Positions 1 through 48,291 of a DNA stretch of 48,291 nucleotides are shown piece by piece. Under the pieces are notes generated by a model. The model saw nothing but the letters and a program-made list of their open reading frames with translations, made no database searches and was not told the origin of the DNA. The stretch lies in the NCBI GenBank assembly GCA_945860945.1, contig CAMASG010000011.1, forward strand, positions 1 to 48,291. The letters are read 5' to 3'. How positions within the stretch are numbered: position 1 is the stretch's first letter; each line of letters opens with the position of its first letter. The translations under genes were made by a program, and so were the position numbers. The DNA is from Akkermansia muciniphila. GTDB lineage: Bacteria > Verrucomicrobiota > Verrucomicrobiia > Limisphaerales > SIAT01.

Positions 1-251
1 GCGATATACGGCAGCGCATCGGCCCACGGCATGCGGCGCGCGGCGCAAAAGCCGAGCGTGACGGCAGGGTTGAGATGCGCGCCGGAGACGTCGCCGACGG
101 CGTAAATCATCGCCAGCACAATCAACCCGAACGTGAGCGCTATGCCAACGTGCGTGATCGTGCCGGGGAAGCCGCTGTTGACCACGATGGCGCCGGTTCC
201 CACGAAGACGAGGGCGAAGGTCCCGATGAATTCAGCCGCGTGACGTTTCAT
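1..251 (-). CDS. Aquaporin / MIP-family channel, 5' part only (runs off the window)
   Basis: Reading the minus strand from an ATG at 251 gives 83 residues open to the window edge. They begin [20 protein letters not shown], a typical MIP first helix with its conserved Glu, and contain [12 protein letters not shown] with the first NPA pore motif at residues 61-63. MIP proteins are inner-membrane channels for water or small polyols. The NPA context resembles GlpF ([10 protein letters not shown]) and the first helix resembles AqpZ, so water versus glycerol cannot be decided from this half. The second NPA box lies outside the window. A perfect inverted repeat sits just upstream of the start (253-268). 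The gene points away from the pit operon's 3' end. Confidence 0.88.
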
Positions 252-252
252 T

Positions 253-268
253 CGTAACGGATGTTACG
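253..268 (-). promoter_or_regulatory. Inverted repeat abutting the aquaporin start codon
   Basis: CGTAAC (253-258) and GTTACG (263-268) form a perfect 6-bp inverted repeat around a GGAT loop. It ends one base upstream of the aquaporin ATG (251-249), where the ribosome-binding site would be. It could be an operator or an RNA hairpin hiding the start. No clear Shine-Dalgarno sequence is visible. The role is inference. Confidence 0.35.
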
Positions 269-320
269 CTATCAAACCGCCAGCCGCGAACAAGCAACGT
301 TCCAGTGACGCCGCGGCCAT

Positions 321-1421
321 TCACTTTATCACGTCAACCACCTGAAGCGCGCGCACGAGCAGATAGGCGAGCCCGCCGGAGACGGGGATGGTGAGTATCC
401 ACGCCCAGACGATGCGTTCCACAACGCTCCATTTGACGGCGTTGAGACGTTTGGAAGCGCCGACGCCCATGACGGCGGCGGTGATGTTGTGGGTGGTGGA
501 GACCGGAATGCCGAGCTTGGTGGCGATAAGGATCATCGTGGCCGAAGCGGTCTCGGCGGCGAACCCGTGCACGGGATGCAGCTTCACCATCTTGTGGCCG
601 AGCGTCTTGATGATGCGCCAACCGCCGACGGCCGTGCCCGCGCACATGATAATGGCGCAAACAACTTTGATCCACAGGGCGATCTCCGGGCCCTTTGATC
701 CCTCCGGTATGGTGGTTTTCAGGAAACCCATCCACTCCGGCGCATTGTCGAATGCTCCCGCAGTCGTGCCGGCCACGAGCGCGAGGGCGATGATGCCCAT
801 CGTTTTCTGCGCGTCGTTCGAGCCGTGCATGAAACCCATCGCGGCGGAACTAACGATCTGCATCCGGCCGAAGACGCTGTTCACCCAGTGCGGCCTCCAG
901 TTTCGGAGCAGAAAATAAAGCGCGCCCATGATGAGGAAACCGAGCAGCAAGCCGAGCACCGGCGAGGTGAACATCGGCACGACGATCTTCCAGAGCATCC
1001 CCCCACCTTTCCACCAATGGTCAGCGGCGGGCTTGGACCAGATGATGACGGACCAGTTGTCGTGGCTGGCGGCGAGCGCCGCGCCGGTCAACCCTCCCAC
1101 CATCGCGTGCGTGGAGCTCGAGGGGAGGCCCCAGTACCATGTGAGGAGGTTCCAGACGATGCCGGCGAAAAGCGCGATGCCAATCACTTCCTGCGTGACG
1201 ACTTTGGTATCGACGAGGCCGGATGAAATGGTCTTCGCGACCGCCGTGCCCCAAAGCGCGCCGAGGAGGTTGGTGATGGCCGCGAGCGCGATGGCTTGCC
1301 GCGGCGACAAGACCTTCGTCGCAACGACCGTCGCGATGGAGTTGGCGGTGTCGTGAAAGCCGTTGATGAACTCGAACACCAACGCCACCAACACCACGAG
1401 GAGAATCAGCTCGAATCCCAT
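321..1421 (-). CDS. pit: Inorganic phosphate transporter, PiT family
   Basis: A 366-residue multi-spanning inner-membrane protein that would import phosphate, probably as a metal-phosphate complex with cation symport (family knowledge). Both internally repeated PiT signatures are present: GFHDTANSIAT near residues 21-31 and GSNDAQKTMG near residue 200. The PSSSTHA and VSTTHN repeats mark the two homologous halves. Length suits the shorter bacterial PiT class, which has a small central loop. The ATG at 1421 lies 13 nt after the DUF47 stop, so the two are almost certainly cotranscribed, a common pairing. No Pho box was recognised. Function confidence is high; substrate beyond phosphate is not resolvable. 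Confidence 0.95.
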   Translation of the reverse strand: MGFELILLVVLVALVFEFINGFHDTANSIATVVATKVLSPRQAIALAAITNLLGALWGTAVAKTISSGLVDTKVVTQEVIGIALFAGIVWNLLTWYWGLPSSSTHAMVGGLTGAALAASHDNWSVIIWSKPAADHWWKGGGMLWKIVVPMFTSPVLGLLLGFLIMGALYFLLRNWRPHWVNSVFGRMQIVSSAAMGFMHGSNDAQKTMGIIALALVAGTTAGAFDNAPEWMGFLKTTIPEGSKGPEIALWIKVVCAIIMCAGTAVGGWRIIKTLGHKMVKLHPVHGFAAETASATMILIATKLGIPVSTTHNITAAVMGVGASKRLNAVKWSVVERIVWAWILTIPVSGGLAYLLVRALQVVDVIK

Positions 1422-1434
1422 GCAGCGCGGGGGG

Positions 1435-2064
1435 TCAGGAGTTTTTCATCACGATGTGACTGATGACATTGCCAGCATCGCGGCAACGATCGGTCACCTT
1501 CTCCAGCAGATCATACAGATCACGCAGGATGATCACGCGCAGCGCGTCGTGCTTGCCGCTGTATAATTCAGCGAGCAACTCGAGCACCACCTTGTCGGCT
1601 TCGCCTTCAAAGTACTGCAGCTTGTCGTTCAGCTCTTTCACCTGATCGAGCGGCGGCATTTTCCGGAGCAGCTTCACCATCTCGACCAACGTCGCGCTGG
1701 ACTTCTCAATCAAGTCGGCTTGCCGGCTGAAACTCACGCCTTTGAGTTGGCCGGCGGAAATCTTGTAGCGCTCAGCGAACTTCTCCACCGTCTTCGGGAT
1801 GCGGTAGAGCGCGTTGGAAAGCGCCTCGATATCTTCGCGCTCGAGGCCGGTGACGAACGTGTCCACCAACCGCTCGCTGATTTCCTCGCTGATGCGCTTC
1901 TCCTTGCGGCGGACGAGCGCGAAATCCTCGAGCGAAGTCGTCTCCGCCGGCTGCTTCAGGATTTTGCCGAGGACCGTCACGCTGTGCTGCGCCTCTTCCG
2001 CGCTCGCCTCGAGCAAATCGTAGAACTTGTCACCTTTGCCGAACAGTTGTTGGAGTGAGAACAT
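1435..2064 (-). CDS. DUF47 family (PhoU-like) phosphate transport accessory protein
   Basis: A 209-residue all-helical protein beginning MFSLQQLFGKGDKFYDLLEA, the usual start of the DUF47/YkaA family. An upstream in-frame start at 2148 would add 28 residues that do not resemble the family, so the ATG at 2064 is preferred. Heptad-like helices rich in Glu, Lys and Leu run to the C-terminus, as in PhoU-type bundles. DUF47 proteins sit next to PiT genes in many bacteria and are thought to modulate the transporter (established association, mechanism unclear). It is first in the DUF47-pit operon, with a promoter expected in 2065-2222. Confidence 0.9.
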   Translation of the reverse strand: MFSLQQLFGKGDKFYDLLEASAEEAQHSVTVLGKILKQPAETTSLEDFALVRRKEKRISEEISERLVDTFVTGLEREDIEALSNALYRIPKTVEKFAERYKISAGQLKGVSFSRQADLIEKSSATLVEMVKLLRKMPPLDQVKELNDKLQYFEGEADKVVLELLAELYSGKHDALRVIILRDLYDLLEKVTDRCRDAGNVISHIVMKNS

Positions 2065-2222
2065 AATTGGGTTCGTTAAGCTGGCCGTGTTTTGCCGCAG
2101 CGCCACAGGCTTGTCACGCGGAAATTGCCCACACGCCACAAATGTCACATGTCCGCAACATTCGCCCGCTCAAGAGCGGCAAATTCGTTTCGTGAACAGC
2201 CTCGGCGCACGCTCATCGCGCG

Positions 2223-3794
2223 TCACTTCTTGGTGGGTTTGACGGGCGCGGGCCACGTCCAATCGCCCTTGTCGTAGTCAACGCTGGTCCCACCTTTCGT
2301 GGCGATTGTGCCGTTGTCGTCTTTGCCATCCCAGCCCACTGACCAAAGAACAAAACGATCATCAGCCTCACGCCGATAATGGATTGGCTGTCCATTCACG
2401 ACGTCGCGCGGCAGTTGCGCAATGAAGCCCGGCACGAGCGCATCGATCTTCTCGGGCAGTTGGCCTTTTGCGAGGCGATGCCGCTCGAGCGCGCACGCGA
2501 GGAACGCTTGATCCACGGCCGTCTGCATGGTGGCGAAACGCTGCGCCGAACGGCTGAAAGCGGGGAACAGCAGTTTGCAAAAGATGTTGTAGGGCGTGGT
2601 GCGCATCGTCTTCAGACGCGCGTCCGACGCCGCGACTTTCGCCGGAAAGACACGCCGCGCTTTGACGTCCACCATCGGGCGGGTGGTTTCCAAGAACATC
2701 TGGTTCACCGCGAGTTTATTTTGATAAATCCAACCCTTCGGCATAAACCGCATGCCGACCGCCGAAACATCGTTCGATTCCCCCGAATCGAATAGCATCC
2801 GCAACTGCTCACGATCACCAGCGAGGATGGCGTCGAAGAAGACGTTGGAGAAGATGTCGCGTTCGCCGCGTATCGCAAAGTCGAAGCTCGCCAGCATGTC
2901 CTCGTGCGCCAACTCACGCTGCAGCTCTTGTAGATGGGCATCCGACCAGCGCCGCATGACGAGACCGTCCCACACGTCCTGCATCGCCAACTCGAGCAGG
3001 GCGATGTGGACGAGTTGTGAGATGAGCAGCGGCTCCGAGCGCAGCGTTCGCGCGATGTAAAACTGCATCTTCACATCAGCGAGCGCGGCATCCGTCTGGC
3101 CCAATGCGAGATGGGCCGCGGCGCGGTAATGGAAGGTGCGCGCAGCCGAGCGCAACACACCGAGATGCGGCAGCAGCGTGGCAGCGCCGTGCTCGTAACG
3201 AATATCGTAGCGCGCGTGCGGCAGCTTGCTGGCGGCAGTCAACTCGTCGAGCCCGGGCCGATAACGCTCGAGCGCCGCGAGAAGCAGCGGCGCCGGCGGA
3301 CCTGCAGGCGCGTTGGTGATTTTCTCCGCATCGAGATGCGCCTTGAGAATGGGGTCGAGATCGGTCGAAACGCCGAAACGCCAACCGCCGGTGTTGCGCA
3401 CGCTCCACTTGGGGAAAGCGGCGTCGGCTCGTTTCTGCGCGGCCGCGTCCATCTTCACTTGCTTCGATTGCGGATCCCATTTCTGGTTAAAGAGCCCAGC
3501 GAGCAAAGGCGTCTTCCCGAAGTTCTCCTCATCCGGCACCGGCGGCGGCACGAGCGCGCGCCAGTCGAACTTCTCGCCTTTGGCCTCCCATCCGGTGCGG
3601 AACTCCTCCCACGCACGGCGGCCGCGCCAGCCCTCGAACCAGACGAGCAGCAGCAACAGCATCAGCATGCACGGCATCGCGCAGAAGAGAACCCACTTGA
3701 ACGTCTGCCAGCGGAAAAGCCAGCTCGTGAAGCGCGCGAAACGGCCCGCGGGCGAAGGCGGGGGCTGCGAAGATGGTGCGGGTTGCGCGTTCAT
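2223..3794 (-). CDS. Membrane-anchored hypothetical protein with pseudopilin-like C-terminal segment
   Basis: A 523-residue protein from the ATG at 3794. An upstream start at 3887 would add 31 residues that are not signal-like. A Pro-rich cytoplasmic stretch is followed by one strong membrane helix at about residues 32-50 (VLFCAMPCMLMLLLLLVWF). The large soluble part is helical and Ala/Leu-rich. Near the end come GQLPEKIDALVPGFI, LPRDVVNGQPIHYRR and LWSVGWDGKDDNG. This order of Leu-Pro, ..GQP..Y, and S.G.DG.DD resembles the C-terminal beta region of type II pseudopilins such as GspG, where Asp residues bind calcium. No type IV prepilin cleavage site is seen. Function unknown. It is divergent from a GspE-type ATPase, which may not be coincidence. 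Confidence 0.72.
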   Translation of the reverse strand: MNAQPAPSSQPPPSPAGRFARFTSWLFRWQTFKWVLFCAMPCMLMLLLLLVWFEGWRGRRAWEEFRTGWEAKGEKFDWRALVPPPVPDEENFGKTPLLAGLFNQKWDPQSKQVKMDAAAQKRADAAFPKWSVRNTGGWRFGVSTDLDPILKAHLDAEKITNAPAGPPAPLLLAALERYRPGLDELTAASKLPHARYDIRYEHGAATLLPHLGVLRSAARTFHYRAAAHLALGQTDAALADVKMQFYIARTLRSEPLLISQLVHIALLELAMQDVWDGLVMRRWSDAHLQELQRELAHEDMLASFDFAIRGERDIFSNVFFDAILAGDREQLRMLFDSGESNDVSAVGMRFMPKGWIYQNKLAVNQMFLETTRPMVDVKARRVFPAKVAASDARLKTMRTTPYNIFCKLLFPAFSRSAQRFATMQTAVDQAFLACALERHRLAKGQLPEKIDALVPGFIAQLPRDVVNGQPIHYRREADDRFVLWSVGWDGKDDNGTIATKGGTSVDYDKGDWTWPAPVKPTKK

Positions 3795-3932
3795 CGGCGG
3801 AACGATACCAGAGGCGAAACGGCGCGGCAGCAACTTTTTCACACACGGTTTCGATGTGCGCGACGTGAGATAGTTGCTGACACTCACAGGGCTTCCGCTT
3901 AGTTGTAGGAAAGCAGTTCAACCCCATATCGC

Positions 3933-5153
3933 GTGAGCCTAAGAACCGAACAATGTCTGCAGTCGGAATCCCCCTCGAACCCCATCGAGACCGCCACACT
4001 GGTCAATAGCATCATCCTCGACGCCGTGGACATGGGCGCGAGCGATGTGCACATCGAGCCGTGGGCCGAGCGCATCGGCGTGCGAGTGCGAGTGAACGGC
4101 GTGCTGCAGGAATTAGCGTATCTCCCGCTCGAGTTCCGCGACCGCATCGTGGGCCGTTTCAAAGTGATGGCGAACCTCGCCAGCCATTTGCACGGCGTGC
4201 CGCAGGACGGTAAAGCGACGCTCGACGCCGAGTTCGGTGGCGCGGAGATGCGCGTCTCCATCTTCCCGACCGTGCTCGGCGAGAAGGTGGTTCTGCGTCT
4301 CTTCAGTTCAAAAACACGGTCGTACGATTTGCGCGCACTCGGTCTCGATGAAGAGACCTTCACTATCTACCAAGGCATTCTGAACAAGCCGGGCGGCCTA
4401 ATTCTGCTCACGGGCCCGACTGGGTCCGGCAAGACGACCGCGATTTACGCATCCATTTCTTACCTCCTTGAAAAACACGGGCCGACGATGAGCATCTCTT
4501 CCGTCGAGGATCCAGTGGAGGTGAACTTGCAGATGGTGAACCAAGCGCAGCTCAATCCAGCGATGGAGTTCACCTATCCCATCGCTCTCCGTTCGCTAAT
4601 GCGACAGGACCCGCAGGTGATCATGATTGGTGAGATCCGCGACGTGGACACCGCGCAAATTGCCGTGCAAGCCGGCATGACCGGCCACCTCGTCATCAGC
4701 ACCATCCACTCCGGCTCCACCGGCGGCGTCTTCGCCCGCCTCATCAACATGGAGATCGAGCCGTTTCTGCTCGCCTCCAGCATCATCGCCGTGCTCGGCG
4801 TGCGCCTCGTGCGCGGCAATTGCCAGCATTGCCTCGAGCAATACTCGCCCGATCCGCTCGCGATGCGGATGGTGCCCGAAGACATTGTGGAAACGACCAC
4901 GTTCTGCCACGGCGCCGGCTGCGATCAGTGTCACCACACCGGTTACACGGGCCGAACCGCTCTCACCGAACTGCTCTCCGTGACGGAAGAAATCCGCGAG
5001 GCCGTGATTTCGAAACGCCCCACCCGCGCCATCCAAGCCCTCGCCGTCCAGAATGGGATGAAGACGCTGTTCGACATCGGCCTCGCCAAAGCCATCGCTG
5101 GGCAGACCACACTCGAAGAAGTGATGAAGGTCGTCGCCTCCGATCAGCTTTGA
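3933..5153 (+). CDS. GspE/PilB-type secretion ATPase lacking the N-terminal domain
   Basis: A 406-residue AAA-like traffic ATPase. The N2 domain is present from about residue 15 (ASDVHIEPW), then Walker A GPTGSGKTT, the Asp box around SVEDPVE, Walker B VIMIGEIRD and the His box TGHLVISTIHS. A CxxC pair in RGNCQHC and a second in CDQCHHTGYTGR form the zinc site typical of GspE/PilB and absent from PilT. Family members power pseudopilus or type IV pilus assembly at the inner membrane. The GTG at 3933 is the first usable start because an in-frame TAG lies at 3906-3908. The usual N1 (MshEN) domain that docks on GspL or binds c-di-GMP is therefore missing. No other secretion genes are in the window, so the partner machine is unknown. 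Confidence 0.85.
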   Translation: MSLRTEQCLQSESPSNPIETATLVNSIILDAVDMGASDVHIEPWAERIGVRVRVNGVLQELAYLPLEFRDRIVGRFKVMANLASHLHGVPQDGKATLDAEFGGAEMRVSIFPTVLGEKVVLRLFSSKTRSYDLRALGLDEETFTIYQGILNKPGGLILLTGPTGSGKTTAIYASISYLLEKHGPTMSISSVEDPVEVNLQMVNQAQLNPAMEFTYPIALRSLMRQDPQVIMIGEIRDVDTAQIAVQAGMTGHLVISTIHSGSTGGVFARLINMEIEPFLLASSIIAVLGVRLVRGNCQHCLEQYSPDPLAMRMVPEDIVETTTFCHGAGCDQCHHTGYTGRTALTELLSVTEEIREAVISKRPTRAIQALAVQNGMKTLFDIGLAKAIAGQTTLEEVMKVVASDQL

Positions 5154-5265
5154 ACCGCGGCGCAGGCACTGATGGCGCCGGTGAAAGACCCGCTCGGCGT
5201 GGCGACCGTTACCGCGTGAATCGGAACGGGCAATTGACGCGGGTGTGAAGCGCGCAAGTCAACGC

Positions 5266-5295
5266 TTGCTACGCGCAGAATTTCCCTTCAATAAT
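5266..5295 (+). promoter_or_regulatory. Candidate sigma70-type promoter for the dehydrogenase/azurin-cytochrome pair
   Basis: TTGCTA (5266-5271) and AATAAT (5290-5295) are separated by 18 bp, matching 4/6 and 5/6 of the -35 and -10 consensus. They lie in a locally AT-rich patch of otherwise GC-rich DNA, about 60 nt before the ATG at 5353. Prediction by eye only. Confidence 0.35.
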
Positions 5296-5352
5296 TCGCC
5301 CCTCGCATCGTCCAAGCCACGTTCGTTGATCGAAAGAAACTGATAAGTTGAT

Positions 5353-8019
5353 ATGAAAATCCGTAGCCTCCTCGTCGCCGCCCTGCTTTGCATCGCGGCA
5401 TTCACCCTCACCGCCGCGCCGGCCCTTGAATTGAAGCCCGGCGACCACGTCGCCGTCATCGGCAACGCTCTCGCCGACCGCATGCAGCATCACGGCTGGT
5501 TCGAGACGCTCACGCTCGCCAAGTTCCCGAAGCACGACCTCGTCTTCCGCAACCTCGCCGCCTCGGGCGATGAGGTGGCCGGCTTCACCGACAAGCCGGA
5601 CGCCAAGGTGCGGATGCGCTCGGACAACTTCGGCACCTCCGACCAGTGGCTCACGAAGGTGCAAGCGGATGTCGTTCTGGCGTTCTTCGGATTCAATGAA
5701 GCGTTCGCCGGCGACGCCGGTCTCGACAAGTTCAAGACCGACCTCGCCGCGTTCATCAAGCACACGCGCGCGCAGAACTACAGCGGCAAAGGCAACCCGC
5801 GCCTCGTGCTCTTCTCGCCGATCGCCGTCGAGCCGAGCAACGACTCGAACTGGCCGAAGGCCGAGCCGCTCAACGCAAATCTCCAGAAATACGCCGCCGC
5901 CATCGCCGAAATGGCCAAGGCGAATAGCGTCCCCTTCGTGGATCTCTATTACCCTTCGCTCGAGCTCTACTCGCAGGCTGCCAAGCAAAAGCAGGTGCTC
6001 ACTTTCAACGCCATCCACCTCACCGAGGCGGGCGACAAAGCACTCGCGCCGCAGATTTTCCGCGCGCTCTTCAGCGACACGGCGCCCGCCGGCAACCTCG
6101 AGAAACTCCGCACCGCCGTGCTCGACAAGAATTTGGAATGGCACCGCCGCTATCGCACCGTGGACGGTTACAACGTGTACGGCGGCCGCTCGAAGCTCTC
6201 CTTCCCCGTCAGCAAAGAAAAAGGCGCAGCGAAGATCACGAACTACGACGTGATGCAGCAGGAGATGTCGCAGCGCGACGTGATGTCCGCCAACCGCGAC
6301 AAGCGTGTCTGGGCGGTCGCCAAAGGGGGCGAAGTGAAAGTGGACGACTCGAACCTGCCGCCGGTGTCGTTGCTGGAATCGAACAGGGAAGTGAAGCCGT
6401 TCCTTAGCGGCGAGGAAACCATCAAGCACATCACCGTGCCGAAGGGTCTCAAAGTGACGCTGTTCGCCGATGAGAAGCAGTTCCCCGAGCTCGTCAGCCC
6501 TGTGCAGATGGGGTTCGATACGAAGGGCCGCCTCTGGGTTGCCGCGTGGCCGAGCTATCCCGAACTGCGCCCGACCGACAAGGTCTTCGACAAGCTGCTC
6601 ATCATCGAAGACACGAATGGCGACGGCAAAGCGGACAAGTGCACGACGTTCCTCGACGGGCTGAATTGCCCGACCGGTTTCCAGTTCTACAAGGACGGCG
6701 TGATCGTGGTGCAGGCGCCGGATGTGTGGTTCGTGCGCGACACGGACGGCGACGGCAAGGCCGACTGGAAAGAGCGCATGGTGATGGGCCTCGACTCCGC
6801 TGACTCGCACCACACCGCGAACGCGATGGCGTATGAACCGGGCGGCGCGACCTACTTGAGCGACGGTGTTTTCCACCGCACGCAGATCGAGACCGCTGCC
6901 GGCCCCATCCGCAACAGCGACGGCTGCATCTATCGTTGGGAGCCGCTCACCTCCAAGCTCGAGCGCTACGTCCCGTACGGTTTCGCCAACCCGCACGGCA
7001 AGGTGTTCGACCGCTGGGGCAACGACATCATCACCGACGCCACCGGCAACGCGAACTACTTCGGCCCCGCCTTCAGCGGAATGATTGATGCCCCGGCCAA
7101 GCACGGTGGGATGAAGCAATTCTGGAACCGACCGTCGCGCCCCTGCCCCGGCACGGCCATGATGTCCAGTCGCCATTTCCCCGCCGAGTTTCAGGAAAAT
7201 TTCCTCAACCTGAACGTCATCGGCTTCCAAGGCATCTTCCGCGTGAAGATGTCCGAGGACGGCGCCGGTCTGAAAGGCGAGACCCTCGAAGACCTCGTGA
7301 AGGGCGACAACAACATGATCCCGAACTTCCGCCCCGCCGCCGCCGACGTCGCGCCGGACGGCTCGATTTACTTCTTGGACTGGGCCAAGGAACTCATCGG
7401 CCACATGCAGCACCACATCCGCGACCCCAACCGCGACAAGCAGCACGGCCGCATCTACCGCATCACCGCCGAGGGCCGCCCGTTGCTCAAGCCGGTGAAG
7501 ATTGACGGCGAGACGATTGAGAACCTGCTCGCGGCGCTCACGACGCCCGAGGGCAACGTCCGCATCCGCGCGAAGATTGAGCTGAGCAAGCACGACTCCG
7601 CCAAGGTCATCGCCGCGACTAAGAAATGGGTCGCCGACCTCGACAAAACGGACAAGGAATACCAGCACCACCTCACCGAAGCACTCTGGGTTCATCAATG
7701 GCACAACGTCGTGGACGAAGCGTTCCTCAAGCAGATGCTCCGCTCGCCCGATCACCGCGCCCGCGCCGCCGCCACACGCGTCCTCTGCTACTGGCGCGAC
7801 CGCGTGAAAGATCCGCTCACGCTGCTCTCCGCGCAGGCGAAGGACGACCACTCGCGCGTCCGCCTCGAGGCTATCCGCGCCTGCTCCTTCTTCCGCACGA
7901 GCAAAGCCGCCGAGGTCGCCCTCGAAGCGCTCGAGAAAGAGCCGAACCCCGACAAGCCCGACTACTACATCAAGTACTGCCTCGACGAGACGATGAAGCA
8001 GCTCAGCCGTTTCAAGTGA
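5353..8019 (+). CDS. PVC-type membrane-bound dehydrogenase-like protein (SGNH + beta-propeller + HEAT)
   Basis: An 888-residue exported protein with a signal peptide at about residues 1-22. Residues 28-240 look like an SGNH/GDSL hydrolase-like domain (GDHVAVIGNALADRM at 30-44, FFGFNEAF near 111, and a late His in NAIHLTEAG at 222). Residues 360-695 form a glucose/sorbosone dehydrogenase-like beta-propeller (KGLKVTLFADE, GFDTKGRLWVAAWP) with two Asp-rich calcium-type loops, DTNGDGKAD (420) and DTDGDGKAD (463). The rest, to residue 888, is helical HEAT-like. This order is typical of the PVC-type dehydrogenase family (TIGR02604-like), expanded in Verrucomicrobia and Planctomycetes and thought to oxidise sugars or polyols in the periplasm. 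No haem motif is present, so electrons need a partner; the next gene is an obvious candidate. The substrate is unknown. Confidence 0.85.
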   Translation: MKIRSLLVAALLCIAAFTLTAAPALELKPGDHVAVIGNALADRMQHHGWFETLTLAKFPKHDLVFRNLAASGDEVAGFTDKPDAKVRMRSDNFGTSDQWLTKVQADVVLAFFGFNEAFAGDAGLDKFKTDLAAFIKHTRAQNYSGKGNPRLVLFSPIAVEPSNDSNWPKAEPLNANLQKYAAAIAEMAKANSVPFVDLYYPSLELYSQAAKQKQVLTFNAIHLTEAGDKALAPQIFRALFSDTAPAGNLEKLRTAVLDKNLEWHRRYRTVDGYNVYGGRSKLSFPVSKEKGAAKITNYDVMQQEMSQRDVMSANRDKRVWAVAKGGEVKVDDSNLPPVSLLESNREVKPFLSGEETIKHITVPKGLKVTLFADEKQFPELVSPVQMGFDTKGRLWVAAWPSYPELRPTDKVFDKLLIIEDTNGDGKADKCTTFLDGLNCPTGFQFYKDGVIVVQAPDVWFVRDTDGDGKADWKERMVMGLDSADSHHTANAMAYEPGGATYLSDGVFHRTQIETAAGPIRNSDGCIYRWEPLTSKLERYVPYGFANPHGKVFDRWGNDIITDATGNANYFGPAFSGMIDAPAKHGGMKQFWNRPSRPCPGTAMMSSRHFPAEFQENFLNLNVIGFQGIFRVKMSEDGAGLKGETLEDLVKGDNNMIPNFRPAAADVAPDGSIYFLDWAKELIGHMQHHIRDPNRDKQHGRIYRITAEGRPLLKPVKIDGETIENLLAALTTPEGNVRIRAKIELSKHDSAKVIAATKKWVADLDKTDKEYQHHLTEALWVHQWHNVVDEAFLKQMLRSPDHRARAAATRVLCYWRDRVKDPLTLLSAQAKDDHSRVRLEAIRACSFFRTSKAAEVALEALEKEPNPDKPDYYIKYCLDETMKQLSRFK

Positions 8020-8042
8020 GACGCGTCGCGAAATGATTCACG

Positions 8043-8069
8043 AAGGGCCGGCGCAAGCCGGCCCTTTTT
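8043..8069 (+). terminator. Rho-independent terminator (possible attenuator between the two genes)
   Basis: AAGGGCCGGC (8043-8052), loop GCAA, GCCGGCCCTT (8057-8066), ending in five Ts at 8065-8069. It follows the dehydrogenase stop by 23 nt. The next gene starts at 8127 in the same direction, so it either has its own promoter in 8070-8126 or is expressed by partial read-through. Confidence 0.85.
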
Positions 8070-8126
8070 CGTGCGCTGACCGTATCCAATCAAACGCCAC
8101 TTTTCTTTCCACCTCATCCAACTACA

Positions 8127-9953
8127 ATGCGCCCGATGAATTTGCGTTCCGTTTTTTGTTTGGCCACTGCACTCGTCACTGTTGCCGCTGCCACAAATCT
8201 TTCCGCTCAACACCACGAAGGCCACGGCGAGAAGACCGTCACCAAAGTCGAGAAGCCGATTGTCTTCCTCGATAAAAGCCCCGCGATCGTGAAGTTCCAG
8301 ATCGGCCGCCTCTCCAACGAACAGCTCCTGCTCGTGGACCGCGAACCGTCGCATCCGAAGTTCGCGCCCGTGTACGACGCCATCCTCTCGCGCGCCAAGA
8401 TGCCCGCCAAGTTCCGCGTCGAAGCGGTCGCCGCGCTGGCGAAGATTCGCAAGACCGATGAACCGACCGAAATCCTCGCCGCACTCGGTCGACTCGACCC
8501 CGAGAAAAGCCCCGGCGTGTTGCCCGAACTCGCCGCCCTGCTCGTTGCTCAAAAATCTGAAACACTGAAGAAAAATCAGCCCTCCATCGAATCACTCGCT
8601 GGTGGCGACGGCCCAGACTCCGCGCGCCAAGCCGCTTTCGCCGCGCTCGCCGTCATCCAACCCGCAGACATCGTCTGGACCTTCGCACAAAACAAACCCG
8701 GCGCGGTCAACGTTCTGCTCAATGCTCTACCACTCGTGCCCGACGCGACGAAACGTGCCGCGTTCTTCCCGAAGATTACGACGTTGCTCAAAGCCGGCAC
8801 GGAAGCGCCCGCTTGCGCCCGCGCGCTCGCATCCATCCCGAAAGACGCGTGGCCTGCCGGAGAGCTGCAGCCGATTGCCGACGCCCTGCTCGCCGCGGCG
8901 AAAAAGACTCCGGAAGCGCAGCGCACGCAGAATGATTTTCTCGACCTTCGCCAGCTCGCTCAAAATCTCGCCACGCGTCTGCCGAAGGAAAACGGTATGG
9001 CCGTGCGCAAATCGTTCGCCGCGCTCGGCGTGAACGTGCTGCGCCTGCGCACCGTGTACGAGCAGATGTTCTTCGACAAAACGCTGTTCGTGGTCGAAGC
9101 CGGTAAGCCGATCGAATTGATTTTTGAAAACACCGATGCGATGCAACACAACTGGGTCCTCGTCGCGCCGGACGCGGTGGAAGAGATCGGCGCCGCGGCG
9201 GAAAAGATGCAGCCGACACCCGACGCGCAGGGCCGGGTGCATGTGCCCGTCTCGCCGAAGGTGCTGCAGGCGACGAAAATGTTGAACTCCGGCGACATCG
9301 TACGGTTGCGTTTCATCGCCCCGGCCAAGCCCGACAAGTATCCATACATCTGTTCCTATCCCGGCCACGCGCTGCGCATGCGCGGCACGCTGCTCGTGGT
9401 GCCGGATTTGGAACAGTATCTCGCCACGGCTGCGCCCGAAGTGCCGGAGCCGACCATCACGGAATGGAAACTCGCGGACTTCGCCGCCGATTTGTCGAAG
9501 TCGCTCAGCGTTCGCAACGCCACCAAGAGCAAAGAACTTTTCACGGCGAACTGCGCCACGTGCCATCAACTCGGCAAAGAGGGCGCGGAGTTCGGACCGA
9601 ACCTCGCCGGCGTGCTCGCGAAATACAAAGGCGACCGCAAAGCCGTGTTTGAGCAGATTCTCGATCCGTCAAAGAACATCGAGGAACGCTATCGCAACCA
9701 CAGCTTCGAGTTGGGCGATGAGCTGAGCATCTCGGGCCTGATCCTGCTTGAGGACGCGACGACGGTGACGGTGCAGACCGGCCCCAACGCGGTACAGAAG
9801 TTGAAGAAGAGCGAAATCAAAAGCCGCCGTTCCTCGACTGTGTCGCTGATGCCGGCGGGGTTGCTGAACATTTTCTCGAAGGAACAAATTCTCGACCTGC
9901 TCGGCTACATCGAGTCTGGCAGCAGCGCGCAGCCAAAGTCCTCCAAAAAGTAA
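8127..9953 (+). CDS. Exported HEAT / azurin-like cupredoxin / cytochrome c fusion protein
   Basis: A 608-residue periplasmic electron carrier. The signal peptide covers about residues 1-27. Residues 55-290 are helical HEAT-like. Residues 300-425 are an azurin-type cupredoxin: MQHNWVL gives the first copper His (H341), and CSYPGHALRM gives C409, H414 and M418 with exactly the C-x4-H-x3-M spacing of azurin. Residues 462-596 are a cytochrome c with CATCH (476-480) and a likely axial Met in SLMPAGLL (M575). A copper centre and a haem in one chain imply internal electron transfer. The gene follows the dehydrogenase-like gene in the same direction, so it probably accepts electrons from it (inference). 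M1 and M4 are both possible starts; the outermost is used. Confidence 0.88.
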   Translation: MRPMNLRSVFCLATALVTVAAATNLSAQHHEGHGEKTVTKVEKPIVFLDKSPAIVKFQIGRLSNEQLLLVDREPSHPKFAPVYDAILSRAKMPAKFRVEAVAALAKIRKTDEPTEILAALGRLDPEKSPGVLPELAALLVAQKSETLKKNQPSIESLAGGDGPDSARQAAFAALAVIQPADIVWTFAQNKPGAVNVLLNALPLVPDATKRAAFFPKITTLLKAGTEAPACARALASIPKDAWPAGELQPIADALLAAAKKTPEAQRTQNDFLDLRQLAQNLATRLPKENGMAVRKSFAALGVNVLRLRTVYEQMFFDKTLFVVEAGKPIELIFENTDAMQHNWVLVAPDAVEEIGAAAEKMQPTPDAQGRVHVPVSPKVLQATKMLNSGDIVRLRFIAPAKPDKYPYICSYPGHALRMRGTLLVVPDLEQYLATAAPEVPEPTITEWKLADFAADLSKSLSVRNATKSKELFTANCATCHQLGKEGAEFGPNLAGVLAKYKGDRKAVFEQILDPSKNIEERYRNHSFELGDELSISGLILLEDATTVTVQTGPNAVQKLKKSEIKSRRSSTVSLMPAGLLNIFSKEQILDLLGYIESGSSAQPKSSKK

Positions 9954-9980
9954 ACAAGAGGCACGAGCGAAGCCTCTGTT
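9952..9980 (+). terminator. Terminator hairpin after the azurin-cytochrome gene
   Basis: AGAGGC (9957-9962) pairs with GCCTCT (9972-9977) across a 9-nt loop. A-rich flank upstream and GTTT downstream extend the stem with one bulge. It overlaps the stop codon region of the upstream gene. Moderately strong. Confidence 0.55.
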
Positions 9981-9991
9981 TCACCGAAAAC

Positions 9992-10020
9992 AAAAAGGGC
10001 GGCTGGTATTCCAGCCGCCC
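9992..10020 (-). terminator. Terminator for the convergent Gfo/Idh gene
   Basis: GGGCGGCTGG (9997-10006), loop TATT, CCAGCCGCCC (10011-10020) is a perfect 10-bp stem. Read on the minus strand it ends in TTTTTG (from 9996-9992 downwards), a good U-tract. On the plus strand it could act as a backup terminator without a proper T run. Confidence 0.85.
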
Positions 10021-10064
10021 TTCGTAATTGAGAGGATTGTCCGCGCTGCGCCGAGTTTTCCGAA

Positions 10065-11492
10065 TCAGAGCGTCCAACCAGGGCGATAGTCGCGCTTCAC
10101 GAGTCGCGCCACGTCCATGTTCTTCGCCTTCATGTTCGGGCCGTCCCAGTCGAGCTTCTTGCCGGTGCCCACGCGGACGGCGATGCAGCCGAGCAGGATG
10201 ATCTCCGTGAGGTAGGCCGAGATGGCGAAGTTCGAGTAAGGAGTCGCTCCGCCTTTGCAGGCGTCCACCCATTCCTTGTAGTGGCCGCCGACGCACTTGG
10301 TGAACTTCTCGGGAATCGCCGCGACCGCGCCGTGTTCCTTTTGGGACTTCATGGCCTTCTCATCGTTGAGGCGCATGTAGAACGAGGAGCCGTAGTCGTC
10401 CGCCGAGTAGAGTCGGCCTTTGGTGCCGACGACGAGGCAGCCGCTGGAGGGCAACGTGGCGGGCTTCGGGTTGCCATTCTTGTCCTTCTGTCCAGCAGAG
10501 AGAGCGATGATGTCGCTCACAATGTCGTCGTGCGGACGGAATGCCTTCACGTCCGCGTCGTTGGGCTTGCCATCATACCACCAGAACTTCAGCGGGGGCA
10601 GACCGTCGCGCTCAGGGAACTCGAAGCGGATGCGCGAGGACTTCGCGTAAGTCTCGGCGTGGTTATCGGAAACCGCCTCGGCCTCGATGACCGTCGGATA
10701 ACCGAGCTTGAGCGCGCGGAACGGCATGTTGACCGTGTGGCAAGCCATGTCGCCGAGAGCGCCAGTGCCGAAGTCCTTCCAACCGCGCCAGCCGAACGGA
10801 TGATAGCCTTTGTTGTAGGGACGCATCGGCGCGGGTCCGAGCCAGAGGTCCCAGTCCAAACTCTCCGGCACGGGCATCGCGCCCATCGGACGGTCAATGC
10901 CCTGCGGCCAGATGGGGCGGTTGCTCCAGACGTGCAACTCGGTCGGCTTGCCGATGATGCCGGCTTGAATGACTTCCACCGCGCGACGCAATCCGTCGCC
11001 GGCGCTGCCTTGATTGCCCATCTGCGTGACGACCTTCTTCTCGACCGCGAGCAGGCGCAGATGGCGCGCCTCAGCCACGGAGTGCGTGAGCGGCTTTTGC
11101 ACGAAGGCGTGCTTGCCCATCTTCATCGCGAGACTCGCGGCGGGGGCGTGGACGTGGTCGGGTGTGGAGACGATGACAGCGTCGAAGCTCTTGCCCATCT
11201 CTTCGTAAAGCTTGCGGTAGTCGCTGAAGCCTTTCGCGGTGGGGTATTTCGCGAGGCGGCTCTTGAGCGTATTAGCATCGACGTCGCAGAGCGCGACGAT
11301 GTTCGCGCCGGCCTTGGCGCATTCGTCGGTGTCGCTCGAGCCTTTGCCGCCCGCGCCGACGACGACGACGTCCACCTTGCTGTTGAGGTTCTGTCCGCGC
11401 AGGAAAGCCGGCGCGCTGGCGGCGGTGAGTGCCGAGGCGAGCAGCGAGCGGTGGAGGAATTGGCGACGATTCAGTGTCTGGTTGATTTTCAT
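10065..11492 (-). CDS. Gfo/Idh/MocA family oxidoreductase with Tat signal
   Basis: A 475-residue protein whose N-terminus carries a twin-arginine signal, NRRQFLHRS at about residues 8-16, followed by an Ala-rich hydrophobic stretch ending near residue 33. The Rossmann domain starts with VDVVVVGAGGKGSS (about 40-53), then IVALCDVDA and IVSTPDHVHA. The conserved EKP motif is QKPLTHS here, keeping the Lys expected in the active site. The C-terminal alpha/beta domain is of full length. Family members oxidise or epimerise sugars and inositols using tightly bound NAD(P). Tat export with prebound cofactor is common in PVC bacteria. It converges on the dehydrogenase/azurin pair, which may indicate shared sugar metabolism. 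Substrate unknown. Confidence 0.9.
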   Translation of the reverse strand: MKINQTLNRRQFLHRSLLASALTAASAPAFLRGQNLNSKVDVVVVGAGGKGSSDTDECAKAGANIVALCDVDANTLKSRLAKYPTAKGFSDYRKLYEEMGKSFDAVIVSTPDHVHAPAASLAMKMGKHAFVQKPLTHSVAEARHLRLLAVEKKVVTQMGNQGSAGDGLRRAVEVIQAGIIGKPTELHVWSNRPIWPQGIDRPMGAMPVPESLDWDLWLGPAPMRPYNKGYHPFGWRGWKDFGTGALGDMACHTVNMPFRALKLGYPTVIEAEAVSDNHAETYAKSSRIRFEFPERDGLPPLKFWWYDGKPNDADVKAFRPHDDIVSDIIALSAGQKDKNGNPKPATLPSSGCLVVGTKGRLYSADDYGSSFYMRLNDEKAMKSQKEHGAVAAIPEKFTKCVGGHYKEWVDACKGGATPYSNFAISAYLTEIILLGCIAVRVGTGKKLDWDGPNMKAKNMDVARLVKRDYRPGWTL

Positions 11493-11583
11493 AAGGGTGA
11501 TTTGGACGGCGACACCCCTTGGCTACCTTCAACACGAGCTTACGACAAGCGTTTTCCTTTGAAAACGCGAGCGAACGACGGAT

Positions 11584-12639
11584 TCACCGATGCTCGCCCA
11601 TCAACACGTCGGTCTCTTTCAACACGATTGGAAACGGCTCGAGCGGCGTCGGTCGGTCGTGATCGAGAAAATTCTCGCAGACGCGGAAGAAGTCGTCACG
11701 CGTCGTCACGCGCCGGATGTCGTGGAGGAACTGGCCGGTCGGTTCCACGCCGAGGCCGATGAAGTTCATGTACTTCTTCATCTTCTGCACCTGCGACAAC
11801 TCGCGCACGGCGGTCGGAGAAGTCGCCTCGTAAAGTTGGCGCACGTAGTCGAGCACATCGCGGCCCATCGGCACAAAGGGCGTTTCGCCCCGCCGTTGCT
11901 GGCGAATCTGCTGGAAGAGCCACGGGTTGCGGATCGCGCCACGACCGATCATCAAACCTTTCGCTCCGGTGAACCGCAGCACTTCCTCCGCCTTCACCGC
12001 GGAATGAACATTGCCATTCGCCAGCACCGGACACGGCAACGCCAGCACCGCGCGCCCGATGAAATCGTAATGCACCTCGCTCCGATACATCTCGGCGACG
12101 GTGCGGCCATGGACGGTGACGAGGTCAACCGAGTGCTTCGCAAAGATGGGGAGAAGCTCGGCGAACACCTGCGTGTCAGCGAAACCAAGTCGCGTCTTCA
12201 CGGTGAACCTCACCGGCGCGGACACGGCATCCCGCAGCGCACCGAGAATGGCGTCCACGCGCTTCGGCTCACGCAGCAATCCGCCGCCCGCACACTTGCG
12301 ATAAACCACCGGCGCGGGGCAGCCGAGATTCAAATCCACTGCGGCGATAGGGTGCTGCTGCAATTCCTTCGCCGTGCGGACGAGCGCGGGGATGTCGTTG
12401 CCGATCATCTGCGCGATGGCGGGGCGGCCGGTGGGATTCTGCGTGATGGATTCCAAAATCCACGGCTCGAGATGCGACGTGGCGTGGACGCGGAAATACT
12501 CGGTGTAATACAGATCCGCGCCGCCGTACGCAGCCATCAACCGCCAGAACGGCAGGTCGGTCACATCCTGCATCGGAGCCAGCGCGAGAATCGGCTCCGG
12601 ACCGCGCAGCAGTCCGTCGAATTGTGAACAGGGATTCAC
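11584..12639 (-). CDS. tRNA-dihydrouridine synthase (Dus family)
   Basis: A 351-residue flavoenzyme. ALAPMQDVTDLPFWRLM (about 19-35) is the FMN-binding start of the TIM barrel, NLGCPAP holds the catalytic Cys (C107), VKTRLGF and VTVHGRT follow, and MIGRGAIRNPWLF closes the phosphate-binding loop. The C-terminal helical tRNA-binding domain runs to the end. Dus reduces uridines in the tRNA D-loop with NAD(P)H. The TEYFRV stretch resembles DusC-like members, but subfamily is not assigned with confidence. The start lies 9 nt after the MnmD-like stop, so the two form a tRNA-modification operon. Confidence 0.93.
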   Translation of the reverse strand: MNPCSQFDGLLRGPEPILALAPMQDVTDLPFWRLMAAYGGADLYYTEYFRVHATSHLEPWILESITQNPTGRPAIAQMIGNDIPALVRTAKELQQHPIAAVDLNLGCPAPVVYRKCAGGGLLREPKRVDAILGALRDAVSAPVRFTVKTRLGFADTQVFAELLPIFAKHSVDLVTVHGRTVAEMYRSEVHYDFIGRAVLALPCPVLANGNVHSAVKAEEVLRFTGAKGLMIGRGAIRNPWLFQQIRQQRRGETPFVPMGRDVLDYVRQLYEATSPTAVRELSQVQKMKKYMNFIGLGVEPTGQFLHDIRRVTTRDDFFRVCENFLDHDRPTPLEPFPIVLKETDVLMGEHR

Positions 12640-12648
12640 TTCGAGAAA

Positions 12649-13506
12649 CTACCGGAACTGGGGGTGCTGCTGCAATTGTTCCCACGACGCCGGCGACAAC
12701 GGCGCCTGCCGGTAAGACAATCCATCCAACGGCTCGGCGCTGTGCGAACGCTGCGCGCGCTCCAGCCAGCGTCGGCCGAGCGGCTCTTCAATCAGAGAGG
12801 GCGTGTTCGCAGCGAGGGTCGTCTCCTCCTTCTCGCCAGTCGCGTGGCCGGCGCCGACGTGGAATCCCGCGAGCAAAAGCGTCACACGCAGCAGGGTGCT
12901 GCGCGAGTAGGTCGGCAGCGCGCACGGCCGTTCGGGCGAGAGCAGTTGAAACAACCGTGTGAAAAGCGGCAGCGACCACATCGCCGGATTTTTCGCCGGC
13001 GAAAACGGATCGAAGAAGATGGCGTGCGGTTTCGGCAACGTCTCGGCGACAGCGCCGGCGAGGAGCGCGGGGAAATCGCCCAGTCGCAGTTCCCACTCGG
13101 TTCGCTGCGCGCCGTTGGCGAAGGCGATTCGTCCGCGTTCGACCAATTCGCGCGCCGGCGCTTCGTAACCCAGCAAATAGCCAAGCGCTTCGGCGTGATC
13201 GAGAGCAAACCGCAACGGCTCGTTCGTGTGATCGAAGCTGATCAGCCGCAGCGAACAATCCAGCTCGCGTGTGGCGCGCAGGGCCGTCAACGCGTTCGCC
13301 GCCGCGCCGAGGCCGACATCCCAAATGACGAACTCGCCCGCGTGTTCGGCGAGCCGTTCGCGCAAACGAAGTTGCCGCACATAGAGCGCCTCCGCCTCCG
13401 CAGCAGGGCCGATGACCGGATGGAACGTCTCGCGCTCAGCCACCGAATGGAGGCTGTGAACCCCATTGGCCAACCGAACGAGTTGATACTGGGCGGACGT
13501 CGTCAC
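12649..13506 (-). CDS. mnmD: MnmD-like tRNA wobble-uridine methyltransferase
   Basis: A 285-residue SAM-dependent methyltransferase matching the MnmC N-domain/MnmD family. GEFVIWDVGLGAAANALTAL (about 57-76) is the SAM-binding Gly-rich loop. DPFSPAKNPAMW corresponds to the DGFAPAKNPDMW signature of MnmC, and GHATGEKEETTLA to the family's late GxGRKREM region. The enzyme completes mnm5(s2)U at position 34 of tRNAs reading split codon boxes, including Gln, Lys and Glu. There is no fused FAD oxidase domain, so this is the stand-alone type. The start is GTG at 13506; no better ATG is in frame. It lies upstream of the Dus gene and 85 nt from a divergent tRNA-Gln(UUG), one of its expected substrates. 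Confidence 0.8.
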   Translation of the reverse strand: MTTSAQYQLVRLANGVHSLHSVAERETFHPVIGPAAEAEALYVRQLRLRERLAEHAGEFVIWDVGLGAAANALTALRATRELDCSLRLISFDHTNEPLRFALDHAEALGYLLGYEAPARELVERGRIAFANGAQRTEWELRLGDFPALLAGAVAETLPKPHAIFFDPFSPAKNPAMWSLPLFTRLFQLLSPERPCALPTYSRSTLLRVTLLLAGFHVGAGHATGEKEETTLAANTPSLIEEPLGRRWLERAQRSHSAEPLDGLSYRQAPLSPASWEQLQQHPQFR

Positions 13507-13591
13507 CGTGGCAGGATAACAGGGGGGTCAGAGAGTCGCGGCAAAAATCTCTTTGCTGGAGACGCAGGGGAAAGCTAGCTTACCCCCGCAC

Positions 13592-13665
13592 TGACCGATG
13601 GTGTAATGGTAGCACAAGGCCCTTTGGAGGCCTTTGTCATGGTTCGAATCCATGTCGGTCAACCA
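13592..13665 (+). tRNA. tRNA-Gln, anticodon UUG
   Basis: All arms fold. The acceptor stem is TGACCGA (13592-13598) with TCGGTCA (13655-13661), including the U1-A72 pair typical of bacterial tRNA-Gln. The D-stem is GTG/CAC (13601-13603/13613-13615), the anticodon stem AGGCC/GGCCT (13617-13621/13629-13633) with loop CTTTGGA and anticodon TTG at 13624-13626. The T-arm is CATGG/CCATG with TTCGAAT. CCA is encoded (13663-13665). The discriminator base is A, and position 37 is G. Confidence 0.95.
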
Positions 13666-13695
13666 ACTTCTCTCACTTCGACGCTTCACGAAACC

Positions 13696-14427
13696 TCACG
13701 GCTTGCGCACAGGCAAACTCAACCGCTCCGCCAGCAGCTTGCGTATAATCTCATTCTCCATTTCGAGACGGTCGAGCCGCTTTTGTAATTTCTCCAGTTC
13801 AGGAACATTCGACTGAGCGACGTCCGCCTCAATCACCACGCCGTAATCTTCGACGGTAAACTTCGTGGGAATATCCGCGGTACGAACTATTATTTTTAGC
13901 GCTTGGCCAAGCGTGATTCCGCGCAATGGGTGTACGACCCCGCTTATTTTCGCCGTACTAGGTCCCCACAAAATGGGTTCCAAGGTTTTAACGAGTGGCC
14001 GGCCAGTCTTTGGATCCACGACCGATGGAACGGTCCCGGGGACCAGCCGCCCAGGAATCGGCAGACCTGTATTGGGATCAATATGGGGGACGAACTCCAC
14101 CGACGCTGGTACCGGCGTTAACTTGGGCGCGGCGAACAGAAAATTAATGTGAGCCGCATCTGGATCAGCCCGCGCCGCCAGCTTGGCCAGCAAATCCACG
14201 ACTTCGCTCAACGAAAAACCCTCAAGCACACCCAGTTCAGGTATCAGGATGGAATCGAGTTTGGCTTGAATCGCCACCTTTCCGATAACCGCGTTTGCAG
14301 ATGCCTCCACGGCCTTTCCACCAACGGCCTTGGCTGGTGGTCGCACCGGTTGCGTCCGTGCGCTATTGGGGCAAACGAGGGCAACGATAATGCCGAGGAG
14401 GAGTGAGTGGGAAATCGGACGCGTCAT
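13696..14427 (-). CDS. Secreted protein with STN/secretin-N-like domain and coiled-coil tail
   Basis: A 243-residue protein from the ATG at 14427, giving the signal peptide MTRPISHSLLLGIIVALVCP. A TTG at 14469 would only extend it with non-signal residues. The body has two STN-like stretches, SEVVDLLAKLAARADPDAAHINFLF (about 76-100) and the clearer ITLGQALKIIVRTADIP followed by FTVEDYGVVIEAD (about 171-203). This is the helix-then-strand pattern of secretin and TonB-receptor N-terminal domains. Between them lie two short repeats, DPNTGLPIPGRLVP and DPKTGRPLVKTLEP. The tail is a Leu/Glu heptad coiled coil (PELEKLQKRLDRLEMENEI). No secretin barrel is present, so it may be a stand-alone periplasmic adaptor. 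Function unknown. Confidence 0.7.
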   Translation of the reverse strand: MTRPISHSLLLGIIVALVCPNSARTQPVRPPAKAVGGKAVEASANAVIGKVAIQAKLDSILIPELGVLEGFSLSEVVDLLAKLAARADPDAAHINFLFAAPKLTPVPASVEFVPHIDPNTGLPIPGRLVPGTVPSVVDPKTGRPLVKTLEPILWGPSTAKISGVVHPLRGITLGQALKIIVRTADIPTKFTVEDYGVVIEADVAQSNVPELEKLQKRLDRLEMENEIIRKLLAERLSLPVRKP

Positions 14428-14551
14428 AAGGTGTGAGGAGAACGTGTGCCAAGGCTCCGGCAGTGTCAAGTTTGGCGGCCCTACGAGAGATAGAAGAGGG
14501 AATATTTCCGCCCATACGACGGCGGCGGATCAACAGAGGGCTCCGCCCCGA

Positions 14552-14932
14552 TTAACTTCCGGAGTCTTCGTTTGAAAACGAAAAAGCCAGCCACGCCAAC
14601 CACGCGCCAAGCGCGACCGCCGCGAGGCAGAGCACTGTACCAACCCAGCCAAGCGCGATGGGTTTCGCCCAAAGCAACCACACGACCAGCACGGCCAGCA
14701 ACGCATCTGCGGCAAGCAACGACCAACGTAACCGGCCGCGGGCCACGGGTGAAAGCGAGTGCGCAGAATCAGCAGATGCATCGCCGTTCGATACGGTATC
14801 GCGCCGGAGAAAGTTGCCGAGGCCGTGACTGAATTCGGTCGGCGACGCAGCAGCGGGGTCGGTTTGGCCGACGACTTTGCTGCCTTCCATCAAGTTGCCG
14901 AGGCCGCGGCCGAGAACGGGCTTGTTCATCAT
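14552..14932 (-). CDS. Small two-helix membrane protein with ParB-N-terminus-like LGRGLG motif
   Basis: A 126-residue protein starting MMNKPVLGRGLGNLMEGSKV. The ATG at 14932 overlaps the helicase stop as TGATG, giving tight translational coupling; a second ATG follows at 14929. Residues 5-15 resemble the conserved LGRGLxALL peptide at the start of ParB proteins, and a partial copy, HGLGNFLRRD, appears near residue 35. The rest is a polar linker and two membrane helices (LLAADALLAVLVVWLLW and the following WVGTVLCLAAVALGAWLAWLAF). There is no ParB DNA-binding domain. Function unknown; coupling to a SNF2 helicase suggests a chromosome-related role, but that is inference. Confidence 0.72.
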   Translation of the reverse strand: MMNKPVLGRGLGNLMEGSKVVGQTDPAAASPTEFSHGLGNFLRRDTVSNGDASADSAHSLSPVARGRLRWSLLAADALLAVLVVWLLWAKPIALGWVGTVLCLAAVALGAWLAWLAFSFSNEDSGS

Positions 14933-17900
14933 CAATCCTCGGCGAACAGGAACTCGAGGTCCGTTTTGGAAAGGCTGCGGGCGAAGCCTTCCTCGCCGAG
15001 CACGTCGGCGATGGTCTGCGATTTGCGCTGCTGGAGTTCCCAAATCTTTTCCTCGACCGTGCCGGGTGCAATGAGTCGATAGGCGTTCACCGTGCGCGTC
15101 TGGCCGATGCGATGCGAGCGGTCGATGGCCTGCGCCTCGACGGCCGGATTCCACCACGGGTCATACAAGATCACGTAACTGGCGGTGGTAAGATTCAGAC
15201 CCGTGCCGGCGGCGCGCAGGCTGAGCAGGAAGACGCCGGCGTTGCTATCCTCTTGGAAAGCATTCACCACGTCCTGCCGCTGCTTGGTTTCGCCCGTCAG
15301 CATGTGCGTGGAAATCTGGCGCGTGTGGCAGACGGTCTCGATGATTTTCAGCATCTGGACGAACTGGCTGAAGACGAGAATCTTCTCGCCGCTCTCGATG
15401 AGCGGGACGAGCAATTCCATAAGCGTCTCGGTCTTGCCGGAGACGGCGTCGCTGCCGACGAGGCGCGGGTGGCAGCAAATCTGGCGCAACCGCGTGAGCG
15501 CGGCGAGCACCTGCATTTTGCTTTGGCCAACGCCTTTCTCGGCGACGGTCTGCATCACTTGATCGCGGCTGCGGCGCAATTCGGCGAGGTAAAGTTTGCG
15601 CTGCGCTTCGCCCAACTCGCAGTCGAGGCGCTGCTCGATTCGTTCGGGCAAATCTTTTGCAACCTGCTGTTTGAGCCGGCGCAACAGCAGGGGACGCAGT
15701 CGCGAAGAAAGTCGGCGGCGGGCGATGCGGCGGGCTCCGATGGCTTCCTCGGTCTCGCCCTGCGGTTCGTACACGTCGTGGAAATGAGCGGCGGATCCGA
15801 GATAGCCGGGCTGAACGAAATCCACGATGCTCCAAAGATCGGTGAGGCGGTTCTCGATCGGTGTGCCGGTGAGCGCGAGGCGTTGCTCGGAATGAATCTG
15901 CTTCACGGCGGTGGTGACTTGCGCGCCAGGGTTCTTGATGAACTGCGCCTCGTCGAGAATGACGGCGCGGAAAGCGAACTTCTGGAGTTCCTCGAGGTCG
16001 CGCCGGAGCAGCGCGTAATTCGTGACGATGATGTCGTACTGCGGGATTTGCTTTCGCAGATTGTGTCGCGCCGCGCCGCTTTCGAGCACGAGCACTTTAC
16101 AGCCGGGCGTGAACTTCTCCGCCTCGCGCAGCCAGTTATGCAGCACCGACGCGGGACAAATGACGAGCGACGGCTTCGGATCGTCCGGATGCTGTTCGCG
16201 CAACCACGATAGCCACGTCAGCGTTTGCAGCGTTTTGCCGAGGCCCATGTCGTCCGCGAGAACTCCACCGAGCCCGAGCGAAGTGAGATGGCAGAGGAAA
16301 TCGAAACCCTCTTTCTGATACGGCCGCAGCTCGGCATCGAGCTGCTTGGGCAGCTTGGTGATGGGGATTCCCTCGAAGTGCGTGATGCGACTGCGGAGTT
16401 GCTCGGCGAGAATCGTGTCGCCGAAAAGAGTCAGGTCGGCATCGTTCAGATGCGCCGCCTGCTCGAGCGGCACGCGCTGAGCCTCGGCGGTGAGGCCCTC
16501 GAGTCCGATGTCCGCCATCATCTCCTGCGCCGAGTGCACAGCGTCCACGTCCAGCTCCACCCAACCGCCGTCCGGCAGTTTCACGAAGCGCGTGGTGGCC
16601 ATGGCGAGGCGCTCGAGGTCCGCCTTTGTTAGCTGCAACCCTTCCTGCTCCCACTCGGTGGAAACGGAGAGCCAATCGATGCCGCTGCCCTGCACGAGCA
16701 GCTTCGGCTTCAATTTGCGCGGCGCGAGGAAAAGCCGTTGGAAAGCCGTGTTGCCGAGATACTCGATGCCCTCGGGCTTGTCCGGCCAGATGGCGGCGAG
16801 GGTGTTCAGGAAATTCTCGTTCGCGTCACCAACCCAAAGACCCGCCTCGGGGGTGAACCAGTCGAGTCGGCGCAGCCACTGCACCGCCGGCTCGAGACGC
16901 GCATCGTCGAGAATCTCCGGCTTGCCATTCGGCGCGTGCGCTGGCTGGTCGAGCTGCCACTCGTGGCCGGCCCAGTGCCACAGGCTCCCATCGCGCTCGC
17001 TGCGAGCGAGCAGGCGGAGCTGCACGCGGTCATCGATCAATTCGAAAACGAACTGCGGCAACGCGGCGTGGGCGACGCAGAGCTGATCCCAATCCACATG
17101 CGGGTCAGGATGCGATTTGCGAAGGCGCGTGAGAAAGCGGTGGCTGAGCTTCGCGACCGGCGCGAGCGGCCGCTGCAGCCAACGATCGAGCAACGCTTCC
17201 GGCGGACTGTTGCGCAGCAGATAAAAAGTGTGGTCCACCAACGCCAGCGCCGGCCGGCCGGCGAAGAAATGCGCCTCGCTCAGCGACAGCAGCCGTCCAT
17301 CGGGCAGGCGTAGCTGGTGCGTGAAGGAAAGCTCGGTGGAACCGTTCTGCAAATGGGGCACGAGTTCGGCGATCTGCCCGTGAAACTGCAATGTCGCGGC
17401 CGTGCCGTGCAGACGGCCGTGATCACCCCAGCGAGCGAGCCATTCAATCAGGACGCCGCCGCTCAATCGCAGGTCGGGCGTCTCGTCGTGGTCGCTGTGG
17501 TTCTCGGCGATCCATTCGATGAACTCCCAGTCGTTCGCAGGGAACAGCTCCTTCTCGTGTGTCGCACGCGAGGTGAGCTCGATGACGTCGGCGAGCGACT
17601 TGATTTTTTCACCGGTGCGCGGACGAGAAATCTGGAAACGCACGGAGAGCGCGTGCAGACCCAGCCGCTGCTCGTCGGCCATCGGCGCGCAGAGCACGCG
17701 GAGCTGGGCGCGCGGCTGGTCGAGATGCTCCGGCGCGGGCGGGAACATCCAGCGTTCCATCTGCAAAAGGACGTCCTGCTCGCGCTCGGCCTCCTCCAAA
17801 TCAGCGAAACGATCTAGGTTCGCGTGCGGCTGGAGCTCGGGCGGAAGCGAATGTTTGTGGCGGAGGAACTGGATGGCGAGCTCCTCCAGCCGTTCGTCGG

Positions 17901-18195
17901 ATTTCTTGGCGAGCAGCTTCGGCCACCATTCTTCGCCGGGGAAATCCTTGCGCGTGAGCGAGAGCCGCTCGAAGTAATCCTCCAGCAACAGCCACGCGCG
18001 CTGCGAATCGGCGCAGGTGGCGAAGAGGCGGAGCACCTCGGTGCGGGCGGCCACGGCGGCCTTCGAATCGGCCAACTCGCGACGCAGGTCCGCGAAAGCG
18101 CCATAGGTCTTCGACAGGACCGAATTGTTCGCGTCGTACTTCGAGGCGGCCGCGGGTCGCGGCGCGCCGTTTTGCTTACGTGAAACTCTGGCCAT
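14932..18195 (-). CDS. SNF2-family DNA-dependent ATPase (Swi2/Snf2 helicase-like)
   Basis: A 1087-residue protein. The N-terminal 600 residues have no recognised enzymatic motif and are lineage-specific. The SNF2 ATPase core follows: ELRPYQKEGFDFL (622-634), motif I ADDMGLGKTLQT (K654), motif Ia CPASVLHNW, motif II DEAQFIKN (748-755) and motif III LTGTPIENRL (775-784). Helicase C has SLRAAGTGLNLT and motif VI DRSHRIGQT. These proteins translocate on duplex DNA and remodel protein-DNA complexes or aid transcription and repair. The motif set resembles bacterial RapA/HepA-like and SNF2_N proteins. It starts with ATG at 18195 and is translationally coupled to the small membrane protein downstream. 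Confidence 0.93.
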   Translation of the reverse strand: MARVSRKQNGAPRPAAASKYDANNSVLSKTYGAFADLRRELADSKAAVAARTEVLRLFATCADSQRAWLLLEDYFERLSLTRKDFPGEEWWPKLLAKKSDERLEELAIQFLRHKHSLPPELQPHANLDRFADLEEAEREQDVLLQMERWMFPPAPEHLDQPRAQLRVLCAPMADEQRLGLHALSVRFQISRPRTGEKIKSLADVIELTSRATHEKELFPANDWEFIEWIAENHSDHDETPDLRLSGGVLIEWLARWGDHGRLHGTAATLQFHGQIAELVPHLQNGSTELSFTHQLRLPDGRLLSLSEAHFFAGRPALALVDHTFYLLRNSPPEALLDRWLQRPLAPVAKLSHRFLTRLRKSHPDPHVDWDQLCVAHAALPQFVFELIDDRVQLRLLARSERDGSLWHWAGHEWQLDQPAHAPNGKPEILDDARLEPAVQWLRRLDWFTPEAGLWVGDANENFLNTLAAIWPDKPEGIEYLGNTAFQRLFLAPRKLKPKLLVQGSGIDWLSVSTEWEQEGLQLTKADLERLAMATTRFVKLPDGGWVELDVDAVHSAQEMMADIGLEGLTAEAQRVPLEQAAHLNDADLTLFGDTILAEQLRSRITHFEGIPITKLPKQLDAELRPYQKEGFDFLCHLTSLGLGGVLADDMGLGKTLQTLTWLSWLREQHPDDPKPSLVICPASVLHNWLREAEKFTPGCKVLVLESGAARHNLRKQIPQYDIIVTNYALLRRDLEELQKFAFRAVILDEAQFIKNPGAQVTTAVKQIHSEQRLALTGTPIENRLTDLWSIVDFVQPGYLGSAAHFHDVYEPQGETEEAIGARRIARRRLSSRLRPLLLRRLKQQVAKDLPERIEQRLDCELGEAQRKLYLAELRRSRDQVMQTVAEKGVGQSKMQVLAALTRLRQICCHPRLVGSDAVSGKTETLMELLVPLIESGEKILVFSQFVQMLKIIETVCHTRQISTHMLTGETKQRQDVVNAFQEDSNAGVFLLSLRAAGTGLNLTTASYVILYDPWWNPAVEAQAIDRSHRIGQTRTVNAYRLIAPGTVEEKIWELQQRKSQTIADVLGEEGFARSLSKTDLEFLFAED

Positions 18196-18427
18196 TAGAT
18201 AATAGTTCGCAAAAAGGGCTTCCTATCTCGTCACAGAACGGCCAATCCGGTCAACACGTTTTCTTTCACAATCAGTACACAGAGGGACAAACGGGCGCTC
18301 CGGCAGTGCTATCACGGGGATTTCACCGGAAGATTTATGGAGAGCGGCGCCAACGTCGCCGTCGCCGGACGCCCCTCGCCGAGACCGTTGACGTCGGCCA
18401 CGCGGCCGCTTAATCTCGCTGCGTTAA

Positions 18428-18769
18428 ATGATTCGCTCAGCACTCATAGTTCTCCTCGGCGCGATGTTCTTGGTCGGCTGCAAGTCCACCAAGAACGGAA
18501 CCGAGGTCGTGGCGCCGCCCAAGAAAGGCGCGGTCACTCCCGCCAAATCCGGCGTGGGCAAGGTCGCGCTGGTGGAGGTCGACCTGGGTTTCGTCGTGCT
18601 CGATTACACGCTTCAGAAGGTGCCGCGGCCGGAACTGCGGCTCACCGTATATCGCGCTGGACTGAAGATTGGCCAAGTCACCACCACGCGGCAGACCGAA
18701 GATTCCTATATCATCGCCGACATCAACACTGGGCTTATCCAAGCCGGTGACGAAGTTCGCGAGGATTGA
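18428..18769 (+). CDS. Small lipoprotein of unknown function
   Basis: A 113-residue protein with a lipoprotein signal: MIRSALIVLLGAMFLVGC, lipobox LVGC with Cys18. After a Lys/Pro-rich linker, a compact beta-rich domain has VALVEVDLGFVVLDY, LRLTVYRAGLKIGQVTTT and ending IIADINTGLIQAGDEVRED. The pattern of a value carried by a barrel-like fold and closed by GDEV looks like a small SH3-like or translation-barrel-like domain, but no family is assigned. It is divergent from the SNF2 gene and convergent with the next gene. The ATG at 18428 fits the signal peptide well. Confidence 0.75.
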   Translation: MIRSALIVLLGAMFLVGCKSTKNGTEVVAPPKKGAVTPAKSGVGKVALVEVDLGFVVLDYTLQKVPRPELRLTVYRAGLKIGQVTTTRQTEDSYIIADINTGLIQAGDEVRED

Positions 18770-18818
18770 TCCGTCCGTTGGCGTTCGCTCCCCTTCCCCT
18801 CGCAGTCGCGCAGTTCGC

Positions 18819-19130
18819 TCAGCCTTTCGGCGTCTTTTGCGTCTTGCCCGTCGACCGCTTCTGGTAGGGCGAATGAAGGTTGAAGTAGATTCCGCAGAGC
18901 GGCGCGTCGGCCTCCGACTGGCTGAGAATCACCGTGATCTGCTTGTCCAGCGCGATGCCGTGGCGCAGCCCCGTCGTGCGCGCCTCGTAAGCTTTGATTG
19001 CTTTGGCCACGAGCGACTCCAGCGACGTGCGGCACTCCTCCGGCGACTTGTCGAGGCTCACGATGTGCAGGTCGAACGACTTCAACGCTGCCGCCATCTC
19101 CGCCTTGTACATCTCCACGGTCAGTTCCAT
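18819..19130 (-). CDS. Hypothetical protein, 103 residues
   Basis: Starts at an ATG and has no signal peptide or membrane segment. It is mostly helical ([44 protein letters not shown] in outline), with a later strand-rich part [27 protein letters not shown]. No family recognised. It follows the YggS gene by 55 nt on the same strand and is probably cotranscribed. Its amino-acid composition looks like real coding sequence, and the opposite frames here are less protein-like. Confidence 0.55.
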
Positions 19131-19185
19131 CTCCGCAACTTAACCAGAAAATCCGGCGCAACGTGAACAAAAAACGTGCGCCGCG

Positions 19186-19914
19186 TCAGAGCGAAGAATC
19201 GTCCTCGACGCGCTCCTTCGCGGCCTTGTTCGCCGCAGCGCGCGGACCGAAAAGCGCGGTACCGATGCGGACAAGCGTCGCGCCCTCCTCGATTGCCACC
19301 TCGAAGTCGCCGCTCATGCCCATCGAAAGCTCCGGCAACGGCGCGCCGAGAATCTGTTCGGACTGCGCTTTCAGTTCGCGCAGTCGGCGGAAGACGGGGC
19401 GCACCTTCTCCGGCGTCGCCGACCACGGAGCAACCGTCATCAACCCGTGAATCTCGAGACGTGGAAGCGCGTTGATTTGCTCCAACTCAGCGAGGAGCGT
19501 CTCCGGTTGATAGCCAAACTTGCTCGCCTCACCAGCCACGTTCACCTCGAGCAAAATCGGCAACGTCTTCGCTGCCTTCTCGCAAGCCTTGTTCAGTTCC
19601 TCCGCGAGATGGAGGCTGTCCACGCTCTCGATCATCTGGAACAGGTGCACGGCATCGCGACACTTGTTGCTCTGCAAATGACCGATGAAATGCCAGCGAG
19701 CCTTGGTGGGACAGAGCGGAATCTTCGCGCGCGCCTCCTGCACCTTGTTCTCGCCGAACAACGGCACACCCAAATCCAACGCGGCGCGGACGGTGTCGGG
19801 CGGATGATTCTTCGTGACGGCGACGAGCCTCACGGAATCGGCGGCGCGTCCGCTGCGGGCGCAGGCCGCGGTGATTCGTTGCTGAATGGAAGCGAAGTTC
19901 GCAGCCAAGTCCAT
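19186..19914 (-). CDS. yggS: YggS/PLPBP family pyridoxal 5'-phosphate homeostasis protein
   Basis: A 242-residue single-domain PLP barrel protein. [13 protein letters not shown] holds the PLP-binding Lys (K35), followed by [76 protein letters not shown], the usual order of PROSC/YggS motifs. These proteins buffer PLP and affect amino-acid pools without known catalysis. The reading frame stays open upstream to 20406, but the family alignment starts at MDLAANFAS, so ATG 19914 is chosen. It is divergent from the EVE gene with 111 nt between them. Confidence 0.94.
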
Positions 19915-20025
19915 GCCGCAATCTAAGCACCCGCGCGCCATAGCACCAAGAATTTCATCACGGTGAAAATGAAACCGCGCGCAAAGAATCTTGGGCCTCG
20001 GCGCGTGGGCGGCTATTCTCTCCGC

Positions 20026-20439
20026 GTGAATTACTGGCTGGCGAAGTCGGAACCGGAAGCGTACGCGTGGGCGACCTTCGTAAAGGACGGCGGCACGGCG
20101 TGGACCGGCGTGCGGAATTTTCAGGCGCGAAACAACCTGCGCGCGATGCGGCGCGGCGATCGCGTCCTCTTTTATCACAGCGTGAGCGAGAAGCAGATCG
20201 TCGGCATCGCGAAAGTGACGAAGACGGCCTACGCCGATTCCACGGCCACCGAAGGCGATTGGTCGTGTGTGGACCTCGCCCCAGTGAAACCGCTCGCCAC
20301 GCCAGTCACGCTCAACACCATCAAATCCGAAGCGGCTCTGCGCGACATCCCGCTCGTGCGCCAGTCGCGCCTCTCCGTCACGCCGCTCACCGAACAACAA
20401 TTTCATCGCTTGCTCGAACTCGGCGACACGAAACTTTGA
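20026..20439 (+). CDS. EVE domain protein
   Basis: About 137 residues from a GTG at 20026, where the fold begins: NYWLAKSEPEAYAW is the hallmark EVE start. WTGVRNFQARNNLRAMRRGDRVLFYHS and IVGIAKVTKTAYAD follow, then LRDIPLVRQSRLSVTPL. EVE domains are PUA-like and bind modified nucleobases in RNA or DNA; many are of unknown role. An upstream ATG (19963) would add 21 basic residues unlike the family. The VOC gene follows after 14 nt. Confidence 0.9.
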   Translation: MNYWLAKSEPEAYAWATFVKDGGTAWTGVRNFQARNNLRAMRRGDRVLFYHSVSEKQIVGIAKVTKTAYADSTATEGDWSCVDLAPVKPLATPVTLNTIKSEAALRDIPLVRQSRLSVTPLTEQQFHRLLELGDTKL

Positions 20440-20453
20440 CCGTTTGAAATAAT

Positions 20454-20861
20454 ATGACCACCGAACTTTTCTCCGCCGAACATCTCGGCCTGCCCGCCCA
20501 AAATCCCACCACGCTCAAGGACTGGTATTGCCGCGTGCTCGGCGCGAAGCTCGTCTTCGAAAACGGCCAGACGCCGCCGGCCTATTTCCTCGAGTTGCCG
20601 GGCGGGTTGATGATCGAAATTTACGAGGGCGACTTCGCGATGAAGGAAACGACCGACAACAGCCTCAACGGTTGGCGTCACCTCGCGTTGCGCTGCGACT
20701 CAATCGAGGCGGCGCGCCCGGAACTCGAGCAGCGCGGTGTGACATTCGATCAACCGGTGAAACCAGCCGGCGGCGGCGGGCGCGTGCTTTTCTTCAAGGA
20801 CGCCGAAAACAATTTACTCCATCTCGTCGAGCGACCGGCGGCTTCAATCTTCCGCCACTAA
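20454..20861 (+). CDS. VOC superfamily (glyoxalase/bleomycin-resistance fold) protein
   Basis: A 135-residue protein with two beta-alpha-beta-beta-beta modules: AEHLGLPAQNPTTLKDWYCRVLGAKLVF then WRHLALRCDSIEAARPELEQRGVTF, ending VLFFKDAENNLLHLVERP. Metal-ligand candidates are H10, E61 (MIEIYEG), H77 (WRHLAL) and the terminal Glu in HLVERP. This fits a metal-dependent VOC enzyme such as a glyoxalase or dioxygenase, but the substrate cannot be told. It is cotranscribed after the EVE gene. Confidence 0.87.
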   Translation: MTTELFSAEHLGLPAQNPTTLKDWYCRVLGAKLVFENGQTPPAYFLELPGGLMIEIYEGDFAMKETTDNSLNGWRHLALRCDSIEAARPELEQRGVTFDQPVKPAGGGGRVLFFKDAENNLLHLVERPAASIFRH

Positions 20862-20930
20862 GAGCCTCGTGCGTGTCACGGCAGTTTGAGGAGTTTGACT
20901 TGGCCGCGCACGAAACGTAGATTCACGACG

Positions 20931-21962
20931 ATGTTGCAACCGCAACCCACGGGGAACATCCCCGCACTTTCCACCGTCACCGACTGGGGCCGCCTCGTCC
21001 GGCCAGCGGAGCCGTTTCTGCAAAGCGTGGCTGCACGTCTCGCCGAGCAGGTACGCGAGTTCGATCCCGCCATCGCTGCGATGGCGCGTTATGCGCTGAC
21101 GAACCAAGGTAAACAACTTCGCCCCGCGCTGGTTTCGCTGAGCGGCGGCGCCGTCGGCAAACTCGCCGAAGCGCACGTGACCGTGGCGGTGATTATCGAG
21201 ATGGTCCATCTCGCCACGCTCGTGCATGACGACGTGATGGACGAGGCGCGGATGCGGCGGCAGCGGCCAACGCTCGCGGTGCAATGGGGCAACGAAGTCT
21301 CGGTGCTGCTGGGCGACTGCCTCTTCGCGGAGGCGGTGCGGCTGGCGGCCAGCTTTCCCTCGCCGGACATCTGCCGCGCGGTGGGCGGGGCGACGAAGAC
21401 CGTTTGCACCGGCGAGATTTTGCAGACGATGCGACGCGGCGACTTCCTCATCTCGCGCGCGGATTATTTCCAAGCCGTCACGATGAAGACGGCTGAACTC
21501 TTCGCGCTCTCGTGCGAGCTGGGCGCTTTGCTGGCGGGGGCTGACGAAAACGGCCGCCGTGCCCTGCGCGAGTATGGCTTGGCGCTCGGCACGGCGTATC
21601 AGGTTTACGATGATTGCCTCGACATCTTCGGCACCGAAGCGCACGCGGGAAAATCACTCGGCACAGACCTCGCCACGGGCAAGGTGACGCTGCCGGTGCT
21701 CATCGCGCGTGAGCGACTGGCTCCGGCGGAACGCGAGCGGTTGCTCGGGATGCTGCGCACGTGGAAGCCGGAAATGGAGCCGGCGCTGGCGGATCTGCTG
21801 CGGCAGGCGAACGCGCTGGCGGAATCGCGCGCGGCGATCGGCGGCTACCTCACCACGGCGCGCAATGCGCTCGCAGGCTTGCCGCAAAGTGAATCACTGC
21901 TGGGATTGCTCGGCCTCACCGCCTTCCTCGGCCAGCAAGTCGAAGCGTTGGGCGCGGAGTAA
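20931..21962 (+). CDS. Polyprenyl (long-chain) diphosphate synthase
   Basis: A 343-residue all-helical prenyltransferase. GKQLRP (60-65) binds IPP. The first Asp-rich motif is HDDVMD with D100, D101 and D104; the second is YDDCLD with D227, D228 and D231. GKSLGTDLATGK near residue 245 is also conserved. The residues four and five before the first Asp motif are Thr and Ala, small rather than aromatic, which in this family favours long products such as octaprenyl or nonaprenyl chains for quinones. The ATG at 20931 is used; a TTG at 20886 would add an unlikely extension. It fits the quinone-based electron chain encoded nearby. Confidence 0.93.
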   Translation: MLQPQPTGNIPALSTVTDWGRLVRPAEPFLQSVAARLAEQVREFDPAIAAMARYALTNQGKQLRPALVSLSGGAVGKLAEAHVTVAVIIEMVHLATLVHDDVMDEARMRRQRPTLAVQWGNEVSVLLGDCLFAEAVRLAASFPSPDICRAVGGATKTVCTGEILQTMRRGDFLISRADYFQAVTMKTAELFALSCELGALLAGADENGRRALREYGLALGTAYQVYDDCLDIFGTEAHAGKSLGTDLATGKVTLPVLIARERLAPAERERLLGMLRTWKPEMEPALADLLRQANALAESRAAIGGYLTTARNALAGLPQSESLLGLLGLTAFLGQQVEALGAE

Positions 21963-22014
21963 ATTCTCCTCTTCAAAAACGCGCGAAGGCGAACGGCGCT
22001 TCAGCTTCAGTTCG

Positions 22015-23418
22015 TCAATCCGTCACGCGCTCGAAGATATAAGTCTCCTTATCGAACTGTACGCTCAGCTTGTTACTGCCGACAGGTTGGAGATCGCTGG
22101 CGAGTTTCATGGCCGGCAGCACGATGGGCGGGCGGGCGACAACCAACGGCATCTTTCCCGACACCGCATTGGTAATTGGGGGCGGCGTGAAGGTGCTGGC
22201 AGCGCGACCCACTTCGACGGAGAATTTATCCCCCTCCTTTTTCCACGTGCCCTTGGCGAGCATCCGCGGAGGCAGTGCGAGTATGTTTGCAGCTAGTGGC
22301 AGAGGCGGCAAAGTGAGAACCAAGTTGGTGGCCTTGACGACTTCGCCGTCCACAACGCGGCTCTGCGCCTCGAACTGGAACCTCATCCCCAGAGGCAATA
22401 GTCGGCCCTCCAAGAAAGCCTGCTGGTCGGTGCCGAAGCTGAACGTGAGACCGAAGGCGACAAGCTTGAGGTAAGCGCTCAAACTCGCGCGGTCGCGTGG
22501 CCGGAGTTGGTTGTGCTTCGATAAAAATTGTTCCTCGGTGCTCTTCGCGTCCAACTTCCAGTAGCCCACGATCGGGTCATTCTCCCACTTCTTGGACTTG
22601 CCGGTATTGAGAAAGCTGACGAGGTCGGCCTTGTCGAGCTTGTCGTACTCGGCACGCAGTTCGGCATTCTGAATGAGGCCGAGGACAGCGGGATGGGTCA
22701 GGATGAAAACGATATTGCTCTTGCCTTTGACGAACGAGACGAGGTTCGTGTCGGCGGTCAACGCTTTGATGTCATCGCGGTGCTGGAGCGAGATCATGTT
22801 CGGGTAAGTGACGAGGCGCTCGTACACGTTCGGGTTGTTGTAGAGCAGCCCCACGAGATCGGCGGTCTCGTAATACTCCACCGGCGCGGGACCGAAAACC
22901 GCAGCGAGCTTGCCGAGGCCACTTGACTGCGCATCGTCGTAAAGGCGGTTCAGAAACTTCAGCCCGCCATGGGTGTCTTCGGATTTCACCTGCCCCGTCG
23001 CGTAGCCAGCCGTCCAGATGCCCACGCTGACCACGACGAGATAGATGAGCCCTGTGAAGAATCCGAGTACGAGGCCGAGATTCTTGTTCATCCGATCCCA
23101 GCGGAAGAACTTCGAGTCATCGTTCTGGTCGAGGTATTTGAAATGCAGATACACCTTGCGCTGAAGGACCCCGCCGATGGACGCCACGAAGAAGACGAGC
23201 GCGAGAAAGGCCATCACCGGCGGCAGGACCGCTTTCCAAATCGGATGAGGCAGGCCGACCAACTCCGGCACCCACGTAAAAACCCCGCCCAACATCGGGG
23301 CAGCGAAGGCGGCGATAATCGCGCCTAAAAAGGCGGCGAGTGAGTAAATCATCCCCGCCGCACGACCAGTTGTGGCGTAGAACGCGATGATGAGCAGCGC
23401 CAGCAACCAGATTGTCAT
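22015..23418 (-). CDS. CvpA-like multi-spanning membrane protein with large extracytoplasmic domain
   Basis: A 467-residue protein from the ATG at 23418 (MTIWLLALLIIAFYATTGRAAGMIYSL). The first 160 residues have four membrane helices in CvpA-like spacing, with the small-residue second helix AAFLGAIIAAFAAPMLGG. The rest is soluble, with about 300 residues rich in short helices then beta strands (GTWKKEGDKFSVEVG, KETYIFERVTD at the end). CvpA proteins are linked to colicin V production and envelope homeostasis, but mechanism is unclear. The long C-terminal domain is not in classic CvpA and is unassigned. It converges on the polyprenyl synthase with a 52-nt gap. Confidence 0.72.
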   Translation of the reverse strand: MTIWLLALLIIAFYATTGRAAGMIYSLAAFLGAIIAAFAAPMLGGVFTWVPELVGLPHPIWKAVLPPVMAFLALVFFVASIGGVLQRKVYLHFKYLDQNDDSKFFRWDRMNKNLGLVLGFFTGLIYLVVVSVGIWTAGYATGQVKSEDTHGGLKFLNRLYDDAQSSGLGKLAAVFGPAPVEYYETADLVGLLYNNPNVYERLVTYPNMISLQHRDDIKALTADTNLVSFVKGKSNIVFILTHPAVLGLIQNAELRAEYDKLDKADLVSFLNTGKSKKWENDPIVGYWKLDAKSTEEQFLSKHNQLRPRDRASLSAYLKLVAFGLTFSFGTDQQAFLEGRLLPLGMRFQFEAQSRVVDGEVVKATNLVLTLPPLPLAANILALPPRMLAKGTWKKEGDKFSVEVGRAASTFTPPPITNAVSGKMPLVVARPPIVLPAMKLASDLQPVGSNKLSVQFDKETYIFERVTD

Positions 23419-23587
23419 GGCCGATTGATAACCGCCGGTCACGCGGCTTGCACGAAGAAAAAGGACCTGCCGCGGCAATGGAGGATTGCCTTGAGAACAC
23501 GGCCGTTATACGGTGGCTGAATTATCGCCGGACAAAGCAGTCCAACGGCGGCGAGGACAAAAGTCGTAACCAGTCGTAAAGTCGTAT

Positions 23588-24133
23588 ATGCAGCAACACC
23601 CTGATCCGAAGGACCCAGCGCGGCGGAATTTCTTCGCCGAGGGCGCGTCGGTCGTCATCGGCGGCGTCATCAGCCTCGTCCCTGTCGTCGCTGGCGCACG
23701 AGTGCTTCTCGATCCGCTCCGGCGCAAATCGAAGGCCGGCGCTGCCACCCGTGTGACGTCACTCGACGCGCTGCCGCCGGATGGCGTGCCGCGTAAATTC
23801 CCCGTCATCGCCACGCGCACAGACGCTTGGAACAAAAGCACGGCCCCCATCGGCGCGGTCTATCTGCGCCGCTCGCCGGAGGGCGTGGTGACGGCGCTGA
23901 ACGTCGTCTGTCCGCACGCGGGTTGCTTCGTGGATTACGTGGCCGAGAAGAGTTCCTACCTTTGCCCCTGCCATAACAGCACGTTCAAGCCTGATGGCGC
24001 GGTCAGCGATGCGAAAAGCCCCAGCGCACGTGCGCTCGATTCTTTGGAAGTAGAAGTCCGAGGTGGCAAAGAGATCTGGGTTAAGTTCCAGAACTTCAGA
24101 GCCGGCCATGCTGAAAAGATTCCCTGCACATGA
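23588..24133 (+). CDS. Rieske iron-sulfur protein of a cytochrome bc-type complex
   Basis: A 181-residue protein with an N-terminal anchor (about residues 18-40) preceded by ARRNFFAEG, a Tat-like twin Arg as is usual for Rieske proteins. The [2Fe-2S] ligands are C108 and H110 in CPHAGC and C126 and H129 in CPCHNSTF. C113 and C128 would form the stabilising disulfide. GAVSDAKSPSARALDSLEVEVRGG completes the fold. It oxidises quinol on the periplasmic side. Its TGA overlaps the cytochrome b ATG (ATGA), so the two subunits are translationally coupled. Confidence 0.95.
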   Translation: MQQHPDPKDPARRNFFAEGASVVIGGVISLVPVVAGARVLLDPLRRKSKAGAATRVTSLDALPPDGVPRKFPVIATRTDAWNKSTAPIGAVYLRRSPEGVVTALNVVCPHAGCFVDYVAEKSSYLCPCHNSTFKPDGAVSDAKSPSARALDSLEVEVRGGKEIWVKFQNFRAGHAEKIPCT

Positions 24134-25917
24134 AATCAATGTTTGGGTGGCTCGACCACCGTACCGGTTACAAAAAACTCCTCCACGAGGTCCTCTTCGA
24201 GAACATCCCCGGCGGTTCCCGCTGGCGGTACGTCTGGGGAAGCACGCTCACCTTCGGCCTCGTCATCCAGTTCATCACCGGCATTTTCCTCTGGATGGCC
24301 TACTCGCCCAGCTCGCAGACGGCGTGGGAAAGTGTCTATTACATTCAGGAAGAAATGGCCGGCGGCTGGTTCCTGCGCGGCTTGCACCACTGGACGGCGC
24401 AGGTGATGACCGTGCTGCTGATACTGCATTTGATGCAGGTGGTGATTGATGGCGCGTACAAAGCGCCGCGCGAAGTGAACTTCTGGTTCGGGATGATTCT
24501 GCTGCAGCTCATCCTCGCCCTCTCGCTCACCGGCTACCTGCTGCCGTGGGACCAGAAAGGCTACTGGGCCACGAAAGTCGCCACGAGCATTCTCGCCATC
24601 GTGCCGTTCGTCGGTGAGGATTTACAGAAGCTCGTCATCGGCGGACCGGACTACGGCCACCACACACTCACGCGTTTCTTCGCACTGCACGCGGGCGTGC
24701 TACCGGGATTGACCGTCGCGCTCATCGTCGGCCACATCTATCTTTTCCGACGCCATGGCATCACGCCGAAGGAGCCCGTGAAGAAGCCCGATGCCGCGTT
24801 CTGGCCCGACCAAGTTTTCAAGGACGCCGTCGCCTGCATGGCCGTGCTCGCCACCGTGCTTTTCTTCGTCATCCGCCATCACGGCGCCGAGTTGGCCGCA
24901 CCGGCCGATCCCTCCGAGCCGTTCTCCGCCGCGCGGCCGGACTGGTATTTCCTCTTCCTCTTTCAGCTCCTCAAATACTTTCCCGGCACCACCGAAATCT
25001 GGGGCGCCATCATCATCCCCGGTCTCGTGATGACGGTTGTGATGCTGATGCCGTTCCTCGGCAAATGGCAGCTCGGCCACCGTTTCAACCTCGGTCTGCT
25101 CTACAGCATTCTCGCCGGCTCCGGACTGCTCACTTACCTCGCGCTCAAGGAGGATAATAAAAACCCGATGTACGTCGCCGCTGTGAAAGAGGCCGAGCAA
25201 AACGCCGCGCGCGTGAAGGTGCTGGCGAAAGCGCCCGCGGGCATCCCGCTCACCGGCGCTGCCGCTCTGCTGCGCGATGACCCGCTCACGCAAGGTCCGA
25301 AACTCTTCTCCAAAAATTGCGCCTCCTGCCATCGCTTCGGTGGGCACGACGGCACGGGCGTCGAGGTGAAAGACGCGCAGACCGCGGCCGACCTGCAGGG
25401 CTTCGGCTCGCGCGCGTGGCTCGCTGGACTGCTTAATCCGGACAAAGTGGATAGTATCCACTACTTCGGCGGCACTAAATTCAAGGCCGGCAAGATGGCC
25501 AAGTTCGTCAAAAACACGGTCCACGAGTTCACGCCCGAGCAGAAGGGGCAGCTTGTCAAAGTGATCAAAGCCGTCTCCGCCGAAGCGCAGCTTCTCTCGC
25601 AGAAAGCACTCGATACGAACGATGCCGCCGACATCGACGAAGGCCGCAAACTCGCCACCGGCGAAACGATGCGTTGCACCGAGTGCCACGCCTTCCGCAA
25701 AGCCGACGACACCGCCATCGCGCCCGACCTCACCGGTTGGGCTTCACGCGCGTGGTTGACCGACTTCATCCACAATCCAAAACACGAGCGCTTTTACGGC
25801 AAACGCAACGACCGCATGCCCGCCTTTGGCGAAGACCAAGTGCTCGATGCCAAACAAATCGGACTCATCGCCGACTGGTTGCGTGGAGATTGGTACGAAC
25901 CGGCGAAGGCGAAGTAG
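24130..25917 (+). CDS. Cytochrome b (b6 + subunit IV type) fused to two cytochrome c domains
   Basis: A 595-residue fusion. Residues 1-215 are b6-like, with haem ligands H86, H100, H187 and H202. The 14 residues between the last two are the b6 rather than the b spacing. Residue 35, the Cys that binds the extra haem in chloroplast b6, is Val here. Residues 225-340 are subunit IV-like with PDWY (270-273) at the quinol site instead of PEWY. After a short linker come two cytochrome c domains: CASCH (397-401) and CTECH (516-520), the latter with MPAFG Met (M563). The c domains stand in for cytochrome c1/f. With the Rieske gene this makes a quinol:cytochrome oxidoreductase in two genes. Exit electron acceptor unknown. 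Confidence 0.92.
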   Translation: MKSMFGWLDHRTGYKKLLHEVLFENIPGGSRWRYVWGSTLTFGLVIQFITGIFLWMAYSPSSQTAWESVYYIQEEMAGGWFLRGLHHWTAQVMTVLLILHLMQVVIDGAYKAPREVNFWFGMILLQLILALSLTGYLLPWDQKGYWATKVATSILAIVPFVGEDLQKLVIGGPDYGHHTLTRFFALHAGVLPGLTVALIVGHIYLFRRHGITPKEPVKKPDAAFWPDQVFKDAVACMAVLATVLFFVIRHHGAELAAPADPSEPFSAARPDWYFLFLFQLLKYFPGTTEIWGAIIIPGLVMTVVMLMPFLGKWQLGHRFNLGLLYSILAGSGLLTYLALKEDNKNPMYVAAVKEAEQNAARVKVLAKAPAGIPLTGAAALLRDDPLTQGPKLFSKNCASCHRFGGHDGTGVEVKDAQTAADLQGFGSRAWLAGLLNPDKVDSIHYFGGTKFKAGKMAKFVKNTVHEFTPEQKGQLVKVIKAVSAEAQLLSQKALDTNDAADIDEGRKLATGETMRCTECHAFRKADDTAIAPDLTGWASRAWLTDFIHNPKHERFYGKRNDRMPAFGEDQVLDAKQIGLIADWLRGDWYEPAKAK

Positions 25918-26018
25918 CCAAAAACAGAGATTCTCGAGAATTTCCCCCTTTCTCGTCCGCCGCTGTAAGCGTTGGACGGGATTGGGGGATTTTATTTTCA
26001 AATTTCTTGTAAAACAAA

Positions 26019-26048
26019 TTGACGGTCACATGCCAAATCCGCTACACA
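26019..26048 (+). promoter_or_regulatory. Candidate promoter for nrdAB
   Basis: TTGACG (26019-26024) lies 18 bp before TACACA (26043-26048), in AT-rich DNA. The -35 matches 5/6 and the -10 about 3/6. Transcription from here would begin close to 26055 and give a leader of roughly 350 nt. Confidence 0.4.
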
Positions 26049-26070
26049 TGGTGCAGTTGATTGAAACACG

Positions 26071-26086
26071 ACACAATTAGTGGTGT
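26071..26086 (+). promoter_or_regulatory. NrdR-box-like palindrome
   Basis: ACACAATTAGTGGTGT matches the NrdR consensus (ACACWATATATWGTGT) at both conserved outer halves, ACAC and GTGT, and at half of the central bases. NrdR represses ribonucleotide reductase genes in response to nucleotides. A second box at the usual spacing of two to three helical turns was not found. It lies downstream of the candidate promoter, where bound protein would block elongation or initiation. Confidence 0.5.
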
Positions 26087-26411
26087 CGACTGGTGTAAAG
26101 AAGACGAAACGAAGGCTTGGGGAATTGGTAGAGGATCCCGCGCTTTGAAGGCATGCGACGAAAGCGTGACTTAAAAGCAGCATTAGCAACACACCCCGCC
26201 GCTTCGGGAATGGCTCGAACTGAATGGGGCGATTTTGTTCCTCTCGCCTTCCGATTGTTTCTTTGCACTGGCCTCTCCGCAGGGTGCGGAGGCTGTCCCG
26301 CCAAGGGCAGTCGGGGAAAGGGCTCAGTTGGTGAGGCGCGAGGCGCGTCTCCTGTCGCCCCAAACTCCCCCGTAAAACGCGGCTGGCAACCGTAAGAATC
26401 GAAGACAGACC
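26087..26411 (+). ncRNA. Long GC-rich leader of nrdA, possible cis-regulatory RNA
   Basis: About 325 nt between the palindrome and the nrdA start, with visible hairpins. CGCTTT (26141-26146) pairs with AAAGCG (26161-26166). GCCT..CCGCA (26271-26281) pairs with TGCGGAGGC (26285-26293). GAGGCGC (26333-26339) pairs with GCGTCTC (26345-26351) with one G-U. Near the 3' end GGCTGGCAACCGTAAG (26381-26396) and GAAGACAGACC (26401-26411) resemble two conserved parts of cobalamin riboswitches, but the other conserved parts are absent or out of order. A regulatory RNA is plausible; its class is not established. Confidence 0.35.
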
Positions 26412-29318
<2,907 letters not shown>

Positions 29319-29350
29319 ACCGATTTAACAAAAATCAAAGGAAGTAACCT

Positions 29351-30409
<1,059 letters not shown>

Positions 30410-30428
30410 TTTAGGGGGTGGAGAACCG

Positions 30429-30470
30429 GGCGGCGGCTGGCAGCCCTTGCTGGCCGCCGCCTTTTCTTCT
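30429..30470 (+). terminator. Strong rho-independent terminator after nrdAB
   Basis: GGCGGCGGC (30429-30437) pairs with GCCGCCGCC (30453-30461). An inner CAGC/GCTG stem closes a CCTT loop, with TGG as a bulge. TTTTCTTCT follows. This ends the nrdAB transcript, so dcd needs its own promoter or read-through. Confidence 0.9.
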
Positions 30471-30495
30471 CAACCACAACACGACGTTACGAATT

Positions 30496-31065
30496 ATGGG
30501 AGTCCACTCCGACAAATGGATCCGCAAGATGGCCAAGGAACACGGCATGATCGAGCCGTTCGCCGAAGGCCAAGTGCGCCAAGCCGCCGACGGCACACGC
30601 GCCATCAGCTACGGCATCTCCAGCTACGGCTACGACCTGCGCGTCTCCGATGAGTTCAAGGTTTTCACCAACGTCTTCAGCACCGTGGTGGATCCAAAAG
30701 CCTTCGATGATAAATCATTCGTGAACATGCAGACCGACGTCTGCATCGTGCCCCCGAACTCTTTCGCGCTCGCCCGCTCCGTCGAGTATTTCCGCATCCC
30801 GCGCCATGTCCTCACCATCTGCCTCGGCAAATCCACCTACGCCCGCTGCGGCATCATCGTGAACGTGACGCCGTTCGAACCGGAGTGGGAAGGCCACGTC
30901 ACGCTCGAGATTTCAAACACCACTCCGCTCCCCGCCAAGATTTACGCGAACGAAGGCCTCGCCCAAGTCCTCTTCTTCGAAGCCGTAGAAGTCTGCGAAG
31001 TCTCCTACGCCGACCGCGGCGGCAAGTATATGAAACAGACCGGCATCACCATCCCGCGGATGTGA
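30496..31065 (+). CDS. dcd: dCTP deaminase
   Basis: A 189-residue trimeric enzyme converting dCTP to dUTP for thymidylate synthesis. [17 protein letters not shown] (about 39-55) is the usual substrate-binding start of the family. SYARCGI-type motifs appear as [29 protein letters not shown], holding the catalytic Glu in [22 protein letters not shown] and [13 protein letters not shown] follow. An in-frame upstream ATG (30418) overlaps the terminator and is rejected; ATG 30496 matches the family start MGVHSDKWI. Its TGA overlaps the esterase ATG (TGATG). Confidence 0.95.
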
Positions 31066-31697
31066 TGACCGCGCCGCTCACCACCGAGCTTCTCCCCGCC
31101 GCCGACAAAAGTTCGCGCCAACTCATGGTCGTGCTCCACGGCCTCGGCGACAGCATGGACGGTTTCCGCTGGCTTCCGCAGGCGCTCAATCTTCCGTGGT
31201 TGAACTACCTGCTCGTGAACGCGCCCGACGGCTACTACGGCGGTTACTCGTGGTACGATTATGCGGGCGACGCTCGCCCGGGCGTGGCTCGCAGCCGCGA
31301 GTTGCTTTTCAACTTGCTCGACACCCAACGAACCGTCGGATTTTCTACGGAGCAAACGTTCCTGCTCGGTTTCTCGCAAGGTTGCCTGATGAGCTACGAA
31401 GTCGGCCTGCGCTATCCGCACCTGTTCGCCGGTGTCGTCGGCATCAGCGGCTACGCGCACGAACCGGAAAAGTTGCTGCGCGAACTTTCGCCAGTGGTGG
31501 CGCAGCAGCGCTTCCTCATCACGCACGGCACGTATGATCCGGTCGTGCCCTTCGCCGCCTCCCGCGAGCAGGTGAATCTGCTGAAGACCGATGGAATCCA
31601 CATCGACTGGCACGAGTTTCCGAAGGAGCACACCATCGCCGGCGAAGTCGAGCTGCAGGTGATCCGTGAATTTGTGAAGCGTCAGTCTGGCCGCTGA
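31065..31697 (+). CDS. Alpha/beta hydrolase of the phospholipase/carboxylesterase type
   Basis: A 210-residue hydrolase. VVLHGLGDSMDGFRWLPQ (about 22-39) is the oxyanion-hole region of the acyl-protein-thioesterase/carboxylesterase family. GFSQG is the nucleophile elbow with Ser, THGTYDPVVPF the acid Asp and EFPKEHTI the His. There is no signal peptide, so it is cytoplasmic. Its ATG at 31065 overlaps the dcd stop by one base, so translation is coupled. Substrate unknown; coupling with dcd probably reflects shared expression rather than pathway. Confidence 0.87.
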   Translation: MTAPLTTELLPAADKSSRQLMVVLHGLGDSMDGFRWLPQALNLPWLNYLLVNAPDGYYGGYSWYDYAGDARPGVARSRELLFNLLDTQRTVGFSTEQTFLLGFSQGCLMSYEVGLRYPHLFAGVVGISGYAHEPEKLLRELSPVVAQQRFLITHGTYDPVVPFAASREQVNLLKTDGIHIDWHEFPKEHTIAGEVELQVIREFVKRQSGR

Positions 31698-31727
31698 TTC
31701 ACGACAGCGCGGCCACGGCTCACGATG

Positions 31728-32789
31728 TTACGGCGCGCGCTCGACGAGGATTTTCTTCAGGTCGGTCACCCCGTGGCGCATCAAAGCCGCGTTTTCGTAC
31801 AGCACCATTCGCGGCTCCATCGGCGGCATCTTGGCTAACGCACGCAACCGCTCCAACTCGCCCACGGCGAGCGTATCGAGCGCGACAGGATCGCGGCTGA
31901 ACCACAGCTGGCCGAGCGCCGCGCTGTAGTGCAGCAGCGTCTCCTGCTCGCCCTGATACTGGCAGACCAGCGCATCGGTCACGCACAGCGCCACGCGATT
32001 ATCGAAAGCGGGCATCGCGAGAATCTCGACCGCCGCCTGCTCGAACCAATTCTGGTCGCGCTCGAAACGCCGCGTGTTGTCCAGCGTGTCCAGCGACAGC
32101 CCGACCAAATGCCCCGAGACGCCGGAGCGGCGGCGAACGTTCATCGGCGCGACATGGATGATGCGCGTGATTTCCCGCGTGAGCAGTTTCGTGATGTGCG
32201 AGCGACGGCCGACGCCTTCGCCCTTTTTGCCGAACTCCAAATCGGTCGGTGCCGGCTCACCGAGAAACGGCGAGTCGTAGAAAGCCGTCGCCTCGTAACC
32301 GGCCTCCGCCGCGCCCGCCACGCGCACTTTGTAACGCGTCTCCAGGGCTTTGAAACCCGCGTGTTCGAGGTCGGCGGCGAACCGGTCCCACACCACGATT
32401 TGACGCGGCGCCAAACCCGCAGCCAGCAGGCTTTCGATGAGCGCGGCGGCGGTTTCAACGCGCGCGCCACCGCCTTCGCGCGCCGCTGCGGCGACTTTGA
32501 TGCCGATCAATTCGTTCGTCGCATACACGCCGTTGGTCGTCAGCAACGCACGCCACGCCGCACCCAACTGGTTCGTGCGCGCCAATTGTTTGACACCGCG
32601 GTCCACCATCGCACGCACTGTGGCGGCGACCGGTTTGAAATCCACGACCGCGCCAACCGCCTCGGTCATCACCACGCGCGATGCCGGTTCGGCCTTCGTC
32701 GTTTCCGCAGCGGATACGGGCGAAAACAGCGCGCAGATAGCCATCACGCACGCGGTGAACCGCGCGCGCCAATCCGGCGTTGCAAACAT
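31728..32789 (-). CDS. Secreted DUF362-family protein
   Basis: A 353-residue protein from the ATG at 32789 (MFATPDWRARFTACVMAICALFSPVSA, signal peptide). A GTG at 32807 would add six residues. The DUF362 pattern is visible: LIGIKVAAA with AALIESLLAAGLAPRQIVVWDR, then ALCVTDALVCQYQG, and late LWFSRDPVALDTLAVGELERLR. DUF362 proteins often carry iron-sulfur ferredoxin domains; none of the CxxCxxC type is present here. Function unknown. It converges with the esterase and is divergent from the TPR lipoprotein with a 48-nt gap. Confidence 0.72.
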   Translation of the reverse strand: MFATPDWRARFTACVMAICALFSPVSAAETTKAEPASRVVMTEAVGAVVDFKPVAATVRAMVDRGVKQLARTNQLGAAWRALLTTNGVYATNELIGIKVAAAAREGGGARVETAAALIESLLAAGLAPRQIVVWDRFAADLEHAGFKALETRYKVRVAGAAEAGYEATAFYDSPFLGEPAPTDLEFGKKGEGVGRRSHITKLLTREITRIIHVAPMNVRRRSGVSGHLVGLSLDTLDNTRRFERDQNWFEQAAVEILAMPAFDNRVALCVTDALVCQYQGEQETLLHYSAALGQLWFSRDPVALDTLAVGELERLRALAKMPPMEPRMVLYENAALMRHGVTDLKKILVERAP

Positions 32790-32837
32790 TGGTCGCTTTG
32801 TTGACACTTCCCGAGCCCGATGTTAGCAGCGCCGTTC

Positions 32838-34421
32838 ATGCAGACCATCAAAAATTCCACCACGCACGGCCTCGTCGCCGCGTTCGCGCTGGCCGCGCTT
32901 TTCCTCACCGGCTGCAAGCCGTCCGGTCCAAAAGCTCTACTCGAAGGCGAGCGGCTCATTCGGGAAGGCAAGCCGGAGGAGGCCGTCGCTCCGCTGCTCA
33001 CCGCCACGAAGCTGCTGCCGCAAAATGCGCAGGCGTGGAACCATCTCGGTATCGCCTATCATAACGCCGGCCAACTCGCTGACGCGATGGACGCGTATCA
33101 GAAGGCTGCCACAATCAATCCGAACCTCGCCGCCGCGCGCTTTAACATTGGTTGTCTCCACCTCGAAAGCGGACGTGCGAAGGCCGCGATCAATGAGTTC
33201 GCGACCTTCAATGTTCTTCACACGAATTCCTACGAAGGCTGGCTCTGGATTGGTCTGGCGCAGATTCATGCGCAGCAAACCACTGACGCCGAGAAGTCTC
33301 TCGCGCGGGCGGCTCAAATCAATCCGCGCGCGCCCGAGGCGCACAACGCACTCGGCGTGCTCCATATCCGGCAGAAGCGCGTGGCCGACGGCGTGAAGAG
33401 TTTCTCCGCCGTGCTGCAGCACACCAATTATCCGCCCACGCTCCTGAACGCCGCGATTGCGTTGCATCATCATTATCCCGGCCGCATCGCCGACAATCGC
33501 AAGGAAGCGCTCCTGCGCTATCGTAAATACATCGAGGCCGAACCGCTGTCGCCACAGACGGAAGCCGTGCGCGCGATTGTGCTGCAGTTGGAAAGCGAAC
33601 TCGGCCCGACCAAAATCGCCGTGACCAACGCGCCGCCCATCATCGTCACAAACCGCGTCATAACCGCGACGAACACCGTTCCGGCCACGAATATCGTCGT
33701 CACACCGAAAACGACCAACGCGCCGCCGATTAAACCGCCGCCGGCCGAAACCAACGTGGTCATCGTCACGCCGCCGCCTTTTCCAAAGCCGCCGCCGACC
33801 ATCGAACCGTTCAAGCCCGCACCGGTAGTCACGAACACCCCGCCCGCCGCCGTCACGAACGTGGCGAGCATCCCGCCGGTGAAACCCAAGCCGCCGGTGC
33901 CGAATGTACCGCGTTACAAATACAAAAAGCCAGTAGCGCCCGCCGAAGGCCAGCGCGACGAGGCCAAAGTGCCCTTCGAGAAAGCGTTGACGCATCATCG
34001 CCTCGGCAATCTGCCCGAGGCGATCGCCGGCTATCGCGCCGCGGTGAAGATCGATCCCGCTTATTTCCAAGGTCAGTTCAATCTCGCGCTCGCGTTGCAC
34101 GGCGCCAACGACCTCGCTAACGCGCTCGTCACTTACGAGACCGCGCTGGTGATCGATCCGCTTTCGCTCACGGCGCGATATAACTTCGCGCTCGCGCTAG
34201 ACAAGCAGAAGTTCCCGCTCGATTCCGCAAACGAGCTAGAGGAATTACTCGTCACGCATCCGGCCTACGTGCCGGCCCATCTGCAGGCCGCGAATCTTTA
34301 CGCGCAGCAATTGAAGCAAGCGGACCGCGCGCGCGATCACTACCGGCGTGTGCTGCAGCTCGAGCCGGGGCACGCAGAGGCGACCAACATCCGCCGCTGG
34401 CTCGCCGCTCATTCGGATTGA
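32838..34421 (+). CDS. TPR-repeat lipoprotein with Pro/Thr/Asn-rich linker
   Basis: A 527-residue lipoprotein. The signal MQTIKNSTTHGLVAAFALAALFLTGC has lipobox LTGC; ATG 32838 is chosen, with ATG 32820 six codons upstream. Two TPR blocks flank a linker. The first block has four to five repeats (AQAWNHLGIAYHNAGQ, AAARFNIGCLHLESGR, YEGWLWIGLAQIHAQQ, PEAHNALGVLHIRQKR). The linker at about 260-365 has VTNxPP-type repetition and many Pro. The second block has at least three (FEKALTHHRLGNLPEAIAGY, FQGQFNLALALHGAND, TARYNFALALDKQKF). It probably scaffolds an envelope complex, partner unknown. dnaG starts 13 nt downstream, so cotranscription is likely. Confidence 0.85.
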   Translation: MQTIKNSTTHGLVAAFALAALFLTGCKPSGPKALLEGERLIREGKPEEAVAPLLTATKLLPQNAQAWNHLGIAYHNAGQLADAMDAYQKAATINPNLAAARFNIGCLHLESGRAKAAINEFATFNVLHTNSYEGWLWIGLAQIHAQQTTDAEKSLARAAQINPRAPEAHNALGVLHIRQKRVADGVKSFSAVLQHTNYPPTLLNAAIALHHHYPGRIADNRKEALLRYRKYIEAEPLSPQTEAVRAIVLQLESELGPTKIAVTNAPPIIVTNRVITATNTVPATNIVVTPKTTNAPPIKPPPAETNVVIVTPPPFPKPPPTIEPFKPAPVVTNTPPAAVTNVASIPPVKPKPPVPNVPRYKYKKPVAPAEGQRDEAKVPFEKALTHHRLGNLPEAIAGYRAAVKIDPAYFQGQFNLALALHGANDLANALVTYETALVIDPLSLTARYNFALALDKQKFPLDSANELEELLVTHPAYVPAHLQAANLYAQQLKQADRARDHYRRVLQLEPGHAEATNIRRWLAAHSD

Positions 34422-34434
34422 CCTGCGCCGCGTT

Positions 34435-36243
34435 ATGGCCGGTCTCTTTTCGCAAGCCAACCTCGAACAGGTCCGCGCCGCCAGCGACATCGTGGACGTG
34501 ATCGGCGGCTACTTCCCGCTCAAGCGCGCCGGCACGAACTTCACCGCGCTCTGCCCGTTTCACAAAGAGAAGAGCCCGAGCTTCAACGTCAATCCGCACA
34601 AGCAGATCTTCCACTGCTTCGGCTGCCACAAAGGTGGCGACGTGTTCGGCTTCGTGATGAATTTCGAGAACGTGGATTTCCCCGAGGCCGTGCGCCGGTT
34701 GGCCGAGCGCGCGCGCATCCCGCTTGAATTCGAGAACAACCCGGCACAACGGCAAGCGCGCAATCTCAAGGACCAGCTCCTGCAAATCCACGAACAGCTC
34801 GCGTTGCGCTGGCAGGCCGCGCTGGAGAACGACGCGAAAGGCCAGATCGCCCGCGATTATCTCGCCAAACGCGGCGTCAGTCCCGATGCGGTGAAACTCT
34901 TTCGCCTCGGCTACGCGCCCGAGGCGTGGGATGACACGGTGAACTGGGCAAGAAGCAAATCCTTCGAACTCGCGCTCGTCGAGCAGGCCGGCCTCATCAT
35001 CCACAAGGAAGGCACCGACCGGCATTACGACCGTTTCCGCGGCCGGCTGATGTTCCCAATTTGCGACGAGCAGGGACGCATCATCGCCTTCAGCGGCCGC
35101 ATTCTCATCGGTGACGAGAAGTCGGCGAAGTACGTCAACTCGCCCGAGACGCCCATCTTCACAAAGGGCAAAGTTTTCTTCGGCCTCGATAAATCCAAAC
35201 GCGCGCTCGTGGACGCCGGCAGCGCGCTCATCTGCGAAGGCCAACTCGATCTCATCGCCTGCTTCACGGCCGGCGTGCAGAACGTCGTCGCGCCGCAAGG
35301 CACCGCGTTCACTCACGACCACGCGCGCATCCTCAAACGTTACGTCGATGAAGTGGTGCTCTGTTTCGATTCCGACACCGCCGGGCAAGCCGCCGCCGTG
35401 CGCGTGCTCGATAGCTTGCTGGCCGCGCAACTCGCCATCCGCGTCGCCATCGTCCCCGCGCCACACGATCCCGACAGCTTCATCAAAGAGCACGGCGCCG
35501 ACGCTTTCCGCCAACTCGTCGAGAAAGGCGCCGCTTTCTTCGACTGGTATCTCGATAAGCTCTGCGCCATTCACGACACCAATTCCGATAAAGGCCGTGC
35601 CGCCGTGCTGCGCGAGATGGGTGCCGCTGTGCTGAAGGCCGGCGACACCGTGTTCGCGGACACCTACGAACAGAAAACCGCGCTGATGCTCGGCGTGTCG
35701 CCCATCTCCGTTCGTGCCGAGTGGAAGAAAATCCGTGTGAACTCGCCCGTTGCGGAGCAGCCCGACAGCATTATCGAGCCATCGACCGAGGCCGAGCCGA
35801 GGCCCAATCCGCTCGAGTTCTGGCTGCTCAAACTCGCGTTCGACGAGGTGGTGAACTTCGACTGGCTCATTGCGCATCTCGATCTCGATTGGGTGAGCCA
35901 CCTCACCACGCGCCAGTTGCTCGCTCGGCGACTTGACGCACACGCGCATCAGACGTGGCGCGGCGCAGCCGGTTTTTTGAGCGAGATCGAAGCCGAGTCG
36001 GCTCGCGTGTTACTCAGCGAATCTCTGGCCGATGCGCGGCCCGCCGAGAATCCACAGCAGCAACTCGCCGATGTCTTGCTCCGCTTGCGCAACCAATTCA
36101 TCGACCGCCGCCTCATGCGGTTCACGCAGGAATCGGCTCGCGCCGGTATCGCCGAAAGCGAGTTGCTCCCCCTTCTCCAGCAGCAGCAATATCTCCGCCG
36201 ACTCAAGCAACAGCCGCTCCAACCGCGCGCCGACGAGGAGTAA
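34435..36243 (+). CDS. dnaG: DNA primase
   Basis: A 602-residue replication primase that makes RNA primers at the fork. The zinc-binding domain has CPFH (C40, H43) and CFGC (C61, C64). The RNA polymerase domain has RGRLMFPICDEQGRIIAFSGR. The TOPRIM fold has EGQLD (268-272; most DnaG have EGYMD) and DSD (312-314), keeping the acidic metal ligands. The C-terminal 150 residues are helical, consistent with the DnaB-binding domain. A longer frame begins at 34348 but MAGLFSQANLEQV is the family start. rpoD, the usual neighbour, is not here; NfeD follows. Confidence 0.96.
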   Translation: MAGLFSQANLEQVRAASDIVDVIGGYFPLKRAGTNFTALCPFHKEKSPSFNVNPHKQIFHCFGCHKGGDVFGFVMNFENVDFPEAVRRLAERARIPLEFENNPAQRQARNLKDQLLQIHEQLALRWQAALENDAKGQIARDYLAKRGVSPDAVKLFRLGYAPEAWDDTVNWARSKSFELALVEQAGLIIHKEGTDRHYDRFRGRLMFPICDEQGRIIAFSGRILIGDEKSAKYVNSPETPIFTKGKVFFGLDKSKRALVDAGSALICEGQLDLIACFTAGVQNVVAPQGTAFTHDHARILKRYVDEVVLCFDSDTAGQAAAVRVLDSLLAAQLAIRVAIVPAPHDPDSFIKEHGADAFRQLVEKGAAFFDWYLDKLCAIHDTNSDKGRAAVLREMGAAVLKAGDTVFADTYEQKTALMLGVSPISVRAEWKKIRVNSPVAEQPDSIIEPSTEAEPRPNPLEFWLLKLAFDEVVNFDWLIAHLDLDWVSHLTTRQLLARRLDAHAHQTWRGAAGFLSEIEAESARVLLSESLADARPAENPQQQLADVLLRLRNQFIDRRLMRFTQESARAGIAESELLPLLQQQQYLRRLKQQPLQPRADEE

Positions 36244-36291
36244 AGTTGGCTTTCGCCTTGCTGCGCGCGGCTTTCCCATTATCTTGGCGTC

Positions 36292-36747
36292 GTGGAAATA
36301 GTCATCGCATTGCTCGTCACAGGTACAGTGTTGCTGTTGCTCGAGACGGTGCTGCCGGGATTGGTCGCCGGCACGATTGGATTCTGCTGCCTCATCGGCG
36401 GCGTGACGATGGCTTACGTGAACCTCGGGGTGACCGCGGGCAACTGGACGCTGCTCGGTGTGGGCGCGGGGTTGAGCTTCGGCACTTTTCTTTGGGTGAA
36501 ATATTTTCCCGACAGCCGCGCCGCGCGTATCTTCATTTCTGACCAGCAGGTCGGCGAACTCGGTGTCGGCGACGCGACGCTCGTGAACCAGACGGGCGTG
36601 GTCCATTCCAGCCTGCGCCCCTGCGGCACCGCGATCATTGGCGGCAAACGGCTTGACGTCGTGACGGAAGGCAGCTTTATTGAGTCCGGCACGCCGGTCA
36701 AAGTGATCACCGTCGAAGGTTTGCGCATCGTGGTGCGCCCGCTCTAA
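36292..36747 (+). CDS. NfeD-like membrane protein, short form
   Basis: A 151-residue protein with a GTG start (36292). Two or three membrane helices (IVIALLVTGTVLLLLETVLPG, AGTIGFCCLIGGVTMAYVN, WTLLGVGAGLSFGTFLWV) are followed by a C-terminal beta-barrel: GDATLVNQTGVVHSSLRPCGTAIIGGKRLDVVTEGSFIESGTPVKVITVEGLRIVVRPL in order is the OB-fold NfeD domain. NfeD proteins partner with flotillin/SPFH proteins in membrane microdomains. The flotillin gene follows 31 nt later. There is no fused ClpP-like protease domain. Confidence 0.92.
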   Translation: MEIVIALLVTGTVLLLLETVLPGLVAGTIGFCCLIGGVTMAYVNLGVTAGNWTLLGVGAGLSFGTFLWVKYFPDSRAARIFISDQQVGELGVGDATLVNQTGVVHSSLRPCGTAIIGGKRLDVVTEGSFIESGTPVKVITVEGLRIVVRPL

Positions 36748-36778
36748 TTAGTCATCCATCCAACCAACCCTCTCAACT

Positions 36779-37831
36779 ATGCAGCTCCCATTCCTCGCAG
36801 AAGGTAAAGAAATCTTGTGGCTGGCCCTCTTCGTCTTTATCGGCATCGCGGTGCTGGTCATCGGCGTTCTCGTCATGAACTTCTTCAGCGTGTGGGTGCG
36901 CGCGCTCTTCTCCGGCGCGAAAGTCACCTTCACCGAACTCATCGCGCTGCGCCTGCGTTCCGTGCCGGTGGGCATGCTGGTGGATACGCGCATCACCGCG
37001 ATCAAATCCGGATTGCCGCTGACCATTGATGATCTTTCCACGCACTATCTCGCTGGCGGCAACATCGAGATGGTCGTGCTCGCGCTCATCGCTGCGCGCA
37101 AGGCTGCCATCCACCTCGAGTTCGACCGCGCCTGCGCCATCGATCTCGCGACCAAAGGCACGAACAAGAGCGTTCTCGAGGCCGTAAAAACTTCCGTGAA
37201 CCCGAGAGTCATCCCCTGCCCGAACCCCGCCTCGGGTAAAACCACCATCGATGGCGTCGCGAAGGACGGCATCGTGGTGAAAGCCAAAGCACTCGTGACC
37301 GTGCGCACAAACCTCGACCGCTTCGTCGGCGGCGCGACGGAGGAGACCATCATCGCACGCGTCGGCGAAGGCATCGTCACCACCATCGGCTCGGCGGAGA
37401 GCTACAAAGTTGTGCTCGAGAATCCCGATCGCATCTCCAAGACCGTCCTCGAAAAGGCGCTCGATTCGAACACCGCCTTCGAGATTCTTTCCATCGACAT
37501 CGCTGACGTGGATGTCGGCGAGAACATCGGCGCGAAACTGCAGGCCGAGCAGGCCGAGGCGAGCAAGTTGATCGCGCAGGCGCAGGCCGAAGTCCGCCGT
37601 GCCGCCGCCGTCGCGACCGAACAGGAGATGATCGCCCGCGTCGCCGAAATGCGCGCGCGTGTCGTCGAGGCCGAAGCGCAGGTGCCGCAGGCGATGGCCG
37701 AGGCTTTCCGCAAAGGCAACCTCGGCATCATGGATTATTACCGGATGAAGAACATTCAGGCTGACACCGGCATGCGCGAGAACATCGCCGGCGGCCCGAG
37801 CGCCACTCCCAGCGGCCATCAGCCGAGCTGA
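36779..37831 (+). CDS. floA: Flotillin-like protein FloA
   Basis: A 350-residue membrane scaffold protein. An N-terminal helix ([24 protein letters not shown], about 13-36) anchors it. The SPFH/Band 7 region covers about 40-240 ([87 protein letters not shown]). A Glu/Ala-rich coiled coil follows ([36 protein letters not shown]). This is the UPF0365/FloA pattern. FloA organises lipid-raft-like domains. Operon with NfeD upstream and the SWED protein downstream. Confidence 0.95.
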
Positions 37832-37865
37832 GCGCGGTTCGCGAACAACGCGATAAGTCATTGCG

Positions 37866-38453
37866 ATGATCGAGCCAAGCAACATCGAGCGCGTGCTTTC
37901 CGCCGAAGGGTGGGAATCGCTGCTCATCGTGCTGGCCATCATGATTTTCTCCGGCCTCGCGAACCTCGTCAAAAAGTTCCAAGGCCAACCGCGAGACACG
38001 TCGTGGGAGGATGAATCGCAACCCGCGCCTTCACCTTCGAGGCCGGCTCAATCATCGTGGGAAGATGAGTTGCGGCGGATGCTCGAAGAGGAGAAACCGA
38101 GGCACGTCCCACCGCCTCTCCTCGCTCCAACGACCTACAAGCCGGCCACATTGAGACCGTCCGCAACGGTTCACCACCAAGAGGAAGGCCCCTCATCGCC
38201 CTCTCTGGCGCATCTCACGCAATCGGCCACGGTCTATGAGCGGGCGGCGGCGCTGCACGAACGCGTGGCGGCACACCTCCATCAGGTAGGCCAGCACACG
38301 GAACTTCATCGCCCTGCTCTTCCCGTCGCGCATACCAAGCAGCGTTCAGCCGAAGCCGAGGCCGCCGTGGCGCTTCTCCGGAAGCCGGCCAGCGCGCGAC
38401 AGGCAATCATCGCTTCCATCATTCTTGGCACACCGAAATCGCTGGAGAATTAA
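37866..38453 (+). CDS. Single-pass membrane protein with repeated SWED motif, flotillin-operon partner
   Basis: A 195-residue protein. One membrane helix at about residues 16-34 (WESLLIVLAIMIFSGLANLV) is followed by a long polar cytoplasmic tail with two near-identical motifs, TSWEDES (about 45-51) and SSWEDEL (about 63-69). The later part is helical (RAAALHERVAAHLHQVGQ; AEAAVALLRKPASARQAIIASIILG). No family recognised. It follows floA by 34 nt and is followed by a strong terminator, so it is the last gene of the NfeD-FloA operon. The SWED motif could be a docking peptide for a partner (inference). Confidence 0.7.
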   Translation: MIEPSNIERVLSAEGWESLLIVLAIMIFSGLANLVKKFQGQPRDTSWEDESQPAPSPSRPAQSSWEDELRRMLEEEKPRHVPPPLLAPTTYKPATLRPSATVHHQEEGPSSPSLAHLTQSATVYERAAALHERVAAHLHQVGQHTELHRPALPVAHTKQRSAEAEAAVALLRKPASARQAIIASIILGTPKSLEN

Positions 38454-38500
38454 CCGAGCGTTTTAAAGCACACACAATTAATCCGAAGTCGTCGGAAAAG

Positions 38501-38529
38501 AAAAAGGCCGCGCATTGCGCGGCCTTTTT
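38501..38529. terminator. Bidirectional terminator
   Basis: A 13-bp perfect stem, AAAAAGGCCGCGC (38501-38513) with GCGCGGCCTTTTT (38517-38529), loop ATT. Flanked by A on one side and T on the other, it serves both the FloA operon and the convergent DUF1549/DUF1553 gene. Confidence 0.93.
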
Positions 38530-38555
38530 GTTTCAGGTTCCAAATAGAACTCGGC

Positions 38556-41500
38556 TTAATCCACGTAAGTCATCTCGTTGGAGAGCAGGAGCGCCTGCGC
38601 GTATTTCTCCCAGACGTTGAGCGGCTTTGGCTTCGAGCTGGGCGGAGCGAAGTCATCAGCCGCTTTCCACTCGTTCATCACCATCGAGCCGGTCTTCGGA
38701 TCGGGCGCCATCGCTTCCATCATGCCGGCGACCTTCACGACGGGCGCCCAGTTGAAGAAGTCTTGGTGCGGCCCTTTGAGGCAATGCACGATGAAGTCAA
38801 TCGTGTCGCCCTTCTTCACAATCACGTTGGCGGCGGCAGCGGCGGCACGGCCGCGCTTGGCGTTACCGCGCCAGAGTTCCTTCGGCACGCCGGAGGCGGT
38901 GTGGAGCATGAAGCCGCTGACGCCATCATACACCTTGTCGAGCGCGTCCTTCTGGGCTTTGGGGAGTTTGTCGAAGATGGCCTTGGCCTTCTCGTCGATG
39001 TAATGATCGAGACCCCCTTCAATGTTCACAGTCATATCGCGAGGAGCAATCCAGCGACGGACGGCGGCGATCTGCGGGAGAGGGCCGGGATGGCCGCCTT
39101 TCGCATCCATCTGCAGATTGCCGTATTGCGAGTCTGGCAGACGGCCACTCCCCTGCCACGATGTGCCGGTGTAATGCGCGAGCACGTAGAAGCGCGGAAG
39201 CTTTTTGGTGAGCTCGTCGTAGTTGCCGTAGCCGTATTTCCACTGCGATTCAGACGCGGGTTCGGACTTCTGGCCGGATTCTTCCTCGAGGAAGCGGATG
39301 CCGAGCTTCATCTCGATCGGCTCGGGTGAGCGCTGGTAAACAGATGCGTAAAGCGAGGCGATGCGTTGGTGGTCGCTGCGGAAGTCCTTGAACTCCTTCT
39401 TCTCGACGAGGCCACGCGCGAGGCTCGCGATCATCGGACTGTTCAGCATGAAGAGCGCCTGCTGCGGCACGGTGGAAGTGAACCGCTGCGCAACGGTAGA
39501 CTCGGGGTTCGCCATGTCGAACGTGCGGAACATCTCGGGCAGATTGCGGCGGTCGATGAAGGCGTACACGCTGCGGCGCGGCGGGAATGGCGCGCGGGTG
39601 ATCTCGACCGGCTGCCCGCCCATCGTGAGGTCGAGCTTGCCGCTCACGAAGATGAGCGAGTCGCGGAACGCCTCGAAGTCGAGCCGTCGGCGGTTGGCCT
39701 TGTAGAAATAGGAGTTGGATGGATCCAAGGAGCCGTAGCGCGGGTTATCCTCGCTGGACTGCTGGTAGGTGTTCGAAAGCATGATCAGCTTGTGCATCTT
39801 CTTAATCGACCAGCCGTTCTCCATGAACGTCGCGGCGAGATAATCGAGCAACTCAGGGTGCGTCGGGTCTTCCGAGCGCACGCCGAAATCGCTCATGTTC
39901 CGCACGATACCGGAGCCGAAATGGTTCATCCAAATGCGGTTCACCATCACGCGCGCCGTGAGCGGGTTATCCTTGCTGGCGATGGCCTTTGCCAACTCGA
40001 GGCGGCCGCTGCCATCCTTGAAAGGCTGACGGTTCGGACCGGAGAGAATCTCGAGGAACTGGCGCGGCGCCTCGGGCCCGAGATTTTGACGGCTGCCTTT
40101 GATGAACACGCGCGCATTGGCCGGATTGGCGTTATCCACCATCGACATCGCGCGCGGCGGCGAACCGGGATGCGTCACGATGAGGTTATCAATCTTTTCG
40201 TCGAAATCGCGCCCTTCGCGATCGCCGATGCGGTTGTTGTCCAACCGCGCGAGCTGCGCGTAGCTGAACCAACTCGGCGAGGCGGGCCCGTAAAGCACCG
40301 CGCGGAGCGGTTCGAAGTCGGCCATCGGGAGGCCCTTCACGACGTAGCCAAAACGCTTTTCGGCATCCAGCAAATCGGTCGGCGGCTTGATGCTCGCGTC
40401 CTTGCCGCCGGGGTTCGCGCCGTAATAGGCGAGGATCGCACGGCTCCAGTGATACTCAGCTGTGTCGAACAGCGTTTTGTACCGGAGAATCACGTCCGAC
40501 ATCGTGGTCGGCGAGGTCGTCTTGAACTGCGCCAGAACGTGCGGATTGATGGGCTTCTTCTGGGGCACAGCGAGCTTCGCGGTGACGAGTTTGGCTTCCG
40601 CGGCGAAGTTCGCATTAGTCGAGATGGCCGAGTACGCGAGGAAGTGGCCGAAGACAGCGTCATCGGGTTTCTTAGCGGCGAAGTACTTATTCCAGCTCTG
40701 CAACACCTCGAACTCGAGCTTCGTGGTCCGCTCGAACATTTCGCGGTCGGCGCGGTCGCGTATCGGCTTGCTCACGCCCGTTTTTTGCGCGTGCCACTGA
40801 CCGAGATAACGGACGGAGTTCGTACGGGCCTTTGTCTGATAGTCGAACTCGGTCTTCGTGCGGAACATTTTCCGCTCCGCCTCAATACCATCAACGGTTT
40901 TCTTGAAATCCAGATAGTCAGGATTCGTCGCAGCAGAGGAACCCGCCGTGTAATCGGTCTCAATCACCGGCCTCTCCTCCGGTTCGGTGGTGCTGTTGAA
41001 GACACCGTACATGGCGTAGTAATCCTTCGTCGGAATGGGATCGAACTTATGATCGTGGCAACGCGCGCAATAGACGGAGAGGCCTTGTGTGCCACGGGTG
41101 AGCACGTCGATGCGGTCGTCGATGATCTCGTCCTGGTTACGATCGCGGCGGCCGAGGCTGAGGAAGCCGAGCGCCGGCAACGCCTTTTGATTGTCACCCG
41201 GCAAACGGTCCGCAGCGATTTGCTCGATGAGGAAACGGTCGTACGGCTTGTCTTCGTTCATCGCGTGGATGACGTAGTCGCGGTAGGTGTAAGCCCAGAG
41301 GTAACGGCCGTTGCCACCGCGGCGGTTGTTCGCGCCGGTGGTGTCAGCGTAGCGAGCCACGTCGAGCCAGTAACGGCCCCAGCGCTCACCGTAGTGCGGC
41401 GAGGCTAGCAGACGGTCAACCACCTTCGCAAAAGCGTCCGGCGATTCGTCGACCATGAAGGCGGCCGCCTCTTCCGGCGTGGGCGGGAGACCGGTGAGAT

Positions 41501-42125
41501 CGAAATAGGCGCGGCGAATGAGAGTCCACTTGTCGGCCGGCAGTGAGGGAAACACCTTCTTCTCCTCCATCTTGGCGAAGATGAATGCGTCAATCGGGTT
41601 CTTGATCCACGTCTTGACCGGCCGTTGTGGGACAGGAATCTCGGGCTTTTTGACCGGTTGAAAGGCCCAGTGCTTCTTGACCTTTTCCAAATCGTCATCG
41701 GTCTTGAGCATCCCCGCCGCCTTGCCGACGCGCGGATCGGGCGCGCCCATCCGGACCCACTGCTCGAGGTCGGAAATCTGCTCGGGCGTCATGCGCGGCT
41801 TGCCGCCGGGAGGCATCGCCTCGTCATTGGAATCAGGCAAGCGGATGCGTTTGATGAAGGTGCTCTTGCCGGGATCGCCAGCAACGACGACAGGGCCGGA
41901 AGAACCGCCTTTGAGCATTCCCGCCTTGGAATCGAGATAAAGGCCGCCTTTGGCCTTGGGCTTCGCATCGCCGCTGTGGCAACTGTGGCAGTGCTCGATG
42001 AGAGTCGGACGGATTTTCGACTCGAAGAACTCGGAGTCCTCGGGGCGCAATTCCTGAGCGGAGGCAGTCGCCGCCAACCCAGCTGTGATCACCGCCAATA
42101 CCCAACGCGGATGGCTCGCCTTCAT
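38556..42125 (-). CDS. Secreted cytochrome-DUF1549-DUF1553 protein (planctomycetal PSCyt/PSD type)
   Basis: A 1189-residue exported protein from the ATG at 42125, with a good AGGAG ribosome-binding site 6 nt upstream. The signal peptide is at about 1-23 (MKASHPRWVLAVITAGLAATASA). The N-terminal cytochrome has CHSCH (46-50) and a late MPPGGK. DUF1549 follows (KTWIKNPIDAFIFAKMEEKKV, then DLTGLPPTPEEA, YGERWGRYWLDVARYADT). Then comes a second haem-like site, VYCARCHDHKFDPIPTKDYYAMYG, then DUF1553 (RVMVNRIWMNHFGSGIV, LLDYLAATFMENGWSIKKMHKLIMLSNTYQQ). Such proteins are typical of Planctomycetes and Verrucomicrobia and occur with DUF1501 genes, as here. Proposed role is periplasmic oxidation of complex substrates. 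Function unproven. Confidence 0.9.
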   Translation of the reverse strand: MKASHPRWVLAVITAGLAATASAQELRPEDSEFFESKIRPTLIEHCHSCHSGDAKPKAKGGLYLDSKAGMLKGGSSGPVVVAGDPGKSTFIKRIRLPDSNDEAMPPGGKPRMTPEQISDLEQWVRMGAPDPRVGKAAGMLKTDDDLEKVKKHWAFQPVKKPEIPVPQRPVKTWIKNPIDAFIFAKMEEKKVFPSLPADKWTLIRRAYFDLTGLPPTPEEAAAFMVDESPDAFAKVVDRLLASPHYGERWGRYWLDVARYADTTGANNRRGGNGRYLWAYTYRDYVIHAMNEDKPYDRFLIEQIAADRLPGDNQKALPALGFLSLGRRDRNQDEIIDDRIDVLTRGTQGLSVYCARCHDHKFDPIPTKDYYAMYGVFNSTTEPEERPVIETDYTAGSSAATNPDYLDFKKTVDGIEAERKMFRTKTEFDYQTKARTNSVRYLGQWHAQKTGVSKPIRDRADREMFERTTKLEFEVLQSWNKYFAAKKPDDAVFGHFLAYSAISTNANFAAEAKLVTAKLAVPQKKPINPHVLAQFKTTSPTTMSDVILRYKTLFDTAEYHWSRAILAYYGANPGGKDASIKPPTDLLDAEKRFGYVVKGLPMADFEPLRAVLYGPASPSWFSYAQLARLDNNRIGDREGRDFDEKIDNLIVTHPGSPPRAMSMVDNANPANARVFIKGSRQNLGPEAPRQFLEILSGPNRQPFKDGSGRLELAKAIASKDNPLTARVMVNRIWMNHFGSGIVRNMSDFGVRSEDPTHPELLDYLAATFMENGWSIKKMHKLIMLSNTYQQSSEDNPRYGSLDPSNSYFYKANRRRLDFEAFRDSLIFVSGKLDLTMGGQPVEITRAPFPPRRSVYAFIDRRNLPEMFRTFDMANPESTVAQRFTSTVPQQALFMLNSPMIASLARGLVEKKEFKDFRSDHQRIASLYASVYQRSPEPIEMKLGIRFLEEESGQKSEPASESQWKYGYGNYDELTKKLPRFYVLAHYTGTSWQGSGRLPDSQYGNLQMDAKGGHPGPLPQIAAVRRWIAPRDMTVNIEGGLDHYIDEKAKAIFDKLPKAQKDALDKVYDGVSGFMLHTASGVPKELWRGNAKRGRAAAAAANVIVKKGDTIDFIVHCLKGPHQDFFNWAPVVKVAGMMEAMAPDPKTGSMVMNEWKAADDFAPPSSKPKPLNVWEKYAQALLLSNEMTYVD

Positions 42126-42168
42126 TGTTCTCCTTTTTGTGCGCTCGAGGCGCAACGCTTCTTTCAAA

Positions 42169-43593
42169 TCAGGCAAGAACGCCCATGACCGGCTTGCCCC
42201 ACTCGTTTTCGTTGTCGGTATTACCGATGAGTCGGGCATCGCGGGCACCGTTCTTGTACATCAGCTTGGTCGGGTCGAAACCGAGGCTCTGCAGGATGGT
42301 CGCGTGCAAGTCGCGCACATGAACCTTGTTTTCCACGGCGGAACCGCCGAGTTCGTCGGTCGCACCGTAGGCCATGCCGCCCTTTACCGCGCCGCCCGCC
42401 AACACGGCACTGAACGCCTTGTTGTTGTGGTTACGCCCCCCGGGGCCGTCGCGCGTGGGGCTGCGGCCGAACTCGGTAGTGGCCACGATGAGCGTGTCCT
42501 TGAAGAGACCGCGCTGCTTGAGATCCGTCATCAACGCGGCCCAACCCGTGCCGATTTCGCCAGCGAGGCGGCCGACGGTCTGCGGGATGTTGGCGTGCGT
42601 GTCCCAGCCGCCTTGCCAGACCTGCACGAAACGCACACCGCGCTCGAGCAAACGGCGGGCGATGAGCATCTGCCGTCCTTGCGCGGTGTTGCCGTAGGCC
42701 GTGCGCGTATCCTCGGTTTCCTTGGCGATATCGAAAGCCTCGGTGGCGTCGGTCTGCATCCGGTAAGCCAACTCGAAGGACAAAATGCGCGCCTCGAGTG
42801 CGGCATCCGCCTGACGCCTCTGCTTGTGCGCCTCGTTCAACTGGAAGAGGAGGTCGAGCTGTTTGCGCTGATCGCTCTGGGAGGTGAACTGGCTCTTAAT
42901 GTTGGCGATGATTTCTTCAATCTTCGTGCTCTGCGAATTGACGAAGGTGCCTTGGAAGGCACCGGGCATGAAGGAATTGCTCCAGTTCTTCGCATTGGGC
43001 ATGCCGCCGGGAGCAAGCGAGACGAATGCGGGCAGGTTCTGGTTCTCGGTGCCGAGACCGTAAGTGACCCACGAGCCAACGCTCGGCTTCGGCTGCTGGA
43101 ACGAGCCGGTGTTCATCATCAGCGTCGCTTCGTCATGCGCCGGCACGTCGGTGTGCATCGAGCGGATGATCGCCATGTCGTCCGCGTGCGGGGCGAGCTT
43201 GGACCACGCTTCGCTGAACTGAAGACCACTGCGGCCGTAGTTGGGGAACTCGAACTGCGGCGCGAGCAATTCGCGGCCCATACCGCCTTTGCCATCGCCC
43301 GTGCCCATACCGGCCTTGGCCTTCAGCTCCGGCTTCGGATCCCACGTGTCGAGGTGCGTCTGCGCGCCTTGGAAAAAGATGTGAAGCACGCGCTTGGCTC
43401 TGGCCGCGATAGGTGGCTGTTTCGCCGAGAGCAATCCGCCCTGCGCCTGCTGGCCGTGCGTCAACTCGGGCTGAAGCATGCTGGCCAAGCCGAGTGCGCC
43501 GAAACCCGTGCCGAAACGGTTGAGGAACTCGCGGCGGGTCTGGAACTGGTTCTCCAGCCGCGGCCGGTGGTCGTTGATGTAGTTGTCGATCAT
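42169..43593 (-). CDS. DUF1501 family protein with Tat signal
   Basis: A 474-residue protein. The Tat signal TRREFLNRFGTGFGALGLASML is at about 19-40. DUF1501 hallmarks follow in order: FFQGAQTHLDTWDPKP, SMHTDVPAHDEAT, GSWVTYGLGTENQNLPAFVSL, WQGGWDTHANIPQ, VATTEFGRSP and GRNHNNKAFSAVLAGG. The fold is alkaline-phosphatase/sulfatase-like and several of these Asp/His residues would be metal ligands (inference). It lies 43 nt upstream of the DUF1549/DUF1553 gene on the same strand, so they form an operon. In most PVC genomes the cytochrome gene comes first; here DUF1501 is first. Confidence 0.93.
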   Translation of the reverse strand: MIDNYINDHRPRLENQFQTRREFLNRFGTGFGALGLASMLQPELTHGQQAQGGLLSAKQPPIAARAKRVLHIFFQGAQTHLDTWDPKPELKAKAGMGTGDGKGGMGRELLAPQFEFPNYGRSGLQFSEAWSKLAPHADDMAIIRSMHTDVPAHDEATLMMNTGSFQQPKPSVGSWVTYGLGTENQNLPAFVSLAPGGMPNAKNWSNSFMPGAFQGTFVNSQSTKIEEIIANIKSQFTSQSDQRKQLDLLFQLNEAHKQRRQADAALEARILSFELAYRMQTDATEAFDIAKETEDTRTAYGNTAQGRQMLIARRLLERGVRFVQVWQGGWDTHANIPQTVGRLAGEIGTGWAALMTDLKQRGLFKDTLIVATTEFGRSPTRDGPGGRNHNNKAFSAVLAGGAVKGGMAYGATDELGGSAVENKVHVRDLHATILQSLGFDPTKLMYKNGARDARLIGNTDNENEWGKPVMGVLA

Positions 43594-43766
43594 AAGAGTT
43601 GCGCGTTTGCGGGACGACTTTAGCTATGTTGTTCAGAGCCTAATTTCCTCTAAACCTACCACCGCCCGATGCCCTTGCAACAGTTTTTCGGACTCCACGC
43701 GCTTTTGTGAATAGCGGTGAAGAATTCGGCGTTGAGTTCCGCCGCCGTCTCGTTACCTTGGCTGAG

Positions 43767-44216
43767 ATGCGTCTGTTTGTGGCCACGTTCCTTTCTTTCA
43801 TTGCCCTCACGGCAATCGATGGCCGTGCCGCCGAGGCGAGCATCATCAAGGTGCTGCCGCACTACCTCGACGAAGAGGGCCGGCATACGCTCGGCCCCGG
43901 CTTGCTCGACCGCGACACCTACCAAGCCCTGCTCCGCCGCACTCCCGCCAAAATCCGTGCCGTGCGTTTCGACATCAAATGGTCCGGACGCGCCGGCGCG
44001 CAACCGCTCACCCTCCGCATCGAGGCCCGCGGCAGCAAAGCTGGTTCCGCACCAGTGACCCTCGAAGCCGCCGCGCAACCGGGATTCCTCTCCGACTGGA
44101 CAGCCATCTCGCTTGCTCCTGCCGCCTATCAGGAACTCGGGCAAATCGAAGCGTGGCGCGCGACCGTCTGGGACGGCAAAACGCTTCTCGCCGAGCAGAA
44201 GTCCTTTCTCTGGTAA
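43767..44216 (+). CDS. Small secreted protein of unknown function
   Basis: A 149-residue protein from the ATG at 43767, with a signal peptide (MRLFVATFLSFIALTAIDGRA). An upstream start at 43707 would bury the signal. The mature part reads as a beta-sandwich-like domain: IKVLPHYLDEEGRHTLGPGLLDRDTYQALLRR, then VRFDIKWSGRAGAQPLTLRIEARG, and ending AWRATVWDGKTLLAEQKSFLW. The ending with a strand at the very C-terminus suggests a complete small domain. No family recognised. It is divergent from the DUF1501 operon and upstream of the large secreted protein. Confidence 0.72.
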   Translation: MRLFVATFLSFIALTAIDGRAAEASIIKVLPHYLDEEGRHTLGPGLLDRDTYQALLRRTPAKIRAVRFDIKWSGRAGAQPLTLRIEARGSKAGSAPVTLEAAAQPGFLSDWTAISLAPAAYQELGQIEAWRATVWDGKTLLAEQKSFLW

Positions 44217-44263
44217 CTCCCGCAACGTCTCCAAGTTGCAAAAGTTAGAAGTTCTCGCCGTCC

Positions 44264-44295
44264 GTTCACACGCCCTGTGAACAACGCGTGAACAA
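44264..44295 (+). promoter_or_regulatory. Operator-like cluster of three GTGAAC half-sites
   Basis: GTTCACA (44264-44270) and TGTGAAC (44276-44282) form a perfect 7-bp inverted repeat with a 5-bp spacer. A third half-site, CGTGAAC (44287-44293), repeats the second exactly 11 bp later, one helical turn; GTGAACAA occurs twice (44277-44284 and 44288-44295). TTTAATAT follows as a possible -10 region, about 60 nt before the large gene. A transcription-factor site is inferred. A weak hairpin terminator for the upstream gene is an alternative. Confidence 0.4.
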
Positions 44296-44356
44296 GATTT
44301 AATATCTTCGCCTCGTTGTCACCCAACACGGTCGGCATTCTGCCCCGCGTATATCT

Positions 44357-47300
44357 ATGAACTTTTTCCGCACAGTCTTGTTTTGCATCCTGCTGGCCGC
44401 TGCCGCACGACCCGCGCAGGCCTTCGTCCTCATCGGCTTGCCATCCGCCAACCAAAGCGTTGTCTTCAACTTCACCGACGACATGGGCGCGCCGCGGGAC
44501 ATTAAGCAGTTCTTCCGCTGGAACATCCCGAACCTCACCTACTCGTTCGATGCCAGCTTCGTGAACTTCTTCGGCCTCGACGGCATCAACGCGGTGAACG
44601 AGGCCTTCGGCGTGGTGAACGATTTCTTTGCTCCAACCGACGGCGCTTACAGCGGTGTCACCGCGCTGGACCTCGTCTCGCACGGTTTCCGCAGCAACTA
44701 CAACACCACCGCAGTCAACGTCACCGCCCAAAACGCGCAGGTGATGGACGTCAAATCTCTCGTGCTCGGAATGCTGTTGAACAACATGGGCATCGGCAAC
44801 CCACACCGCCACGCCTATTCCATCAACTCGGTCAGCACCAACTTGGCCGGCACCCAGTGGAACTTCAACGTGCTCCTGCGCAACTGGGATCCGATGACTT
44901 ACACCTCCTCCTCTAACATCAACAACGTCGGCTACAGCTATCGTCTCATCCACGATTCCCCGCCCTCCGTCGGCGTCACCATCGCGCCTTCCGTGATGGA
45001 CATGGAGGAGTTCACCTCCGACACCTCGGGCAACGCCTTTTCCGCCGTCGCCAGCATCGCCGACGCTTTCTACGGCAACACCGCCCTTTTCTGGACCGAC
45101 ACGCCGACGCTCTACAGTTTCGGCGTCTATTACCACAAAGACAACGCCATTGGCGGCCAGAACGAACCGCGGCACACGCTCACTTATGACGACGCCGGCG
45201 GCCTGAAATACCTCTATCGCAGGAACAACTTCGTCTTCGAATCACTCGATCCCTCGGTGGTCCTCGTCGTCCCCGCACAATTCTTGCCGATGACCGCCAT
45301 CCCTGTTTTCCCCGGTCCCACGGGCCGGCTCTTTCCCGACACACTCGGCGGCAATCAAGGTCTCATCCCGCGCCGCAACCTCCCCGGACTGCCGCCCGGC
45401 ATCCCGACCGTTTCCGTGTTGCCCGCCCCCACCCCGCCGGTGCTCGTGGACGTCGCTCTGCGCGGCGGGCGCGACACCATGAGCTTCACCTATCAACCGT
45501 TCGATTCGCTCCTCGGCGTCACCTTCACCGCCACAAACCAGACGTGGACCGACACCTTCGTGAGCACCAACGGTCAGAACGTCGTGCGGAGCGGCAACGC
45601 CTTCGCCATCGTCCAGCCGAGCCTGAAATTCTTTGACCAGACCGTCGGCCGCGCCGTGTTCCAGCCCGACATCATCTTCGTGGCCGACGACCTCGGCGTC
45701 AGTCCCGACGGCGTGCCCATCGCGTGGGACCGCACGCCCAACACCGCTTGGATCGACAACTCGACCAACAACATCGGCGCCGTCCTCCTCACCGTCATCC
45801 CGACCGGTCCCGGCATCATCTCCACCGCCGGCGCGCCCATCCAATACACTTTCAACAAAATCGCCGAAGGCTTCGAAGTCATCTGGTCCGGCGAAGCCAG
45901 CGTGGTCGGAAACACCACCCCCTATTCGCTCTGGGGCCATATCTTCGGCCCCGGCCCCAACGACATGACCGTCTTCCCGAACGACGGCCGCATGTCCATC
46001 ATCGAGAACGTCGTCGCCCCCGCCACCCTCCCGCCGACCATCTCGATGGTCTCGGATGACGGCGGCCTCTCCCCCATCCTGCCCGCCTCGCTCTCGCGCA
46101 CATCCGAGGCGCTCACTCTACTCGGTCAGAATCTCGCCTCGGTCACTTCCATCGAAATTGTTGATGCCTCGAACACCAACTCCATTCTTCAGACCATTTC
46201 CCCGATCGGCAGGATCCTCTCCGACCAGAAGATCACCATCCCCGCCGGTATTCTGAACGAAACCACCGACAATAACGGCACCGCCAGCGGACGCATTGTG
46301 CGCGCGCGCAACTCCATCGGCGCCGCCGTCGGTCCGCAGGCTTTCGGCATCACGACCGGCATCCCCGTCATCACCGGCACATCGGCGGACAGCGAGACTT
46401 TCGATCGCAGCGGCAACGCCCCGCTCCGCGTCCTCGGCTACGGGTTCAAGGCCGTCAGCAGCGGCACGCTCACACATCTCCGCGTCGAGGATGCCACCGG
46501 TAATTTGCTTCAGCCCGCCAGCGGCACCAGCACAGCCATCACCTTCAACGTCCTCTCCGACACCGAAGCGGAAATCCCCGCCGGCAGCAGCCCTGCCATC
46601 TCCAGTCTCTCCGACGGCGCGAGCCGCCGCATTCGTGTCGCCCGTGCTTCCGCCGTCGGTGACCTCAGCACGGCCAGCCCACGCACCATCGCCAACATCA
46701 CCACCACGCCGGCGCTCACCAGCGTTGGTACTGTGGGCGTCAGCGGCAGCAACTTCCGACGCGATCGGACCGTTGAGATCAATGGTACCGGGCTCAACAC
46801 TGCCACGCAGATTGAGTTGGTGAAACTCGACGGCTCCTCCTTCTCCCCCGCCGTCGTGATTGATCTCCCCGCCGCCGGCGTCGGCATTGAGAGCAACGGC
46901 TCCAGAATCACCATCAGCCCTAACACTCTCACCGACTCGGGCGCAGACGACGGCAACAGCACACGCCGCGTGAAAGTCAGCAATCTCGTCGGCACCGGCA
47001 CACTCGCCCTCGCCAGCGCCTTTGCCGTCAACACCCAACCCACTGTCACCGCCGTTTCCGGCTTCGCCGCCACGCATCCCGGCGCTTTCGACCGCAGCCA
47101 AGCCACTGGTGACGACCTCGTCATCACCGGTACCGGCCTCTTGGGCGCCACCGTAATCCACATCGTGGATGAAAACGGTTTGCCCCTCTCAACGAGCATC
47201 CCATTGCCGATCACCGGCGTGACGGTGACGGATACCTCCATCACGATTGACACGCAGACCGTACAGTTCGGCAGCGGTGCCGACTCGACCAACGCCTCGA

Positions 47301-48085
47301 TCTACCGGCGTATTCGCATCGCCAGCGCGCGGGACAACGCGACCGCCTCGATCGACCAGAAGTTCCAGGTCGCCATCCCGCCCACTTTCACCTCACCGTT
47401 GACACTGGTATCGCCGTCCATCGCGGGCAACTTTGACCGAAACAGCACGCTGACCTTTAATGGTACGGGCTTGGCGAACTTCACGCAGATTCAGATTGTG
47501 GACAGCACCGGCAACGCCCTCACCGGCGTGACCGCGCTCGGCCAAACCACGCTCGGCACCGGTGGTTCCTTCGGCGCCACTAGCATCGTCGTAGCAACAG
47601 ATGCCTTCACGCAAGGCAACCTCCTCGACTCCGTCACCGCCCTCAACCGCCGTGTGAAAGTGACCAACCCCGTCGGCAGCGTGGTCAGCGACAACAACTC
47701 CTCCGGCGCCTTCACCGTCTCCGCCGAACCGACCTTCGGCACCACCGCGCAGACCTTCGCGGGCGGCGGCTTTGACGCCAGTATCACCACCTACGACCTC
47801 AGCGTCGGTTCCCTCGTGATCAACGGGGCGAACTTCCGCGGCGTGGCCAACATCTACTTCGACTACGGCAACGGCACGGTGAGCACCGCCACAGCGGTCA
47901 ACGCCTCCGCGCCACCGGCAGGCATCACCTTCAATGCGGCCGGCACGCAGATCACCATCGCCAACACCTTCTCCTTCCCGACGAGTTGGGTTGGCGGCAG
48001 CAACCGTTCCGTGATCCTGAATACGGCGGCAAACCGGAATTCCACGACATTCTCCACGGGTAGCGGCATCATCACGCAACCATAG
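44357..48085 (+). CDS. Large secreted protein: degenerate matrixin-like domain plus TIG-like repeats
   Basis: A 1242-residue exported protein (signal MNFFRTVLFCILLAAAARPAQA). Residues 50-290 follow the order of matrixin metalloproteases: RWNIPNLTYSFD, a helix INAVNEAFGVVNDFF, SLVLGMLLNNMGIGNPH (134-150) where the zinc motif HExxHxxGxxH would be, SVMDMEEF (212-219) like the Met-turn, and HTLTYDDAGGLKYLY (273-287) like the terminal DDxxGIxxLYG. The zinc His residues and catalytic Glu are replaced (Gly, Met, Asn, Asn), so it should be inactive. A beta-rich middle is followed by about six repeats of roughly 100 residues (579-1240) that look like IPT/TIG beta-sandwiches. Probably a surface or matrix protein. 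No cell-wall or outer-membrane sorting motif was recognised at the C-terminus. Confidence 0.8.
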   Translation: MNFFRTVLFCILLAAAARPAQAFVLIGLPSANQSVVFNFTDDMGAPRDIKQFFRWNIPNLTYSFDASFVNFFGLDGINAVNEAFGVVNDFFAPTDGAYSGVTALDLVSHGFRSNYNTTAVNVTAQNAQVMDVKSLVLGMLLNNMGIGNPHRHAYSINSVSTNLAGTQWNFNVLLRNWDPMTYTSSSNINNVGYSYRLIHDSPPSVGVTIAPSVMDMEEFTSDTSGNAFSAVASIADAFYGNTALFWTDTPTLYSFGVYYHKDNAIGGQNEPRHTLTYDDAGGLKYLYRRNNFVFESLDPSVVLVVPAQFLPMTAIPVFPGPTGRLFPDTLGGNQGLIPRRNLPGLPPGIPTVSVLPAPTPPVLVDVALRGGRDTMSFTYQPFDSLLGVTFTATNQTWTDTFVSTNGQNVVRSGNAFAIVQPSLKFFDQTVGRAVFQPDIIFVADDLGVSPDGVPIAWDRTPNTAWIDNSTNNIGAVLLTVIPTGPGIISTAGAPIQYTFNKIAEGFEVIWSGEASVVGNTTPYSLWGHIFGPGPNDMTVFPNDGRMSIIENVVAPATLPPTISMVSDDGGLSPILPASLSRTSEALTLLGQNLASVTSIEIVDASNTNSILQTISPIGRILSDQKITIPAGILNETTDNNGTASGRIVRARNSIGAAVGPQAFGITTGIPVITGTSADSETFDRSGNAPLRVLGYGFKAVSSGTLTHLRVEDATGNLLQPASGTSTAITFNVLSDTEAEIPAGSSPAISSLSDGASRRIRVARASAVGDLSTASPRTIANITTTPALTSVGTVGVSGSNFRRDRTVEINGTGLNTATQIELVKLDGSSFSPAVVIDLPAAGVGIESNGSRITISPNTLTDSGADDGNSTRRVKVSNLVGTGTLALASAFAVNTQPTVTAVSGFAATHPGAFDRSQATGDDLVITGTGLLGATVIHIVDENGLPLSTSIPLPITGVTVTDTSITIDTQTVQFGSGADSTNASIYRRIRIASARDNATASIDQKFQVAIPPTFTSPLTLVSPSIAGNFDRNSTLTFNGTGLANFTQIQIVDSTGNALTGVTALGQTTLGTGGSFGATSIVVATDAFTQGNLLDSVTALNRRVKVTNPVGSVVSDNNSSGAFTVSAEPTFGTTAQTFAGGGFDASITTYDLSVGSLVINGANFRGVANIYFDYGNGTVSTATAVNASAPPAGITFNAAGTQITIANTFSFPTSWVGGSNRSVILNTAANRNSTTFSTGSGIITQP
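46091..48082 (+). repeat. About six diverged ~100-residue TIG-like repeats within the large secreted protein
   Basis: Units start near residues 579, 680, 799, 910, 1025 and 1138. Each begins with (F)DR or a similar strand, then (I/L)xGxGL or GYGF, a strand I(R/Q/H)I/LVD or VED, then ITI-type strands, RRI/VKV and a closing strand. The first and last units are the most diverged. Repeats differ enough at DNA level to argue for old duplication. Confidence 0.7.
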
Positions 48086-48291
48086 CAGCGGGCGCGTTCA
48101 ACCGCTCTCACTTCAGACAGGTTAAAGTTCCGGCGAAGTTAACGGGCTTCAATACGAAGTCGCGGGGCGGCGTTGAGGTTCGCCCAGCTTGCGCGAAATC
48201 CCTCGCAACAGACTGCGCCGCGCGCGATTCGAATTTCTCCGTAGCGCTTTCCAATCCGGCGCTGGGCTGAGCCAGCGGCGGATGATCCACT
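48086..48291. other. 206-nt 3' end of the window, no gene assigned
   Basis: After the TAG at 48083-48085 no convincing gene is seen. A minus-strand frame of at least 60 codons (48108-48290) is open to the window edge. Its composition, rich in Ala, Arg, Pro and Ser, and lack of recognisable motifs make it doubtful, though the tail of a gene extending beyond the window cannot be excluded. Confidence 0.4.

Follow-up and report, generated by a model that had tools for sequence, protein, structure and literature searches.

A propeller protein and an azurin-haem protein encoded side by side appear to be the split form of a modular periplasmic redox enzyme of Verrucomicrobiota

The closest described relatives of the gene pair analyzed here are the PVC-type haem-binding CxxCH proteins, in which a TIGR02604 propeller is combined with HEAT repeats and a TIGR02603 domain. 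Auracyanins and azurins carry a His-Cys-His-Met type-1 copper site, and the PQQ-dependent soluble/aldose sugar dehydrogenases (GSDH, PF07995) are built on a propeller. Lac161_ORF7, a purified TIGR02604-HEAT-cytochrome c protein of Chthoniobacter type from a Verrucomicrobium, was described as a beta-galactosidase that releases glucose from lactose with a Km of 1.8 mM, and no azurin is reported for it (PMC5342196). In the periplasmic 3-keto-glycoside pathway, a sugar is oxidized by the LacABC dehydrogenase and then cleaved by a DUF1080 hydrolase; cleavage of 3-ketolactose yields glucose too (PMC9007349). The planctomycete-specific cytochromes PSCyt1-3 are multidomain PVC periplasmic cytochromes with carbohydrate-binding domains. 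The paper on them assigns no function and does not mention copper (PMC5615132), and they belong to domain families other than those of our pair.

The two proteins, P1 and P2, are encoded in a window of 48,291 nucleotides (the whole stretch of DNA that was analyzed), whose features are listed in Table 1. The pair belongs to the known PVC-type dehydrogenase/cytochrome kind: P1 lies above the TIGR02604 cut-off and carries HEAT repeats, and the tail of P2 lies above that of TIGR02603. It differs from the described proteins in that the haem is off P1, a copper domain stands between HEAT repeats and haem, two genes are used, and an SGNH domain precedes the propeller. No propeller-azurin or azurin-haem protein of this kind was recognized among open-licence full-text PMC papers. 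The split copper-haem form is new to that extent, in agreement with an earlier first-pass annotation, made from the sequence alone, to which the relay appeared undescribed as a unit. A published azurin survey discarded hits longer than 200 aa, so that chains such as P2 would lie outside it (PMC8779525).

Table 1. Features of the P1-P2 locus and its convergent neighbour, in window coordinates
Feature	Position	Strand	Basis
P1, 888 aa, exported protein with SGNH domain, six-bladed-type propeller (DUF7133/TIGR02604) and HEAT repeats, without haem motif	5353..8019	+	Profile matches; signal-like N-terminus by eye
SGNH/GDSL-type domain of P1	5413..6072	+	Pfam PF13472 and conservation counts
Propeller of P1, PQQ-sugar-dehydrogenase/SMP-30/NHL fold class	6412..7467	+	Pfam, structural match, profile comparison, conservation
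C-terminal HEAT repeats of P1	7468..8016	+	Pfam and model of fused relative
Hairpin resembling an intrinsic terminator, in the P1-P2 gap; perfect stem of 10 bp, GCAA loop, T-run	8043..8069	+	Folding of the gap, window-wide hairpin scan
P2, 608 aa, exported protein with helical repeats, cupredoxin and cytochrome c domains	8127..9953	+	Profile matches, PDB relatives, model
HEAT-like alpha-solenoid of P2	8280..9026	+	Model, residues about 52-300; without Pfam HEAT match
Auracyanin/azurin-type type-1 copper domain of P2	9033..9404	+	Pfam, solved relatives, model, conservation
TIGR02603 haem c domain of P2	9516..9917	+	Profile match and conservation
Hairpin between convergent P2 and P3; 12-bp stem, T-run on minus strand	9995..10022	.	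Terminator and hairpin scans
P3, Tat-type GFO/IDH/MocA Rossmann oxidoreductase, 475 aa	10065..11492	-	Pfam/NCBIfam; RRQFL near N-terminus, twin-arginine motif by eye

Profile searches placed P1 above the cut-offs of DUF7133 (Pfam, E 7e-61, 207.1 bits against 27) and TIGR02604 (205.8 bits against 122.2), and Pfam also matched HEAT_2 (E 2e-12). A CxxCH motif was looked for in the translated P1 chain and not found; the CxxCH of the TIGR02604 family name sits on P2. This agrees with the initial description of P1 as a PVC-type dehydrogenase-like protein without its own haem. Absent from that description was the N-terminal SGNH/GDSL domain (PF13472, residues 48-229, E 7e-14, 53.2 bits against a cut-off of 32.9). 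We assigned its catalytic triad by eye from the SGNH motif. Across 80 aligned rows, the Ser position (39) holds A, G or T in 74 and Ser in 6, the Asp position (219) holds N in 75 and Asp in 5, and the triad His is present in 35. An active esterase role was rejected on these counts. Since the triad is lost and other residues of the blocks (G113, N115, E116 and D73) are invariant, the domain probably serves in binding instead of hydrolysis. In the propeller, D484, H486, H487, N546, P547, H548, G549, R660, H684, H687 and H688 are invariant in 80/80 rows. A PDB sequence search with P1 returned no match up to E 0.1.

The copper domain of P2 is matched by PF00127 (plastocyanin/azurin, E 2e-7), and its closest solved relatives are auracyanin A (E 1e-12) and auracyanin B (4e-12), to which the P2 model compares with a TMt of 0.87-0.88. 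P2 shares the full His-Cys-His-Met site with these proteins, but its copper domain is part of a multidomain chain; the azurin equivalog profile gave 30.5 bits, below its cut-off of 105.1. The ligands H341, C409, H414 and M418 are retained in all 60 readable rows. The TIGR02603 domain (100.6 bits against a cut-off of 68.15) holds the one CxxCH of P2 (CATCH, residues 476-480, 9552-9566), with M575 as the probable axial ligand; CxxCH and candidate axial Met are kept in 17/17 P2-type rows. Such retention of the copper and haem ligands argues that these features are not due to chance, and the azurin site and cytochrome c first proposed for the second protein are directly supported in both domain content and ligand conservation. 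In the model of P2 (pLDDT 82), the auracyanin-like domain and a Kustd1711-like haem domain are accompanied by a solenoid that misses one helical stretch present in relatives. HEAT-like regions had been claimed for both proteins. For P1 the claim is borne out by HEAT_2; in P2 the alpha-solenoid is seen in the model alone, and a search for Pfam HEAT in P2 gave no match.

The fusion state of the two genes was surveyed in named genomes, where the best 80 of 561 candidates yielded 79 classified P1 loci. Single-chain SGNH-propeller-HEAT-azurin proteins were found at 44 of these 79 loci, a separate P2 lay near P1 at 16, and P1 stood alone locally at 19. A culturable carrier, Verrucomicrobium sp. BvORR034, is among those with the fused form. 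Genome searches covered 17 of the 19 unlinked loci, leaving out L129 and L141, in which the reading frame is cut short by the end of the contig. In 15 of the 17, a P2-like match was present elsewhere at E<=1e-25 (14 of the 15 at E<=1e-100), and genomes G294 and G303 had none at that threshold. Among 286 genomes sampled across the class, P2 matches (E<=1e-30) occurred in 44 and P1 orthologues (at least 800 bits) in 44, with 42 genomes carrying both. Most of these co-occurrences are fusions, counted for both by construction, so the split form is the fair test: an unfused P1 orthologue is present in all nine class genomes that have a split-type P2 (E<=1e-100), the two genes being adjacent in five and on different contigs in four. 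The co-occurrence that the first-pass annotation had asked to see surveyed is thus observed, in counts that are not independent because many of the genomes are related and the two samples overlap (for example, L120 is G150 and L117 is G033).

The model of a fused relative, L127, begins after the SGNH domain and has propeller stretches with pLDDT <60. In it, a helical solenoid spans about residues 487 to 932 and leads up to the copper domain, and the split point of the window's P1 and P2 lands between helices of this continuous solenoid. Taken with the fusions and the co-occurrence, which are read directly from the genomes, P1 and P2 appear to be a conserved functional unit, better viewed as a modular single-chain redox enzyme divided between two genes than as a two-gene operon.

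A propeller tree was built by a quick method from the window, three outgroup rows on long branches and 78 of the named loci, the 79th being a short fragment that was dropped. Of the 35 rows in which the genes are separate, 33 (17 split ones, the window among them, and 16 of 18 unlinked ones) formed, with one fused row, a group of 34 with SH-aLRT 100. The outgroup and the remaining rows were fused, save the truncated L129 and L141. This grouping favours an ancestral fusion that was split once, with the genes later moved apart. The five rows closest to the window's P1 are all unlinked, so the close kin of the window do not as a rule have P1 and P2 next to each other.

Analysis of the P1-P2 gap showed a hairpin of the form AAGGGCCGGC-GCAA-GCCGGCCCTT, followed by Ts. 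The folding z of the entire gap is -3.9, and the hairpin is one of just three in the window with a perfect stem of at least 8 bp and a T-run; a standard terminator scan missed it, probably because the stem absorbs the first Ts. With so strong a hairpin between the genes, P1 and P2 are probably transcribed apart in the window, and we rejected a simple operon here. The initial view of two genes as one module therefore stands in that the two belong together (fused in 44 of 79 loci from the best 80 of 561 candidates) and fails in that they form no simple operon in the window and are unlinked in the closest relatives. Elsewhere, among the 16 loci with neighbouring P1 and P2 (from the best 80 of 561 candidates), 10 have a gap of <100 bases or a short overlap and no hairpin of at least 7 bp was seen in them, overlapping pairs offering no gap for the scan. 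Such a hairpin is present in the gaps of L095 and L120, and at L093, L096, L105 and L112 the gap is long or the genes overlap by 250 bases. No wider conserved gene cluster was found around P1 and P2 in the window or in 20 related loci. The largest apparently shared minus-strand family (including window 5269-7851) was discarded as shadow ORFs antisense to P1/P2.

The convergent gene, P3, had been taken for a Tat-type oxidoreductase, correctly by family and by its twin-arginine motif, and had been made part of the relay. It looks exported, and among NCBIfam profiles it scores best with the BT_2158 glycoside 3-dehydrogenase family (395.6 bits, under the equivalog cut-off of 750), a distant likeness that would suit a three-gene view in which P3 delivers electrons to P2. 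However, no P3 homologue was found near the pair at E 1e-6 among 20 related loci, distant homologues (23-29% identity) lay near it in just 3 of the 79 loci (from the best 80 of 561 candidates), and the convergent gene is set off by a hairpin. GFO/IDH/MocA proteins are an NAD(P)-type family, which makes P3 an unlikely electron donor to copper. P3 was dropped as a partner since its neighbourhood with the pair is not conserved, and we regard the three-gene view as highly improbable.

The electron outlet varies among relatives. None of the 44 azurin fusions (from the best 80 of 561 candidates) has a haem domain. An all-in-one SGNH-propeller-HEAT-azurin-haem chain was found in 10/10 regions chosen for that architecture, that is, picked from the genome searches above for long frames covering azurin and haem, and two tandem genes of G002, the window's genus-mate, also encode such chains. 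In the two class-sample genomes with a P1 orthologue and no P2 match, G100 and G253, the CxxCH motif is part of P1 (three chains). Pfam confirmed cytochrome c in both G100 chains, and the G253 chain is known by its CxxCH motif alone. Together with the 42 genomes that have a P2 match, these two give a redox outlet to all 44 P1-orthologue genomes, and since they hold haem c in the place of azurin, the outlet looks interchangeable between the two. With haem missing from every azurin fusion, copper would be the constant outlet of the subfamily and haem optional, replacing copper in a few lineages. As stated, the proposed copper-to-haem relay is not supported, haem being no constant part of it. Two COX1-family genes are candidates for the electron sink. 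Fusion of the propeller to copper, haem or both is the best sequence evidence we found that the propeller passes on electrons.

Structural and profile comparisons point to homology of the propeller with sugar dehydrogenases. The top structural match of the fused-relative propeller model is 3a9g, a PQQ sugar dehydrogenase in its apo form, with a Z of 19.2 and an rmsd of 3.3 over 285 residues. Gluconolactonase, DFPase and NHL propellers come close, with a Z of about 17.8, within about 1.5 of the top score. Foldseek on the same model returned cupredoxins and unrelated solenoids, the propeller surfacing only in a second look (VIA). Profile comparison of the P1 propeller with GSDH gave a probability of 95% (E 3e-8) and aligned H487, N546 and R660, all invariant in 80/80 rows, with conserved GSDH His, Asn and Arg; A545 and H548 stand where GSDH has Arg and Gln. 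These GSDH residues belong to the catalytic and PQQ site. P1 resembles GSDH in propeller fold and in part of the pocket, but several pocket residues are changed, PF07995 was absent among its Pfam matches up to E 0.1, the pair has its own copper/haem outlet, and pqqC did not reach its cut-off in the carriers: none of the 44 P1-orthologue genomes had a match above it, against 19 of all 286 (G193 reached only 33.6 bits). PQQ supply was judged by pqqC alone. Its absence weighs against an own supply and not against import, which could explain it; PQQ scavenging by PqqU has been reported, five Verrucomicrobia included (PMC12124388). On the whole, the missing pqqC and GSDH matches, the altered pocket residues and the near-equal lactonase/DFPase propellers were counted against the reading that we prefer below, as were the terminator-like hairpin between the window's genes and the one published assay of a TIGR02604-HEAT-haem protein that we found, which gave beta-galactosidase and not dehydrogenase activity (PMC5342196).

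Our preferred reading, which we think probable and hold with some reserve, is that P1 and P2 are two halves of one periplasmic quinoprotein-like sugar-oxidizing enzyme, which related lineages produce as one polypeptide. From the propeller homology and the sugar links described below, we infer the oxidation itself, its substrate and its cofactor: a sugar or glycoside is the likeliest substrate, and the P1 propeller would oxidize it in a pocket that corresponds by homology to the one in PQQ sugar dehydrogenases. The SGNH domain, no longer hydrolytic, would probably aid substrate binding or give the site its shape. P1 and P2 may dock by stacking of their HEAT repeats, which would restore the solenoid that is continuous in fused relatives and so place the P2 copper site at the propeller. 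Electrons would then pass to the type-1 copper, from there to the fused haem c in the present case, and on to the respiratory chain; we infer this docking from the domain arrangement, and likewise which way and in what order the electrons move.

Alternatively, the propeller could be a glycoside-cleaving or lactonase-like hydrolase, with the copper and haem domains acting as sensors, structural parts or copper carriers rather than as an electron outlet. The glucose that Lac161_ORF7 frees from lactose would be explained in this way (Km 1.8 mM, PMC5342196), and gluconolactonase, DFPase and NHL propellers that match almost like PQQ dehydrogenases, as well as P1 genomes without pqqC, are consistent with it. 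However, the swap of azurin and haem c at the same end of the chain, with the metal ligands all kept, fits an electron outlet, and glucose could equally appear after oxidation of lactose to a 3-keto sugar. We therefore consider a hydrolase unlikely.

P1 and P2 might also be separate electron-transfer proteins that have a common ancestry and share genomes and form no complex, P2 being a general periplasmic copper-haem shuttle for many dehydrogenases. The 21 DUF7133 matches in the window's 2.6-Mb genome, the unlinked genes in the nearest relatives of the window's P1, the four of nine split class genomes with the genes on different contigs and the hairpin between the window's genes all agree with it. 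Against this stand the same two sequences fused at 44 of the 79 loci (best 80 of 561 candidates) and the position of the split, within a solenoid that is continuous in the fused model. A general shuttle seems improbable to us on this balance, and we keep to P1 and P2 as halves of one sugar-oxidizing enzyme.

Indirect links to sugars are found in the relatives and in the genome. A discoidin-like motif was detected by motif search in 32 of the 44 azurin fusions (from the best 80 of 561 candidates), and Pfam confirmed the domain in L123, the one fusion scanned. All six long all-in-one chains scanned combine ThuA with a NedA-like galactose-binding domain; in L223, ThuA scores slightly below its cut-off. 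The window's genome has 17 matches to the 3-keto-disaccharide-hydrolase family (DUF1080) and 12 to ThuA, and it is by this context only that the pair is tied to the 3-keto-glycoside pathway (PMC9007349). The likeness of Lac161_ORF7 to P1 is at the family level. Since cleavage of 3-ketolactose gives glucose, an oxidase reading of the Lac161_ORF7 result is possible, in which glucose release may have gone through oxidation to a 3-keto sugar.

A broader proposal, which we put forward tentatively and rather doubt than expect, is that the DUF7133/TIGR02604 propellers of Verrucomicrobiota and Planctomycetota are modular periplasmic glycoside oxidases, perhaps acting at C3. Degenerate SGNH and lectin-like modules would hold the sugar, the propeller would oxidize the sugar, and the electrons would leave through an exchangeable outlet made of blue copper, of haem c, or of copper followed by haem. 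The beta-galactosidase activity reported for one family member would then be lactose oxidation followed by glucose loss instead of ordinary hydrolysis, and the window's pair would be an enzyme and its outlet split into two genes. DUF7133/TIGR02604 proteins are abundant in these bacteria, and just one published activity was found for the family in open-licence papers. The copper/haem fusion offers a directly testable colour change, and the pair a testable link to the periplasmic 3-keto-sugar pathway, along with a fresh reading of a puzzling beta-galactosidase.

The window genome G000 (2.6 Mb) contains 21 matches to DUF7133, 17 to the 3-keto-disaccharide-hydrolase family, 12 to ThuA and 4 to GSDH, and a search of the whole genome returned no match to pqqC. 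Opposite P1, the SGNH-propeller-HEAT protein, lies a long open frame. Similar antisense frames that match it occur in relatives, and we consider it probably a codon-bias shadow rather than a gene. This frame and the last of the three terminator-like hairpins are listed in the table.

Minus-strand features of the window
Feature	Position	Strand	Remark
Open frame, 860 aa	5269-7851	-	Antisense to P1
Terminator-like hairpin, strong, third of the window	38529	-	Hairpin scan of the window

P2, the partner of P1 bearing the copper and haem c domains, is missing in the window roughly 30-35 helical-repeat residues present in other P2 proteins, with the gap near residue 222 (window 8780-8800). His-rich C-terminal tails, with at least 3 His within the final 15 residues, were detected in 8 of the 17 P2-type proteins and in 8 of the 44 single-chain fusions, where they possibly serve in copper loading. 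Instead of such a tail, the window P2 has HHEGHGE past its signal peptide.

Single chains of ~1700-1900 aa were found at L220, L221, L223, L224, L225 and L067:11304-16439, each combining ThuA, a NedA-like galactose-binding domain, SGNH, propeller, a HEAT/helical region, azurin and haem c. Three P1 orthologues (L228, L229 and L230, from genomes G100 and G253) carry a CxxCH haem motif C-terminal to HEAT, without azurin. Their predicted electron outlet is exchanged, haem replacing azurin.

Follow-up and report, generated by a model that had tools for sequence, protein, structure and literature searches.

The gene at positions 44357-48085 on the forward strand of the window (the whole 48,291-nucleotide stretch of Verrucomicrobiota DNA that was analysed) belongs to a family whose usual place, as judged from sequence, is the operon of a pilus-like machine resembling the one encoded by Amuc_1098-1101 in Akkermansia. 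The protein may well serve this Verrucomicrobial system as cargo or as a surface component without catalytic activity, a reading held with slightly better than even confidence; the window copy itself is a paralogue extended by repeats, within a family specific to one order. Because most relatives lie inside the pilus-like operon and the family has no zinc site, a binding or structural surface protein is the probable identity, not a broken enzyme. The first-pass annotation had read the gene as a secreted, matrixin-like pseudoprotease with a decayed zinc site and TIG repeats, possibly serving in binding or adhesion. That last suggestion is plausible for a secreted, repeat-bearing protein from a family lacking a zinc site.

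The whole gene is a single open frame for 1242 amino acids. Secretion is borne out by an N-terminal signal peptide at residues 1-22 (44357-44422, forward strand, as are all features below), with cleavage between AARPAQA and F. The pattern AF-x-L-x-G just past the cleavage site is kept across the family, with F23 and G27 found in 92 of 92 members. The conserved N-terminal domain that follows (residues 23-300; 44423-45256) is defined by alignments A1 and A3 and by a 93-member alignment, and column conservation marks a second domain at about residues 362-559 (45440-46033) with the motifs LRGG.D..F...FDS..G, QxVxR...PDIxFxAxDLG, GPG, and WGxxxG...FP. The motifs quoted in the first-pass annotation do sit where it placed them: LTYSFD at 60-65, LxxLxxxxGxGxP at 137-149, SVMDM at 212-216, and DDAGGLKYLY at 278-287. 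Searches with the whole protein against Pfam (E<=10) and with phmmer against the PDB gave no meaningful match.

The N-terminal 398 residues of the window protein find a match in 120 of 146 relatives, and at least 113 genomes from the order carry the family. The 93-member alignment draws its relatives from dozens of families within this one Verrucomicrobiota order. A 59-row profile of the N-domain scores members mostly above 100 bits (fragments down to about 45) and everything else at 22 bits or less. Among 388 genomes sampled across the phylum the family occurs in two, both of the same order; the family is thus order-specific at the sensitivity of that search, which may overlook very remote relatives. 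No relatives were found in viral contigs and plasmids. Most members have a core of about 470-500 amino acids that consists of the N-domain and the second conserved domain, the latter being found in the short members as well, and the C-terminal additions differ: some members have none, others carry He_PIG-like or Ig/TIG-like repeats. The family is covered by no model in Pfam or NCBIfam, and a search of the open-licence full-text literature found no description of it. It adds to a known kind of locus and does not found a new one.

The family gene lies within one collinear cluster in 18 of the first 20 neighbourhoods examined, one or two of these being called from flanking genes where an antisense frame masked a member. 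The cluster runs from a PilM/N-like gene through c7, which resembles the gene for the immunomodulatory protein Amuc_1100, a one-TM gene (c4), the secretin gene c2, and an optional 5'-3' exonuclease to c1, the family gene, c3, and c5. The PilM/N-like gene matches the Amuc_1101 model NF045709 (2.7e-13), c7 the Amuc_1100 model NF038287 (1.8e-9), and the secretin both PF00263 (3.5e-31) and the Amuc_1098 model NF042912 (E=2.1e-106), with all NCBIfam scores of the cluster genes, the secretin matches included, falling below equivalog cut-offs. Large secreted proteins are encoded by c1, the family gene, and c3 alike; the c1 product has TSP3/fn3 regions, that of c3 is about 1000 amino acids long and has no Pfam match, and c5 is variable, encoding an M36 peptidase in one genome. 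At 80 of 90 places with an Amuc_1098-type secretin, the family gene is 2.2-4.8 kb away on the same contig; the others comprise three genomes without the family and seven places whose contig has no family gene close by. Between the c1 stop and the start of the family gene there are -4 to +50 bp at 18 of the 19 loci, the two genes share a strand in all 19, and c3 mostly begins within 50 bp downstream of the family gene. These near-zero gaps on one strand give the arrangement of a co-transcribed operon.

The counterpart cluster in Akkermansia encodes an abundant set of envelope proteins, of which PilQ (Amuc_1098) has been localised to the outer membrane and Amuc_1100 to the exterior of the cell (PMC4960237, PMC5332112). 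Homologous secretin, Amuc_1100-like, and PilM-like genes surround most members of the present family, as in the A. muciniphila Amuc_1098-1102 locus (NF042912, NF042425, NF038287, NF045709). In contrast, the family protein, c1, and c3 match none of the NCBIfam models for that locus, save for a short, weak match in the TSP3 region of c1. The family is also absent outside its order in the 388-genome phylum search, and the window copy differs again in standing outside the operon.

The window gene is a repeat-extended duplicate of the family gene, and it is not itself beside an Amuc_1098-type secretin. Its genome is a 2.6-Mb assembly in 131 contigs with a second family copy on another contig, C44 (48% over the N-domain). 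The stop codon of the gene is 206 bp from the end of the window, and this is also where contig C11 ends, provided that the window spans the full contig. The contig with the secretin, C31, stops inside c1, where the family gene would begin. Given these two contig ends, the operon copy of this genome probably falls in an assembly gap. In a genome of the same genus (G002), an orthologue of the window gene and an operon copy do lie on one contig about 6 kb apart, the operon copy downstream and encoding 1279 amino acids with 62% identity to the N-terminal part of the window protein. An orthologue (L033) has 87-89% identity over the N-terminal part, and a third paralogue stands before an rsmH-ftsI-murE-murF-mraY cluster, gene names being read from translations. 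The window copy groups in a 19-row clade (SH-aLRT 99) that spans two families within the order and includes repeat-bearing members; the better assemblies have 2-5 copies per genome. Since the window copy and its orthologue lie outside the operon, the operon linkage need not hold for the window copy.

The window copy and the dcw-adjacent paralogues, all outside the operon, also fit a different account, in which the family protein is a general secreted adhesin whose genes merely lie downstream of the pilus-like operon and which has no part in the machine, the window copy being an ordinary Ig-repeat surface protein. The C-termini vary among none, He_PIG-like, and TIG-like, as they do in adhesins. 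The linkage to the secretin, seen with near-zero gaps across about 80 genomes, is nevertheless strong for mere neighbourhood, and we regard this account as rather unlikely. Operon membership proves no physical association, and c1, the family protein, and c3 may be secreted proteins that have a promoter in common and are otherwise unrelated.

The C-terminal half of the window protein is made of six repeats of 110-118 amino acids each (residues 560-1242), predicted to be Ig-like sandwiches. Five are placed by an alignment that joins the six with repeats of two relatives (18 rows), namely repeats 1 (46034-46363), 2 (46364-46708), 4 (47039-47380), 5 (47381-47728), and 6 together with the C terminus (47729-48082). 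Repeat 3 (46709-47038), the one repeat modelled, was built by AF2 as an Ig-like sandwich with a pLDDT of 84 and a pTM of 0.78. A Foldseek search with this model puts Ig and E-set type domains on top, including those of cyclodextrin glycosyltransferases and Bacteroides SGBP-B proteins; the best E value is 1.5e-3, with no match at E<=0.001. The repeats have no match to Pfam TIG at E<=1, and PDB and Pfam searches with repeat profiles gave nothing usable. The closest known repeats are the IPT/TIG and other E-set Ig-like repeats of surface proteins, to which repeat 3 compares in its modelled Ig-like sandwich and in the type of its Foldseek matches; a Pfam TIG match and a Foldseek match at these thresholds are lacking. 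"TIG-like" is a fair description, while a TIG assignment goes further than the Pfam result.

The putative "zinc helix" DVKSLVLGMLLNNMGIGNP (residues 131-149; 44747-44803), with the core D-x-K-S..LG.xP, has zinc ligands in none of the relatives, and HExxH is found in 0 of 93. The residues at the first His position are instead mainly Gly (38) and Ser (23), followed by Glu (7), Ala (5), and His (5); the catalytic Glu position is mainly Leu and Met, and the second His position is Glu (58), Asn (21), or Gln (5). Residues 131-151 are kept as D-[LIV]-K-S...LG...P-[EH]-R, with D131 in 90 of 91 relatives, K133 in 80, S134 in 83, G145 in 91, P149 in 74, and R151 in 76, and conservation extends to R54, D65, N176-D178-P179, and N189 elsewhere in the domain. 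A segment conserved without ligands points to a retained non-zinc core, and a zinc site missing family-wide means that the window gene gives no sign of decay. The first-pass annotation was right that the HExxHxxGxxH residues are absent and the LxxLxxxxGxGxP spacing is present, but the conserved core is not that of a zinc site; a different core at 134-150, which it had named beforehand as evidence against its reading, is what the 93 relatives share. The proposed Met-turn SVMDM (residues 212-216; 44990-45004) fails as well, position 214 being Met in 5 of 90 relatives and otherwise mostly Ala (45), with Trp (8), Ser (7), Tyr (6), and Phe (6). HExxHxxGxxH, which it had proposed to look for in paralogues, is found in none of the 93 members, and the suggested active members are lacking in about 140 genomes of the order, where the active matrixins form a separate, readily recognised family. 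When HExxH intermediates were sought with a loose family profile, the next-best matches were an active matrixin, an unrelated protein, and chance resemblances of the FN3 type.

The matrixin-like order of motifs does have a measurable basis. Active matrixins occur in the same order, with PF00413 present in 88 of 146 genomes; they made a fair comparison set, against which the family was placed in an ungapped profile comparison of three blocks. The best family segments are alpha-1, the zinc helix, and the C-terminal helix, in the correct order, with a sum of 25.7 against a null maximum of 13.7 in 82 windows from ten families that are unrelated; of 1000 column shuffles, 0 reach it. The sum without ligand columns is 27.9 (null maximum 15.6), and an NF038122 control scores 34.9. 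Most is contributed by the C-terminal block, the "LTRDDVGGLRYLY" helix, which scores 13.49 (null maximum 6.06; 0 of 1000 shuffles). This block, TLTYDDAGGLKYLYR at residues 274-288 (45176-45220), which hhalign also matches, is both the strongest matrixin-like block and the strongest family signature, with the motif L[ST]xDDxxxxxxLY. The zinc-helix block is modest (11 of 1000 shuffles, 2 of 1000 without ligand columns, a reversed profile scoring nearly the same), and the alpha-1-like segment GINAVNEAFGVVNDFFA (residues 76-92; 44582-44632) is weak at 6.05, with 82 of 1000 shuffles.

The topology is a different matter. In the metzincin fold, strands stand ahead of the active-site helix, strands II-V coming after alpha-1 and before the zinc helix. 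Counted in alignment columns alone, the family has about 29 from alpha-1 to the "zinc helix", where active matrixins have about 87, and about 94 from there to the last helix, where they have about 19. This spacing leaves no room for strands ahead of the active-site helix. Profile comparison by hhalign gives a probability of 8-14% against the active matrixins of the order, wholly from 15-21 columns of the last helix. Against the NF038122 metalloproteases, which active matrixins match at 95%, the probability is 0.3%, and these were set aside as a closer parent. Pfam and PDB searches with N-domain profiles gave nothing usable: Pfam M10 is matched by none of 31 family members, and the family profile finds no matrixin in the PDB, yet the active matrixin profile of the same order reaches MMP-16 there at 1.6e-17. 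An AF2 model of the N-domain from a three-sequence alignment has a pLDDT of 31. A matrixin fold thus lacks profile, PDB, and topology support, although the motif order itself withstands shuffles and unrelated families. The family shares collinear helix motifs and secretion with the matrixins (Peptidase_M10, PF00413), including the active family of its order, and differs from them in zinc ligands, Met-turn, profile and PDB matches, and helix spacing. Membership in M10 is not supported by these comparisons, and a remote, rearranged relation is possible.

Two origins of the N-domain can be weighed on this basis. There is about an even chance that it is another alpha/beta secreted domain, its resemblance to matrixins being a short convergent helix motif, LTxDDxGGLxYLY. 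The negative profile-level results and the conserved non-zinc core favour such an independent fold, as does one occurrence of the same short motif in an unrelated 1740-amino-acid protein; against it stand a block order and register above controls, and a lack of profile similarity is no proof of a new fold. This origin rivals descent from a matrixin alone and fits with the surface-component explanation. Descent from an M10/metzincin peptidase, with the zinc site lost in the family ancestor, the central strands lost or rearranged, and the domain now binding a partner or peptides in the manner of inactive ADAMs, appears unlikely. The three collinear blocks speak for it, with the zinc-helix block exactly in register with "FVEAVALHEIGHALGLAHS", and so does a weak HMM match of the family profile to one active matrixin of the order; the spacing, the hhalign, Pfam, and PDB results, and the unconserved Met-turn Met speak against it. 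Pseudo-metzincins are already known, for example ADAM2, which has QLLSLSMGITYD where active ones have HExGHxxGxxHD (PMC11266112). Like ADAM2, ADAM18, and ADAM32 (PMC11266112), the family is non-catalytic with a hydrophobic helix replacing HExxH, but the ADAMs retain the Met of the Met-turn and a sequence that is recognisable as metzincin and the family does not. Less probable still is a joint version, in which the pilus-like machine of Verrucomicrobia has the family as a subunit so far unrecognised, with an N-domain from an ancient, rearranged, zinc-free metzincin, making it an order-wide pseudopeptidase in a secretin-dependent surface apparatus. Recent inactivation of a protease gene in the window genome only can be dismissed, given the strongly conserved segment, the still open frame, and a family alignment without HExxH, which rules out recent decay, for which no supporting evidence was found.

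For the preferred reading as a surface component or cargo, the core would be exported over the inner membrane by Sec, in line with the signal peptide. Its coupling to the operon suggests a surface or periplasmic subunit, a tip, or a cargo of the pilus-like apparatus, where the zinc-free N-domain may bind a partner. In the window copy, the six predicted Ig-like domains could serve as a stalk by which the core is displayed or anchored, and this copy may act as a stand-alone adhesin or binding protein. The analysis establishes the secretion signal, the absence of a zinc site, the operon linkage of the family, the duplication, and the Ig-like repeats; location, partner, and role in the machine are inferred.

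Matrixin-like motif order by itself is weak evidence for a metzincin. The result defines a family outside the coverage of Pfam and NCBIfam. Of the surface systems of Verrucomicrobiota, the Amuc_1098-1102 cluster is known best, yet its composition beyond Akkermansia is little described. The conserved secreted module of c1, the family protein, and c3, tied to the secretin across the order, provides candidates, open to testing, for the part of this machine at the cell surface.

The family is absent from the sampled genomes of the phylum that lie outside its order. Locus L033 (CAMDJP010000007.1), a MAG record, agrees in content with genome G002, which is of the same genus as the window's genome. 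Across 138 genomes, the sole clear instance of the C-terminal helix motif beyond the family is in L207 (G111:C515:4479-4583), where the linker of a 1740-aa protein bears the closely similar SEFSGLTREDVGGLRYLYSAK. The make-up of this protein is unrelated to the family, with a putative single transmembrane segment followed by a low-complexity linker.

Family genes are also found outside the pilus-like operon. In some genomes there are second copies that are split or shortened (L165:7023-8611; L166:7235-7753). A third paralogue, with an Ig-like C terminus, lies immediately 5' of the division and cell wall cluster rsmH/ftsI/murE/murF/mraY in the window's genome (G000:C44; L149:1470-4439) and also at L150, L152, and L153. 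Next to the window's family gene, positions 38556-43593 (minus strand) encode a large protein of the cytochrome-like/PSCyt type together with a DUF1501 protein (PF07394, 1.6e-128); this pairing is characteristic of Planctomycetes and Verrucomicrobia.

Inside the operon, c6 encodes a stand-alone 5'-3' exonuclease of the PolA N-domain type (PF02739/PF01367; for example, L148:3981-4991), situated between the secretin gene and c1 in 13 of the neighborhoods examined (loci within L129-L148 and L154-L168). The large secreted proteins c1 and c3 (for example, L148:4995-7070 and L148:8625-11603) end alike in a 'TSTDxxxWxxV...FYRVxxx' stretch, which is present on some family members too (L131, L133) and is possibly a C-terminal sorting or anchoring domain that these proteins share.
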